From Simmondsia chinensis (Eukaryota; Streptophyta; Magnoliopsida; Caryophyllales; Simmondsiaceae), in contig JAGTTD010000007.1 of assembly GCA_018398585.1 (NCBI GenBank), positions 11,958,320-12,022,319 on the forward strand: DNA of 64,000 bases, read 5' to 3'. Positions 1 through 64,000 of the stretch are shown one piece after another. The notes below the pieces were generated by a model. That model ran no database searches. It worked only from the letters and a program-made list of their open reading frames with translations, and was not told the DNA's origin. The stretch's first letter is position 1, and every line of letters begins with the position of its first letter. The position numbers were made by a program, and so were the translations under genes.

Positions 1-620
1 AGCACGCACATCAAAAGCACACTTTAATGGATTCATCTGGAGGTTATGCGTCCTCATTCTAAAAAATGCACCCCTTAAGTCTTCCAAGTGTGTAACTTGG
101 GATTTTTGTTTGAACACAATATCATCTATATAGACTTCCATGGTCTTACCAATGAGATCATGAAAGATCATGTTCATTGCTCTTTGATAGGTGGCACCAG
201 CATCCTTCAGACAAAATGGCATAGCCACCCACTCAAACGTCCCTATTGACCTAGGACACTTGAATGACATCTTGTGGGTATCCTCTGAAGCAATCATAAC
301 ATGGTAGTACCCACAGTAGCCGTTCATGAAGGACAAGACTTCATGCCTTGAAGCTGAGTCAATTAGCATTTCAACAACAAGCATTGGGTATTCATCCTTC
401 AGGGTGGTTACATTCAGATCCCTACAGTATATGTAGAACCTGATTTGCCTTTCATTTTGATAATAGGAATAATATTTTCCAACCATTTAACATACTTGGT
501 AATCTTGATAAACTTGGCCTTTAAGAGCCTTTCAATCTCTTCCTTAACCAAATCGATAACTTGTTAGTACATTCTCCTCTAAGCTTGAATGATGGGTCTC
601 GATCTTGGCAAGATTGGAAG
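1..620 (-). pseudogene. Tat-1 reverse transcriptase fragment
   Basis: Reading the minus strand from about 600 to 1, broken frames give a Ty3/gypsy reverse transcriptase: the fingers segment with VKEEIERLLKAKFIK, then SIGTFEWVAMPF, the catalytic box EVYIDDIV (about 117-150) and MNPLKCAF near the window edge. The two catalytic aspartates of the YxDD box are present. At least one frameshift lies near 450, and the palm and thumb continue outside the window. The close match to the RT of Tat-2 (42600-43200) places it in the Tat lineage. It is not expected to be functional. Confidence 0.8.
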
Positions 621-1117
621 CCTATGCTCAACCACTGTTTTGTCTAAGCTAGGCATTTTGTGATGATCGCAAACAAAACCGTCCTTGAATTCGTGAAACA
701 AAGTTAGCTACTGCTCTATCTGCTCTTGACAGAGCAGAGCACTTAGATAGGCTGGTGTTGGACCTTCTGTCAAGTCCAAATTAACCTAGAGGAGAGGATC
801 TTGGACTTCAGCACTCAAATTCTCCATTTTGTCTAGTGCTACTCTTAAGTCAAAGAGTTCTAGCTCCTCATTTTATGCAATATTAACTTGGAAACATTGA
901 AAGGCTGCTCAGTCCAGAGCTAATCCTTAGCGTGCCAGGCTATGAGCCCTACTAGGGCTGACGAAATGGCCTCTTAAGCTATTAATGGGAGGTCTTGGCT
1001 CCTCCGCAATGGGTTCCAGTGTGCCCTGGAAATCTCCTTCTTCTAGAAGGACCCTCATGCATCCCAAGAAATCAAAGTCTTCAAACTCTACATCTAATTG
1101 ACCAACCTCAGCCTCAG
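621..1117 (-). other. Tat-1 protease-RT linker, acidic
   Basis: Between the protease and the reverse transcriptase of Tat-1. A 64-codon open stretch (927-1121, minus) is rich in Glu and Asp. It corresponds in position to the linker before RT in Tat-2 (about 42040-42600). No domain is recognised. Confidence 0.5.
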
Positions 1118-1790
1118 TCAATGGGCTATTAAGGATGGCAATCGTGTTCTAATGTTAGCCAGATTTTGGAGTGGTCCTTTTAATAACAAGGGTCCCACGG
1201 CATCTTTGTAGAATTTTGCCTCCACATAGTAAAAGCAAGTCGTGAATGGCCTGTCATCTGCTATAACAACCTCATGCTTGTCATGGTTCCAAAAGGTGAA
1301 GTGAAGAAAGGATACAATAATTGGCATGTAACCAATCCCTCCCAAGCAAAGCATTATAGCTCGAGGTAGTATCCACTACGAAGAAAGTTGTTAGCTTGCT
1401 TAAGCAACCAAATGTTTAATAAATCGGGATGACCCCTTTGGATTTAGTAGTAGCTCCAAAAAATTCATAGATTGCAACATCCTAAGTAATCAGATCATCT
1501 CGAGGTTTACCAACGACCCCCGACATATATGTAGGCAGAATGTTGATGACCGCGCCATTATCCACTAAGACCATGTTCACCAAAATGTTATATAATTTGG
1601 CATTGATGTATAGGTACTTGATGTGTTTATTGGCGGCGTTAGGCCCATCAAACATCATCTTCATTATGTCAGGTGATTCATCAGGCGATTTGAATGTTGC
1701 GGTATTAATTTTAAAAGGCAATGGGTCAGGGTTACTTATGGTGGCTGATACCTCGACCGCGAGCTCCACTTGAGGATCCTCGCCTGATGC
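1118..1790 (-). pseudogene. Tat-1 retroviral-type aspartic protease
   Basis: Two minus-strand open segments (1482-1769 and 1118-1354) give a protease-like protein with MMFDGPNAANKHIKYLYINAK, then LVDNGAVINILP carrying the active-site Asp, then an HDKHEVVIADDRPF block. Tat-2 has the same blocks at 41443-42040 (LVDNGTAINVLP; HDKYEVV region). Both copies have DNG where most retroviral proteases have DSG or DTG, so this is probably a lineage feature and not damage. A frameshift or stop separates the two segments, so the copy is dead. Confidence 0.75.
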
Positions 1791-2408
1791 TGTAACATCT
1801 CTCTCAAGTGCTTCTTAGGTGTCAATTGCCATGAACTCCAAAGGAAAGAGTAACGCAGTTCAAACATCAACTTTTTTTGGGAGCATCCCAAATTGTATCT
1901 GGATCCCTTGGTGTGTTCCCTTTTCCTTGCTGATAATCATTGGTGTATCTTGGTCTTGGCATTGAAGATTGCCATTCATTGGTCTATCCTGCTCTAGAGC
2001 TTGGTCCTCTAGATCAACCCCTGGGGTTTGAGACCCCTCTATTGGTTGGGGAAGTCATCCTCGTGGAAATTCATACCATGTTTCATTAACCCAGCCTAAA
2101 GGTTCCACTAAGTAGATGCTGAAAGGGAAGTACTCCTCCTCGTCCTCAACTGCTCCCTGAGCTAGGGAATTCTTGGCAAGTTGATCCCACCAAGACTCTC
2201 GCCCTGCAGAGGATGAGAGGCAAGTTGATCCCAACAAGACTCTTGCGGACTCTAGCTTCCTATTGAGAGAGCCTAATTAAGCAAGTATTAAGCAAAGTAC
2301 TTCGCTGACCTAGCTTCTTTTGCACTTGGCTCCTCTTTTGAGTTCTAAGGCTAGAGGGAATAACCTCCCCTAGTCTGAGGTGATTGCTTCTTCAGACATT
2401 ACCAAATC
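1791..2408 (-). other. Tat-1 region between gag and protease
   Basis: Minus-strand Tat-1 sequence just left of the SIRE insertion. Only short open stretches are seen (for example 2055-2237), with no recognised domain. It ends with aaatc (2404-2408), the left TSD copy of the SIRE insertion. Confidence 0.5.
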
Positions 2409-3831
2409 TAAAGGTCAAAAGAGCAACCTAAGAGGGGGGTGAATTAGGTTCTTTAGTAATAAATGTAAAATTTAAATTTATGAACCAAAAATTTAATTAG
2501 AAGCCAAGCAATAAACACAAAATGAAAAAGATAAATACAAAAACAAAAGGGAATCACAAAGATTTTTACAGTGGTTCACTTCTAACCCGAAAGCTAGTCC
2601 ACTTCTCAAGTGACTACCCATGGTCACTTGAGCCTTTAACTAAGGTCGATGATTCTTTTTAAAAACAGGCTCATGATCCAACCTCTACAACCGGTCCTTT
2701 TGTACGTGAGCTCAAGGCCCAACCTTTTACAACCGATCCTTTTGTAATCGTAGGCTAAGGATCCAATTTTTGCAATAGAATAAATTAGAATAAAGCAATG
2801 GAAGAATTAAAGCACTCAAATTAGAATATAAGAGTGAATTGACACTTGATCAAGCTTATCCAAAGCTAAGGATATGCCAATTATGCTCAATGTTCAACAA
2901 TAAGAGAATAAGTGATGCTCAAATAAAAGCTTTAAAACAAAACTTAAAAACAAATCAGTAAAGCGCAAGTATGTAAGAGAACGTTTTATCAAAGAATGCT
3001 TAGAGTATTGGATGATTTGAACCAAAGATTTAAGCCCTATTTATAGCCAAACGAGGGCCTAGGATATGTTTAAATTGTTGTAAAAAAGATTAAGAAAGAA
3101 ATAAGCTAATTAATTTGATTGATTAATGGGATTGATTACTAATTTAACCAATTAATTTGATTGATTGAATCATTTCCAAATTAGCTAAAGTTTTTGAATT
3201 AATTTGATTGATTAATAGGATTGATTAGTAATTTAGATAATTTATTTGATTGATTGAGTCATTTCTAAATTACCTAAAATTTTTGAATTAATTTCCCACT
3301 TTGTTTTGATTTTGAATATTTGATTGCACAAATCAAGCTAAATCAACACCTATTTAATTTTTATTTTAATTGATTTGATCCTATTTTTCAAAATATCAAT
3401 CTTGAAAAATATTTTAATTGAAAGGCTAGATTGGTTTAAATTTTGACTTGAATATTTTTTAAATAAAATTTAAAAATCAATTTTCAAAAAATATTTCAAA
3501 AATATTTTTGTTAGAGCATCACTTATCAATATTGAGACTTGAACTCAATTGATATGTCCCTATCCTCAGTCCTAGACAATAAAAATAAATAACTTTAAGG
3601 CGCTTGGACTCGGATCACGTTCTCTTCAATTTGGATGAATCTTCTCTTCAACTTTGATATCTTTTCCTCTTAATTCATCATCTTAGAAAGCTTCATATCA
3701 ACATGATTAACCTTGATTTTCCTAGCTTTCTTATGAGTCACTTAGAAACAAGATTAGAGTAATTTAAACACTATGACTCACTAAATGGTTGTTATCATCA
3801 AATTGCAATATAAATGACTTTAGGGCCAACA
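2409..3831 (-). repeat. SIRE 3' LTR (1423 bp)
   Basis: Matches 9516-10910 along its length. In minus orientation it starts TGTTGGCCC at 3831. It contains an AT-rich, roughly 100-bp unit based on ttgattgatt, present twice (about 3105-3290). The right LTR has one full unit and one shortened unit. Confidence 0.92.
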
Positions 3832-3847
3832 ATCTCCCCCTTTTTGC
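3832..3847 (-). other. SIRE polypurine tract
   Basis: The minus strand reads agcaaaaagggggagat directly before the 3' LTR start TGTTGG. This is the expected PPT that primes plus-strand DNA synthesis and it fixes the orientation of the element. Confidence 0.85.
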
Positions 3848-4640
3848 TAATGACAAATATTTGGTGTTTTACTCTTGAAAATATAAGAGTAAAAGTGTAG
3901 AAAATACCATATAAGTGTGTGCATTAAGATATAGTCTAAAGATGCAATATAGGAACCATAAAAGCTCCCCCTCAGTTGATGCATTATTGAAATCATACAT
4001 AACATCATCGTTATTTTTAACATTGTGCATTTAAGGGGTTAGATGTTCAATTATCTTACGCCTAGCATAGCACAATTAAGCATCAATATAAATCAACTAA
4101 ACACCAATTTTTCACCTCCTTTGTCATCAACAAAAAGCATTAGAGAAAGGACGAACAAAATGACAAGAAGAGCATGTATAGTCACAAGGAAAAAGAGTAA
4201 ACATTTAAATTGCATAATGTAAAGTAAAAAGTTGTACACGATAAAAATGTGGCTCCAAATTTTAAAAGAAGAAAAGAAAATAAGTCTATGGAGTGGGAGT
4301 CAAAATTTTTTTTTTTTAATTTAGATATTTGTTCGAAATTGTTTCAATTATTTATAGCAAATTTAGAGATTTGTTGTCGATCAAAAAAAAAATTTAGAGA
4401 TTTGGTCAAAATTGTTCAAGAAAAATATAGAGATTTGTTCATAACAAATTTTGAGAATACTCTTTGTTTTTAGGGGTTGAGTTTTTTTGTGTGAATTTTT
4501 TTCCTTTTTAAAATAAAATACATTTTTTTATAAAGAAAAATGGTCCAAGTTCCTACATCCCTGAGTTGGATAAGAATACTTGGTCTGTTGGAGCTCTTTT
4601 ATATTGAGTATTAAAACTCAATGTTAAATGCAAGAGATCA
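3848..4640 (-). other. SIRE 3' non-coding region
   Basis: About 0.8 kb between the end of RNase H and the PPT. It is AT-rich with runs of T or A and short similar pieces based on atttagagatttg (4330-4450). Some SIRE elements have an envelope-like gene here, but no such reading frame is visible. Confidence 0.6.
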
Positions 4641-6268
4641 AAATCAAGAAGTCAAGTTGCACATGCCAATTCTAGTTCTAATATCACAAAAAATTTCTTC
4701 GCCTAGAGGTTTAGTGAAAATGTCCGCTAATTTATCATTGGAGGGAACAAATTTCACAATGACATCTACTTTAAGTACGTGATCACGAATGAAATAATAT
4801 CTAGCCCCAATATGCTTTGTCCTTGAATGTTGAGCAGGGTTTTTAATTAATCATATAGCACTAACATTATGGGAGCTTGGTCAATATGAATGCCATAGTC
4901 ATTTAATTGACGCATTGACCACTACATTTAAGCACAACAACTTCTACATGCAACATATTCGACCTCGGCAGTGGATAAAGCAACGGAATTTTGCTTTTTG
5001 CTAAACCATGACACCAATGCATGACCAAGAAATTGACAAGTACCACTAGTCGATTTTCGGTCCACTATTCGGCAAAATCCGCATCACTTTATCCAACTAA
5101 ATCAAAGAAATCACAATTAGGGTAGAATATGCCTAAGGTAGGAGTACCAACTAGGTATCAAAGTACTCTTTTCACGCCACAAAAATGTGATTCCTTAGGA
5201 CATGCTTGAAATCTAGCACATAAACATACACTGAACAATATATCAGGCCTACTAGCAGTGAGGTAAAGAAGGGATCCGATCATAACTCGATATAGATATT
5301 GGTCCACTTTTTTACCTTTTTCATCCAAATCTAACTTCAGAGTTGAGCTCATTGGTGTTGCTATTGCCTTGGAATTTTCCAAGCCAAATTTCTTAAGCAA
5401 TTCCTTGATGTACTTGGCTTGGTTAATGAAGATTCCTTCCTTGCCTTGCTTGATTTGCAATCCAAGGAAGTAGTTGAGTTCTCTCATCATACTCATTTCG
5501 AATTCCCTACTCATAAGATTTGAAAATTCTTTCTAAAGAGATGGATTAGTAGCACCAAACACTATATCATCAACATAAATTTGTGCAATAAGAATGTCAT
5601 GTCTAGAATGTTTGATAAAAAGTGAGGTGTCAACCTTTCTTCTTGAAAATCCATTTTGCATTAAAAAAGAACTCAATCTCTCATACCAAGCTCTAGGAGC
5701 TTGTTTCAATCCATTGATAGCCTTTTTGAGTTTAAAGACATGGTTGGGGAATTTGTTATCCTCAAATCTGGGTGGTTGTTCAACATAAACTTCTTCTTCA
5801 ATGAGACCATTTAAAAATGCACTTTTTGCATGCATTTGAAAAAAGTTTGAAATCTTTAAATAAAGAAAATGAACATAAGAATCTAATAGCTTCTAGCCTA
5901 GCAACAAGAGCAAAGGTTTCCTCATAGTCTATACCTTCTTCTTGATTATAACTTTTAGCTACTAACCTTGCCTTATTTCTTATCACGTTACCTTCCTCAT
6001 CCTTCTTGTTGCAGTAGACCCACTTGGTACTTATGACTTGATGATCTTGGGGTCTATCCACAAGTTCCAGTACATCACTTCTCTTGAATTGGTTGAGCTC
6101 TTCCTCCATTGCCATTATCCAATTTGCATCATTAAGAGCTTCTTTTATGTTTTTGGGTTCTTCAAGAGAGATGAATGCAGCTAAATAACAATATTTGGTT
6201 AATGCATGCCCTGTTTTTACACCTTGAGAGGAATCACCAATGATTTGACTTATTAGGTGATCCTTCAA
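4640..6268 (-). pseudogene. SIRE reverse transcriptase and RNase H
   Basis: Three open segments on the minus strand (6268-5798, 5835-5533, 5514-5158) form a copia [15 protein letters not shown] and TKWVY at the start, [16 protein letters not shown], the catalytic YVDDIVFG, then LNYFLGLQIKQ and IGSLLYLTASRPD. RNase H follows in broken frames down to about 4640. Its tail NDKLADIFTKPL is readable at about 4695-4735. The YVDD catalytic residues are intact, but frameshifts near 5800 and 5520 and many stops in RNase H make the gene dead. Confidence 0.88.
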
Positions 6269-7190
6269 GTATTTCCAATTTCGCGGTAAGTCTTCCTCTT
6301 TGGTTATCTACTTTTGGTTCATCCATTGGAGCTTTAAGTGTATCTTTTTCTAACTCCTCGGATGAGTGTATGATGTTCATTGTTTTAATTATTATATAAT
6401 CATCATTGCAAGGAGTTCTAGAGAGCAAGACATCATATTCATCAAAGACCACATGTATAGACTCTTCTACAACCTTTGTCTTTTTATTATAGACTCTACA
6501 TGCTTTGCTTGTTAGGGAGTATCCAATGAAAATACCTTCATCAACTCGCAAATCAAATTTACCAAGATTCGTTTTTCCATTATTGTGAAGGAAGCATTTG
6601 CACCCGAAAGGTTTAAAATATGCAATGTTTGGTTTTCTACCTTTATAAAGTTCATATAGTGTTTTCTTCAAAATTGATCTTATTAAAGCTTGATTTAAGA
6701 TGTAGCAAGCGGTATTAACGGCTTTGGCCCAAAATGATTTAGGCAATTTGTTTTTATAAATCATGGTTCTTGCCATTTCTTCAAGTGTTCTATTTTTCCT
6801 TTTAACCACTCCATTTTGTTGAGGAGTTCTAGGTGCCAAAAAATTGTGGTCAATTCTAAAGTAATCACTATAATTTTCAAATTCATCATTTTCAAATTCC
6901 TTTCCATGATCACTTCTAACCAAAATAATTTTTAAATTGTTCTCATTTTGCACCTTTTTGCAAAAATTTTCAAATTTATCAAATGCTTCACTCTTATAAT
7001 AAAGGAATAAGACCCAAGTAAAACGGGAGTAATAATCAACAATTACAAGTCCATATCACTTTCCACCAAGGCTCAAATGACGAGTAAGACCAAACAAGTC
7101 TATATGTAAAAGTCCAAGATGCCTTGATGTTGAAACTACATTCTTTGGTTCGAATGAAGATTTAGTTTGTTTGCATTATTGACATGCATC
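6234..7190 (-). pseudogene. SIRE integrase, catalytic Glu replaced by Lys
   Basis: Integrase core on the minus strand, with the open part at 6953-6234. The first Asp lies in LHIDLFGLT (upstream, broken frame) and the second in VRSDHGKEF. The third catalytic position, normally Glu in the QQNGVVERKNR block, reads QQNGVVKRKNR (codon AAA near 6808). The C-terminal part contains GCKCFLHNN and EGIFIGYS, usual for copia. Stops occur between 6960 and 7190. The Glu-to-Lys change alone should abolish strand transfer. Confidence 0.85.
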
Positions 7191-7700
7191 TCAAATATGA
7201 TCTTTTTCAAATTTTAGCTTTGGTAATCCTCTAACAAGATCATTTTTTAAAAGTTTTGAAATCAAATCCATACTAACATGTCCAAATCTTATATGCCAAA
7301 TCCAATGATCATTTTCATTCAAGACACTAGAACATTTTAGTGAATCTACACAATCAAGATCAATTGTATAAACATTTTCACATCGAAGACCAACAATCAA
7401 AATCTCATTTGTTTTAGCATGTTTAACTATGCATCTAGATGATTCAAAGTTCACACAATAACCTTTATCAAATAATTGACTAATGCTTAGCAAATTGTGC
7501 TTAGGACCTTCCACAAGTAGGACATCTTCCATGCAAGAAGAAGAGTTAGAAGCAATGTTACCGATACCGATTACTTTTCCTTTCATGTTGTCACCAATAG
7601 TGACATTTCCTTTTCTTGGCAGTGGAGAAGTGAACTTAGATTTATCTCCGGTCATGTGCCTTAAGCAACCACTATCCAAGTACCATTTTTGGTTTTTGCT
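7191..7700 (-). pseudogene. SIRE protease and GAG-pre-integrase domain
   Basis: A 162-codon open segment on the minus strand begins MDSGCLRHMTGD, which contains the copia aspartic protease active site (DSG). It continues through LLSISQLFDKGYCVNF to the pre-integrase zinc region with HIRFGHVSMDLISKL. The catalytic DSG is intact. It lies between gag and integrase as expected for copia. A TGG codon and related reading suggest that the frame extends upstream towards 7700, where it joins gag through stops. Confidence 0.85.
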
Positions 7701-9455
7701 TTAAATTTTCATACACACCTACCACAATTCAAACACTGTTAGGTACCCAAATTTTCTTGGGTCCTTTGTTGTTATCCTTTACATTAGGTGGTTGAGATCT
7801 TTTTGGGAACCAAACCATCTTTGTCCATCTCACATTCCTTTTGAAAGGACATTGGTACATGATGTGCCCATGGTCACCACAATAATTGCATATTATAGTG
7901 TTTGTTGGAGGTAACGAGGCTTTAACAAAAAGAACATTCAAATTTTTCTTTTGAACATTTCCATTATAGCCTATTCCTTCTTTGTTATAAACCGGTTTTG
8001 GAGATGCAAGAATGTTGTCAATTGTTTCTTGTCCTTTGAAAAATTTGCTTGAGATTTTCAAAAGTTCTTCCATTCTTTCTTTTAAATACTCATCTTCCTT
8101 CAAAAGTGATTCGTCTTCCTTGCATTTTCCTTTTTCATTTTCCTTTAAAATATGAAGTGTTTCTTTTAAGGATTGCTTCTCATTGGTTAACTTCATGATA
8201 TCATTGTTTAAAGACTCGTTCTTTTTCTTTAGAAATTCATTTTCAAGTTCAAGCAATAAATGTTGTTTTGAATCTTTTTCCAATCCCGTCTTTTCAAGAC
8301 CCTTTACAAAAGCATTGTGTCGTTTTTTCAATTTTTATATTTCGCATACAATTCTTGAAAACCAACAAGTTCATCATATGATAGATAAGTTACCTCATCT
8401 TCTTCAATGCTATAATCGTCAATAGCCATGACACAAAAGGTAGCTACTTCCTCTTCACTTTCTTCATCGGAATCATCATCGCTATCTCCCCAAGCCGCAA
8501 ATGCTTTCTTTCGTTCTTCCTTTTTGTCCTTCTTTTTGAACTTGTTGAAGAATTTCTTATTTTTAAGCTTTGGACAATCTCTCTTGAGATGTCTGATTTC
8601 TCCACACTCATAGCAAGTTGGTTCATCTTTGGAGTAGGATGACCCCTTTTTAAAGTTTTTTTAAACCTTTTCTTTTCAAGACGTTTGTAAAACCTTTTTG
8701 CCAACATAACAACTTCATGATCACTTTTGTCACTTTCATCACTTAGAGATGATTTAAATGCTATGTCTTTACTTTTCTTTTGTTTTTCTTCTTCTTTAAA
8801 TTCATCCAAGTCAATCTCATGGGTCATGAGATTTCCAATTAGTTGATTAAGTTTATAAGTTGAGAGGTTATAAGCTTCTCGAGTGGCGGTAACTTTGCCT
8901 TGCCATGAAATGGGAAGACATCTAAGGATTTTACTAACTTGCTCCTTATTTGAATATATTTTTTTCAGGATTTTGGAGTTTTTTAGTAATATTGGAAAAT
9001 CTAGTGTACATCTCTTTTATTGATTCCTCTGGTTTCATTTTGAAAAGTTCGTAAGCTCTTACCAACGTGTTTATTTTTTAAGACTTTACTTCATCCGTAT
9101 CTTCATAGGTGACCTCTAGCTTGTCCCAAATATCTTTGCCGATTGACAACCGAACACATGAGTGAAGACATTTGGAACAATAGCACACAATAGTTGATAA
9201 TGAGCTTTTGCATCTTTTGCAAGTTTTTCTTTATCATCTTGCATAAGCTCATTTTCCTATTTTTCAATTGTTTTCTCACCTTGTTTCTTTGAAGATACAT
9301 AATCACCATTTTTTCGTTATAAGCCATAAATCAAAATCAATAGATGTAATGTAAAGTCTCATTCTAAGCTTCCAATATGGGAAATTTTTCCCATCAAAAA
9401 GAGGAGGCTTGTTGGTCGATTGACCCTCGGTTAAGATCGGAGTGAAGGTTGACAT
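7701..9455 (-). pseudogene. SIRE gag with two zinc knuckles
   Basis: The probable start is the ATG at 9455-9453 (minus), giving MSTFTPILTEGQS, then KNFPYWKLRMRLYI, the usual start of a copia Gag (DUF4219/UBN2 type). Further on a CCHC knuckle reads CYECGEIRHLKRDCP (about 8575-8620) and a second reads CNYCGDHGHIMYQCP (about 7845-7895). A Lys- and Glu-rich coiled region lies between them (8331-7930). Gag would coat the RNA in virus-like particles. The frame is broken several times (about 9330, 9100, 8830, 8335). Confidence 0.85.
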
Positions 9456-9494
9456 AGGATCACTCTAAGGTTGTTAAACCTGAAAAAAGATTAG

Positions 9495-9515
9495 AGTACT
9501 AGTTCTTATACCTAT
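9495..9515 (-). other. SIRE primer binding site, probably initiator Met tRNA
   Basis: Just inside the 5' LTR the minus strand reads ataggtataagaactagtac. The stretch ggtataagaac resembles the common plant PBS tggtatcagagc with a few changes. Confidence 0.6.
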
Positions 9516-10910
9516 TGAAGGTCCAAAGAGTAACCTAAGGGGGAGGGGGTGAATTAGATTCTTTAGTGATAAATGTAAAATTTAAATTTATGAACCAAAA
9601 CTTTAATTAAAAGCTAAACAATAAATACGAAATGAAAAAGATAAAGACAAAATAAAAGAGATGCACAAAGATTTTTATAGTGGTCCAATTCCAACCCGAA
9701 AGCTAGTCCACTTATCAAGTGACTACTCTTAGTCACTTCAGCCTTTAACTAAAGTCGATGATTCTTTTTAAAAACAGGCTCAGGATCCATCCTTTTCAAC
9801 CAGCCTTTTTGTACGTAAGCTCAAGACCTAACCTTTTACAATCGATCTTTTCTTAACCATAGCCTAAGGATCCAACCTTTGTAATAGAATAAATTAGAAT
9901 AAAGCAAAATGGAAGAATTAAAGCACTCAAATTCTTCACTCTTTTAAGAGTGAATTAACACTTGATCAAGCTTAGCCAAAGCTAAGGATATGCCAATTAT
10001 GCTCAATGATCAACAATAAGAGAACAAGTGATACTCAAATAAAAGCTTTAAAACAAAACTTAAAAACAAACCGTTAAGGCGCAAGTATGTAAGAGAACTT
10101 TTTATCGAAAAATGCTTAGAGAGCATTGGATGATTTGAACCAAAGCATTCAAGCCTTATTTATAGGCAAATGAGGGCCTCAGAGATGTTTAAATTGTTTT
10201 AAAAAAAAATTAAGAAAGAAATTAGCTAATTAATTTGATTGATTGATGGGATTGATTACTAATTTAACTAATTAATTTGATTGATTGAACCATTTTTAAA
10301 TTAGCTAAAGTTTTTGAATTAATTTGATTGATGGAGTCATTTCTAAATTACCTAAAATTTTTGAATTAATTTCCCACTTTGTTTTGATTTTAAATATTTT
10401 ATTGAAAAAATCAATCTAAATCAACACCCATTTAATTTTTATCTTAATTGATTTGATCATGTTTTTCAAAATACCAATCTTGAAAAATATTTTAATTGAA
10501 AGGCTAGATTGGTTTAAATATTGATTTGAATATTTTTCAAATAAAATTTAAAAATTAATTTTCAAAAAATATTTTAAATATATTTTTATTAGAGCATCAC
10601 TTATTAATATTGAGACTTGGACTCAATTGATATATTCCTATCCTAAGTCCTAGACAATAAAAATAAGTAACTTTAAGGCACTTGGACTAAGATCACGTTC
10701 TCTTCAATTTGGATGAATCTTCTCTTCAACTTTGATCTCTTTTCCTCTTGATTCATCATCTTAGCAAGCTTCATATCAATATGATTAACCTTGATTTTTC
10801 TAGCTTTGTTATGAGTCACTTAGAAACAAGATTAGAGCAATTAAAACACTATGACTCTCTAAATGGTTATTATCGTCAAAATTACAATATAAATGGCTTT
10901 AGGGTCAATA
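9516..10910 (-). repeat. SIRE 5' LTR (1395 bp)
   Basis: Pairs with 2409-3831. It begins tgaaggtcc on the plus strand and ends gggtcaata, where the minus-strand TG start has mutated to TA. It lacks about 45 bp of the second ttgattgatt-rich unit found in the other LTR. Confidence 0.92.
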
Positions 10911-10915
10911 AAATT

Positions 10916-11870
10916 AGAATACAGAAGGTTGGTGTCCTGACTGTCGTGGTGCTTAACCAGTTCCCTTTTCTAGTAGCTGGTCATTTGGATTTTTCTTTGG
11001 ATGCCTAGTTCTCATGACGATGTGGGTCTTTGAAGTAAGATCACGAGGAGGTCCTGTTAGTGGTGTTTTTGTCAAGATAGCTAATTTCTTTTTTGCGTAA
11101 AGACTCAACTTCATCATTTCTGACACTGACTTGTGACCACAACCCCTGCAGAGGTCATGCGTGAAGCATAAGAGTTTCTTTTACGCCTGTTTCTTAGATA
11201 CGAAGACTGTTTGCCAGTGGTCATCAGCAAGATTGCCCATGGCTAACTCTGCTTCCTTAGAGAGAAGAATAATACCTTCTTCTAATTGCTTCTTTAAGAA
11301 TTTTATGAACATAACACATCTGTGTTTAGAATGTTTACCTGTGATGTGCCATTTGTAGTAATCCTCTGGCAATCTCAACGTGGTTCTAGGGATCCTAGGG
11401 GTTCTAGATTCTAGCAGTCAGTCAAATAAAGCATTGGCCACGACCAGCCTGTCTTTGTCCATATCCATCCTACATAAAGAGCTGCCATTAGTTTGGTTGT
11501 TACGGGAATCTTGAGGCTTTGCTACCTCAACTATATTAACTTAGAAAGGACTAGGGAAGGGGTCTTTATCAACCCCCCATTTTCCTCTTCCTGGGAAGAT
11601 TAATTTCCTTGCTTCTATGGCATCCTAAACCACGTTCCTGAAGATGACACAGGTCATAGTTAAATGGGTCAGTGAATCGTGCCATTTACAGTAGAACTTG
11701 CACCTTTTAGAATTAGGGTCAAGCTTTCTATGTTTATCCTAATATGTAGTTTATTATTTTCCTCAAGCTAATCAAATATTACATCGGCTCTTGAGAGGTC
11801 AAATGAGTACTTTCTCAAGTCTTAGGATTGATAAGACTTGGGCAAGGTTGGGATAGTTGGTCGCTTGAGG
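10916..11870 (-). pseudogene. Tat-1 gag C-terminal region with duplicated YH-type motif
   Basis: On the minus strand two copies of the Tat/Ogre Gag motif of the form (F/Y)xKWHxxxxHxxxxCxxF can be read: CKWHDSLTHLTMTC (about 11700-11660) and YKWHITGKHSKHRC within 11378-11181. Tat-2 has a related motif at about 33930-33990 (YWHITELHPTNKC). The segment ends at ctttg (11871-11875), the TSD of element F. No CCHC knuckle is seen. Stops interrupt the frame. Confidence 0.7.
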
Positions 11871-11875
11871 CTTTG

Positions 11876-12433
11876 TCATGCACTGCATAGTGGAAGATTT
11901 AGGGGAATGGGGAGGTTCAATAGCCTTCCCTTTAATTTTATTAATTCACTATTAAAACAAAAGGGAAAGAGAGACTTGATTTCTCGCAACCCAAGAAAAG
12001 GAGAAACAAGGGCTCAATTTCTCGCAACCCAAGAAAAAGAGAAACAAAAGCTCGATTTCTTGCAGCCCAAGAAAAGGAGAAACAAAAGCTCGATTTCTCA
12101 CAATCCGAGATTAGGAGAAACAAGGTCTCGATTTCTCACAACCCAATAAAAGAAGAAACAAGGTATTCTTTCAAAATAATTCTAATCTTGGATGATCAAA
12201 TAACCTTGGTTCCACTTGTATTTATAGAGGATCTAATTAACTCTAAATTAAACTCGAAGAGATAAAGAAAAATACTAAAAGATAAATAAACAACAAAAGA
12301 TAAATATAAAAACAAAATAAAATCTGAAATATAAATCTAATCCTAGTATAAGTCAAATTCTATCTTCATAGCTATCTTCAACTGTGTGGCCCCTTCACGT
12401 CGTGTACCTGCCAGTTGTGACTGGGCTGCATCA
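11876..12433 (-). repeat. F 3' LTR with five 38-bp tandem units
   Basis: It contains five tandem copies of a 38-bp unit (11975-12164) of the form ctcgatttctcacaaccc followed by aagaaaaggagaaacaaggg. The partner LTR has four, which explains most of the length difference (558 vs 527 bp). Confidence 0.9.
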
Positions 12434-13048
12434 TCCTCCCCAACCTAGACAGAATTCGCTCTCGAATTCAACCCCATCTTGTTAGCAAGTGAAGATGTCC
12501 ATGGGAAAATCAATGGCTCCCAATTTGGGGCTTGAACTTTCTCAATGTAGGGGTGCCTTAGGTGGTGCTTGTAACGCTGGGTGGATGGTTGATATTTTTT
12601 GTCGAGCTAATGATGGTGGTTGAGGTTGCACCGACGGTCAAGCTAGTGTTGATGGATGCAGTGGAATTGCGGTCATTGGTGGTGGAATTAGGTCTACGAT
12701 CTCAATATCTTTGATTTTCTCATCATTATAGATGGGCTCATCTAAAATAGGCGGACAAGATAAATCAACATCGGACGCATCATACGCGCTAAATATAGGC
12801 TCCGATATTGTTAGTGGTCGAAATGGATTTTGGAAACTCTCCTCCATCTCGTCTTCTGCACCCAGTGTTAATAGGCGTTGGGGCTGAGTTCCTAGTGTAA
12901 GATTGAGATATGCTCCCAGTTGAATACAGCAGCGCTCGATTCGTCGGAATCTCTCCTCAAACTTTTCCAATCTCCTATCGGTCTGTCATTGATCATCACG
13001 ATCATAAATGTTTTTAACGGTGGCAAATCTCTATCGCCCACAGGCCAT
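12434..13048 (-). pseudogene. F gag N-terminal remnant
   Basis: The start is the ATG at 13048-13046 (minus), 18 bases after the PBS. It reads MACGRQRFATVKNIYDRDDQ, then a stop, then an open stretch 12970-12638 with RRLEKFEERFRRIERC, GAYLNLTLGTQPQ and an acidic segment. Element E starts in the same way (ATG at 59084, MARRRPRYAAIRDVLDRD). This is the start of a chromovirus-type Gag. The capsid, zinc knuckle and all of pol are missing. The interior ends in an aattcgagagcgaattctg stretch and the purine tract. Confidence 0.7.
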
Positions 13049-13065
13049 CTCAGAAACTGTTCTGA

Positions 13066-13079
13066 GCTCTGGTACCAAT
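13066..13079 (-). other. F primer binding site
   Basis: The minus strand reads attggtaccagagc directly after the 5' LTR. This is the common tRNA-Met type PBS (tggtaccagagc) two bases from the LTR end. Confidence 0.85.
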
Positions 13080-13606
13080 TGACGCAATGCATAGTGGAAG
13101 ATTTAGGGGAATGGGGAGGTTCAATGGCCTTGCCTTTAATTTTATTAATTCGCTAATAAAACAAAAAGGAAAGAGAGGCTCGATTTCTCACAATCCAAGA
13201 AAAAGAGAATCAAGGAGTCGATTTCTCACAACCCGAGAAAAGGAGAAACAAAGGCTCGATTCTCACAATCAGGGATTAGGAGAAACAAGGGCTCGATTTC
13301 TCACAACCCGATAAAAGGAGAAACAAGGTATTCTTCAAAATAATTCTAAACTTGGATGATCAAATAACCTTGGTTCCTCTTGTATTTATAGAGGAGCTAA
13401 TTGACTCTAAATCAAACTCTAAGAGACAAAGAAAAATACTAAAAGATAAATAAACAACAAAAAATAAATATGAAATCTGAAATATAAATCTAATCCTAGT
13501 ATAAGTCAAATTTTATCTTCATAGCTATCTTCAACCGTGTGGCTCCTCCGCGATGTGTACACGCCACCCCCGTCAAATACCCACCAGTTGTGACTGGGCT
13601 ACATCA
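13080..13606 (-). repeat. F 5' LTR with four tandem units
   Basis: Pairs with 11876-12433. It holds four roughly 38-bp units (13179-13329). The ends are tgacgc on the left and catca on the right (plus strand). Confidence 0.9.
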
Positions 13607-13660
13607 CTTTGTCTCTATCCTATGCTTGGCTTGAGGACTAGCAAATGTTAGGTATAGGGG

Positions 13661-15156
13661 TGTTGATACGTCTCACATTTACGCATATTTTATTTGATAT
13701 TTTAGCTCATTTGCACTTATTTAATTACCGTTATATCCTAACTTTGATAATTTTTTATATTTTATAAGTTCGAAAATTAAAGTTTCATAAATTATAAAAT
13801 TTTTGTGCGAACAAGACAAAATTTAATACGTGGGCAATTAAATCAAGTCAGTCGGGAATTGAAGCCCGACCTAGACAGGCACCAGACCTGCGCCAAGCCC
13901 ATCACCTGCGTCCAGACCCTCACCAGACCTGCTAACAACCGTCGTCCTCCTCATGCCCGTCACCAGCCCACATCCAAATAAGGCCCATGCTCAACCCAGC
14001 GTCCACCTGCACCAGCCCATCAGCATCAGCCTGCCCCTGTCCAGGCCCACAAGGACCTGTGCTCAAGCCACAAACAGCACAGCGCCGACCCCGCCCAGCA
14101 TCCAGCCCAATCCATGTCCTCAGGCCCACCTACCACCCGTCAAGCCCAATCCATGTCCAAGGTCAGCTCCGATAGGGCTTTCGTGAGGATCAACAGCAGC
14201 GGGCATCAAAATATAAGAGGTAGAAGAAAGATCGCAGCAGGGGGGCTATCGGGTTTTTTAGATTTTAATTCTCTGTTTTGTGATCACCGCTTTGTGATAT
14301 TAGTCTCTCACTCTCTGTATTTGATTTTACGTTTTCTTTAATTTGGAACGAGTGCAAATTTAGCGTGAAGACCGACATGAGTTCTTTCATCTTCTCCTTC
14401 ACCGGTTCATCCTTGATGGAGAGCTAGTTTGCTCTCTAAGGTTAGATAAAATCTTAGTCTTTTTATTCTTGTATTACTTTTTAATTTGGGTTAATTTAAT
14501 TATTTACATAAATTACTTGATTGAGATAAATATTTTAAAGTATCATGTTTTTATCATTCATTCAATTGAGAAGATGATCGAGTTTGTAACATTTGATCGT
14601 TGATGTTGAAATTCATAAATAATTCTTTATGCTAGTAGCTTTAGGACTAATTAATCAAACATAGTATTCACCGAATTGTTAATTAGAGTCTATATTCCAT
14701 ATGTTTTGGTTAGATAGGGTCAATACTTGATAATTAACAATACGTTAGAAAGAGCCTATTTTTCTTATGCTTTAGTTAGATAGGATCAATGCGTGAAACT
14801 TGCAACATCATCTTTGTAGATTAAAGCTTGTAGCATAAACCACTACCCTGATAATCAATAATCACAATTCAAGAGTTAATGCAAGAATAATTGGCAAATA
14901 ATGGATTCTAACCCTAAGTTCCAATTCCAAATTCTTTTCTCCTTTCGATTTAGAATTACTTAGTTTAAGTGTTGTTTCTCTAGGTTAACTAACACAAATA
15001 TCGCAACTTTCCTTTTATCAATTCAAGTCATAGAACAAATTCACGTACTCTTAGTCCCAGTGGTTCGACGCTCTCTAACCCTAGACTTCAATTTAAATGT
15101 GTTTAGTGGACAGGGTTTTATATTAAATTTTGATATACGTAAAAAAACACACATCA
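13661..15156. repeat. Probable solo LTR inserted in Tat-1 leader
   Basis: A 1.5 kb block starting tgttgatacgtctcac (or tgatacg at 13664) and ending acacacatca, with no internal element. Tat-1 sequence lies on both sides. It includes a GC-rich stretch (13860-14180) of imperfect ccagccca-type repeats in otherwise AT-rich DNA. No partner copy is in the window, and the flanks (agggg, gggct) do not form a clean TSD, so the exact ends are uncertain. Open frames in the GC-rich part are on both strands and look like composition effects. Confidence 0.6.
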
Positions 15157-15338
15157 GGGCTTTGTTCAAGGGAATGCTCAAGCAGGGATCCAATCAGGGC
15201 TAAGCCTTCTTGCTCTTCATGCTCAAGAGCACTGAACCTCCTGGTTCCAACCATTTGTGAATGGTCTAAAACTGATCAACGATGGGCTAAAGACGACGAA
15301 ATCTCATTTAAGACTCCCACTGTGGCCTCCAAAAGGCG
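15157..15338 (-). other. Tat-1 5' leader and expected PBS region
   Basis: Directly after the 5' LTR the minus strand reads cgccttttggaggcc. Tat-2 has tgccttttggtaacc in the same place (31753-31767). The shared gccttttgg is where a PBS should lie, but I cannot match it to a tRNA. Confidence 0.6.
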
Positions 15339-16679
15339 TGCTTGCTTTATTTTGTATGCAATTAAGTGTGGTGTGGTCGTTGTAAAATGATAAACAAAAC
15401 AAACATGCACAACGGACACACCGCGATTAGGGAGTGAGTCTAAATATAAACCATATGTCTTTGACTTCAACCACTCACTGTTTTCGAAGAAAAGGTTGTG
15501 GTGTGCTAGTGTATTTGACTTCAATAATAACGTGAGTTCAGCTTATGCTTCAATTAAGAAGACTTTTGTCAAGTATTTCTATGGATTTTTATATGTATGT
15601 TGATAGAAAATGAAATGATATGGACCTGACCAAGTGGCAGTTACAGTGATGGAGCAAGGCCTACAAACACCTTTCCTCACACACATAAAAGTAAGGAATT
15701 GGGGTGGAGATAAACCCAAGAGCTCGGTAGTTCACTTACAAGCTCGAGTCAATAAGATTTTTAAGCCAAGCACCCTTGACTAATAATAACTCAAATGAGT
15801 TAAGGTATGACAAGGTTAAGATGGAGCAAACCGTGCTCAGGTCACTGAATTAGGACCAACGCAATCCACGTCAAGCCTTGGCCTTCAAAGCCCTAAACAA
15901 TGGCATGAACCTAAGTTTACCAGTTTAATTTTGCAGTGATAGTAGAGTTAATACCAACGTCAAAGTCTTAAACTAAAGCCTGAATTTTCAACTTGTCGAA
16001 ATTTGGGAACAGATTAAAACTAGAAGTTTGTACCTGAAGCCCGAGAAATTGTATTACTGATGAAGCAAGTACAGTAAGTTCTAGGTTAAGCGAAGCTATG
16101 CTAAGTTATTCCTAAGAAAAGAGCACAAGTGTGTTGTAAAGAAAACATGATGAAGTTTTGTATGGGTTGTTGTTTTTTGGATTGACACAGAGTCCTTTAA
16201 TTGAAAATAACTACTGCTCCTAATTCTGTGACAACTCTTCCCATGTCACACCACTCAGCTTCCTCTTGCACGTGCAGAATATCACTGAACATGTCCATAA
16301 TTCAGTATTGGACAGAATTCCTTGGTGCACACGTCCATAATCTTAGCGCAAGTCCCTTCTAGAAGTCCCACGTCCCATCGTGTAGCTTAGTGTCCAAGTA
16401 TCTGAGATTGCCCTCCAAGTAACCATCTCGAGCCTGGAAACCACTTGGCTTGCAGCCTTCTTGGAAGTCCCTTGAACTCGAGCTCCTTTTACCCTTCAAC
16501 CATCTCGAGTCCTGGAACCCTTATAGGATGATCATTTCTTTAGGATACTAGGCTTGAGATGCAGTTATTTTAGCACATAAAGCCCAAGGTTTTCTGGAGG
16601 TGGACCACACGTGTTGAACACGTTGCACTTTATCCAAAACGGCGTTGTCCCAGCCCCTTTCAAAATTAGGGTGTAAACA
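15339..16679 (-). repeat. Tat-1 5' LTR (1341 bp)
   Basis: On the minus strand it starts TGTTTACACCCTAATTTTG at 16679 and ends aaaataaagcaagca at 15339. It is collinear with the Tat LTRs at 30384-31752, 46906-48309 and 62608-64000. Confidence 0.88.
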
Positions 16680-17534
16680 ATAACCTATTTAAACCCTAGA
16701 AAAAAATTATAATATTGCAATTCTATTAATAATATATATAATAATAATGTAATAATTGTATCTTAAAAGTTAATGTTTGGATTAACCGTTGCGTCTTATT
16801 CTTTTTTTCGATTTAATATGTATAATTATAGTAATATATATTAGGCAATTATTCAAAAAACTCTTCGTCAATAATCTTTATACACTAAATATAATCGGGT
16901 TTGGGTTGGGTTTGGGTTAGATTTGGGTGACATCAAATCCAATCCAACCCAAAACATATTTATCGACATCCATATCCAAATCCATTTAAAACCCATTTTT
17001 CACATCTAAATCCATCTTAAATGAATAAGATTGGATGAATATACAAAGGATTCGGGTCCAATTGCCCTCCCTACCTAAAACTGTCAAATAATATTCTAAT
17101 TTACGAGAAGAAAAATTTTCAAACAATTTATCTCAATTTAAATTGTTGGCATGATGTCAGGTAATATTATAACCATCCTATACACATTAGAATATATATC
17201 AAATCTCGACTTCAATCATTGTTAGAAATTTAAGAAGCAATGACGCATAGCAAAGACAAATTGCCATGAATTATGAGTTTGGCTTCACATAAATCTTGGA
17301 GGAACAAATTTGCGTGTATCGATTTCCTTGACAGACATTGAACAATCTAATTGATTGATTGAAGGTTGTCTTTAATTATTATCCAAGGAACAATATTTAA
17401 AAAAAATACAGTCAAAATAGACGTTTAACATAATGTTTCCTTAAATAGTAGTCTAACATTTGATATTAATGTGTTTTAAGTACCTTGTCTTGCCAACGGA
17501 AGTCAATAGAATTGTAACCTTGTTAATAAAAACA

Positions 17535-17720
17535 TTTAGGCTCTCTTTGTTTTCGAGGAAAATCACGTTCTTGGAGTTGGCTTTCCCCTTTTCCATTGTT
17601 TGACATGCGCTTTCCGACGGAAGAGGTTTTTCGAATGAAAAACTTTTCCTTCAAATGCGGAAAATGACTTCCCTTTTGAAAGGGGGAAAACTCATCATTG
17701 CAAGTGATCCGAAAAATTTG
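17535..17720. mobile_element. Possible MITE fragment
   Basis: A 190-bp block beginning taggctctctttgttttcg contains several gaaaa/ttttc pieces (gaaaaacttttcc, gcggaaaatgacttccc). It resembles common plant DNA-transposon MITEs with ggctctgtttg-type ends. No clear second terminal repeat or TSD was found. Confidence 0.35.
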
Positions 17721-17944
17721 AATATGGATCATATGAAAATGAACTTAGTGCTACCTTACATCGCTAGGTAATAATGGGGGATAAAAATTGGATAAAAAAT
17801 GATCATTCAACTCCAAATCTTGGAGTAATATGATGTGGTTTTATTTGATTTTGTTCTTAACTGGTAGTTTATGTTTGAAATATTTTTACTAATTCACAGT
17901 ATGGTGAATATTATAATTAGGACATAGTATTTGATATACGCTTT

Positions 17945-18420
17945 TAAGAAAAATTATCGTTTAAGTACCCTGACGTTTGATCATTTATCACTTAGGTTCA
18001 TTATCCTTCCAATGCATACAATAAGGTACCTTGAGATTTAAATATTTTATTACTTAGGTACCCTGAAGTTTTAAAATTTTATCAATCCGTTAGTGCCTTT
18101 TTTGAAATGTGATATATATTCAATAGAAAAATTTAAAATATAGCATAATTTCGACAACATATAAGTATTCTCATGAGAATTTGATGGGTTTTTTTTGCTA
18201 AAACATGCTAATATGATACATGATTTCAGTCATATTTAGGTAGTTTACATGAACATACGATGAACATTTAAACGTAATTTTTTGAAAACATTGACTTAAA
18301 CTTCAAGGTACCTTTTTGTATATATTGAAATGTTAGTTCTGCTTAAAAAAAAAAAAAAGTATTGAAATGTTAGCATGTATGCCAAATGTTCAAATCTCAA
18401 GGCCTTAGTAATAACATCAC
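17945..18420. mobile_element. Possible MULE/MITE-like element with imperfect inverted arms
   Basis: The left arm has aagtaccctgacgtttgatc and ataaggtaccttgagattta. The right part has aacttcaaggtacctt and caaatctcaaggccttagt, which read as inverted versions. The pieces taagtaccctgacgttt and cacttaggt are familiar from plant MITE families. Ends are not defined. Confidence 0.4.
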
Positions 18421-18636
18421 AACTACATGAAGTTTATATAATTTCATATATATTGTACTGCTACTTATATTATCCTATGACAAAGCATAATATAATTGGT
18501 AAAAGGTGATTCCCATAAAATGAACGAGAAATATTACAAGGTCAGACCATGTTTTGTCATTAGAACAAGGAAAATCTCAATGGAAATTGCATTTTTCATG
18601 GTGGAAGAGTACTTCCCTTGAATCAAGAGAAGCCCT

Positions 18637-18639
18637 AAT

Positions 18640-18673
<34 letters not shown>

Positions 18674-18676
18674 GAG
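18637..18676. repeat. T28 tract flanked by aatgag
   Basis: A run of 28 T (18643-18670) lies between two copies of aatgag. It could be the tail of a minus-strand retroposon with a 6-bp duplication, or simple slippage. Confidence 0.6.
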
Positions 18677-19640
18677 TAGGTATCAGGCAAGATGCTTCAA
18701 GGTTTATGCAATGTACATTGAGAAAGAAAGGAAAAAAAAAAAAAAAAAGAAATAGGATAAAGCCAATAGCTATTATTAGAGTATATCTGTATTAGATTAC
18801 TTTTGTATTGTATTCTATTTGTTATAATTTTATATTGTATTTTCTATTCTTGTTATATATAGTCCTCTATATCCCTTGAGAGGCTACATTTCCCTTCTAC
18901 GTGATGTTGGTTTTTGGAGATAATGTGCTTTAATTTTGTTATTGCTCTTAAACACCTGTATTCCACATAGAAAATCTAGAGACGAAAGAGCCACTTATAC
19001 ACCCCCATGTCCTTACCCATGGTAAAGTCTTGTGTGCGTTGAGTGGTATAGAGGGGCATAGCATGCACACACCCCGTTACGTCGTGTAAATGAGCTCGAG
19101 GTGAGTTTTTATTTTTTGGACTGCGCTCCATGTTCAAGCTCAAGTTGTCTTTCTTTTCCCAACCTCGAGGCTTTGTTCGTTACTCCGACTACAAGCTAAA
19201 GCTCAAGCCGCATTAGTTGACTGATTCAACTACCCACTCCGTCATATCTTTTCCTTTCTTGTTTGAGAATTTTCTTACTGCTCCATATCCTCCACGTTCC
19301 ATAACTTGACATTGGGTTTCTTGTTGATTTTCCGCGTGTAGCACTCATTCTAAGTGGCAGATTTTTGCCCATAAATACAGTGCTTTGGAGCAATGCTCAA
19401 TACACTTAAAAATCCATAATCTTCATCTTCTTCTCTTCTCTGTTAAGCTCTTATTCTATACTCCGTTAGCTGAGCAAGTTGAAGTGTACTCTAGCCTATC
19501 ACCCAAAAGTACACTCTTATGTCGGATGTCGTGCTAACCTTGGTAGTCGAAGTGCCTGACGACCCCGTCTCTATCATAGCGGGGGCATAAACAACTTAGG
19601 CCGGTGGTGAACTCCATGGTGCGACAACTTCCTTTGGTTC

Positions 19641-20077
19641 TGTTATGATTCAAGATGATTCTTGGATCATAAACTATGACAGAAGAATTTGGGATGAGAA
19701 GAGAAATGAAATCAAGATGAGAATTAGAAGAATATAGATGAGAAGTAGAGAGAATTAGAGTTGAGAGAGAAAAATAGAATCAATATCATTTATCAATGAG
19801 GATTATGAGACAGTCATCTACTACTTATACTAACCTGAAGCTAAAGTTAGCTAAGCTAGATACATTGCACATGGACTCCTAAAGCTAACCGACATTAATC
19901 ATCCTAGTCGCCATTCTTGACCTTCAACTAACATTTGACTCACTTGACTTACACAAGAGGCTAACAAAGCTAATTAAGCTAAGACTAAGGAATTATACTA
20001 GTTATTTACAAGCTTATGAATTATTGGTAATTACTTTGTACTTAATTCCATGAGCCCCATTTGTATGAATCATGACA
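19641..20077 (-). repeat. B 3' LTR (437 bp)
   Basis: Pairs with 26432-26858. The minus strand begins TGTCATGATTC and ends AATCATAACA. On that strand 19778-19682 is a C/U-rich stretch (ttctctctacttctcatc type). Confidence 0.9.
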
Positions 20078-20091
20078 ATATTCCCCCCTTT
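20078..20091 (-). other. B polypurine tract
   Basis: The minus strand reads aaaggggggaatat next to the 3' LTR start TGTCATG. Confidence 0.75.
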
Positions 20092-20587
20092 AAATATTCT
20101 TGTCCTTAAGAATCTTAATAGAGAAGTTACAGTCTTGAAAAACTCTTGATGTTGATCTTGTCACAAGATGTTAAACGCCTACTGTGGCTAACATTTAATC
20201 TTCAACAATTGATGCTGATGTCATGAACACAATATTCCCTGGTCCGTGACAATGCCAAGACCGTGCCCAGGACGCTGCCCAGGCTTGTCATGGTCGCTGC
20301 CAGTGCCATGCCCAGCCTTGTCAAGACAATGCCTAGTGCGCTGCCCAGTCCCATGCCCAGCCTTGTCAAGACAATGCCAGAGCCTGTCCCAGCCCGTGGC
20401 CAGGGCCGTCCCAGGCCTGCGTCCCCAACGACCCTGTCCTATGCCGCCCTGCAGCCTAGCCCCTACCTAGGACGCTCCTCCCTTACTAGCCGTTTGAAAG
20501 ATTCTCCTTTTGATATTATTCTAGATTTAATTGTTGTAACTGATAATTCTAGATATTATTAGATATTTTAGTATTTTGTTATATTTC

Positions 20588-20595
20588 TATAAATA
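20588..20595 (+). promoter_or_regulatory. TATA box of G 5' LTR
   Basis: Sequence tataaata in the context ctataaatagg. The same box is at 23003-23010 in the 3' LTR. Transcription would start roughly 30 bases downstream, just before the C/T-rich tract, placing that tract in the 5' end of the RNA. Confidence 0.7.
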
Positions 20596-20644
20596 GGCAT
20601 TTGTAATTCATTTGTACAGAATCAATTGACAAATATATGAAATA

Positions 20645-20770
20645 TCTCTTTCATTCTCTCATCTAATTCTCTATTCTCATCTAATTCTACTTCTCTCTCA
20701 TCTAACTCTAATTCTTTCTCTCATTTGAACTCTATTTGTCTTTCTTTTCTCACCTAACCTCTCTTTCATT
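20645..20770 (+). promoter_or_regulatory. C/U-rich tract in G R/U5 region
   Basis: About 125 bases nearly free of G, made of repeated tctcatctaattct and ctctttc motifs. The second copy is at about 23059-23184. Such RNA is the classic target of PTB proteins (UCUU, CUCUCU). Related tracts occur in the LTRs of A, B and C. Confidence 0.65.
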
Positions 20771-20820
20771 TGGGCCCAAGTCTTGTACTTTGGCCGTCAC
20801 ATCCGCGAGACTGTGACGAA

Positions 20821-20840
20821 TTGGTATCAGCGTAGTTGCG
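20821..20840 (+). other. G primer binding site
   Basis: ttggtatcagcgtagttgcg lies two bases after the 5' LTR. tggtatcag is the usual tRNA-Met type PBS start. Confidence 0.8.
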
Positions 20841-21098
20841 ATCAAGGGCCACGTTCTATTCTGCATTGAAGTGAAGGTAATCCCAATTGTTGTAAGAAGT
20901 GTTGTGCAAGTTGGAACGATCAAGAAAATTCTCATGATACCCATTTTGTGACCAAAAATGGTATCATAGCATGTTATGAGCAAGAGGGTATAATAAAATT
21001 AAAAAAAAATTCAAGAATTCAAGGTTGCCTTGCTGCCGTAGTTGAGTACGCCGTTGCTTCCTCAATGTTCAAAAAAATGGTTCAAGAATTTTGGTGAG

Positions 21099-21507
21099 AT
21101 GGCCACGTTATTCGTTAAGGTATCCGAAACCCTTTATCCCATTACCGGTGATGTTATTTGTAGAGTTTTTCTCTCCTTTTGGGTGTATTGCAAAAATAAA
21201 GTACGTCTTTGTGACTTCTCTTAGAGTGGAAGTCCATGTGACTTACACCTCGAGAAATGATGCCGAGAGTGCTTGTAGGTGCTTGCACGGAAGGAACATC
21301 TACAATTATTGTTGTAAAATGGACATCCAAGTATCCACGCCTCCTAGGAACATTACAACCATAGTTTTCTCTACTTTTGATGTCACAACCGAGAGTAATG
21401 CAGCCATAAGGGAAAGGGTAGAGAAGTCGGAAATCTGGACCTGTGATGTGAGTGAGTCCGTAGATTCATTTGCAAGTAAGGAGTTAAAAGCTACATCGAG
21501 TCTTTAG
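21099..21507 (+). pseudogene. PTB-like RRM protein of element G
   Basis: From the ATG at 21099 the frame reads MATLFVKVSETLYPITGDVI. After a 1-2 base shift near 21170 it continues SPFGCIAKIKYVFV, then VTYTSRNDAESACRCLHG, then GRNIYNYCCKMDIQVS (about 21287-21340), ending at a stop at 21505-21507. The pattern LYPxT-DV---VFSP-G---KI followed by GRNIY--CC--DIQ is that of an RRM of the polypyrimidine tract-binding/hnRNP-L family, where GRNIYDGCCxLDIQ is a hallmark. Classic Phe/Tyr RNP residues are weak, as is usual for PTB RRMs. It is the first coding segment after the PBS, where gag should be. Confidence 0.75.
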
Positions 21508-22057
21508 CCAAACGTGTTGACCATTACCTTGAAAGCCAAGGAGAAAAGCTTAATCCTCCACAACCTCAATTGCCTTGTCACTTGGTAGAAAAGTCAAGGG
21601 TCTTAACCAAAGTGAGGAACCAAGAGAACCGAGACCAGAAGAGTCAAAATTCACTTTGGAACTGCAAGATCTCCAAGATACGGTTTGGGCCAGCCAACGT
21701 CAGCAACCGGTTGTGCCCCACGTTGACAAACCACAAGAATTGGGGATTGGTGATGCCCTATCTACGCCGGACAAGCCATTCTTACAAGAACTGCCTGTTG
21801 ACGTTGAGGATGAACCGGAGGAGTCCCCCTTGGTTGAGGAAGCACATGAGCCATCAATGGGGGTAGCAAAAGTGCTCATGGAACACATGGTACCTGAAGC
21901 ATCCGAAGGTGACACCCTGTTCCTTGAGTCACCACAACCTAGGGACAAGCCGCAAGTTAAAAGCACCGAAGCCGCTGTCAAGGATCCCTACCTTGAGCTT
22001 CCCATGCCAAGGCTTAGGCCAACGGAAGGTAATGACATACGGACAGTAGTACAGTAG
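21508..22057 (+). pseudogene. Pro/Glu-rich protein of element G
   Basis: A segment in a shifted frame reads ESLAKRVDHYLESQGEKLNP (about 21497-21560), a short helical piece. Then 21575-22057 is a long open frame of about 160 codons, rich in Pro, Glu and Leu (for example VDVEDEPEESPLVEEAHEPS), ending at a stop near 22055. No domain is recognised. It probably continued from the RRM in one protein before frameshifts. The composition suggests a disordered acidic region. Confidence 0.5.
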
Positions 22058-22492
22058 CAAGAGACGCAGCGGCAACGTGGTGGGTCGCACATAAAGAAGG
22101 GAATCGGGCTGAAAACTAAGAAGAAGAAGGGCGGGTCATGTGAATGCTTTCCAAGAACCGAGATCAGAACTAAATCTTCAAGGGCCCGAGTCATCCATCT
22201 TGGCAGCAACAACTCGTTGTTGAGCAAGTAAGGGCATTTAGGGACTTTGGACCAAGGGCCGTGAAAACACCTCTTTGGGAATGTTTCCCAAGAACGGGAA
22301 TTGGATCCAGAGTCTTCAAGGGGTCGAGACGCTCAACTTGGCTTACGATCCTTGAGGACAAGGATCATCCATTCGACCCGGGAAAAGAGGTAAAGGATAT
22401 GGGCAATAATAGGGTCACAAAGGGGAGAACAATCAAAAGGGATCCGGGAGCTGAAGGCCGCACCGTCATCGCATCCTTGAGGACAAGGATGA
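22058..22492 (+). other. G 3' untranslated region with 75-bp imperfect duplication
   Basis: Two similar pieces, about 22142-22205 (gaatgctttccaagaaccga...) and 22276-22345 (gaatgtttcccaagaacggg...), form an imperfect direct repeat. Near the end ccttgaggacaagg occurs twice (about 22350 and 22472). Confidence 0.55.
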
Positions 22493-22509
22493 ACTTAAGG
22501 GGGCGGGAA
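22493..22509 (+). other. G polypurine tract
   Basis: Sequence taagggggcgggaa directly before the 3' LTR start TGTCATGG. Confidence 0.8.
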
Positions 22510-23233
22510 TGTCATGGACACGATATTCCCTGGTCCGTGACAGTGCCAAGACCGTGCCCAGGTCGCTGCCCAGGCTTGTCATGGTCGCTGCCAGTGCCGT
22601 GCCTCAGCCTTGTCAGGGTCGCTGCCAGTGCCGTGCCCCAGCTTGTCATGACATTGTCCCAGTGCGCTGCCCAGTCTGTGCCCCAGCCTTGTCATGGCTT
22701 TGTCTCAGTCGCTGCGAGTGCCGTGCCCAGCCTTGTCAAGACAATGCCCAGTGCGCTGCCCAGTCCCATGCTCAGCCTTGTCAAAATAATGCCAGAGCCT
22801 GTCCCAGCCCGTGTCCAGGGCCGTCCCAGGCCCACGTCCCTAGCGACCCTGTCCTATGCCGCGCTACAGCCTAGCCCGTGCTTAGGATGCTCCTCCCTTA
22901 CTAGCAGTTGGAAAGATTCTCCTTTTGATATTATTCTAGATTTAACTGTTGTAATTGATAATTCTAGATATTATTAGATATTTTAGTATTTTGTTGTATT
23001 TCTATAAATAGGCATTTGTAATTCATTTGTAAAGAATCAATTGACAAATATACGAAATATCTCTTTCATTCTCTCATCTAGTTCTCTATTCTCATCTAAT
23101 TCTACTTCTCTCTCATCTAACTCTAATTCTTTCTCCCATCTAAACTCTATTTCTCTTTCTTTTCTCACCTAACCTCTTTTTCATTTGGGCCCAAGTCTTG
23201 TACTTTGGCCGTCACATCCGTGACGCTGTGACA
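22510..23233 (+). repeat. G 3' LTR (724 bp, expanded GC-rich array)
   Basis: Pairs with 20219-20818 but is 124 bp longer, because the GC-rich array (about 22535-22880) has extra units. Ends ctgtgaca followed by TSD gctga. Confidence 0.93.
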
Positions 23234-23371
23234 GCTGACTTCGAAACTTGAAGTTGTTTATTGACTTGCATGTCTATTGCAACAACTTTAGATCTCAATT
23301 CTACTCTTATAGCTTCTCCAAAATCCATTTCTAATTGATTTTTTCACACCTACTGCGGCCTTGCTTTTGTT

Positions 23372-23851
23372 TTATGCAACATGATTTGAGAAAAGCTTGC
23401 AAATCTCCTCCCATTTGAGAGGTTTGACTACAAATTTACTACTACTCTTAATCAAGGCGTGAATATGCTTGAGGCTTTGGCGATTTTCACAAGTTTGCAT
23501 ATCATTATCCAAATTCCTCTTTATGTATTTCCAATTTACTATCGCAATAACAGAACTACAGATTCCAAAACCAAATAATGTTTCAGCATATAAGAGTTCC
23601 TCTTCATGTCTTTGCATACCGCAACTGTTAGTGTCAGCAAACCACATAACTTCTGATGAAGCCCAACCAATGTAATGCTTCTTTGTGCACAAACTCGGCA
23701 TATACTTTTGAGCAATTAGAACTTGGGCTTGAAATTTGTGAAAGCTATCCAAGCATGACAAGTTCTCTAGTGCCATAGCAGAACTCCAGTAGAAGTGATT
23801 CATATTTGAACTTTTAAGCAAGTCCAACACTCTTGACTTGGCCCATAACAC
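23372..23851 (-). pseudogene. B unrecognised reading frame 3
   Basis: Open frame of 159 codons on the minus strand in the downstream part of B. It contains SSAMALENLSCLDSFHKFQAQ, WASSEVMWFADTN and a Cys/Trp-containing C-terminus. It matches no family I recognise. It lies within the element in the same orientation as the RRM, so it may be a remnant of a longer B protein, but composition and length alone do not prove it was coding. Confidence 0.3.
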
Positions 23852-24308
23852 CTACATATCATATTCTTCTCAAAGCCTTCAGCCTCTGCCTCTTTTAGAT
23901 TCCAACAATCGAGTAAACTTTACAAATTCCACTGGTTTTGATGAACTTTGCTGAGCTGCTGCACAAACGTATCAATTAGGAATGCTCTTAATCTCAAATT
24001 TAGCTCCTGATCAAATTCAGCTTGTTGCTTGTTATTGAGTTGTCCAGTAGCTATATTCTCCTCACAATCCTTTTCAAGGTGATCTTGTTGCTTGCAAAAT
24101 GAGGCTGCTGCTTACCCAGTTTATCTACTTGCAGTTGGAGCAAAAGCTAAAGGAATTCAAGAGGCCTTACATTGGCTTGTACCCTTGAAGGATGCCCTTT
24201 GCCCTTTATTTGATTCACACCAACACCTAGCTCCTGATCCAACATCTCTGCTAGTTCGAAAGCCAACAAAATCAGCTTGCATTGACATTTTAGTCCAAAC
24301 TTGAACTC

Positions 24309-24551
24309 TTAATTGCCACTGTATACCATCCACTGAACCTTTCTCTCCTTGTTTCTCACTATGGAGCCAGTTTTAAGCTCAATTCTTTCACTCCTTTGGC
24401 TCCAAGGATGAGGTTGATCAACCAAAGTGTTTTCCAACATTAATTCTCTACTGAATTCTTCCCTACTGAATTTGACAATTTTCTCCACTATCCTTGGGTC
24501 AGGTGGCCTATTGTTAGTGTTCATAGAAGAATAAACACTAACCGCACTCAA
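24309..24551 (-). pseudogene. B unrecognised reading frame 2
   Basis: Open frame of 80 codons on the minus strand with RPPDPRIVEKIVKFSREEFS and HPWSQRSERIELKTGSIVRN, ending MVYSGN at a stop. Composition looks protein-like. It sits 85 bases after the preceding frame (24636-25115) and may be a shifted continuation. No domain recognised. Confidence 0.35.
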
Positions 24552-24635
24552 TGGAGCCCTCCATTTGACCTGATCTAGCCTAATTCTCAGCTGAATTAGA
24601 GCATCTCCTTACACTCGAATAAGATCAGACCAATT

Positions 24636-25115
24636 CTATGTTGAGTTTGCTTGCATTGTTGTAGTATCAACTTTATTTCTTACTGATTTTGTGTCATTGC
24701 TCATTGAGTTCCACCTCTTTCTTGCCAATTTTATTGTCCTTTTGATCCATGAGCAAGTCCCAAGTCTATCAATTGACATAAACACTACATTGGGCTGCTT
24801 GAACTTCATATTCTTGAACATGAAAAACTTTTCAAGAACCACTTTATTTGACTTAGGAAGAAGAAATGCTGGAGGATTTCCCTTGTAGACCAAGATTGGC
24901 TTGATCCATGCTCTTAATTTCTTGCTTGAAATGCACTTCTTGCGGCTTAATTGAAGGACAAAACGAATCTCAGAACTTTGCTGCAATTTGAGCTTTAACC
25001 GCAATTTCCTGATGCTCAAAACTTCAACAGACACTTGCACTTTCTCTGCTGCAACAATTGGATGCTCTACCTTCACCATATGCAATTGATCTTGCCTCCT
25101 CAAAGGCTTAATCAC
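24636..25115 (-). pseudogene. B unrecognised reading frame 1
   Basis: Open frame of 159 codons on the minus strand, basic, with RKLRAWIKPILVYKGNPPAF, LLPKSNKVVLEKFFMFKNMK and RTIKLARKRWNSMSND. The mix of aromatic and basic residues looks like real protein sequence. It follows the RRM segment by about 350 bases, in the same orientation. No family recognised, and no RT, protease or integrase motif. Confidence 0.4.
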
Positions 25116-25465
25116 TTCCTTGAGCTAAATTTCCATATCAACTCTTGATTCCACCACTGCAACATCCAATTGCACCAAAGGATGTTCATGTCCAGCAGGT
25201 TGATATATTGCTTCATCAAACTTATCATTATTTTGCAAGACTTGCTACTAAATTGGCATTAATTTGATTGCTGAAAGATACGATGTACTGCTGCTATCTC
25301 AATCTTATCTTGAATTTTCAAATCATGTTGCTGCTGCACCAACTCTACCTGATCCACTGAGTGCAATGTTGCATCATCCATTTGATGTGCTACTGCAGCT
25401 TCCAGATTCAAGCTGATTCCAGCACTACCAGTCACGTTTTTCTCAAATCCTTGCTCAATTCTCTG

Positions 25466-25835
25466 CTACGAGTTCTGATTAACTCCCCAAGTAACATTAA
25501 GTTCCTCCTTAGCTTGACAATTAGTAGGTCCTGTCACCTCAAGCTCCCCTTCCATATCATTACACATCTTGGGGTAGTTTATGTCTAAAACACAACATTC
25601 ATCGTATATATTTCTCCTGCATAATGAATAGAAGGCTAAGTCGACACTCCTTCTCTTATAATTGCTAATATCAGCAGTAACCAATAATGAAAGATTACAC
25701 CACTTTGATACTTTCAAGAGGACCATAAGCCCAAAATACTTGGTAAAGAATATCCTCATCTATATGGTAAAAAGGCTTCAAGACTTCAATCAAAGGTCTA
25801 GCACCATTGGAAGGTTTAACTTGAACCGAAGCTGG
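25466..25835 (-). pseudogene. PTB-like RRM protein of element B
   Basis: On the minus strand from about 25835: VKPSNGARPLIEVLKPFYHI, DEDILYQVFWAYGPLESIKV, then a shift near 25715, then ADISNYKRRSVDLAFYSL and CRRNIYDECCVLDINYPK (25625-25570), with the frame ending near 25466. The spacing and the pair FYxIDEDxLYQVFxxYGxLExI and RNIYDECCxLDI fit an RRM of the PTB family. It follows a leader of about 0.6 kb after the PBS, in the gag position. Upstream ATGs exist (for example 26034), but no continuous frame links them. The copy is broken by the shift and stops. Confidence 0.75.
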
Positions 25836-26417
25836 ATTGAACTAATGCAGAATTGCATATTGTGACATTTTGTCAAACTTCTCACAAGATCACATGAGTT
25901 AGCTACGAGATCGCACTAAGAGCAAGTTTTGAATTGAATTATTGATCAATTCAATCCAAACTGCATAATTAGCACCAATACAGCTGGATTTACATTATCC
26001 TTTATTGAATCAGTGAATGCATCAGCATCCATTTCTGTCTAACACAATTCAACAACTTCAGGAACTGCAAGAACTTTGGGAACTTGGCAGATAAACAAGC
26101 AATCTAACACAATTCAGCTCAATTCTGTTGAACTGAGAGTAACTTCAGCTGGAATGAAATACAGAAGCTTGATTCAAGGTTAATTTCAGTGAGTTCAAAT
26201 ATAGATTTAGCTAGATCAATGCAATTTTTAGGTAAATCGATGAGCTTGTACCAGATTTTAAAAGTTCAATGATCACAAGTTCAGGACACAGAACTCAAAC
26301 AGTCTGAAACCTGGAGTATATGCGATACAAGCAAATGAGATAATATCAATCAAGCTTGATCTAGTGCTAATTCAATCAATTGAATGCAATTCAACTCAAT
26401 TGGAAGAAAAATCACAA

Positions 26418-26431
26418 GCTCTGGTACCAGT
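26418..26431 (-). other. B primer binding site
   Basis: The minus strand reads actggtaccagagc directly after the 5' LTR end AACA. This matches the tRNA-Met type PBS tggtaccagagc. Confidence 0.88.
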
Positions 26432-26858
26432 TGTTATAATTTAATATGATTTTTGGATCATAAACAAGGATAGAAGAATTTAGGATGAGAAGAGAAGTGA
26501 AATCAAGATGAGAATTAGAAGAATATAGATGAGAAGTAGAGAGAATTAGAGTTAAGAGAGAGAAATAGAATCAATATCATTTATCAATAAGGATCACAAG
26601 AGAGTCATTTACTACTTATACTAACCTCAAGCTAAAGGTAGCTAAGCTAGATACATTGCACAAGGACTCCTAAAGTTAACCGACATTAATCATCCTAGCC
26701 GCCATTATGTACCTTCAACTAACATTTGACTCACTTGACTTATACCAGAGGCTAATAAAGCTAAGACTAATGAAGTATACTAGTTATTTACGAGCTTATG
26801 AATTAATGGTAATTAATTTGCACTTAATTCCATGAACCCCATTTGTAGAATCGTGACA
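26432..26858 (-). repeat. B 5' LTR (427 bp)
   Basis: Pairs with 19641-20077. On the minus strand 26572-26473 is C/U-rich (ctctctaattctctctacttc type), close to the PBS, so it would lie at the 5' end of the RNA. Confidence 0.9.
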
Positions 26859-27089
26859 AGTTCAATCCTTCTTCTCTGACTCTTTTTATTTTAGTTGTTT
26901 AATTATCTTGTCTCAAGTCTATTTGCTTTAATATCTTTTATATAAGGTCTTCTATTGAACTTCCTCTCTAAGTCGGTTTAAGTTTTATTTGGGCCCCTTC
27001 TTGAGTTTACCTCTAGCATCTCGAGCTTCAAATTATGAATACCCATTTTCCCTATTTTTCTGAACAATGTAAGCATTTTGTTAAACAAA

Positions 27090-27900
27090 ACATGGATAAC
27101 ACTAGTTTTAAAATGCCCAACCTGACGAAAACTAAGGAGAAACTATAAAATGTGGTCTAACAAGATGGAGTTTTTCCCTTAGCAAATTGAGGTGCATTAT
27201 ATACTCTCTTGAATGATAAGGCTCCTCCTACGTCAAATCCAAACTTTGAGAAAGACAATTGAACCTATAGGAGAATTTGTTGCATTATGTGGTGACCCCA
27301 CTGTATCAGATTTATGGTAAAATGAAAAATGCTAAGCAAATATGGGTGGCCTTGCATAATAAATATAGGATGGATGATAGCGCTGCTAAGAAGTATGTTT
27401 GCTTTAAGTGACTATCCTTCACCATGACAATTGATAAATCAGTCCTTGACCAAATTCATGAGTATGAGAACTTGTGAGCCGGCATCCTTAGTTAAGGGAT
27501 GAAAATGTGTGAGACGTTTCAAGCAAACTGTCTCATTAAGAAACTGCATCCCTCATGGGATAACTATACAGCTCTATTAAAATATAAAAAGGCCATGACT
27601 TTGTAAGAGCTAGTTTCCTACACAAGCTTAGAGGACCAAAACTGGAAACAAGCAAAATCAATGTCCTTTGAGCACTCGTCTTTGTATGCTAACTTAGTCG
27701 AATCAAAGAGTTCAGAAAAGAGTAGAAGGTAGAAGCTATGGAACACAAAGCCAAAGCAGTTCCATGGGAAAAGGCCCCACAACAACTCTTAAGGAAGCTA
27801 GAAACGTGCCAAGGCGATATGTTGGACCTGCAGTAAGATAGGCCATACCTCGAGAGACAGAGAGAAGGGATTTCGACCGGGAAAGCCAAAAGAACACAAA
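27090..27900 (+). pseudogene. Copia gag remnant
   Basis: Broken frames show a UBN2-type Gag: KMEFFLxKLKVHYIL near the start, YRMDDxxAKKYVCFKWLSFT, SVLDQIHEYENL, LIKKLHPSWDNYTALLKYKK, then a zinc knuckle CWTCSKIGHTSRDR in which the last Cys is Arg. The order and spacing fit copia Gag. At least four stops are visible (for example TGA near 27410 and TAA near 27605). Confidence 0.75.
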
Positions 27901-27936
27901 GCCTAGGCTAACCTCACCAAGAGTGGAGATGTCTTT

Positions 27937-28239
27937 GTGGCCATGATCTCTGTGGTGAATATGGTTGGAAACATGGTCGAGTGGGTTACAGGTACTGGTG
28001 CCACGTGGCATATTTGTACCAATAAGGACTTGTTCCGTGAGTATGAGAAAGCCAGTGTGGGGGAGTGTCTATTCTTGGCAAATTCTAGTTCAGTCCTTAT
28101 ACTTGGCAAGGGAAAGGTCCTTATGAAACTCACCTTTGGAAAATATTTGTCTTTGAAAAATGTTTTGCATGCTCCTAACTTGCACATGAATCATGTTTCT
28201 GGTGCTTTACTGAACAAAGTTGGTTTCAAACTTACCTGA
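27937..28239 (+). pseudogene. Copia aspartic protease, catalytic Asp lost
   Basis: Open segment of 100 codons: WVTGTGATWHICTNKDLF, then ILGKGKVLMKLTFGKYLSLK, then VLHAPNLHMNHVSGALLNK. Copia proteases have DTGAT or DSGAT here. This copy reads GTGAT, so the catalytic Asp is Gly. The remainder of the fold is well preserved. Confidence 0.82.
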
Positions 28240-28810
28240 ATCTGATAAGCTTGTTATCACCAAAAACATGAACTTTATGGGATAGGTACTTGGCCTTTGG
28301 AACAAAGGTGATTTTGTTCATATTTCATATGATATGGATTTTTGCAAGGGGGTCTCTTTGCACTTTATGTGGAAATTAACATGAATAAAACTCCATCTAC
28401 TTCTGCTTGTATTGTTGAATCTTTGAATTTGTGGTATGGCAGGCTCGGACATTTTAATTATAATTAGTTAAGAGACTTAAAAAAATGAGCTTTTTCTAAC
28501 TTTAGTCTAACTCAGCCCTATAAATGTGGAATATGTGTTGAGGCTAAGCATCCTAAAGGCCCTTTAAAAAATCAGAAGAGCAAACGTCTAGCCTACTCGA
28601 ACTTATGTGTAGTGATTTGCGTGATTTTAAGAACACTGAGTAGAGGTGGTAAGAAGTATCACATTACTTTTTTTGTTGGCCACTGGAGATTCACTAAGGT
28701 TTATTTACTAAGCTCGAAAGATGAGGTCCAAGTGATGTTCCTAAAGTATAGAGCAGAAGTTGAACCTCTTAGATTGTAGAATAAAGAGAATTAGGTGTAA
28801 TAGAGGAGGT

Positions 28811-28866
28811 GAGTATAATACCACTTTACGTCCAAAAAAAAAAAAAAAAGAGTATAATACCACTTT
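28811..28866 (+). repeat. A16 insertion with 17-bp target duplication
   Basis: gagtataataccacttt occurs at 28811-28827 and again at 28850-28866. Between them is acgtcc followed by 16 A. This is the expected product of LINE-type target-primed reverse transcription with extreme 5' truncation. Confidence 0.8.
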
Positions 28867-29005
28867 CCTTAAGAGACATTGTGATGAATATGGCATAATT
28901 CATGAGCTTTGAGCTCCTTTTATGCTCCAATGGAATGGTACTGTCGAAAGAAAGAATAGAACCCTTAGAGATATGATGAACAGGCCTTCGGCCGTCTTCT
29001 TGTTC

Positions 29006-29008
<3 letters not shown>

Positions 29009-29037
<29 letters not shown>
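29009..29037. repeat. TA dinucleotide microsatellite
   Basis: About 14 repeats of AT inside the copia integrase remnant. Confidence 0.95.
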
Positions 29038-29039
<2 letters not shown>

Positions 29040-29527
29040 GAACAATATGTTGATTAGCTCAGGCTTACCCTTGAGCTTGTGGGGAGAATATGTTGTGTGC
29101 ATATCAAGTGCTTAATAGGATTCAACATAAAAGAATAGATAGAACACCTTAGAAATTATGGATGGGCTATGCGCTTAGCCTTTAATACCTCAAAGTGTGT
29201 GGGCATCTAGCTAATGTTAGGGTACATAATTTAACTGTGGTTATTGTGTTCATTGGTTATGACATGCATAGTATTGTGCATAGATTCACGCTAATAAATA
29301 ACCCGAGCCCCGGGCACGGTAAAATCATGGAGTCTTGAGATGTTGAGTTCTTCGAACACGTGTTTCACATGAAAGAATCTATGCATGTGTCATTGCCTAT
29401 TTCTTTGCTTGATGCATCTACTCCATCATCTAGTCATTCATCCCCTAAACTCGAGGTTTAGTTTCTTAGAAGAAGTAAGAGGGCTTGAACTAAAACTAAT
29501 TTTGGATCTGACTTCATTACTGCATTC

Positions 29528-30383
29528 TTGTATGAACACCCTAAATTTTATGAGCATATTGTTAGTGCATTCATATTAGAGGAAGATCACAAGACATATG
29601 ATGAGGACATGAGATCTATAGATGCTCCACTTTTTAGAGAGGCTATAAATAATGGATTAGACTCAATAATGAGTAATAACACTTGGGTGTTAATGGACAT
29701 TCCTAAGGGATGCAAGCGCATAGGATGTAAATGGGTGTTATTGAGGGACAATGTATCTATTGATAAATTTAAGATTAAATTAGTGGCTAAAAAGTACAGT
29801 TAGGGCATAGATTTCTTCCATACCTACTCATTTGTAACTAATATTGCTACTGCAAGAGCTTGATCGCTCTAGCTTTAGTATATATCCTTGTAGTGCACCA
29901 AATCGACATTAAAACTACTTTCTTGAATGGTGACCTTAAGGACGAAATCCACATGGAATAAAATGAGGGGTTTGAGGTTCCTTAAATTGACCGTAAAGTG
30001 TGTAAACTTGTGAAGTCCTTGTATGGTCTTAAACAAGCTCTTAACCAATGGCATCAAAATTTTGATTGCACTTTGGTCATTCATGGCTTTGTTGTGCACA
30101 GTGGTGATGCATGACTATACTCTAAGCATGAATGATAATGATCGTATGATTATATGCTTATATGTTGATGACATGCTATTTTTTGTAACAAGTGCAAATG
30201 TTGTTAATGCTACTAAGTCATTCTTGAGTTCATGTTTTGATATGAAAGGCCTAGGTGAGGCCGATGTAATTCTTGACATAAAAATAATCAGATCACCTGA
30301 GGGTTTGACTTTATGTGAATCCGGCTATGTGGACAAAATATTAGGGAATTTTGGTCATTATGATGATACTGCGGCTAGAACTC
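29528..30383 (+). pseudogene. Copia reverse transcriptase, 5' part, cut by Tat-2
   Basis: Blocks in order: FREAINNGLDSIMSNNTWVL, KRIGCKWVLLRDNVSIDKFK, then a broken palm region, then IICLYVDDMLFF at about 30150-30185 with both catalytic Asp residues, then FDMKGLGEADVILDIKI and SGYVDKILGNFGHYDDTAAR. The sequence is cut at 30383 and followed by the Tat-2 LTR. The next residues of the protein are found at 48315, in frame. Stops lie near 29800, 29862 and 29960. Confidence 0.88.
30379..30383. other. Tat-2 left TSD
   Basis: aactc before the LTR. The right copy aattc (48310-48314) differs by one base. Confidence 0.8.
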
Positions 30384-31752
30384 TGTTTACACCCTAAACT
30401 TAAGGGATTTGGGATGACACTGTTTTGAGCAAAGTGCCACGCGCTTGTCACATGAGGCCCACCTCGAGGAAGATAGGGCCTTTAAATGCTAAGATAATGG
30501 TAGCCCAGCTACTTGTGGAGTTTAAAGCCTAGACACGGGTATCATCCACTCGAGGCCGAGATGGTTAAGGAGGATAAAGGGAGCTTGAGCTCAAAGGACT
30601 TCCTAGGAGGCTGCAAGATAGATGGGTTTCCAAGCACGAGGCAGTTACTTGGACTGCAATTTCATATACATGAACCTCAAGCCTATCCAACAAAAGATGG
30701 GGCATCTAAAAGAGACTGCAACTGAAAACATAAATGTGGGCTTCCAGAAAGACGCTCGAGCACACCAAATTAGGGGCATGTCCACTCCCCATTCACACGT
30801 TAAAGGAGCCTTGAGGCCAACATGGGAAGAAAATGCCGCCGAATTTGTGAACAATAGCTATTAATAAGAGACACTATATTAGTTGTAAAGTGTCCAACAT
30901 CACTCACACAAACTTATTCAAGTTTCTTTACAGCATACTTGTGCTTTTTACTTAGGAGTAGCGCAACTTAGCTTTGCTTAGCATAGATCTTGCTATACTT
31001 GCTTCATCAGGGTAATACGATTCTTCAGGCTCTAAGTATGAACTCTTCATTTTAATATGTTCCCAAAATCAACAAGTTAAGAATTAACGTCTTAGCTTAA
31101 GGTTTTGACGGCCAAGGCTTGACTTTAATTACGTTGGTCTTAACATTACTACCACTGCTTAGCAAATCGGGTGAACTGAGGTTTGCACCATTATTTAAGG
31201 GCTTTGATGGTCAAAGCTTGACCTTGATTGAGTTGGTTCTTATCCAATAACCCAAATATGGTTTGCTCTTCTTAAATATTACCAAAATCTAACTCATTGA
31301 GTTATTATAAGTCAAAGGTGACAAGCCTACAAATCTGATTGTCTTGGGCTTATAAGTGGACTGATGAGTTCTATAGTTTGTGTCCACTCCTGTTCCTGAC
31401 TCTTAAGTGTACGAGAAAAGGTGTCTATGGGCCCTGCTCCGTCACTGTAACTACCACTTGAGTGACGTCCATATTCCTTTAATTTTCTGTCATCATATGT
31501 ATCTAAAAAAATCCAAAAAAAATAAAAGGCTCCTTATTTAGAACATAAGCAGAATCCACGTGTTTAACAACAAAATTTGATAGACCAAAAGCATCACCCC
31601 TTTTCTCTGGAAAGGTGAGAGGTTGAGGTCAAAGACGTGCAGTTCAGAATTTAGACTCGCTCCCTAGTCGTGGTGAATACCTTTTGCATGCTTGTTTACA
31701 TTTGTATTTATGGCAACCACATTCACACATTTAACAAACAAATAAAGCAACA
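30384..31752 (+). repeat. Tat-2 5' LTR (1369 bp)
   Basis: Starts tgtttacaccct and ends aataaagcaaca. Collinear with 46906-48309. It includes cttgtgctttttacttaggagtag-type blocks shared by all four Tat LTRs. Open frames here are not genes. Confidence 0.92.
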
Positions 31753-34430
31753 TGCCTTTTGGTAACCATAGTGAGAGGCTTAAGATAAGACTTAATTGTC
31801 TTTAACCCCATCATGGATTATGAAAACATAATCTCATACCATTCACCAATGGTTGGGGCTAGGAGATCTAGGGCTCTTGAACCTAAGAAACTTGGAGGCC
31901 TAGCGTTAATTGTGCCCCCACTTGAGCACCCTCTAGAACAAAGTCTTGTATCGCGAGGGGATAAAACCAATCACAACCGCGACAATGAAACAGAAGGTGA
32001 TGAAGACATCCTAGAGGACGAGCGTACTGGGCTGGATGGCTATTCCTACAAGAATTTTATGGCCATGCTTAAACATCATATCGAACTTGTTGATCAAGGG
32101 ATTGAACAGGCAATGAAAAAGGTTTATGAAAAACAATATGCTGAGATAGAATGCACTGTAGTAGTCTAGTGTGAAAACGCTACTGCCATGAGAGCCATAA
32201 TAATGATGCTGGGACCTCAATAAATGAAAGGCTGCATAGAGAAGCTGACAGAGTCTTAGTTGAGATGAACTCAATCCTATCTTCTACTACTACCCTAATA
32301 GCAAAGGATGTGGCAAGATAGATAGTAGTTAAAGTCGCCCCTATCTTAGTTACACAAGCTGAGACTCATAATGGCTTACTCTAAGCCATTAGAGAGGATA
32401 TTAGGCAACTCGGGCCTATTCCTCCGCCTTCAACTCCAATTGGGTATCCTCATGATGTTCCTTTGAGCTCATGAATGCTAGTTACATAGGATAACAACAC
32501 AGTCCCTGAGCGAGCAGGAAACCCAACAATGGCTAACCCAGACTTGGAGATTGACCATAGAGTTGAAATTGCGTCCCATAGGGTTGCAGGACCTTTGAAC
32601 TAGGAATTTTTTTTTTTTGGCTTCAAGGGATCTCAACTCAAATGTGCAAGTAGCGTCCATTCTTGAGACAGGCGGGCATAGTTGCCCATACTCTCCTCAT
32701 GTTAGAGAGGCTGCATTGAGGCCTACTCAAGGCCTTGGAATAGGTGCACAAGGATAGGTACCTAAATCTGGGGACCATGCCCTTCATACTATACTTCTTT
32801 ACACTTATAAGACTGCAGGGCAAATTAAACACCCATGTCCTCAAGATCAAAACTTGCAGATTGATCAAGCAAGAATGGCCTAGCAACTTGTCAATGTAGG
32901 TGTGCCTTCAGGCATACTAAATACCTAAGGATTTGTTGAAACATACTTCAAGGCCAATCAAATGAATGGCAAGGCCGATCAAGGGGGTTAACCTGTGTAT
33001 GTGGGGCAACAACCATTCCCACACCTGATTGTAATGAGAGCTTAGGGGCATCCTCCTGATCCCACTCGAGACACTCAACCACTTGGGGGATAATGGCAGG
33101 CACATAACCATGTGCCAAACCTACCCTTCCAAGGCCGATTTGCTTCCCTTATCAAGCAGATGTATGAAACAGGCCTCAAGAGGGTCAATAGACCCTTATA
33201 TAGTAAACCATACCGTAACTAAATTGACAAGGATTATCCTTTTCCTAGAGGATACAAAATCCCCAAGTTTACCCTTTTTCATGAAAAGGAAGTGCCGGAT
33301 AACCCATATCTGAAGCTTAGGTTGTTCCGTAGTTAACTTACAGGGACTGCCTCTTAATGGTACATTAGCTTATCATCAAATTCCATCTACCGTAGGGATG
33401 ACATTGCCAGGCAATTCTAGGCCTAGTTGCCAGAGATAGAGCTAGGAACCTCCATGTCTAGCTTGGCTTGAATGAGACAAAAGCCAAGCGAATCCGTGGA
33501 AGATTACATCAACCGGCTTAAGAGAGCTAGGTTGAATTGTACAATACCTCTTCCTGAAGTTAAATACTCCAAGTTAGTGAATGGCTTGGATATTGAATTT
33601 AAGAAGAATTTTGAAGGGTCAAACTTCATAAACTTCATAACACTCCTATGGCTAGTAAAATGAATTGCAAGATATGAGGCCATTCTGGAAGAAGATGGCC
33701 TCAAGAAAAATATTGTGGAACTTACATATATGACTCGATTGACGAGGATGAAGATCCTCCATATAAAATTAACGCTACTAAGTATGTCAAGGGACCTCCG
33801 AGGTTTTATAATCCTTTGGTCAAAAAGGATACTCAAAAGGCAAGGGTGAAAAACAACCTATTTCATAGGTTGGTGCTTTAGGGAATATTGAGGTTCCCAT
33901 CATCAGAGTGGGGGTTCGATGATGGAATATGTTATTGGCACATCACCGAGCTCCATCCCACGAATAAGTGTTCAATTTTCAAAAACTTATTGATTAAACT
34001 CCAAAGCAAGCTAGCCATTACACTATCAGAAGCGGACGAGTTAGCTATGGAAATTAGTAGCGATCATGGGTGCATCTTAGGCCTTACAAACACCTACATG
34101 GCATTCAACCATTATTGAGGGAAAATTCTAGGAGTAATGAGGAAACTGAAGCTGTTTCCTTTCTATATATTTCCCCCGCTGACCCTCTCTTAGAATTGAA
34201 TATGCCATTCGAGAAGTCCCACATGTATGGGCCAACGGAGGACTTCCATTTGAATGCTCAGATAAACATATGATGACTGGGCACCAAAGAGGAATCAAAA
34301 ATACCACCTACTCAATGTGGACACCTATCAGGGACCACGAAGGGCAACAACATTCAGGGGTGCATTTCGGTAATGTCTGGAGAAGGAACCACCTCGAGCA
34401 GGAAGATGCTAGTCCCTCTAACCTTAAGAA
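31753..34430 (+). pseudogene. Tat-2 leader and gag
   Basis: The first open frame (31813-32169) has MDYENIISYHSPMVGARRSR and an acidic GDEDILEDERTGLDGYSYKN part with a helical tail. Around 33472-33663 a Gag capsid piece reads KPSESVEDYINRLKRARLNC. At 33888-34118 the Tat/Ogre C-terminal motif reads YWHITELHPTNKCSIFKNLL. The region between 34430 and 35058 has no clear domain but repeats the phrase HPQDQDI/PQDQDI (about 34847-34900). Frames are broken many times. Confidence 0.72.
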
Positions 34431-35058
34431 AACCTAGAAGAGGAGGCAACTATGAAAGAAAGTAGCATAGCAAAGAGCTCTGCTTAACACTTGCTTAACT
34501 AGGCTCTTTGAAGAAGAGGACAGAGTCCACAAGGATAGGTGCATTAAGTCCATGGATCTCGAGGATCTAAAAATAGAATCGAGACCTTTAACCACCAATG
34601 GCAAAGGTGAGCCATGCAAAAAGCTTAAGAGATGGGCTAGTCCTTCATCTTTTGAGGGCAAAGAATTCAATGGCTCGAAGGATGTCTAATGAAGAGGAGG
34701 ACTAAAGTCCCCTCAGCATCAATTTAGTAAAACCTTTGAACCATGTTAAGCTAACATGGTCTGAGGTAGAAAATGACTTCCATGAAGAAGACGTCCCCCA
34801 AATAATGGAGTAATCTCTAGCCCCGGATGTTGAACCAATGGATCACCCTCAAGATCAGGACATATTAATTGATGGTAGTCCTTAGCCTCAAGATCAGGAT
34901 ATTCCAACAAATGGAAACCCTAAGGAAGAGACAAGCCAAGGGGTCTAGATAAATATTGGATAACTCCCTGAATAAGTTGATATGAGAATTGTCTTGTTCC
35001 TTCCCTTGGAGCTCATGGCAACATACGCACAGGAGTGCCTCAAAGGGGATGTAATAGC
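34431..35058 (+). other. Tat-2 gag-protease spacer
   Basis: Acidic, broken coding remnant before the nested solo LTR. Two similar pieces, cctcaagatcaggacat and cctcaagatcaggatat (about 34847 and 34888), indicate a short internal duplication. Ends with TSD atagc (35054-35058). Confidence 0.55.
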
Positions 35059-36321
35059 TGCTAGATTTGATGTCCTAAAAGCCCAATTAGTTAGATTTTA
35101 AATATTATATAAATAAAATTATTTTATTTATTTATTGTCTAATTATGTTTCATGAGTCAAACATGCGTGTAATTGTTTTCTAAAGCGTTCTATGAGATGG
35201 ATGTAGTCCAAGATGGCATGTCAGGTTTAGTTCAAGCGGTAAATGAGATTGAACCATAGATAGACTTAGATCCAACTAATGATATGTCATCACAGTATGT
35301 TTGTAGTCGGTGATAAGTTTGGACAACTTATCTGATAAGACTATAGTATGATACTTTTAATGACTTGTCGTGGTCATACGGATAGGAATCCGAGAGTATC
35401 ATGTTGGTGTTGTCAATAAGATTAGAACACTGAGCAGGACCATCTTAATTAGTTTTTTCTTTAACTCCTATCAAAAATAAATAATTTTGTAAGATAATAA
35501 CTCTAAATCTGGGAAACAATCTGAACTCGTGGAGGGATTGTTTGTTGCTTTGATGTGCCAAAAGGATTAGCCAAAGTGCGTGGACCTGAATCTTATATAT
35601 GTCGGGTAACGGCGTGAAGTGTGGCCGGAAAAGTTGTTTTATGTGGAATCTATAGTCCCCAACAAAATGAAGATATCCCCGTAGTAGATTTGCAAATATA
35701 CAAAAAAAATCTAGAATCTTTGGCCGAAGTATTCCACATATTTGACATTTGAAATTCATACGAAAATTGTTTCTGTACCACTGAATTCTTCAAAAAGGGC
35801 AAGTCGTGAGCTATGGCGAGAGATGTGAGAAAAGTAACGATAGTAGGTAAAGTTACTCTTACTCACAGATATCTAATAGAGGGGTTAATTGTCACAATAA
35901 TAGTAATTTGGGAAATTCTAGAGTAAATATATTTAATTCTAGAGCGTAGTAAAACTTATTTAGTAGAATTAAGTTTTACTAAATACTAATCAATTGTTTT
36001 CATGGGATGCTAATCAAATTTGACCCATTTCGAGCTAGAGGTATATTGTCCCGAATGCCCTTCGCAAGCCTCAATTGAAGCAATGTTTGAAAATATTTAA
36101 TTCATGGAATAATTTATTTATTTATGAGATAAATAAATTTTTAAGCTAAAAGAATATTCATAAGATGAACATATAATACATATATTATATCGCGTTTTAA
36201 ACAAAAATTAAAAAAAGGGAAAGGCAGCAAAAACTTGGGAGCTGGGGTCGTGCGCGTGACCTGCACATGCCCAAACCCCTCAAACAAAAAAAAAAAGAAA
36301 GAAAAGCCTACATCAGCAGGG

Positions 36322-36998
36322 TGTCACCCTCCGCCTACCTTAGTAGAATTTTTACTTAAGTAGGCTTTGTCTTAGGGACGCTCTAGAAAGGCCTAGGACG
36401 TGTTAGAACCTTCCGGAGCATTCACGTGTATAATTTTGGGTTTAAGTTCATGTATGTATGAAGAGACATGTCCCTTGGTGCTAAAGGATGTGTCCCTTGG
36501 ACCCTCACACGGTTCATTATACACGGTCCTCATGGGAAGGACATGTCCCTTCCATATAGGAGTAGAATTCATGTAAGTGCAAGCACATAGGTACGGTTGG
36601 CATATAGAGGCACGTCCCTATGGATAGAGGCATGTCCCTAGCACGACACACGGTTTATGTGGATGCATGTATATACTTAGAGTTGTGTCTTTTTGTGAAG
36701 AGTTGTATTCTTTCATTGTAAATACGCTTGAGTATAAATACAGATGGCAAGGCATTTGCCAAGGGTGATCAAACCCATTCATCCAAACTTTCTCTCTAAT
36801 TGTTCTAAGTACCAAACGTGCCAAAATACTTGTGTGTTCATAATTTTCCTCTACTCTTACATAATTCCTTTCGTTGCCTTAATATTCACATAAAGTGTGT
36901 CTTGTGCGTGGGGGTTGCCTGACTTAGCGAGGGACTTTAGGAGTGAAGTTAAGTGGCACACGGGCCTTGACAAGGGTGTCAAGTGTCATCCCGTGACA
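36322..36998 (+). repeat. H 5' LTR (677 bp)
   Basis: Pairs with 40163-40819. Contains several catgtccct-type repeats and a TATA box (gagtataaatac, about 36730-36741). It carries about 20 bp missing from the 3' LTR, between two copies of aggca(c/t)gtccct. Confidence 0.93.
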
Positions 36999-37000
36999 AG

Positions 37001-37020
37001 TGGTATCTGAGCGAGTTACG
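37001..37020 (+). other. H primer binding site
   Basis: tggtatctgagcgagttacg, two bases after the LTR end. It is close to the common tggtatcagagc tRNA-Met PBS. Confidence 0.85.
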
Positions 37021-37023
37021 AAT

Positions 37024-38263
37024 ATGGCTGGGAGTATTGTTATGGAAGAAGGGAACGTTAGTACATCACAAGCCTTGGAAGAACAATCGAGAGGAAGACC
37101 TGAGACATGTGTAAAGAAGTCAAGCAAGGCCAAGGACCCCCCCATACCATGGGATGCTCTTGGGAGTCCTGATGCACGTGTGGCTTGGTTAGAGTTGGCA
37201 ATGAGGGATGTCCATAATCACTTTGACACCGTTGATGCCTTGGGTGAAAGTGTCATCGGGATGGAGGGCAATGTGCTCAGTGTGCTGAACTTTGTCAAGG
37301 CTGCTATGGAGGAGAAACTTAATTGACTAAGGGGTGCGGTGTTCCAATTCAGGAAGGAGTTTGACATCGTCAAGGCAGATTGAGTGCTTTGCAAAACTGC
37401 CATTGCGAGTGGAGTTGGCACCGGGGGTGTGTCACGCGTCAGAGTACCAGATCTGCCTATATATGGTGGAAAACGTAATGGCAAGGAGGTTGAGAACTTC
37501 CTATGGAGTCTTGAGAGGTACTTCGAGCCATTGCACATTCGTGATGAGGCTTCCAAGATCAACACGGCTACCCTATACTTAAGGGATGATGCCGGGATAT
37601 GGTGGAGGAGGTGCCATGGTGACATAGCCAAGGGGCTTTGCACTATGGATACGTGGGAGGACTTCGTTGAGGAGTTCAAGAGGCAATTCTTTCCTAAGAA
37701 TGCCGAAGGGTTGCCAAGAAGAGACTTAGGGGGCTGAAGCATACGGGGTCCATCCAGGACTACGTCATGGAGTACCAATTCCTCATGTTAGAAGTTCCAG
37801 ACGTGCCAGAGACAATCCGCCTACTTTATTTCATGGATGGCCTACAACCGTGGGTCGAATTGGAATTGAGAAGGTGGAGTGTTCAAGATCTAGCTAGTGC
37901 TATTGCCGAAGCCGAAAACTTAGTGGAGTTCCAAGATTACACTAAGCAGAAGGAGAGAAGAGATGACAAGGATAAAAGTGGGGGAGACAAACCTCACAAA
38001 CCTCCTACATTCAAGGGGGAAGAGAAATCGCACGAAGACAAGCAAGATCAAGAGAAGCGACGGGGATGCTTCTTGTGTGATGGGCCACACTATGCCCGTG
38101 AGTGCCCTCTGTGGAAGACACTAAACGCAATTATGGCAGCACAAGAGCAAGCACTGGAACCGCAACCAGAAGTGGAAGGAGCTTGTATTAGATCAATGCC
38201 TTTCCTGGGGGGCTATGTCCTAGGTGGTGCCCGGTGCTTTAGGGAGCAAAGCCCATGTTGGGC
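37024..38263 (+). pseudogene. H gag
   Basis: ATG at 37024, four bases after the PBS: MAGSIVMEEGNVSTSQALEE, then a leucine-rich helical segment (AWLELAMRDVHNHFDTVDAL), a stop at 37326, the capsid core (FLWSLERYFEPLHIRDEASK, AGIWWRRCHGDI, WEDFVEEFKRQFFP), a frameshift near 37735, GSIQDYVMEYQFLMLEVPDV and, near 38068-38110, a zinc knuckle CFLCDGPHYARECP. This is a typical Ty3/gypsy chromovirus Gag (retrotransposon gag domain plus CCHC). It is broken by at least two stops (near 37326 and 37382) and one shift. Confidence 0.9.
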
Positions 38264-39010
38264 CTGATGGGCACTGTGTGCAGGTCCTAGGCCTGACACA
38301 GCAGGAGATACGCAGTGCACTAAAAGCAACAGGAGCGGAGCACGGTTTACTACGCAGGTGCAGACGCAGGCCCATGTCATGACATAGCTGTTGGGTGCTA
38401 CGCCGGTGCAGGCGCAAGCCCCGGGCACTACGCACATCCAGGCGCAGGCCCTGGGTGCTGCATGTGTCCAGACGCAGGCCCTGGTCACACAGGGACGGGC
38501 CCAGGTCCTAGGGAACTACAGAGGCAGAGGGCATGTCAGGAATGATGTGCCAGGGGCTGTGCAGGGCTATGCGTGGGTCCAAACAATGAGGGGCGTGGCT
38601 AGGCATGACCACAGGACCAAGGCGAAGGGAGGCACGGAGGTTTGGAAGGGTGCCCAGGTCATGGGGGCCAAGGCGCATGGAGGTGTGGAGGTCCGGGGGA
38701 GTATACATGGGTTTGCCATGGGAGCGCGTGGGGCGCAGGCCTTGGGGGCCCATGGGGCTGAAGCGCAAGGATGTGCGGAGGCTCAACAAGGTACACAACG
38801 AGGGGTGCAAGGGTTGGCTGTGCTGGCGCATGGTCCGCAAGCCACAGAGATCCACGGGACTAGAACACTGGGGTGTGCCCAGGTCCGGAGGGGTGCTGCG
38901 CTGGTCCAGGCATAGACCCATGTCGTGACACAGGCACAAGATGCTGCGCTGGTTCAGGCGCCAGCCCCGGGCACTGCGCAGCCCCAGGCCAAGAGGACTT
39001 CAGCATCGGA
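38264..39010 (+). repeat. GC-rich imperfect repeats coding Ala/Gln/Gly-rich protein in H
   Basis: Imperfect units such as caggcgcaggccctgggcac. In one frame they read PVQAQAPGTTHIQAQALGAA and continue as an Ala/Gln/Gly/His-rich frame to about 38912, then VQAPAPGTAQPQAK up to the protease. It lies between the zinc knuckle and the protease, where chromoviruses normally have a short linker. GC content is far above that of its neighbours. Frames on the other strand are shadows. Confidence 0.7.
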
Positions 39011-39482
39011 GGTGCACTCGAGGTGGGGACTGATGTTTGTCAACGCAAGAGTGAACGGGGCTGAGATAAAGGCGCTTCTTGTCATGAGTGCCACACATAA
39101 TTCTATGTTGAAGGAGGAAACAACACGGCTGGGGCTGAGCTATGCCCAAGTGGTGGGTTGGATGAAGGCCATAAATTCTTCATCCAAGCCCATCAATGGG
39201 ATCGCACACGGGGTGCCAATACAACTGGGAGATTGGCATGGTACTTTAGACTTGACAGTGATCACGATGGATGACTTTAAAATGGTATTGGGGATGGACT
39301 TTTTTAATGCCGTGGGTCCTCCAACATTTCTAAGGGTTGACGTGATACAAATTTCACAAGGCCAATGGATTTATGCAGTACCTTTACTTCGGGAACAAGT
39401 ACGGGTCAAGCAAGTCTCAACCATGCAACTTGAGGGTATGCCCAAAGAATGGAGAGAGCACTTCAAGCTGACAAGGGTGTGA
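39011..39482 (+). pseudogene. H aspartic protease without active-site Asp
   Basis: Open frame of about 150 codons: RWGLMFVNARVNGAEIKALL, then VMSATHNSMLKEETTRLGL, VPIQLGDWHGTLDLTVITMD, then DFKMVLGMDFFNAVGPPTFL, ending FKLTRV at a stop at 39480-39482. The fold is that of a retropepsin (RVP_2 type). The usual V-D-(S/T)-G-ATH site reads L-V-M-S-ATH, so the catalytic Asp and Gly are gone. The rest is well preserved. Confidence 0.85.
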
Positions 39483-40035
39483 CACTGCCAGGACAATCGG
39501 GATCCAGGATCGTGGGCTAGGCCTTGGTAGCGCACGGGGTGTGCAAGGCTGGGCTCGGGTTGCGCTAGAGTGTGCACCACTTGCAATGGGGTGTGCAAGG
39601 CTTAGGGATGGATGCGCATGGGTTGCGCACTGATTATGCCTTGATGTGTGTGGGCTGCGCATGAGTGCGTGTGACTTGAGCTTTGATGCACATGGCTTGC
39701 GTTTAAGTGTGCAAGGCTTGGGCATGGATTTGCTTGAGATGCGCATGGCTGCGCATGACTCTATGGTGCAAAACGTGTTGCAGTTTGGACCAGACAATAG
39801 GCTTGTGACAGATTGGGGGCTGTCATAGACCGTGTAAAACAGTGTTGTTGGATGGGAAAGCTTGAGCCGTGACCTGCTGTGGGGCTGTCATGACTCAGAG
39901 TGGGCTAGACATTCAGGAACCGGGACAAGGACATTGAAACAGAATGCATGACATGAACCACGGATGCTAGAACCTCTACGGAGCTGGGACAAACCGAACT
40001 TGGGGCACTCGGAGAGTGCCAACATATGCAACAGA
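39483..40035 (+). repeat. H GC-rich filler replacing pol
   Basis: Imperfect tgcgcatgg/gtgcaaggcttg repeats (39520-39760), then non-repetitive sequence. Positionally this replaces RT, RNase H and the integrase core. No pol motif is visible in any frame. Confidence 0.65.
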
Positions 40036-40134
40036 ATGACTAAGTGCATGGAGTACTTAGTCCATTGGAAGGGACTTCTAGAAATTGAAGTTTTGGGAGA
40101 ATTGGGGACATTCAAAGCTGCTTGGCATTGATGA
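40036..40134 (+). pseudogene. H chromodomain fragment
   Basis: Reads TKCMEYLVHWKGLLEIEVLG and continues ELGTFKAAWH to a stop just before the PPT. EYLVxWKGLxExExxWE is the core of the chromodomain at the C-terminus of chromovirus integrases, which targets insertion to chromatin. It shows that H derives from a full chromovirus whose pol was deleted internally. Confidence 0.8.
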
Positions 40135-40150
40135 GGGCATCCATGGCTTA

Positions 40151-40162
40151 GGTGGGGGAGAC
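40151..40162 (+). other. H polypurine tract
   Basis: ggtgggggagac directly before the 3' LTR start TGTCACC. Confidence 0.85.
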
Positions 40163-40819
40163 TGTCACCCTCCGCCTACCTTAGTAGAATTTTTACTTAA
40201 GTAAGCTTTATCTTAGGGATGCTCTTAAAAGGCCTAGGACATGTTAAAACCTTCTGGAGCATTCACATGTGTAATTTTGGGTTTAAGTTCATGTATGTAT
40301 GAAGAGACATGTCCCTTGGTGCTAAAGGACGTGTCCCTTGGACCCTCACATGGTTCATTATACACGGTCCTCATGGGGACGACATGTCCCTTCCATATAG
40401 GAGTACAATTCATGTAAGTGCATGCACATAGGCACGGCTGGCATATAGAGGCGTGTCCCTAGCATGACACATGGTTTATGTGGATGCATGTATATACTCA
40501 GAGTTGTGTCTTTTTGTGAAAAGTTGTATTCTTTCAATGTAAATGTGCTTGAGTATAAATAATGATGGCAAGGCATTTGCCAAAGGTGATCAAACCCATT
40601 CATCCAAACTCTCTCTCTAATTGTTTTAAGTACCAAACGTGCTAAAATACTTGTGTGTTCATAATTTTTTTCTACTTTTCCATAATTCCTTTCGTTGCCT
40701 TAATATTCACATAAAGTGTGTCTTGTGCGTGGGCGCTGCTTGACTTAGCGAGGGACTTTCGAAGTGAAGTTAAGTGGCACACGAGCCTTGACAAGGGTGT
40801 CAAGAGTCATCCCGTGACA
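40163..40819 (+). repeat. H 3' LTR (657 bp)
   Basis: Pairs with 36322-36998. TATA box at about 40552-40560 (gagtataaataa). Confidence 0.93.
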
Positions 40820-41442
40820 AGGGGCTATATTTATGTTATATATGCACATTATTCGGCTGAAGGGTCTTTTGTTAATATATATAAAATACAATATTTTATC
40901 AAGAGAGTTTTTACGGGTTTTGGAACCTAGTTTTCTTCCACGACAAAAAATCCTAAAATTGTTTTAGGGGTTTTTTAAAATTATTGTTGAGCATAATTTT
41001 CTGAAAAAACTATTTTTCAAAAAGATTTAAAGAAAAATTTTGTTCCGAAATTTTTCCTAAGCTAAATATTTTTCGGAGCCCACTCCCGGTGCTAGAAGAG
41101 GTATTGCGAAGAAGGCCTTGAGATGTGGAGAATTCTTCTTCTAAATATCAAATCTTCAAGTCGAAGTTGAGATTCATACTACATGTATGTCTCAATTAAA
41201 TACTTAATATTTAATTTGTTTTCTTTTATTTTGTTTATTCTACATGCTTTGTTTATACTTGTTTTATTCGATATTTTTTAATTGTCATATTATGAACCTA
41301 TTAGAGCATGATCTTGACCTAATTACATAGTTTAATTAGATCAGAGTTTTAGATTTAAAATTAAGAATTTTAATTTGGTATTCTGCTGCGCCCGCTCTAG
41401 TCAATTCAGGGATAAAAATATTTTTGAAATATATTCCCAACA

Positions 41443-42040
41443 ATAGCATCGAATGAAGCTCTAGGTATTCATGATCCCTTGTCTTTTAATGTTAGAACCC
41501 CAACATCCAAGTCCGGTGATGACACTCTTGACATAACAAAGATGATGTTTGATGGGCCTAATACCACCAATTTATTCCTCAAGGCTCTATACATCAAGGC
41601 CAAATTTGATGGCATTCTGGTGAATTGACTTTTGGTGGATAATGGCACAGCCATCAATGTCTTGCCTTCATATATGTTAGGGGTCATTGGTAAATCTTAA
41701 GATGTCTTGATAACTTCATATGTGGTAATCTGTGGCTTTTCAGGGTCCACCACTAAGTTTAAAGGGGTCATCCCGATTGAGTTAACTATTGGCAACTTGA
41801 GCAACCTAACAGCTTTCTTTATAGTAGATACTACCTTGAGATATAGTTCTTTGCTTTGGAGAGGCTGGCTACATGCCAATTACTGTATCCCTTATTCACT
41901 TCACCAGTTGTTAATCTTCTAAAGCCATGACAAGTATGAGGTAGTTATGGTAGATAATAGGCAATTCATGGCTTGTTGTAATTATGTTAAAGAAAAGTTC
42001 TACGAAGATAGTGTGGGACCACTAGATGTGAAGAGGACAC
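41443..42040 (+). pseudogene. Tat-2 aspartic protease
   Basis: Blocks MMFDGPNTTNLFLKALYIKA, then LLVDNGTAINVLPSYMLGVI with the active Asp, then VVICGFSGSTTKFKGVIPIE. This is the same arrangement as Tat-1 (1118-1790), including the DNG triplet. A stop precedes the active site (near 41627), another follows it (41698), and a frameshift comes near 41860. The final block resembles the HDKxEVV segment of Tat-1 (about 41927-42040). Confidence 0.8.
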
Positions 42041-43250
42041 TCCTCAAACTGCCCAACAAAAGAAGCGGATTACAATCCTTGACAACCCGCTCACTGAAGT
42101 TGAGGTTAATCAAGTTGATGTGAAGTAAGAGGAGCCTGACTTCTCGTAATGCATGACAGCGCTTCTTGATGAAGGGGACCTTTAGGGTAGTCTAGAAGCC
42201 TTATGCAGGGGAGCCAAGACCTCCCATTAAAGGCTCAAAGGGCAGTCTCGTCTGCCGTTACAAAGCTACTAGCTTGGCATGCTGAGGATCAACTGTGGGC
42301 TGAGTATCCATTTGTTTCTAAAAATGGCCTCAAGATCCAAGTGATGCAAGAAAAAGAGTTGTATTTATATGACTTAAGAGCAGCGCCAGCTACGATGGAG
42401 GATTTAATGGCTGAAGTTCAAGGCCCCCTCCTCGAGTTAACGTGGACTCAACAAAAGACATAAGACCTACATATCTGAGTGCTCTGCTTTGTGAAGAGCA
42501 GAGGAAGCAGTATATGACCTTGCTTCTTGAGTCAAGGACTGCTTTACTTTGGACCATCCTGAGATGCCCGGCTTATACAGAAAATTGGATAAGCATAGGC
42601 TTCCTATCAAGTCAAGCTCGAGGCCTATAATCTAGGCTAGAAGAAGAATGTCCTAACAGGTGATAAACTTTGTCAAATGAAGAAATTGAGAGATGCTTAA
42701 GGGTCAAATTCATCGGAGCTGCCAGGTGCGTTGAGTGGTTGATAATTATTGTTCCTGTTATCAAAAAGAATGGCAAAATTAGAGTATATATTGATTTCAC
42801 CCTTGAGGCATTATGTCTTATACTTTATGGATGACTACTATGGGAACTACCAAATTATGATTGCTTCGGAGGATATCCCCAAGATAGCGTTGAGATGCCC
42901 TAAGTCAATAGGGACCTTCGAGTGGGTGGCTATGCCATTTGGTTTAAAGAATGCTGGTAGCCCCACCATAGACCCATGAACAAAATCTTTCTTAACCTCA
43001 TTGGCAAGACCATGGAAGTGTACATAGATGACATCATGGTCAAGTCAAAGTCCCAAGTCAAGAACTTAGAGGACTTGAGAGGGGCATTCATTTGAATGAG
43101 TAACCACAACCTCAAGATGAACCCACTAAAATGTGCCTTTGGCGTACGCGTTGGAAACTTCCTTGGTTTCTTGGTACACTAAAGAGGGATTAGGGTTGGT
43201 ATAAACAAAACTAAGGCCATTTAAGGGGCTAAGCCTCCTTCAAATAAAAA
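42041..43250 (+). pseudogene. Tat-2 protease-RT linker and reverse transcriptase
   Basis: 42041-42600 is an acidic linker (42203-42463 open). RT follows in broken frames: a fingers segment near 42690-42780 (KNGKIRVYIDF), then IMIASEDIPKIALRCPKSIG, TFEWVAMPFGLKNAG, TMEVYIDDIMVKSKS (about 43010-43045) and NLKMNPLKCAFGV. The catalytic Asp pair is intact. A segment appears deleted around 42820 between YIDF and MDDYYGNYQ when compared with Tat-1. Confidence 0.82.
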
Positions 43251-43985
43251 GGAGCTTCAGCACTTCTGAGGGTAGGTTAACTTCCTAAGAAATTTTATTT
43301 CAAATGTCGTAGGGAAGACCAAAGTCTTCTCTTAACTACTGTGACTCATGTCCATGGCATTTACCATATACATGGTTGCTCAGACAGATATCCTTAGATA
43401 CATGCAAGATAGACCTCTAATGAGAGTGAGATTAAACAACTGGAGTATTGGTTTACATCAGTTTAATTAATATATGTGTCATAAAAGTAAGTAAAAGGCC
43501 ATGCTTTAACAAACCTTTTAGCTAGCCATCCAAACATTCAAACTAAAATGGATTATGAACTAGATCAGCTCCTGGTAATAGACATGGTCCCTTTGAAGCT
43601 ATATTTTGATGGATCAAGGACCAATTCAAGTGCCGGAGTTGGGATTGTAATCAAATCCCCTATAAGGATTGTTACCAAGTTAGTTGTAATTTTGGTTGGC
43701 AAGTGTTCCCACAATATAGCAGTGTACGAGGCATTAATTATAGGTCTACAAACTCTTCTTGAAATGCAATCCCCCAATGTGATCATAAGAGGGGATTTGA
43801 TCATTTGCGAAGTAAAAGTGGAGTTTCAGCGTTCAAGTGATACCTTAAATAAATATATCTCAATAGTGCAAGGATTGTTGAGCAAGTTTGATGGTGTCCA
43901 ATTTGAACACATACCTTGAGAGCAGAATAAGGTGGCCAATGATTTGGACCATCTAGCCTCAAGGTATAAGTTACCCATGACATGA
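43251..43985 (+). pseudogene. Tat-2 RNase H
   Basis: The connection region is broken. The open frame 43548-43919 reads KLYFDGSRTNSSAGVGIVIK, then YEALIIGLQTLLEMQSPNVI, IRGDLIICEVKVEF and a final FDGVQFEHIP. The FDGS, YEA and GD residues correspond to the catalytic acidic residues of ribonuclease H. This second, plant/archaeal-type RNase H after RT is characteristic of Tat/Ogre elements. Confidence 0.82.
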
Positions 43986-43999
43986 AGTGAAGAAACCAT

Positions 44000-45460
44000 G
44001 GTGATTAAGACTAAAGTTTTAGACTATGACTTCGAATTCCCTAAGTCCTTTAGTTTTGAGAGCCAAGTAATTGCAAGTGACCACTTGGAATTCTTTAAGG
44101 CACATCAGTCTATCATAAGTCAATGTGAGGATTGGAGGAATCCCTTAATGGATTCCCTTGTGACTATGTCGAAGATAGAAAGATGAAAATGAGAGCTCAT
44201 AAATTCTATCTTAATGATGAATCTGGAGAACTATACAAAAGGGATGCTAGTGGAGCACTTCTTAAGTTTTTGAACTTAGATGAATCAATTCTAGTGATAG
44301 CTAAAGCCCACGGGGGTATCTGTGGATCCTAATTAGCTAGTAATAGGATGCACTGGCTCATCAGATATTATGGCTATCAATGATGGATGATTGTATCAAG
44401 TATGCTCAAGGATGCAGAGCATGCCAAAAGGCATGGTCATGTACCAAGGGTCACAGCTGTTGAAATACATGTTATTGTTAAGCCATAGCCCTTTCAAGGA
44501 TGGGCAATGGATATCATAGGGGAAATCAACCCTCCTTTTAGCAAGCAGCATTCTTACACTCTTGTGGCCACAGATTATTTCACAAAATGGGTCAAGGCTA
44601 AGCCATATGGGAACATTAATCAACAAGATATGAGTGATTTTAACAAAGAATATACTCTATATAGATTTGGAATCTTAGAAACCATAATTGCCGACCAAGC
44701 TAAGCTGTTCAATGGAGCTAAGGTTAAAGAGTTTACTAAGAGATTCAACATTGAAATCTTAAACTCAACCTCTTATTATGCTCAAGCTATTAGCCAAGTA
44801 GAATCTACCAATAATATTCTAAAGGCCAATATTAAGAATATGGTTGAGGATAATCCCATTAAGTGGCATGAGTTACTACTTAATGCCTTTTGGGGTCGTA
44901 GAATGTTCAAATGTGATGCAACTAGGATAATCCCCTTCAATTTAACATATGGCCTTAATGTTGTACTTCCAATGGAATTCACCGTTCAGTCTATTAGATT
45001 AGCTCATCAAGGGAAGCTTTCTAAAAAGCAACTTCGACCAAGTTAGACTTGATGCCCTTCATAAATTAGGAAAAGCAAAAGAAGAGGATAGCCAAAGCCT
45101 CTAATAAGAAGGTAAAACCTAGGTCATTTGATTTTGAAGACTTAGTTTGGAAAGTGGCATTGTCCATTGGCCAGAAAGATCGTGTCTTTGGGAAATGGTC
45201 TCCTAAATTGGGAGGGCCCATTCAGAGTCTTTGAGATATTTGGAGGAAATGCTTACTTACTCTGAAGGGGGAAGGCTGCGTACATCTAACACCACCGTCC
45301 CTCCCCCCCCCCCCCCCCCCCCCCCCCCCCCGACCTTGCTTAAGCGGGAGCCCTTGGAGGCACTGGGTTTGCTGTTGTTGTTGTTGTTGTTGCTTACTTA
45401 CTCTAGGACATAGATGGGGGAACTCACCCAAAGGCCAATAATGGATGGTCACTTAAGAAA
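44000..45460 (+). pseudogene. Tat-2 integrase
   Basis: The zinc region is broken (about 44290-44440). The core is open from 44507 to 45046: AMDIIGEINPPFSKQHSY (first Asp), ETIIADQAKLFNGAKVKEF (second Asp), YYAQAISQVESTNNILKANI (Glu). Past a frameshift the C-terminal piece resumes before and after the SINE insertion (FEIFGGNAY, then NNGWSLKKYMPS) and ends at about 45521. The DDE residues are all present, but the frame is broken near 45045 and by the 45264-45391 insertion. Confidence 0.85.
45264..45391 (+). mobile_element. 5'-truncated Au-like SINE with TTG tail, in Tat-2 integrase
   Basis: Flanked by a perfect 13-bp TSD gcttacttactct (45251-45263 and 45392-45404). It contains aaggctgcgtaca and, after a C29 run, cttaagcgggagccc, ggcactgggttt and a (TTG)n tail. 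These pieces match the 3' half of plant Au-type SINEs (aaggctgcgtaca ... gcgggagc ... gcaccgggctgc). The tRNA-like 5' half with A and B boxes is missing. Confidence 0.85.
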
Positions 45461-45521
45461 TATATGCCTTCAATTTTGGATTCCAAAAATGAAGTTCTTA
45501 AATTTAGATTCCCTGAATTAT

Positions 45522-46891
45522 AGACCCAGTTTCAATATTAGTGTCTTACAGATTAACTCAATGATCCTTAATTAAGACAAATAAACAAAAGGAACTACCA
45601 ACTGAGTGACATATTCAACAAAATGCATATTTCTTTAAGAATTTCAAAGGAGTACATGGCTAGTCAAAAACAATACAAGGTACTTCTACGGCAAAAAAAA
45701 TTCTATACAACATTAGAGGAGTTAAGTCCTAGTCCTAACTAAGAACTTGTTTGTGGATTCCATTGTGGGTGGTAAGTGGTTGGTAGCCTCATTCTATTGT
45801 TGGTCATGAAGCTGGCCTCTCCTCGGAAAGGCTCCAAAAACTCTTGTTGTTGCCTACTTAGGTTCTGTTGTTTTGAAGTTTAAGGAATTCCTAAGAACTG
45901 TAAAGAAAATAGAGTCACGTTAGTATTCTTTTAAGGTCCTAAAGTACTCCAAAATTTGGGGAAAAGACTTCCTTACCTCATTAGAGAGATTCTTGATGGA
46001 TCATTAAATTCAGACTTCGATGCTTGTAGGCCTGTGAATAAATACGCGATGTTACTCAATGCCAGCATTAGATTTCTTAATGAAACTTTTTGAGGTTTAA
46101 AAAGTGAGGTATATGGTCAGGCTGACAGATATCCTAGATTGTGAGGAGGGTTGCTTTTTTATGCGTTACAAAACATTGTGGTATAGACCTGCTCTACAAA
46201 GCTAACTTGCTGTGCATTAACATGTCAGGGAAAATGTTCACTTCAATAAGTGAGCAAAGACATGGTTTGCCTTGGAGAGCGTTAGAAGGTTGTGCGCCCA
46301 ATTCATCCACCATGAAATGATGTCCACCCAATTCATTTGGAGGAAGATCTTTGCTGGTGTGTGGTTTTTCGAGGAAACCTGTAAATACAGACAATGGAAG
46401 CCAAAACCTGTCAAGAGGGTTGACCTAAGGGTACACAATTTTTTGGTTTCAGGCATCCAAGGAAGGTTTCCCTCAAATGTTCTGAGGTTAGTGCAGGTGT
46501 GGAGCCTGTCTGAGACAATTGACACAATGATTGAACCAGACATTCCAACTGCTCAATAGGGCTATTCGCCTCAGGGATGCGGGTAGAGACATCGTAAGAG
46601 ATTTGAGCCATTTCTTAGTGGTTGTGAAGAATCTTGAGGTGGAAGGAGCAAATTAGCAACGAAGATTGAAGAAATCAAAAGTACAAGGCAAGTGTTTTTG
46701 AGCGCTTGATCGCAATAAAGAGAGAGCATAGAGAAAAAGTGAAGTTTCAAAGCCCTAACTGTTATACTTATAGACAAGCGGGAATGAAGGAAGGTAAAAC
46801 GTCAAACAGTGTTCTCTCGAGCTCTCTGTAGCCGTTGGAGGTCAAATCAAGCAAATTTTTCACCTATTCTAAATCTGATATTTCCAACGAC
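45522..46891 (+). other. Tat-2 3' non-coding region
   Basis: About 1.4 kb between the integrase end and the PPT. One plus frame of 95 codons (46272-46559) and an opposite one of 101 codons overlap there. Neither shows a recognised domain. Tat/Ogre elements often have a long non-coding 3' region here. Confidence 0.5.
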
Positions 46892-46905
46892 TAAAAGGGG
46901 GCATT
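46892..46905 (+). other. Tat-2 polypurine tract
   Basis: taaaagggggcatt immediately before the 3' LTR start TGTTTACACC. Confidence 0.8.
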
Positions 46906-48309
46906 TGTTTACACCCCCAAAACTCGAGGGAGTTGGAACGATGCCGTTTTGAGTAGAGTGCCACGCTCTTGTCACATGAGGCCCTCCTCAAGAATGGTAA
47001 GGCATTTAGATGGGAAGATAATGGCATCTCAATCACAACAGGTTGAGGGGTTTAAAACCCTAATAAAAGTGTCAGCCACTCAAGGCTTGAGATGGTTGAG
47101 GGGGTAAAAGGATCTCGAGCTCAAGGAACTTCCTAGAAGGCTGCAAGATAGGTGGTTTCCAAGCTCGAGGTAGTTACTTGAAGGCCAATTTAAGATACAT
47201 TGAGTCTCAAGCCTATCCAACAAAACCTGGGGCATCTAGAAGGGACTGCAGCTGAAAAATCAAACGTGGGCTTCCAAAAAAAGGCTTAAATGAACTGAAT
47301 CAGGGGCACATCCACTACCCATTGACGCTCAAAGAACCTTGAGGTCAACGTGGAAAGCATATGCTGTGGGATTTGGAAGTCGTAGTTATTTCCTTTTTCT
47401 ACAAATAAGAGACACTATTGTAGTTGTAAAGTATCCAACACCACTCATACAAACTTCTTCAAATTTCTTTACAGCGCACTTGTGCTTTTTACCTAGGAGT
47501 AGTGTAACTTAACTTAACTTACCTTAGCATAGATCTTGTTATACTTGCTTCATGAGAGTAATACAGTACTTTGGGCTTAAGGTATTAACTCTTCATTTCA
47601 ATCGGTTCCCAAAACCGACAAGTTACGAATTAAGGCTTTAGTTTAAGGCTTTGATGGCCAAGGCTTGACCTTGATTGCATTGGTCCTAACACTAATGTAA
47701 CTGCTTGGTAAGTCAGGTGAACTTATATTTTCACAATTGTTTAAGGGCTTTGACGGCAAAGAATTAACCTTGATTGCTTTGGTCCTCATCCAGTGACCTA
47801 GATATAGCTTGCTTCGCCTAAATCTTTTCAGACCCTTCCGGTTATTATAAGTCAAAGGTGCCAGGCCTAAAAATCTGATTGACTCAAGCTTATGAGTGGA
47901 TTGCTGAGCTCTTGAGGTTGTCTCTACCCCAATTCTTGAATTTTAAGTGTACGAGAAAAGGTGTCTGCGGGCTCTACTTTGTCACTGTAACTGCCACTTG
48001 AGTTAGGTCCCTATTCTTTTAATTTTCTATCATCATACATCTCATAAAAATAAAAAAAATATATAAATGTTTCCTTAATTGGAGCATAAGTAGAATCCAC
48101 TTGTTCAACAAATGAAGTTGGCTACACCAAAAACATCACCTTTGTTTGGGAAAGGTGAGTGATTGAGATCAAAAGTGATTGAGATCAAAGGCATGTGGTC
48201 CGAAATATAGACTTGCTCCCTAGTTGCGATGAGTCCCTTTTGCATATGTGTTTACATTTGTGTTTATGGTGGCCACATTCGCACAATTAACAAACAAATA
48301 AAGCAAACA
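46906..48309 (+). repeat. Tat-2 3' LTR (1404 bp)
   Basis: Pairs with 30384-31752. Ends aagcaaaca, followed by TSD aattc. A TATA-like acaaataagaga lies near 47402. Confidence 0.92.
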
Positions 48310-48314
48310 AATTC

Positions 48315-49018
48315 CATACGACTCGAACGTTTTCTTGACAAGGAACATAGGTGATAGTGTGTGATGGGCCGAATACGCTAAGATTATTGAATAGTGTAAT
48401 GTTTGTAATGAACTACACTCATCCTGGCATTTTTTATGTCGTTAGAGCTAGCCATTATACCCATTGTCCAAGTGATGAGTACTGGGTTGCTCTAATTAGA
48501 TTGTCGAGGTACCTTATGGGTACTATCGACTTGGATACTATGATGCCAATTGGGTATTTAACAATGATGGAATTAACCCTACTAGTGGCTGTGTTTTCAA
48601 GCTTGCTAATTGCATCGTGTCCTTGGAATCTTGTAAATAGTGCTGCATTACTAAATCCACGATGGAATATGAGTTTATTTCTCCAGAGGTGGCGGGTTTT
48701 GAAGTTGAATGGCTAAGGAATGTGCTAGGAAACATTCCATTATGGAGGAATCCCACACCATCAGTCTCAGTGCACTGTAACTCACATGCATCATTGGAGT
48801 GGCCTAGAGTGATGTGTATAATGTAAAGCACGGGCATATTGATTGGAGGCATTGTGCAGTAAGGCACGTGAATATTGTGATCTCGCTCAAGATTGTGAGA
48901 AGTGAGAATAATTTGGGAAAGCACCTTACTAAAGACCTTTCTAAGGAGGCGATGTGTGATACAGTAGAGGAAATGGGGTTACTAGGCCATACTAGTCATC
49001 ATGCATTCCAACGTTAAG
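48315..49018 (+). pseudogene. Copia reverse transcriptase end and RNase H
   Basis: Continues the copia pol interrupted at 30383. It starts PYDSNVFLTRNIGDSVCDG, then SVMFVMNYTHPGIFYVVRAS, then RNase H pieces in shifted frames (YWVALIRLSRYLMGTIDL; STMEYEF; EVAGFEVEWLRNVLG). The final part, KIVRSENNLGKHLTKDLSKE, is the usual copia C-terminus and ends near 49016. Frameshifts lie near 48540, 48620 and 48780. Confidence 0.88.
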
Positions 49019-49714
49019 CAACCCACTCCCACCTTAAGCAACCAAGATCTCCTCATTAGCCAACCAATGGCCTTACTAGGAATCATTCAATCCAGCTAGC
49101 CATCATTTGGTCTTACTAGGCAATGGCCTACTAGCCATCTTCAGATCTTGCTAGCCAATGATCCTACCCAACCACTTATCTTACTAGGCCAACTCTTCAT
49201 ACTAATCATTCAAGCTTTATGAAAGTTCTCTCTCAAATCAACTCTATTCCCTCTCAAGTGGATTTATACTATGTCAAAAAGGCTTACTAGCTAAGTTCCA
49301 GTTTACTAGCCAAGTGCTTCTTCTTACAAGCCCACTCCTTACATTGGGCTACAACCATTTCTTACTAGTCGGTCTTCTACTAGCCCCTTTTACCATACTC
49401 GCTCTATGGATTTTTTAAGCCAATTATTTTTCCATATTTATTTGTCTCTTTCTCATTAGCCAACTCTTCATGCCTTTATTGGGTCCTGTGTTTCATCATG
49501 TTTATTTATTTATTGCTTATATTACCTATTATTGAGTGAGATTTTGGCTAACTTAAGAATGAGAGGGGTCTTCTACCAATGAATCCACGAGACCCTCTAA
49601 CCAGATGCTCGTCTTTCAAGAAATTACCTGGTCGGACGTGCAGCTACCACCTTTTCTTGCAAAAGAACTTAAGTTCGACTCTCATCCTGTTGAATCCCTC
49701 AAACACTCTAAATG
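49019..49714 (+). other. Region after copia pol, rich in ttactag motifs
   Basis: No coding content. The motif (c/t)ttactag(c/g)c or close variants occurs about ten times between 48980 and 49390. It may be the copia 3' untranslated region or its LTR, but no partner LTR was found in the window. Confidence 0.5.
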
Positions 49715-50354
49715 TTTTTTTTTTTTTGAAAAAAGTTCCTTTGTTAGACTAAAGTAGTTTTCTTTGTGGTCAACAATGAGTTGTTAAATTCATAAATCAT
49801 TAATTCAATTATTGAAATAAATGTATTCCTATACTTTATTTTTAGTAATTTGTTTTTAACAAGGTCAAGATAAGGATTGCCTTAGGAGGCACCTCTAACT
49901 AGTGGGATCCCTAAGGCATCAGTGCAAAATAAGAAGAAGAACCCCAAAGGGTAACCCTACATCCCCCATGCCTAATACTCATAGACCAATTAGCTGCTCT
50001 GTTTCCCTCTTTGTAACAATGGAAGATGGAAAATGAGCTGAGATGAAATCAGTGTGATATCCTCCACAATAATGGTGATGGCAGTGGGAACATAATACAT
50101 GCCACCAATAGCATTGACTACAACTTCATTGTCCCCCTTTGAGGATTATTCCCGATATTCCAAGTTGGCGCGCATAGAATAACGCATCTCTAGCTGCAAT
50201 GGATTCTTCCACAATGACAAAAGTATCCCCCAGGGCATGAGAATATGTTAGGAGGGTCTTCCCATAGTGATCACGAATAACGAATCTTACAGAAGCAAAA
50301 TCGCCCCACTTAGAGCCAAAGAAATTAGCCTAAATCCATCCCAAAGGATGAGGC
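49715..50354 (-). mobile_element. L1-type LINE relic, 3' part with RNase H
   Basis: The minus strand from 50354 to about 50040 reads RFVIRDHYGKTLLTYSHALG, then VEESIAARDALFYARQLGIS, then GDNEVVVNAI after a 1-base shift. This is the RNase H (RVT_3) domain of plant LINEs. A possible poly-A tail (T13 on the plus strand, 49715-49727) marks the 3' end. The rest of the relic lies at 55940-56935, beyond element A. Confidence 0.72.
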
Positions 50355-50684
50355 TGTTAAGTTCGAGATTAAATCTTGAACTTAACCTAAGAAATTAAGA
50401 GAATTTGGGATAAGAAAGAAGGAAAGGGGATGAGAAAATAGAGAGAATTAGATGAGAAAAGAAGTTTTAATCACAAAGGATTAATTGATATTTCATTGGA
50501 TCATCTTTTACAAGCTAATCAGCCACTATTTAAAGAGCAAATAACAAAACAATTAACAAGGAACACACACTCAAATTCCCGCCAAAACACAAAATGCATC
50601 CTAACCGCTAACTAACTTTGGCGCCCAAAACCAGTTTAAACAAATACAACCCGCCTTATGAATTACAACTCGATAAACATAACA
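50355..50684 (-). repeat. A 3' LTR (330 bp)
   Basis: The minus strand begins TGTTATG and ends CTTAACA. TATA-like tttaaatag on the minus strand near 50535-50527. The C/U-rich stretch is at about 50465-50395. Confidence 0.96.
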
Positions 50685-50699
50685 ATACCCTCCCCTTAG
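50685..50699 (-). other. A polypurine tract
   Basis: The minus strand reads ctaaggggagggtat just before the 3' LTR. Confidence 0.85.
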
Positions 50700-50712
50700 A
50701 AAATTCTTGTCC

Positions 50713-51648
50713 TCAAGAAATAAAAGAAGGAAATTGGCTCAACAAAAAATGTTTATCTTCCCATGTAGTGAAAGATTTGTCCAGGTTGCACCAGCTGACT
50801 CGAACTTGCTGTCGGTTGGAGACATTGGGACTGACTTGCTGAACTTCTTCCACTGCTGTAGGTTGTAGGAGCAAAGAGCTATTAGAACCCACCTCCGGGG
50901 ATGCTGAGGCCTTATGTCCATGCTTAACATGCTTCTTAAGAAGTGAAACATGGAAAATAGGGTGAATATATGAATCGGTTGGAAGCTCTAGCTTGTAAGC
51001 CACCTTGCCAAGCTTTTCCAAAATCTTGTAAGGTCCAAAGAACCGTGCACAAAGCTTGACATTCTTTCTTACATCTGCTGTAGATTTCCTATAAGGTTGT
51101 AGTTTCAAATAAACCATATCACCCACTTCAAAATTTCTGTCTACCCTCTTGCAGTCAGAATACAACTTCATCCGGGCCTGGGCATGACTGAGGTTCTGCT
51201 TTAAGAGCTGCATAAGGTGTTTCCTTTGCTGTAACAATTCCGTCACTTCAACCACTTGTGTCTCTACTCCTTGCAACAACATTGGATTGGGTGGATCATA
51301 CCCATACAATGCCTTGAAAGGTGTTGTGCCCAAAGAAGCATGGAAATGAGTATTATACCAATATTTTGCCAATGAGAGCCACCTACTCCACACCTTAGGA
51401 TGGCTAAATACCAAGATTCTAAGGTATTGTTCAATGCATTGGTTGACCCTTTCAGTCTGACCGTCGGTTTGAGGATGGTAGGCTGAGCTAAGGGCTAATG
51501 TAGTCCCCAAGAGACCAAACAACTCCTTCCAAAAGCAACTTGTAAAGAGCTTGTCCCTATCTGAAATTATGGAATGAGGCAATCCATGAAGCTTGTAGAT
51601 GTTATCAAGGAATACACGAGCTAATTTCTCTGCAGTAACTGGTTGAGC
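50713..51648 (-). pseudogene. A integrase C-terminal half with degenerate chromodomain
   Basis: After an in-frame TGA at about 51647 the integrase continues: SIISDRDKLFTSCFWKELF (second catalytic Asp) and SSAYHPQTDGQTERVNQCIE (catalytic Glu), then the C-terminal GPY/F region (FFGPYKILEKLGKVAYKLEL, HPIFHVSLLKKH). It ends with VSWCNLDKSFTTWEDKHFLL, a weakened chromodomain core, and a stop near 50713. Gag-Pol was originally one long frame, so this piece is the tail of the same polyprotein as 52346-54019. Confidence 0.92.
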
Positions 51649-52330
51649 TCAAGCCGTGAAATGACCAGTTTTGGTGAACCGATCTACTACCACCCAGATC
51701 ACCTCTTTTCCCTCGGATTTGGGCAAACCTTCAATGAAGTCCATACTTATATGCTGCCATATACCCTCTGGAATAGGTAAAGGTTGAAGAAGACCTTGGT
51801 ATCTATGATCACCAAGCTTAGTTTTTTGACAAATGTCACAGCCTTGCACAAATTCAGTCACTTCTTTCTTCATACCGGGCCAATTGAAGTGAATCTTCAA
51901 CCTTTGATATGTTCCCTCAATGTCGGAATGACCACCCCATGCAGAATCATGAGCAGTACTGATAATCTGATGTCTCAATTCAGTATTGATGCCAATGTAC
52001 AGCTTTCCCTGGATTCTAATTATTCCTCGGGTAACAGACACCACAGCACCAGAAGCCTGATTAACAGTCTTGTTCATGCTAGCAGCTGCTACGCATTCTT
52101 GAGCAAATGAATCATTCTCATAGGACTGATATACTTCTTCCATCCAAGCAGGCAAAATTACAGAAATTGCCCCAAGAAAACCCTGCTCGAGGTCCTCAAA
52201 TATGCGTGACAGGGCATCTACTGCTATGTTTTCCTTGCCTTTCTTGTACTCGATATCATAATCAAGCCCAAGCATCTTCATCAACCCTTTTCTCTGTAAT
52301 CTTGTGATAATTTTTTGTTCTAACAAGTGC
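51649..52330 (-). pseudogene. A RNase H end and integrase N-terminal half
   Basis: LLEQKIITRLQRKGLMKMLG and KKGKENIAVDALSR finish RNase H. The integrase zinc finger follows (HDSAWGGHSDIEGTYQRLKI then CDICQKTK, a complete HHCC) and the start of the core with SMDFIEGLPKSEGKEVIWV (first Asp). It ends at TGA near 51647. Upstream a single-base insertion and a TAG separate it from the RT segment. Confidence 0.93.
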
Positions 52331-52345
52331 TTGAGACTCTAATGA

Positions 52346-54028
52346 TCATGTCTTGATGATAAAATGATACCCATCCAAGTACTGCCTCCATTTTTCCACC
52401 GCGAGTAAAATTGCAAGATACTCTTTTTTATATGTGGATAGAGCTTGATGTTTTGCACTCAAGGCCTGGCTAAGATAAGCTATGGGCCTTCCTCCTTGTG
52501 ACAACACTGCCCCAACACCATTTCCACACGCATCAGTTTCTAACACAAAGCTTGAAGTGCAGTCGGGCATTGCCAAAACAGGTACACTGCACATTGCTGT
52601 TTTAAGAGCTTCAAAGACATTTTGAGCTTCCTCCGACCATCTGAAAGCTTCTTTCTTTAACAATTCAGTAAGTGGCTTGGCTATAGCTCCATAACCTGCT
52701 ACGAATTTGCGGTAATACCCTGTCAACCCCAAAAAACCCCTTAGTTGCTTTAAGGTCACCGGGACAGGCCAGTTTTTCATGGCTTGGACCTTTGATGGGT
52801 CAGTGAAAACCCCATCACAAGAGATTATATGACCAAGGCATTCCAAGTGAGTTTGAGCAAAAGAACATTTGGCCAACTTAGCATACAACTTATGCTCGTG
52901 CATGACCAAGAATACTTCTCTCAAGTGCTTCAAATGCTCCTCGAATGTTGAACTGTAAATCAAGATGTCGTCAAAGAAGACCAACCCAGATTTTCTAAGA
53001 AATTTCTTGAAGACATCATTCATAAGAGCTTGGAATGTAGCTGGTGCATTTGTCAAGCGAAAAGGCATGACTACAAACTCAAAGTGACCATGGTGAGTCC
53101 GGAAGGCTGTCTTGTGCACATCTTGCTCATTCACTCTAATTTGATGATAGCCTTGCCGTAAGTCCAGCTTGGAAAAGACATGGGCTACATACAATTCATC
53201 TAACAAATCATCTATAACTGGTATAGGAAACTTGTCCATAACCATCATAGCATTCAGCTGTCTATAATCAACACACATGCGAGCCGTGCCATCTTTCTTC
53301 TTGACAAGAATAACCAGGGAAGCAAAGGGGCTGGGGCTAGGCTGTATGAAGTTGGTTTTGATTAGATAATCAACTTGTTTTTCAATTTCTGTCTTCTGAG
53401 CATGGGGGTAACGATAAGGCCTAAGCCTCACCGGTTCTGCATCACCCTTGAGAGGGATAACATGATCTAAACTCCTCTTCGGAGGTAGAGATTGAGGAAC
53501 TTCAAACAAATCTTCAAACTCAGTAACCAAAACCTGCACCTCCGGTTTTGTAATGCTAATTAATTCAGTAGGAGCTACAGCAAATAGCTGGTCTACCCAT
53601 TGAAATGAGCATTTCTTAATTCCTTTCTTGACCCTGCTTCCCTTCATGACCTGCAAGTGTGCTTGCTCTGCTATGCCTTGCAAAGTCACCTTAATTCCTT
53701 GTATCTCAAAGGAAACCGTGAGGTTAGCAAAATCAAATAACATCGGGTTGTAAGTTCTCATCCAATCGACCCCAAGCACCATATCACATCCTCCCAAAGG
53801 AAGGATTCTAAAGTCATAACTGAATTTTCTGTCTTGCATTACCCAGTTGAACCCACGGCATTTGTTTTGAGTGATAACTGATTTTCCATCAGCTACAGTG
53901 ACAGTGAGGGGGTGAGTTTTAATCACCTCATGACCCACCTTCTTAACCACTTTAGGATCAACAAAACTATGGGTGCTACCACTATCAATGAGGATGATGA
54001 AAGACTTTTTACCTGCCATTCCTCTGAT
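52346..54028 (-). pseudogene. A protease, reverse transcriptase and RNase H
   Basis: A 557-codon open segment: FIILIDSGSTHSFVDPKVV (protease, intact DSG), LRPYRYPHAQKTEIEKQV, MCVDYRQLNAMMVMDKFPIP, KLDLRQGYHQIRV, SGLVFFDDILIYSSTF (catalytic FFDD), LGHIISCDGVF, LRGFLGLTGYYRKFV, then RNase H with VLETDACGNGVGAVLSQ and STYKKEYLAILLAVEKWRQY. It ends at a frameshift near 52345. It is separated from gag only by an in-frame TGA at 54029-54031. All catalytic residues seen are intact. Confidence 0.95.
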
Positions 54029-55570
54029 TCAGATCGTGCTGTGGGCACCATTTCCTGTCAAGGCTTTCATTGATATTTTCACAGCTGCATCATCTATGCT
54101 TTCCTCGATGTTCTGATCAGATTCAACTTCATCAGCCTCAATTTCCTCATCATCAGACTGTTCTCCAGCATTAATCCCTTCAGCAGACATGAGAAATTTG
54201 GGATTACACCTGTGGCCAAACTGATAAGGTTGGTTGCAACGGTAACACAACCTCTGCAGTTGCTTATCATCAAATCTGTTGACCCAGTTTTTGACAGAAC
54301 TTGGTTGTTTCCTGGAGCTGCTGCTACGAGGTCTGGCAGCCTCATTTGGAGACAAAATTGTTGATTCATAAAGCTTGGCTTTGGCATAAGCCATAGAAAA
54401 TGTTGTAGGATCAGCGGCTTTAACCAAGTTTTTTCACCCTTGGTTTCAATCCATTAATAAAAGCCGAAACATAATAAGACTCAGATGCTTGAATTTCAGT
54501 TATAAAGCTAACCCGTAGATTCTCAAATTTGGTCATATAATCCCTCACAGATGTCTCTTGCTTCACCTTATTAAATTTATCCACAATATCACTATCATCC
54601 TCATCACTATACCGATCACACAACTCCCTAGCAAATTCAATCCATGTGAAGGATGGATTGCTCTTCGTCAAACTATAAAACCATACCTCATGATCACAAA
54701 GAAGGTATATAGCAGTGATTTGTACCTTCTCTAAATCGTCAATATGGTAGAAGTGAAAGTAACATTCGCACCTCCTTAGCCAAGAATGAGGTTGCTTCCC
54801 ATCAAATGCATCAATCTGCACTCGAGGCTGTCTGTGGCCACTGCTTCTGCTGTTGGTTACCTCCTCATTACTGCTAGAGCGTGGTTGATGCCAATCATCA
54901 GGTGGTCTATCAAGGTGATCCACATTCAATCCTCTCGGCCTGTGTGTATCATCGACTTCATTGGATCGCACACCAGGCCCAGCATTCTAGTTGGAAGTTC
55001 GAGAAATCACATGCTCATTGCGGCCCTGCCTCTCAGTCACTTCAATCTCTGGGTTTCGATCAGGAACTCTCATATCAACACCAGAATTACCCACCAAAAC
55101 TGGCACATTCTGTCTTACTTCATCCCGAGGTCTGATCAGTTGATTTGTTTGCAAGGCACTTGCTGGCAACAATGGATCTGGAACAACGGAAGGAATGGGC
55201 CTCATAACTTGCTCTCTAATCTCAGTGAACTTTTCTTCCAACAGCTGTCTTTGTTGATCGAACCTCTGATTAAATCTTTCCTCCAATTCTTGTGATTGTC
55301 ACGAGACTTGTTCAGCAATTTAGGTTCTACCTGCTGCACCCGTTGATCGACCCTCACCTCAATCTGCTGAGGTAAGGTTTCAGTAAGAACTTGCTTGAAT
55401 TGAGCAAGCATTGTCTCAAAATTACTGTCCATTTGAGCATTTGTCACCTAATCGCGTCCTGCTGCATCACTACCTCCAACACCCTCAGTATTGGACGATC
55501 TAGCAGCTGCTCTTGCTGCTGCCAATCTGGTTGTGACACCACCGATCAACGGAATTTCGTTTGTATCCAT
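54029..55570 (-). pseudogene. A gag
   Basis: ATG at 55570-55568 (minus), 20 bases after the PBS: MDTNEIPLIGGVTTRLAAAR, a TAG near 55450, a coiled region with EERFNQRFDQQRQLLEEKFT, another stop near 54988, then the capsid-like domain (FDGKQPHSWLRRCECYFHFY, SWIEFARELCDRY-like ending) and, after a shift near 54420, a knuckle CYRCNQPYQFGHRC. The tail is acidic (GEQSDDEEIEADEVESDQ). It is the typical Gag of Reina/Tekay-like chromoviruses. Confidence 0.92.
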
Positions 55571-55589
55571 TAATTTGATAGCCAAACGA

Positions 55590-55604
55590 GGCTCTGATAC
55601 CAAT
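55590..55604 (-). other. A primer binding site
   Basis: The minus strand reads attggtatcagagcc directly after the 5' LTR. This is the standard initiator Met tRNA PBS with a two-base gap. Confidence 0.93.
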
Positions 55605-55934
55605 TGTTAAGTTTGAGACTAAATCTTGAACTTAACCTAAGAAATTAAGAGAATTTGGGATGAGAAAGAAGAGAAGGGGATGAGAAAATAGAGAGAATTA
55701 GATGAGAAAAGAAGTTTTAATCACAAAGGATTAATTGATATTTCATTGGATCATCTTTTACAAGCTAATCAGCCACTATTTAAAGAGCAATTAACAAAAC
55801 AATTAACAAGGAACACACACTTAAATTCCCGCCAAAACACAAATTGCATCCTAACCGCTAACTAACTTTGGCACCCAAAACCAGTTTAAACAAATACAAC
55901 CCGCCTTATGAATTACAACCCGATAGACATAACA
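55605..55934 (-). repeat. A 5' LTR (330 bp)
   Basis: Same length as the 3' LTR, about 11 differences. The C/U-rich tract is at about 55715-55645 on the minus strand. Confidence 0.96.
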
Positions 55935-55939
55935 GAGGC

Positions 55940-56935
55940 CTTCATGAGATCGTCCTTTCAACCACCCTTCTTCCATAAGGTATCTAAGTTTTAGAGACAC
56001 CCACCTCGTTATCCGCTCTATTACTGCATATCCATTCTTAGTACATATGCTTGGCAAGAACCATAGTTTTATGAGGATTCAGATCTTCTCCCCTAAGTAG
56101 AGAGTTGTTCCTGTCCTCCTAAATGTGCTAACATAGAAAATTAACTCTTTCGCAATTACCTCACAAATTACTACGTCGTCTAACCTTGGCTTTGAAATCA
56201 ATCATTACCAAGGGGCTTTCAACCATGCCATACTAGAAACTGAACCCCAAATTAACATGGAATACAGGTAGCCAAGAAAGATATGATTTAGATCCTCAGA
56301 TCAACAATCATGTTGGGAACACTCCTTATCCATAGACACCCCATGTTTGCTAAGGACATTCATCAGAGGCAAAGTTGTTATTTGAAGCTTGCCAACAGAA
56401 GACCATAACCTTAGGATGTACATCCAAGTTCTAGATTCATCGGAATTCCCAGAAATGGTAAAAGCCCAACATCTTCTTTCCTTTATTTGGTTCTTCAACA
56501 GGGCAATATAATCTTGCACAGATGCTGCAGAAGAACCTCTGGAGGCTTATCAGTTTCCCGTTCACCATCATGAATGAAATGAGCTACCTTGAAATTTGGA
56601 TCTCATCTATTGGTATTACCATCAGCCATTTCCACCTAAAGATTTCTCCGCCACCCATCTATATCCCCAAAAACTGACATGTTTTGCATTTCAAATCTTC
56701 TAGGTAATCCCTTTTTCTAGAATCTTTTTAGCTGGCAAGATGCCTTTCCAAGCAGGGCAGTTTGATTTCCTGCGAACGTACTGCATGAAGTTATAATGCT
56801 TTAAATATATACCTGAAATGGTCTTAACGTAGATATTCTCTCTATCATTGAGAACTTTTCATCTCAATTTACAAAGGAAAGCAAGATTTGTAGCTTCCGA
56901 CTGAAGGATACTAGGATCACTTGGCCCTTTAGGCC
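55940..56935 (-). mobile_element. L1-type LINE relic, RT end and zf-RVT region
   Basis: On the minus strand from 56935: a post-RT segment (NLAFLCKLR, VLNDRENIYVKTISG, YLKHYNFMQYVRRKSNCPAW, KGILPAKKILEKGITRRFEM), then a zf-RVT-like segment (HPKVMVFCWQASNNNFASDE ... ECSQHDC ... EDLNHIFLG). The order and phrases are those of plant LINE ORF2 C-termini. It joins the RNase H piece left of element A. Many stops. Confidence 0.78.
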
Positions 56936-56943
56936 TAAATATT

Positions 56944-57380
56944 GTTGAACACTAAATTTTCACAATTTTAAATTTTAGCCCTTATAGTTGGTATATATTA
57001 AAAATTGTATGTTATGGGTCAACCTTGAATTACTATAATTAAATAATATACCCCAAATATGAAAATGCCTCAAAATTTTAATGCCTATGGTCTAAACTAA
57101 AGCAGGCTTGAAAATTAAGCCCATGACATTAAAGCTAAAAGAAAACTAAATGTAGTCCAATTAGTATGGACTCACACATAACCCAAATAAAAATATTGAA
57201 TAAAAAAAAAAAGCTAAATGTGGTCAAAATACATGGCATGTGGCAAAAACCCACGTCTCTCCCGTTATACCCAATACAATGAAGTGGAAATGGGAAGTTA
57301 CATCCCTTTATAAAAAGGCTTTAGGAGTCAGATAAGAAAAGGGAAAAAAACCAGAAAATAAAAGTTTCAAAGAAAGAGTG
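56944..57380 (+). promoter_or_regulatory. LTR-like AT-rich segment with TATA box
   Basis: Starts tgttgaacactaaattttc, is non-coding and AT-rich, and has a strong TATA box (ctttataaaaaggc, about 57306-57319) followed by an A/G-rich leader. It is cut at 57380 by element E. It could be the start of an LTR or a host promoter. No partner copy is in the window. Confidence 0.4.
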
Positions 57381-57902
57381 TGATGCGGCGTGTCAGTGGA
57401 AAATTAGAGAAACGAGAAGGAATCGAAGGTTTTCCCTTTAATTTTATTAAACTCTAATAAAAATTATAAGGAGAAAGATAAAATTCATCCTATCTTACAC
57501 TTGAGAATAGAAGAAACAAAACTCATAAGATATTTCAAAAATAATTGACTAACTAAAACAACCTAGTTCCTAATATTTATATAGGAGCTATTTGTATTAA
57601 AACATAATTCTAAAAGATAAATATAAAGGCCTAAAGATAACTTAAACACTTAAGATTTAAATCTAAAAACTAACAAATTAATCCAAATCAAACTCAAACT
57701 CAAGTCTTCACCGCAATCTTCACGCTTCTCTCTTTAGCCGTGACGCCAAGATATTCCCGCCAACCATGTATCCGCCAAGCTAAGCGCCAATTGCAAATGC
57801 TAGGCTGCTTCCCGCCTAACCGGAGCATTCGAATCCCGCCTATTTTAAGCTTGCATTTCTCGACCCGTCTAACTAGCTAAAGGCTATTTGGCGGCTGCAT
57901 CA
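57381..57902 (-). repeat. E 3' LTR (522 bp)
   Basis: Starts tgatgcggcg and ends ggctgcatca on the plus strand, the same ends as F. Lacks the 38-bp tandem units of F. Confidence 0.8.
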
Positions 57903-58148
57903 TTCTCTCCCTGTTGAAAAGAATTCATCCTCGAATTCGTTGGATCAATTGGGCCAATGCCGCCAAGACTGCATCAGTTCTTCGCCAACCCCTTTGGCTC
58001 TTCCTCCTTATCTTGGGTGGGCTCGTCATACGTGGCCTCATCAAATATGAGGGGAGAAGACAAGTCAAGATATGGCGCCTCATCAAAGACAAGTCCTCCC
58101 TAGGTAACGCCTACTAGTGTCGATGCCAACTTGATCTCGCCAATTTCA

Positions 58149-59084
58149 TTAAATATTCACGACTTCCTCTTCTGGCGTTGGTTCTTTGTTCTTTGAGTCA
58201 CATGGCGCCTCAACCTTCTTGGGCAACAAGATGATCATTGTTCCCTTGAAAATGAAGCTATAAGTGTTCTTCCTTCCGTCATGCATGGCACCACTATCGT
58301 ATTGCCAAGGCCGCCCCAACAATAGCTGGCAAGCGTCCATGGTGACGACATCACACCACACGCCATCCTTGAACTTCGACCCAATTGAGAAATTCACCAA
58401 GCAACGTTTTGATATGGTTACCTGATTGTCTTTCTTGAGCCATGACACAGTGCAAGGGTTCGGATAATCCTCCGTCTTCAACCCTAGCTTTTGAACAACC
58501 TCTTCGAAGATGGCGCTCTCACAACTCTCGGAGTCGATGACTAGGCAGCAAACACTGGCACCAACGGTACATGTTGCCTGGAATTTGTTGTGTCATAGCC
58601 AATCATCCCCTTCAGCTTCTTCAGGCACGAAGCCAACTCGCCTGACCAACAGCACGCGACCTTCGTCACCCGCTACCTCCATCTCCTTGAGTGACGCCAA
58701 CTCGTCCTGGTCTTCTTCCAGCACTATGGAGTCTTCTTACTCCAACTCTGGAAATTCATCACGGAGATCGGCATCCACCCACTGTTCTTCAATGTTGGTG
58801 TCGCTGGTAAAGAGCCGATGCTACCTCGGCCCAGGGTCCGGTAGATCAGCACCCAATGCTAGATTCTGGATCTCATCCTTCACCGTTTCATTAGCACCCG
58901 ATGTTAATGGGTGTTGGGGCTGGGTTTCCAATTTCAAATTGAGATCTGCCCCTAGCTGAATCAAGCAACCCTTGATTTGCCAGAATTCAACTTCCACCTC
59001 CTCGAATCTCCTCTTGTCCTGCCATTAAACATCACGATCTAGAACGTCTCTGATGGCGGCGTACCTCGGTCTCCTACGAGCCAT
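58149..59084 (-). pseudogene. E gag start fused to aspartic protease
   Basis: ATG at 59084-59082: MARRRPRYAAIRDVLDRDV, a stop, then a helical segment (FEEVEVEFWQIKGCLIQLGA) and an acidic stretch (DEFPELE, DSIVLEEDQDELASLKEMEV). In the same frame a protease follows: VCCLVIDSESCESAIFEEVV, LGLKTEDYPNPCTVSWLKKD, DVVTMDACQLLLGRPWQYDS, MHDGRKNTYSF. The active-site Gly is Glu (DSE for DSG). The capsid and zinc knuckle expected in between are missing. About four in-frame stops. The plus-strand open frame over 58510-58959 is a shadow. Confidence 0.85.
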
Positions 59085-59092
59085 CTCAAAAA

Positions 59093-59320
59093 GTTTAATT
59101 TTATTAAACTCTTATAAAAATTACAAGAAGAAGGATAAAATTCATCCTATCTCACATTTGAGAATAGAAGAACCAAAACTCATAAGATATTTCTAAAACA
59201 ACCTAATTCCTCTTGTATTTATAGAATAGCTATTTGAGTTAAAATAGAATTTTAAAAGATAAATATAAAGGCCGGAAGATAACTAAAACACTTAAGATTT
59301 AAATATAAAAACAAACAAAC
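59093..59320 (-). repeat. E 5' LTR remnant
   Basis: Matches the inner part of 57381-57902 (from tttaattttattaaact to cttaagatttaaat). Both ends are lost. Confidence 0.8.
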
Positions 59321-59367
59321 TCACTTGCAAATACATCCTCACTTAAAGTAAATTTCGAGTTACTTGA

Positions 59368-59829
59368 TCATACAGTAGTAGCTCGATCATCCGAAGCCTG
59401 ATTCCTGCTCTCTAGCTCTTGTTTACTCTCAAACGCTTCAACCATGGCATCGCGCTTCCCTCGCATTCCATCACAAGCCATTTGTTGTACTGACCTAGCA
59501 TTAAACTGATTGTCAAGTGCAATATTCCAGCTTGAATTGAAACCGTTACCAGCTGAATCTATGAAAGTGCTTTGAACAGTTCCACCAAATCCAATTTCTT
59601 GCGTGTTTACTGCCTTCGACTGAAATTGTACTGCTGCATTTACATTCCTGTTGTTGTGGTGAATTTGCATCTGTCTTTGCACACTCTGCTGTTGAGATTG
59701 TTGCCATACCGGCCAAAAACCTTGTGTGATTTGATGTCTTTGCTGCTAAATTCTAGCTACTTGCTCTAATTGAACCGATTCCATAGCCACATCTCTTGAG
59801 CTAGCAGCTAAACTTCTTCCGTAAATCAT
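59368..59829 (-). pseudogene. C Gln/Asn-rich protein in gag position
   Basis: ATG at 59829-59827: MIYGRSLAASSRDVAMESVQ, a stop, then a Gln-rich segment (QQSQQQSVQRQMQIHHNNRN) and DSAGNGFNSSWNIALDNQFN, a helical EAFESKQELESRNQ and a stop near 59368. No known domain. It occupies the place of gag and may be the N-terminal part of a longer protein. Given its LTR relationship to B, the missing part may have carried an RRM, but this cannot be seen. Confidence 0.5.
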
Positions 59830-60132
59830 GATCAGCTAAAACAATAAGCTTCTGTCTAGAATTCGAAATACTGAAGATCAGGTCCAAAAGCTAACTTCCA
59901 CCGGTTGATTCAATACAACTTTAACCTAATTGAAGTAAATTTAACTAAGCCAAATGCAAATCCTCAACTACAAGTTGAAGTAGCTCAAACCGCAGCTTAT
60001 CGATCAAGAATTCAAAAATTGAACTCTTAATCAACTTGCAATGCGATCAAGGATATTTGATATCAAATCACCTTGATCCTAAGCTTATACAACTAAATTG
60101 AACTAAATCAACTTAATCGAAATCCTATAACG

Positions 60133-60148
60133 AGGCTTTGATACCAAT
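60133..60148 (-). other. C primer binding site
   Basis: The minus strand reads attggtatcaaagcctc directly after the LTR. One change from tggtatcagagcc. Confidence 0.85.
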
Positions 60149-60524
60149 TGTCACGTCCCGAGATCAATCTCGAATCATAAACTAGGATAAAAGATTATGA
60201 GATGAGAAAGAAGTGAATTAGAGATCAAAAATAGAGAGAGATTTAGATGAGAGAGAGAATAATATTAAAAGATATTTGTATTTTATTGAATGAATGAGTT
60301 TACAATGATTAACTCACCTATTTTATTCTAATGCTTCACTTCAAGACATACATTGCATCTAGATTTCCTAAGCTAACCGTCACACTTGGCTAGCCGCCAC
60401 CCTTACCCAAGGATAACCGACATTGACCTTAAACTACTTATTACATCACTGAGTTACTAATACTACATCACATCTTACATGATACCTTATATCTTGAAAA
60501 TACTAATATAGTCAGCCTATGACA
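60149..60524 (-). repeat. C 5' LTR (376 bp)
   Basis: Begins tgtcacgtcccgagatc and ends cctatgaca (plus strand). On the minus strand 60275-60190 is C/U-rich. No second copy is in the window. Confidence 0.8.
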
Positions 60525-61500
60525 GGTTTGTTGATCCTTACGAATAGTGAAGCGCCAAACTTGTAAGTCAAGATACCTATTTTCCACAGCGAAAATGATA
60601 GCCAACTGTTCTTTCTCTTACATGTATAGGGCATGATGTTTGGGAGCTAATGCCGAGTGATGTAGGCAATGGGATGGTTGTCTTTCACAAAAGTTGCGCC
60701 TATATTGTGACCAGAAGCATCGAATTTTACTATAAACTCCTTTAAAAAGTTCGGTAGTGTCAATATAGGTGCTGAAGTCAATGCTTGCTTAAGGCATTCA
60801 AAAGCGATGTCAGATTCCAAAGTCAGCTCAAACTCCACCTTTTTAAGCAAAGCTGTCAATGGTCGCGCAATCGAGTCGTAGTTGGCAATGAATCGTTTAT
60901 AGTACCACGAGAGTTCCAAAAATTCATGTAAAACTCTCCTAATTTTCGAGGTTGGCCAATCGGCCACTCATTTCATGAGACAAAGTGGCCCAAATATTGG
61001 ATTTTGGTTCCACTAAGGGAACATTCGGATTTCTTAGCACAAAAGTGATTGACAATGAGCGCTTGAAATACCAAATCAAGATATTGGAAGTGGATATCAA
61101 AAGTCAGACTATACACCAAGATGTCATCGAAAAATACTAACACAAATTTGCGAAGATGAGGGTGGAAGACTTCATTCATTATACTTTGAAATGTAGAGGG
61201 AGCATTTGCAAGAACGAATAGCATAACCTTGAACTCCAAATGGCCGAAGTGAATTGGGATTGTTGTCTTCAAAATCTCTTGTGGGTTCATACGAATTTTC
61301 CAATAACCCGATCTAAGATCAATCTTCGAGAAGTAAACTGCTCCATGTAATTCGTCAAGAAGCTTTCCACAACCGGAATAAGAAATTTATCATTGACCTT
61401 TAACTTGTTCAATGATCTATAATCTACACAAAGTCACCATGATCTATCCTTTGTTGTAATAAGTACTACGGGAAAGGCAAAAGGTGAAGAACTACTCTGA
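60525..61500 (-). pseudogene. D: Ty3/gypsy reverse transcriptase and RNase H
   Basis: On the minus strand: a fingers/palm piece (LCVDYRSLNKLKVNDKFLIP), FGHLEFKVMLFVLANAPSTF, HLRKFVLVFFDDILVYSLTF (catalytic FFDD), SGTKIQYLGHFVS, a 2-codon gap with a stop, then RVLHEFLELSWYYKRFIANY, IVKFDASGHNIGATFV (RNase H) and, in a shifted frame, EKEQLAIIFAVENRYLDL. The gene is cut at 60525 by element C just after FTIRKDQQ. Frames are broken near 61290, 60970 and 60647. Confidence 0.88.
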
Positions 61501-62600
61501 ATTAACCCGGCCTGAAGCTTTTCCTGGATCATTTTTTCAATAATGTCCTTCATAAATGAAGGATATCTATACGTACGTAAATTGACCGGGTTACTACCTT
61601 CAACAAGTGTGATGCAATGATCAAATTTGGGTCAAAAAGGGGGTAGCTCTTTTGGTTCTTCATTCAAACCCGCATAGTGATCGAGAAGTGCAATCATTGC
61701 CGGCGCTTGAGAAGCACAATCTATGGAATCAATTGATATGCCGAAGTATTAGGCCCCTATAACTTCACTCAAATACAGTGCATACAATGATGCTAAGCCC
61801 GCTTTTGATGCTACACGAGATGGTCCGAAGTTCGGCTTTCGGAAGTCCTTTCAATGAGAGATGTTAACCTTTGATGTAAACTCCATAACCAAAGCATCGA
61901 AGTCACACACAATCTTCCCTAAGGTACGGAGTCACTATATCCCAAGAACCATGTCACAACCGGAAAGTGGTATTAATAGAACATCGGAAACAAACTCTAT
62001 CCCATGCATATACCAGGAAACATCATAACAAGTACCTCAACAAGTGAGTTGCTTATTGTCTGCTAGTGTCACTGTCAACCATCTAGTTTGATCAACGACA
62101 CAGTCAAGGCATCAGGCTAATCCCAATTCGAAAAAGTTATGGGCTCTACCAATGTTAATCAATATACTAAGGAGATGTTTACCGTGTTGACCACAAAACC
62201 GCATGGTTTGGCAAGTAAGCGACCCCATATAGGGGCATGTATAGAAATATGGGTGTTTACACAACAAACAAGTCATGGTCTCGTTCAGTTTCCTCCTCAA
62301 AATCATCTTCAGCCTAAATTCAGTATAGTTGTACTCAGTGCCTCATCGAACAAACTTGCCCTATAGTGAACTTATCATGCCAGTGAAAACACAAGTTTTT
62401 TGCTCGGTGTTGTTTACGCTCAGCAACTATCATAGCGTGCTGACAACGAATCGGATTCTTTATGTGGGGTGAAATTGTGTTTGCACTATGTGGTCTAGGG
62501 ATTATAGTAAGGTTCGGTGGGTGGGGGCCATTATTTTGGGGGTTCACTGTGCTCTCTCATATTATTAGTGGTAAGAGAAGGATGGGGGGCCAATTTTGAG
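61501..62600 (-). pseudogene. D: gypsy gag end, protease and protease-RT linker
   Basis: Minus strand from about 62550: PHIKNPIRCQHAMIVAERKQ, a degenerate knuckle CFHWHDKFTIGQVC (the usual CFxCxxKFxxGHxC with changes), an acidic EDDFEEETERDHD, then the protease in which the Asp-Ser/Thr-Gly site reads NIG (INIGRAHNFFELGLA), GCDMVLGI and, later, FDHCITLVEGSNPVNLRTYR. The order matches other chromovirus pol genes. Many stops. It is inserted into or cut by the Tat LTR on its right. Confidence 0.72.
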
Positions 62601-62607
62601 GGGTTAC

Positions 62608-64000
62608 TGTTTACACCCTAATTTTGAGGGGGTTGGGACAACGCCATTTTGAATAAAGTGGTGTGTGGTCAGTACGTGAGGCCTTCTCAAGAGAAGCCGG
62701 CCCTTTAAGTACTAAGATTATAGTGTCTCGAGCCGAACATCCTTATAAGATAATTACAATTGACAAGGGTATCAACAACTAGAGGCTCGAGATAACTGAG
62801 GGGTGAAGTGAGCTCGAGCTCGAGGGACTGCCAAGAAGGCTGTAGGACAGGTAGTTTCCAGGCTCGAAGCAGTTACTTGGAGCATAATTTTAGTTACTAG
62901 GGTGCTAAGATTAATTGATGAGGACGTGTTGCTTCTAGAAGGGACTTGTGCTATGAATTCGGACGTGGGCACCAAGGATTTTCCTCCAATAATTAATTCA
63001 GGGCACGTTCATTGAATATTTGTGTGAGCAAGAGAGAGCTTAGTGGCCTGACATGGGTGGAGTGGCCAGGAAAGAAGAAACAGCAGTTATTTCATGTTTT
63101 CTCTAAATAAAGGACTCTGCGTCAGTCCAAAGTAGTACATACACTCATTACAAAACTTCTTCAAGTTTTCTTTTATAACACACTTATGCTTTTTCCTTAA
63201 GAGTAGTGTAACGGAGCTAGGCATAGCATAACGTAGATCCCTGTTGTATTTACCTTCATAGTAATACAATTCTCGGGCTTTAGGTATGACTTTTCAGTTT
63301 TAATATGTTCTCACAAATCAACAAGTTGAGATTTGAGGCTTTAATTTAAGCCTTTATCGGCCAAGGCTTGTCCCTTGACTATGGTGGTCAGCTAACTACG
63401 TGTCGACCGCTTAAGCGGAACTTGTGGTCACTAACACTATTGTCGCTGCTTGATAAGTCAGGTGAACTTAGGTTCACGCCATTGATTAGGGCTTTGACGG
63501 TCAAGGCTTGTCCCTTGATTGCATTGGTCCTAATCTAGTGACCTGAATATAGTTTGCTTTATCTTAATCTTGTTAGACCTAAGCTCATTTGAGTTATCAT
63601 AAAGTCAGGGATGCAAGGCCTAAAACCCTGATTGACTTGAGCTTGTAAGTGGATTCCTCAGCTCTTGGGTTTGTCTTCATCCCACTTCCTGACTTTTAAG
63701 TGTACGAGAAAAGGTGTCTGTGGGCCCTGCTCTGTCACTGTAGCTGCCACTTGAGTAAGGTCCATATGCTTTAATTTTTTTTCATAAAAATACATAAAAA
63801 TCCACCAACACATTTAACAAAGTATTTTTAATTAAAGCGTAAGCAGAACTTAAGGTATAATCAAAGTTAAATACACCAACATATCATAACCTTTTCTCCA
63901 AAAACAGTGAGTGATTGAGGTCAAAAACATTCGGTTCGTAATTAGGATCACTCCATAGTCATGGTGAGTCCCTTTTGCACGTTTCTTTTGTTTTTACATT
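62608..64000 (+). repeat. Tat LTR (third element), cut by window end
   Basis: Starts tgtttacaccctaatttt and is collinear with the Tat-2 LTRs to the window end, where about the last 60 bases would still be missing. Whether it is a 5' LTR, a 3' LTR or a solo LTR cannot be told. TATA-like ctaaataaagga near 63102. Open frames in it are not genes. Confidence 0.85.

What the first reader, a model, noticed from the sequence alone, without database searches (positions are those of the whole stretch)
20819..22509. LTR element G carries a PTB-like RRM where gag should be
G has textbook LTRs, PBS, PPT and a perfect 5-bp TSD, but the first coding segment after the PBS is an RRM with the PTB-family signature (LYPITGDVI, SPFG, GRNIYNYCC, MDIQ). 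No gag, protease, RT or integrase is present. Seen directly: the sequence and element structure. Known: GRNIYDxCCxLDI is typical of PTB/hnRNP-L RRMs. Inferred: the RRM protein may serve as the RNA-binding partner of the element, replacing Gag, or may be a captured host exon.
Basis: partly seen in the sequence, partly recalled or inferred. Interest (0 to 1): 0.9.

Follow-up and report, generated by a model that had tools for sequence, protein, structure and literature searches.

The report
Jumping genes carrying splicing-factor RNA-binding domain
A large group of small plant jumping genes, which lack their own copying enzymes, carries an RNA-grabbing domain that resembles part of a host splicing factor and has been kept intact by natural selection, probably to hitch rides in the particles of a full-size relative.

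Summary
Element G (20219-23233) has LTRs, a PBS, a PPT and a GCTGA duplication, and its first coding segment is a PTB-RRM2-type domain, broken in this copy by a frameshift. It is not a one-off: the host genome (831 Mb) gives 2202 first-look RRM_8 candidates, and 150 of 150 scored pass the Pfam cut-off. The first 20 relatives fetched all keep the first RRM open, and 13 of 20 elements tested have perfect 5-bp duplications. dN/dS falls from about 1 between near-identical copies to 0.13-0.37 between diverged ones, so the RRM protein was selected while the lineage was active. Host PTB RRM2 appears split by two introns; element RRMs are intronless and share a one-residue insertion in 71 of 71. In 6 of 20 copies (not in the window copy) the segment behind the RRM is homologous to the N-terminal part of the Gag of a gypsy element with related LTRs, the likely enzyme donor. 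A CU-rich tract lies near the predicted RNA 5' end in 20 of 20 LTRs, though ordinary gypsy LTRs have one too. Best reading: a non-autonomous family whose only protein is an RRM adaptor that brings its RNA to a partner's particles. RNA binding and packaging are inferred.

The parts
20214..20218 (.). 5' copy of target-site duplication GCTGA (3' copy at 23234-23238)
20219..20818 (+). 5' LTR (TG...; terminal A changed to G in this copy)
20588..20595 (+). TATAAATA box in the 5' LTR, 50 nt before the CU-rich tract
20638..20779 (+). pyrimidine-rich (CU) tract near the predicted RNA 5' end; 81% pyrimidine in its best 100 nt
20822..20833 (+). primer binding site, initiator-Met-tRNA-like (tggtatcagcg; tRNA assignment recalled)
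21099..21348 (+). PTB-RRM2-like domain (RRM-a), read in two frames because of a frameshift at about 21160-21180
21349..21504 (+). linker that continues the RRM frame to a stop; no match to the partner Gag
21554..22054 (+). acidic/proline-rich continuation of the family ORF, in another frame in this copy
22058..22228 (+). lysine-rich basic segment of the family ORF
22497..22509 (+). polypurine tract
22510..23233 (+). 3' LTR
26432..26859 (-). 5' LTR of the outer element into which G is inserted
25560..25841 (-). decayed RRM of the outer element in two frames (RRM_8 E 0.0022, below cut-off; blastp of the two pieces to other element RRMs: best 8e-9 and 5e-10); the region has 443 candidates in the genome, 40 scored, 83-91% apart from itself
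19641..20078 (-). 3' LTR of the outer element

Best explanation
G is a decayed copy of a large family of non-autonomous Ty3/gypsy-type LTR elements. Their main ORF encodes one or two RRMs descended from RRM2 of a PTB-like host gene, followed by a linker (in some subfamilies homologous to the N-terminal part of a partner's Gag), an acidic stretch and a lysine-rich tail. Shown: multi-copy family, integrase-type insertion, RRM homology, absence of introns, selection on the RRMs, a gypsy relative with related LTRs and PBS, the Gag homology in some copies, and a CU-rich tract near the predicted RNA 5' end. Inferred: the RRMs bind element RNA, probably at the CU-rich tract; the Gag-derived or other linker part docks on the partner's Gag; the RNA is thereby packaged, and the partner's RT and integrase complete the copy. 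The RRM protein is thus an RNA-to-particle adaptor.
For: Family: 159 candidates, 40 scored; main matches 81-93%; 2305 candidates, 150 scored; RRM_8: 2202 candidates, 150 of 150 scored over cut-off. Contrast: RRM_5, the PTB RRM3/4 type (assignment recalled), gives 3 matches from 49 candidates, all scored. RRM_8 up to E 2.5e-37 in relatives with two RRMs. Transposition: 13 of 20 elements have a perfect 5-bp duplication with TG..CA ends, chance 0.006. Selection: RRM-a (35 domains) dN/dS 1.28, 0.72, 0.48, 0.37, 0.23, 0.13 with rising dS; RRM-b (24 domains) 0.85, 0.69, 0.39, 0.29, 0.28, 0.24; RRM-a codon-position changes 99/105/199; frame open in 34 of 35 and 23 of 24, none in the other two forward frames. 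Neutral simulation gives 0.63-0.98. Origin: intronless versus host RRM2 in three exons, and a one-residue insertion in 71 of 71. [quoted passage not shown] Gag link: 41% over 78 aa, E 8e-15; phmmer hits 6 of 20 ORFs. CU tract in 20 of 20 LTRs.
Against: The Gag homology was found in 6 of 20 ORFs; at least five of the other 14 stop before or inside the linker (lengths), but long ORFs such as L009, L018-L020 and L024-L027 also lack it, as do the window ORFs and L031-L033; the short L055 ORF gave no phmmer hit either. Outside the RRMs dN/dS is 0.78-1.10 among close copies, so constraint on the adaptor half is not shown; for the Gag-like segment, L028 against five relatives gives 0.53-0.69, L055 against the same five 0.63-0.85, L028-L055 0.30 and Gag itself 0.18-0.31 at saturating dS. 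The CU-rich tract also occurs in gypsy elements with ordinary Gag (0.78 in the in-window element; last 93 nt of an L056 LTR 0.70), so it is not specific to RRM elements. Support for element RRMs as a clade apart from host PTB is modest (0.68). No expression, RNA-binding or particle data exist. My confidence was lowered from 0.5 to 0.45.
Confidence: 0.45

Rival explanations
1. The RRM protein is selected, but acts on element RNA before packaging: translation, stability, export, splicing control or escape from silencing, as PTB proteins do for cellular RNA (recalled).
For: Host PTB-type domain, lysine-rich tail and a CU-rich tract near the predicted 5' end of the mRNA; no Gag-like segment detected in 14 of 20 ORFs. 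A precedent of an RNA-modifying extra ORF exists (orchid AlkB gypsy, PMC9289625, abstract and section 12 read).
Against: Does not explain the fusion to a Gag N-terminal segment in 6 of 20 copies.
Confidence: 0.3
2. The RRM protein is a full functional substitute for Gag: it coats element RNA as a LINE-ORF1p-like particle without partner capsid and uses only partner enzymes.
For: RRM plus linker plus basic tail resembles LINE ORF1 proteins; no CCHC knuckle in 20 ORFs and no capsid domain in those scanned.
Against: LTR-type PBS, PPT and 5-bp duplications imply LTR-type reverse transcription and integrase, which normally happen inside Gag particles (established knowledge).
Confidence: 0.13
3. Passive passenger: a host exon captured once and amplified with no function.
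For: The window copy is frameshifted; close copies show dN/dS about 1.
Against: dN/dS 0.13-0.37 at dS above 0.2, open frames across diverged copies, codon-position bias, neutral simulation 0.63-0.98.
Confidence: 0.05
4. Repeated capture from a constrained host PTB gene family, so that the selection seen happened in host genes before capture.
For: Several RRM clades exist.
Against: All 71 element RRMs compared share an insertion absent from host and human RRM2 and group apart from host. The deep L033 lineage shares ORF tail similarity with L032 (2e-6) and, weakly, L009 (8e-5) and L024 (0.001), so the fusion seems to predate the split. RRM_5 finds one strong host PTB-like exon.
Confidence: 0.05

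Closest known systems
Semi-autonomous gypsy elements of wheat, RLG_Sabrina_SA and RLG_WHAM with autonomous RLG_Wilma (PMC9744471, passages seen)
   Same: Non-autonomous high-copy gypsy elements that keep one protein and share LTR ends/PBS with an autonomous partner
   Different: They keep ordinary Gag or Gag-Pro; here a PTB-type RRM stands first and no capsid was found
BARE2 / BARE1 of barley (PMC3735527, abstract and passages seen)
   Same: Element unable to make Gag, packaged in a partner's particles
   Different: BARE2 lacks Gag; no added RNA-binding domain is mentioned in what I saw
Orchid Ty3/gypsy elements with AlkB m6A demethylase (PMC9289625, abstract and section 12 read)
   Same: LTR lineage with a fixed extra host-like RNA-directed domain
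   Different: Giant elements found through their RT, with an extra ORF; the domain is an enzyme, not an RRM. That screen of 121 genomes used RT as marker and names no RRM in its main text (term search), so RT-less elements were outside its reach
LINE ORF1 proteins with RRM, e.g. BNR of beet (title seen in a reference list), L1 ORF1p (search listings only)
   Same: RRM plus coiled-coil or linker nucleic-acid-binding protein of a retroelement
   Different: Non-LTR elements; no PTB-RRM2 signature known to me (recalled)
LTR elements with captured exons, such as maize Bs1 (named in a PMC4717578 passage), and TRIMs
   Same: Intronless host sequence inside an RT-less LTR element
   Different: TRIMs have no coding capacity (same passage set); here a multi-lineage family with purifying selection on the domain

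Membership tests
LTR retrotransposon | LTRs TG..CA, PBS, PPT, short target-site duplication | tested here: met
   Window copy and 12 of 19 relatives with perfect 5/5 duplication and TG..CA (13 of 20)
LTR retrotransposon (autonomous) | own protease, RT, RNase H, integrase | tested here: not met
   None in 8 window ORFs or in 7 relative ORFs scanned
TRIM/LARD non-autonomous classes | no conserved coding capacity | tested here: not met
   Conserved open RRM ORF with dN/dS well below 1 at depth
Ty3/gypsy | PR-RT-RH-IN order | not testable with these tools
   The element has no pol; the LTR-related partner L056 shows PR, RT, RNase H, integrase in that order
Retrotransposon Gag | Retrotrans_gag capsid domain and CCHC knuckle | tested here: not met
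   No Pfam gag hit in the ORFs scanned; CCHC 0 of 20 ORFs
Gag of the L056 gypsy lineage | N-terminal region homologous | tested here: inconclusive
   Met in 6 of 20 copies: BLASTP 8e-15, 2e-13, phmmer 4e-16 to 1e-12; not detected in 14 of 20, in the window copy, or in L031-L033
PTB / hnRNPL proteins | RRM2-type domain (Pfam RRM_8) | tested here: met
   RRM_8 2.5e-9 in window, to 2.5e-37 in relatives; PTB1 RRM2 best PDB match
PTB / hnRNPL proteins | full four-RRM protein (number recalled) including RRM_5-type domains | tested here: not met
   One or two RRMs in the ORFs scanned; RRM_5 has 3 matches genome-wide
LINE ORF1p | non-LTR structure | tested here: not met
   LTRs, PBS, PPT present

The most novel reading that the evidence does not exclude
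A lineage of LTR elements discarded Gag-Pol and turned a host polypyrimidine-binding RRM, duplicated and in some subfamilies fused to a Gag fragment, into a dedicated packaging adaptor that recognises a CU-rich tract at the RNA 5' end and loads its RNA into another element's particles. It is a parasite with an active hijacking protein, in probably thousands of copies, long-lived and split into several clades.
Probability: 0.32. Interest if true: 0.88.

Novelty: new variant of a known kind. Interest (0 to 1): 0.77.

Why it matters
How RT-less LTR elements get their RNA packaged, sometimes better than their own partners, is an open question; usually they are treated as protein-less templates. 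Here is a family with a selected RNA-binding protein, a candidate RNA target and an identifiable partner lineage, so the question becomes a binding and co-assembly test. It also shows that screens anchored on reverse transcriptase can miss a class of element-encoded proteins, and that annotation pipelines could mistake such copies for PTB genes.

Tried and rejected
Protein database: two searches found no homologues at E up to 10, so nothing is known here about other species. The 9.1-kb LTR pair on C5 looked like an RRM-bearing autonomous element, but L055 reads as an RRM element with inserted sequence; no element with both RRM and pol was found among those fetched. L015, L024 and L025 hold partner-like pol pieces next to RRM elements, read as nesting or recombination. 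The CU-rich tract was first thought unique to RRM elements; controls showed it in ordinary gypsy LTRs too. Ten literature searches listed no RRM-bearing LTR family by title or abstract start; the library lacks most subscription papers. Term searches within PMC7264820, PMC13317346, PMC12786077, PMC5408684 and PMC9289625 gave no 'RRM' hit.

Limits of counts: relatives are the best-scoring hits, so intact copies are favoured. dN/dS is NG86 and saturates above about 0.7; 56 of 595 RRM-a pairs gave no value in the bins. Host RRM2 exons are inferred from matches and GT/AG contexts, without cDNA; the number of host PTB genes was not established, since a search of exons can miss some. Two matches with stops stay in the sets (L016 RRM-b, L043 RRM-a).

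Full report
What is there. Element G occupies 20219-23233. The LTRs agree at 93.2% over 533 bp plus a weaker stretch of 188 bp at their start, the ends are TG..CA, and a perfect GCTGA duplication flanks it. At 1.3e-8 substitutions per site (per year, a rate quoted in a PMC9744471 passage) the 6.8% divergence of the better stretch would be about 2.6 million years, uncorrected. ORF 21046-21504 matches Pfam RRM_8 at 2.5e-9, over its cut-off, and PTB1 RRM2 is the best solved structure (5.6e-5). The first strand of the domain lies in another frame; the pieces match intact relatives at up to 81% and 94%. None of eight window ORFs scanned shows a gag or pol domain.

It is a family. The window lies on contig C2 of an 831-Mb, 35-contig genome. 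The RRM segment as DNA gave 159 candidates, 40 scored; a two-RRM protein gave 2305 candidates, 150 scored; Pfam RRM_8 gave 2202 candidates, 150 of 150 scored over cut-off. RRM_5, the domain type of PTB RRM3/4 (recalled), gave 3 matches from 49 candidates, all scored. So the RRM_8 type has spread and the RRM_5 type has not. I fetched 20 loci with flanks from the scored copies. LTR sequence lies on at least one side of the RRM in 20 of 20, and self-comparison shows a direct-repeat pair enclosing it in 18 of 20, not in L025 and L026. Of 20 elements tested (19 relatives plus the window) 13 have perfect 5-bp duplications with TG..CA ends; random placement gives 0.006.

The protein. In 20 of 20 of these loci the first RRM is open as it stands. 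The plan is RRM-a, in many copies a second RRM-b, then a linker, an acidic stretch and a lysine-rich tail. Stop-to-stop frames reach 740 aa and 745 aa. RRM-b is present or absent in otherwise similar copies (L018 and L019 match the window at 94% behind it), and in L015-L017 the linker lies between the two RRMs rather than behind them, so modules are shuffled. L033 is the simplest: a 398-codon open stretch fills nearly the whole space between LTRs of 85% identity. Its tail resembles that of L032 (2e-6) and, weakly, of L009 and L024.

Selection. Over 35 RRM-a domains (595 pairs) dN/dS was 1.28 at dS below 0.05, then 0.72, 0.48, 0.37, 0.23, and 0.13 above 0.7 (saturating). Over 24 RRM-b domains (276 pairs) it was 0.85, 0.69, 0.39, 0.29, 0.28, 0.24. 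Codon-position changes were 99/105/199 for RRM-a and 74/48/82 for RRM-b. The frame is open in 34 of 35 and 23 of 24; the other two forward frames are open in none. Neutral simulations, some with strong transition and CpG bias, gave 0.63-0.98. Outside the RRMs the ratio was 0.78-1.10 among close copies. This is the pattern of a domain needed by active elements whose inserted copies then decay freely; selection on the rest of the ORF is not shown.

Origin. One strong host PTB-like exon was found (C4:28541113). The RRM2 upstream of it is cut by two introns with GT and AG at their ends (inferred from matches); element RRMs are intronless. Element RRMs are 36-55% identical to it (means 0.42, 0.49 and 0.50 for three groups), share a one-residue insertion missing from host and human in 71 of 71, and form a clade apart from host with support 0.68. 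An old capture through spliced RNA fits, followed by duplication and splitting into several clades. The outer element in this very window carries a decayed RRM whose pieces are closest to L057/L062 and L058/L059 among those compared; its RRM region has 443 candidates, 40 scored, 83-91% apart from itself. Its LTR gives 2255 candidates, 40 scored.

The partner. Searching with an RRM-element LTR (880 candidates, 40 scored) showed a related LTR pair at C9:22757800-22763825 (84% over 329 bp and 80% over 394 bp). Between them lies L056, a gypsy element with gag ORFs, RVP_2 (1e-12), RVT_1 (6e-28), RNase H and Integrase_H2C2 (8e-16). In the LTR end, PBS and leader it is about 74-84% identical to RRM elements. 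Its gag N-terminal part gives 12468 candidates, 150 scored, so the lineage is abundant. That part is homologous to the segment behind the RRM in 6 of 20 ORFs: L010-L014 and L028. The other 14 show no match; at least five of these stop before or inside the linker. The window ORFs, L031-L033 and the short L055 ORF also gave none, although L055 has the same kind of linker by alignment. L056's gag frame is itself broken, so L056 identifies the lineage, not an active donor.

The RNA. In 20 of 20 LTRs a 100-nt stretch of 75-84% pyrimidine starts 151-176 nt before the LTR end. Where TATAAATA is found (16 of 20), the tract starts 47-53 nt after it, 76 in L033, so it should lie near the RNA 5' end. PTB RRM2 is known to bind short CU motifs (recalled). 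One copy each of two other direct-repeat pairs of the window (not verified as LTRs) reaches 0.59-0.70 on either strand, but the ordinary gypsy element at 50355-55934 reaches 0.78 and the outer RRM element 0.81. The tract therefore came with the LTR lineage and is not proof of co-evolution.

Mechanism. I favour an adaptor: RRMs hold element RNA, the Gag-derived or other linker joins partner Gag, and partner enzymes copy and insert. Family, insertion marks, RRM selection and a candidate partner are shown; binding, docking and packaging are inferred. A role in translation or stability, or a LINE-ORF1-like particle, remains possible. After the added comparisons I lowered the adaptor reading from 0.5 to 0.45, the novel case from 0.35 to 0.32, and raised the RNA-handling rival from 0.27 to 0.3.

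Novelty. Term searches in PMC7264820, PMC13317346, PMC12786077, PMC5408684 and PMC9289625 (section 12 of the last read) show no RRM in LTR elements. The last one's screen of 121 genomes used RT as marker, so RT-less families were outside it. Ten literature searches listed no such family. An RRM in a plant LINE ORF1 is known (title in a reference list). I rate it a new variant of a known kind: a non-autonomous LTR element with an unusual, selected, host-derived domain.

Noticed in passing
window 19641-26859 (minus strand): The element into which G inserted is itself an RRM-bearing LTR element of another subfamily: LTRs 89% identical, decayed RRM at 25560-25841.
   Followed up: yes
window 50355-55934 (minus strand): Gypsy element with 330-bp LTRs (96.7%), Retrotrans_gag 3e-10, RVP_2, RVT_1 8e-30, RNase H, SH3_Tf2-1 1.9e-22 and a weak chromodomain match (0.01), split over several frames; its LTR has the same kind of CU-rich tract.
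   Followed up: partly
L024 2564-8938 and L025 (C4:3836000-3855800): Tandem LTR-internal-LTR-internal-LTR array of RRM elements near gypsy pol pieces; regular RRM spacing of about 1.7-1.8 kb is seen at C8:11639580-11646668 and C35:35052207-35057912.
   Followed up: partly
L015 3495-8488: RRM element internal region followed by an integrase-end fragment of the partner (77%) and an LTR matching the 5' one at 93%: possible recombinant between RRM element and partner.
   Followed up: no
G LTRs (window 20225-20470 and 22516-22860): GC-rich short repeats (CCCAGCCTTGTC-like) whose number differs between the two LTRs, the 3' one being longer.
   Followed up: no
G000 C18:4103953, C10:25306293, C22:24507358, C2:36948428, C30:5643529: Five copies with an identical stop-to-stop frame of 740 aa; in the one fetched (L031) it runs on into the 3' LTR. 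Perhaps a recent burst.
   Followed up: partly
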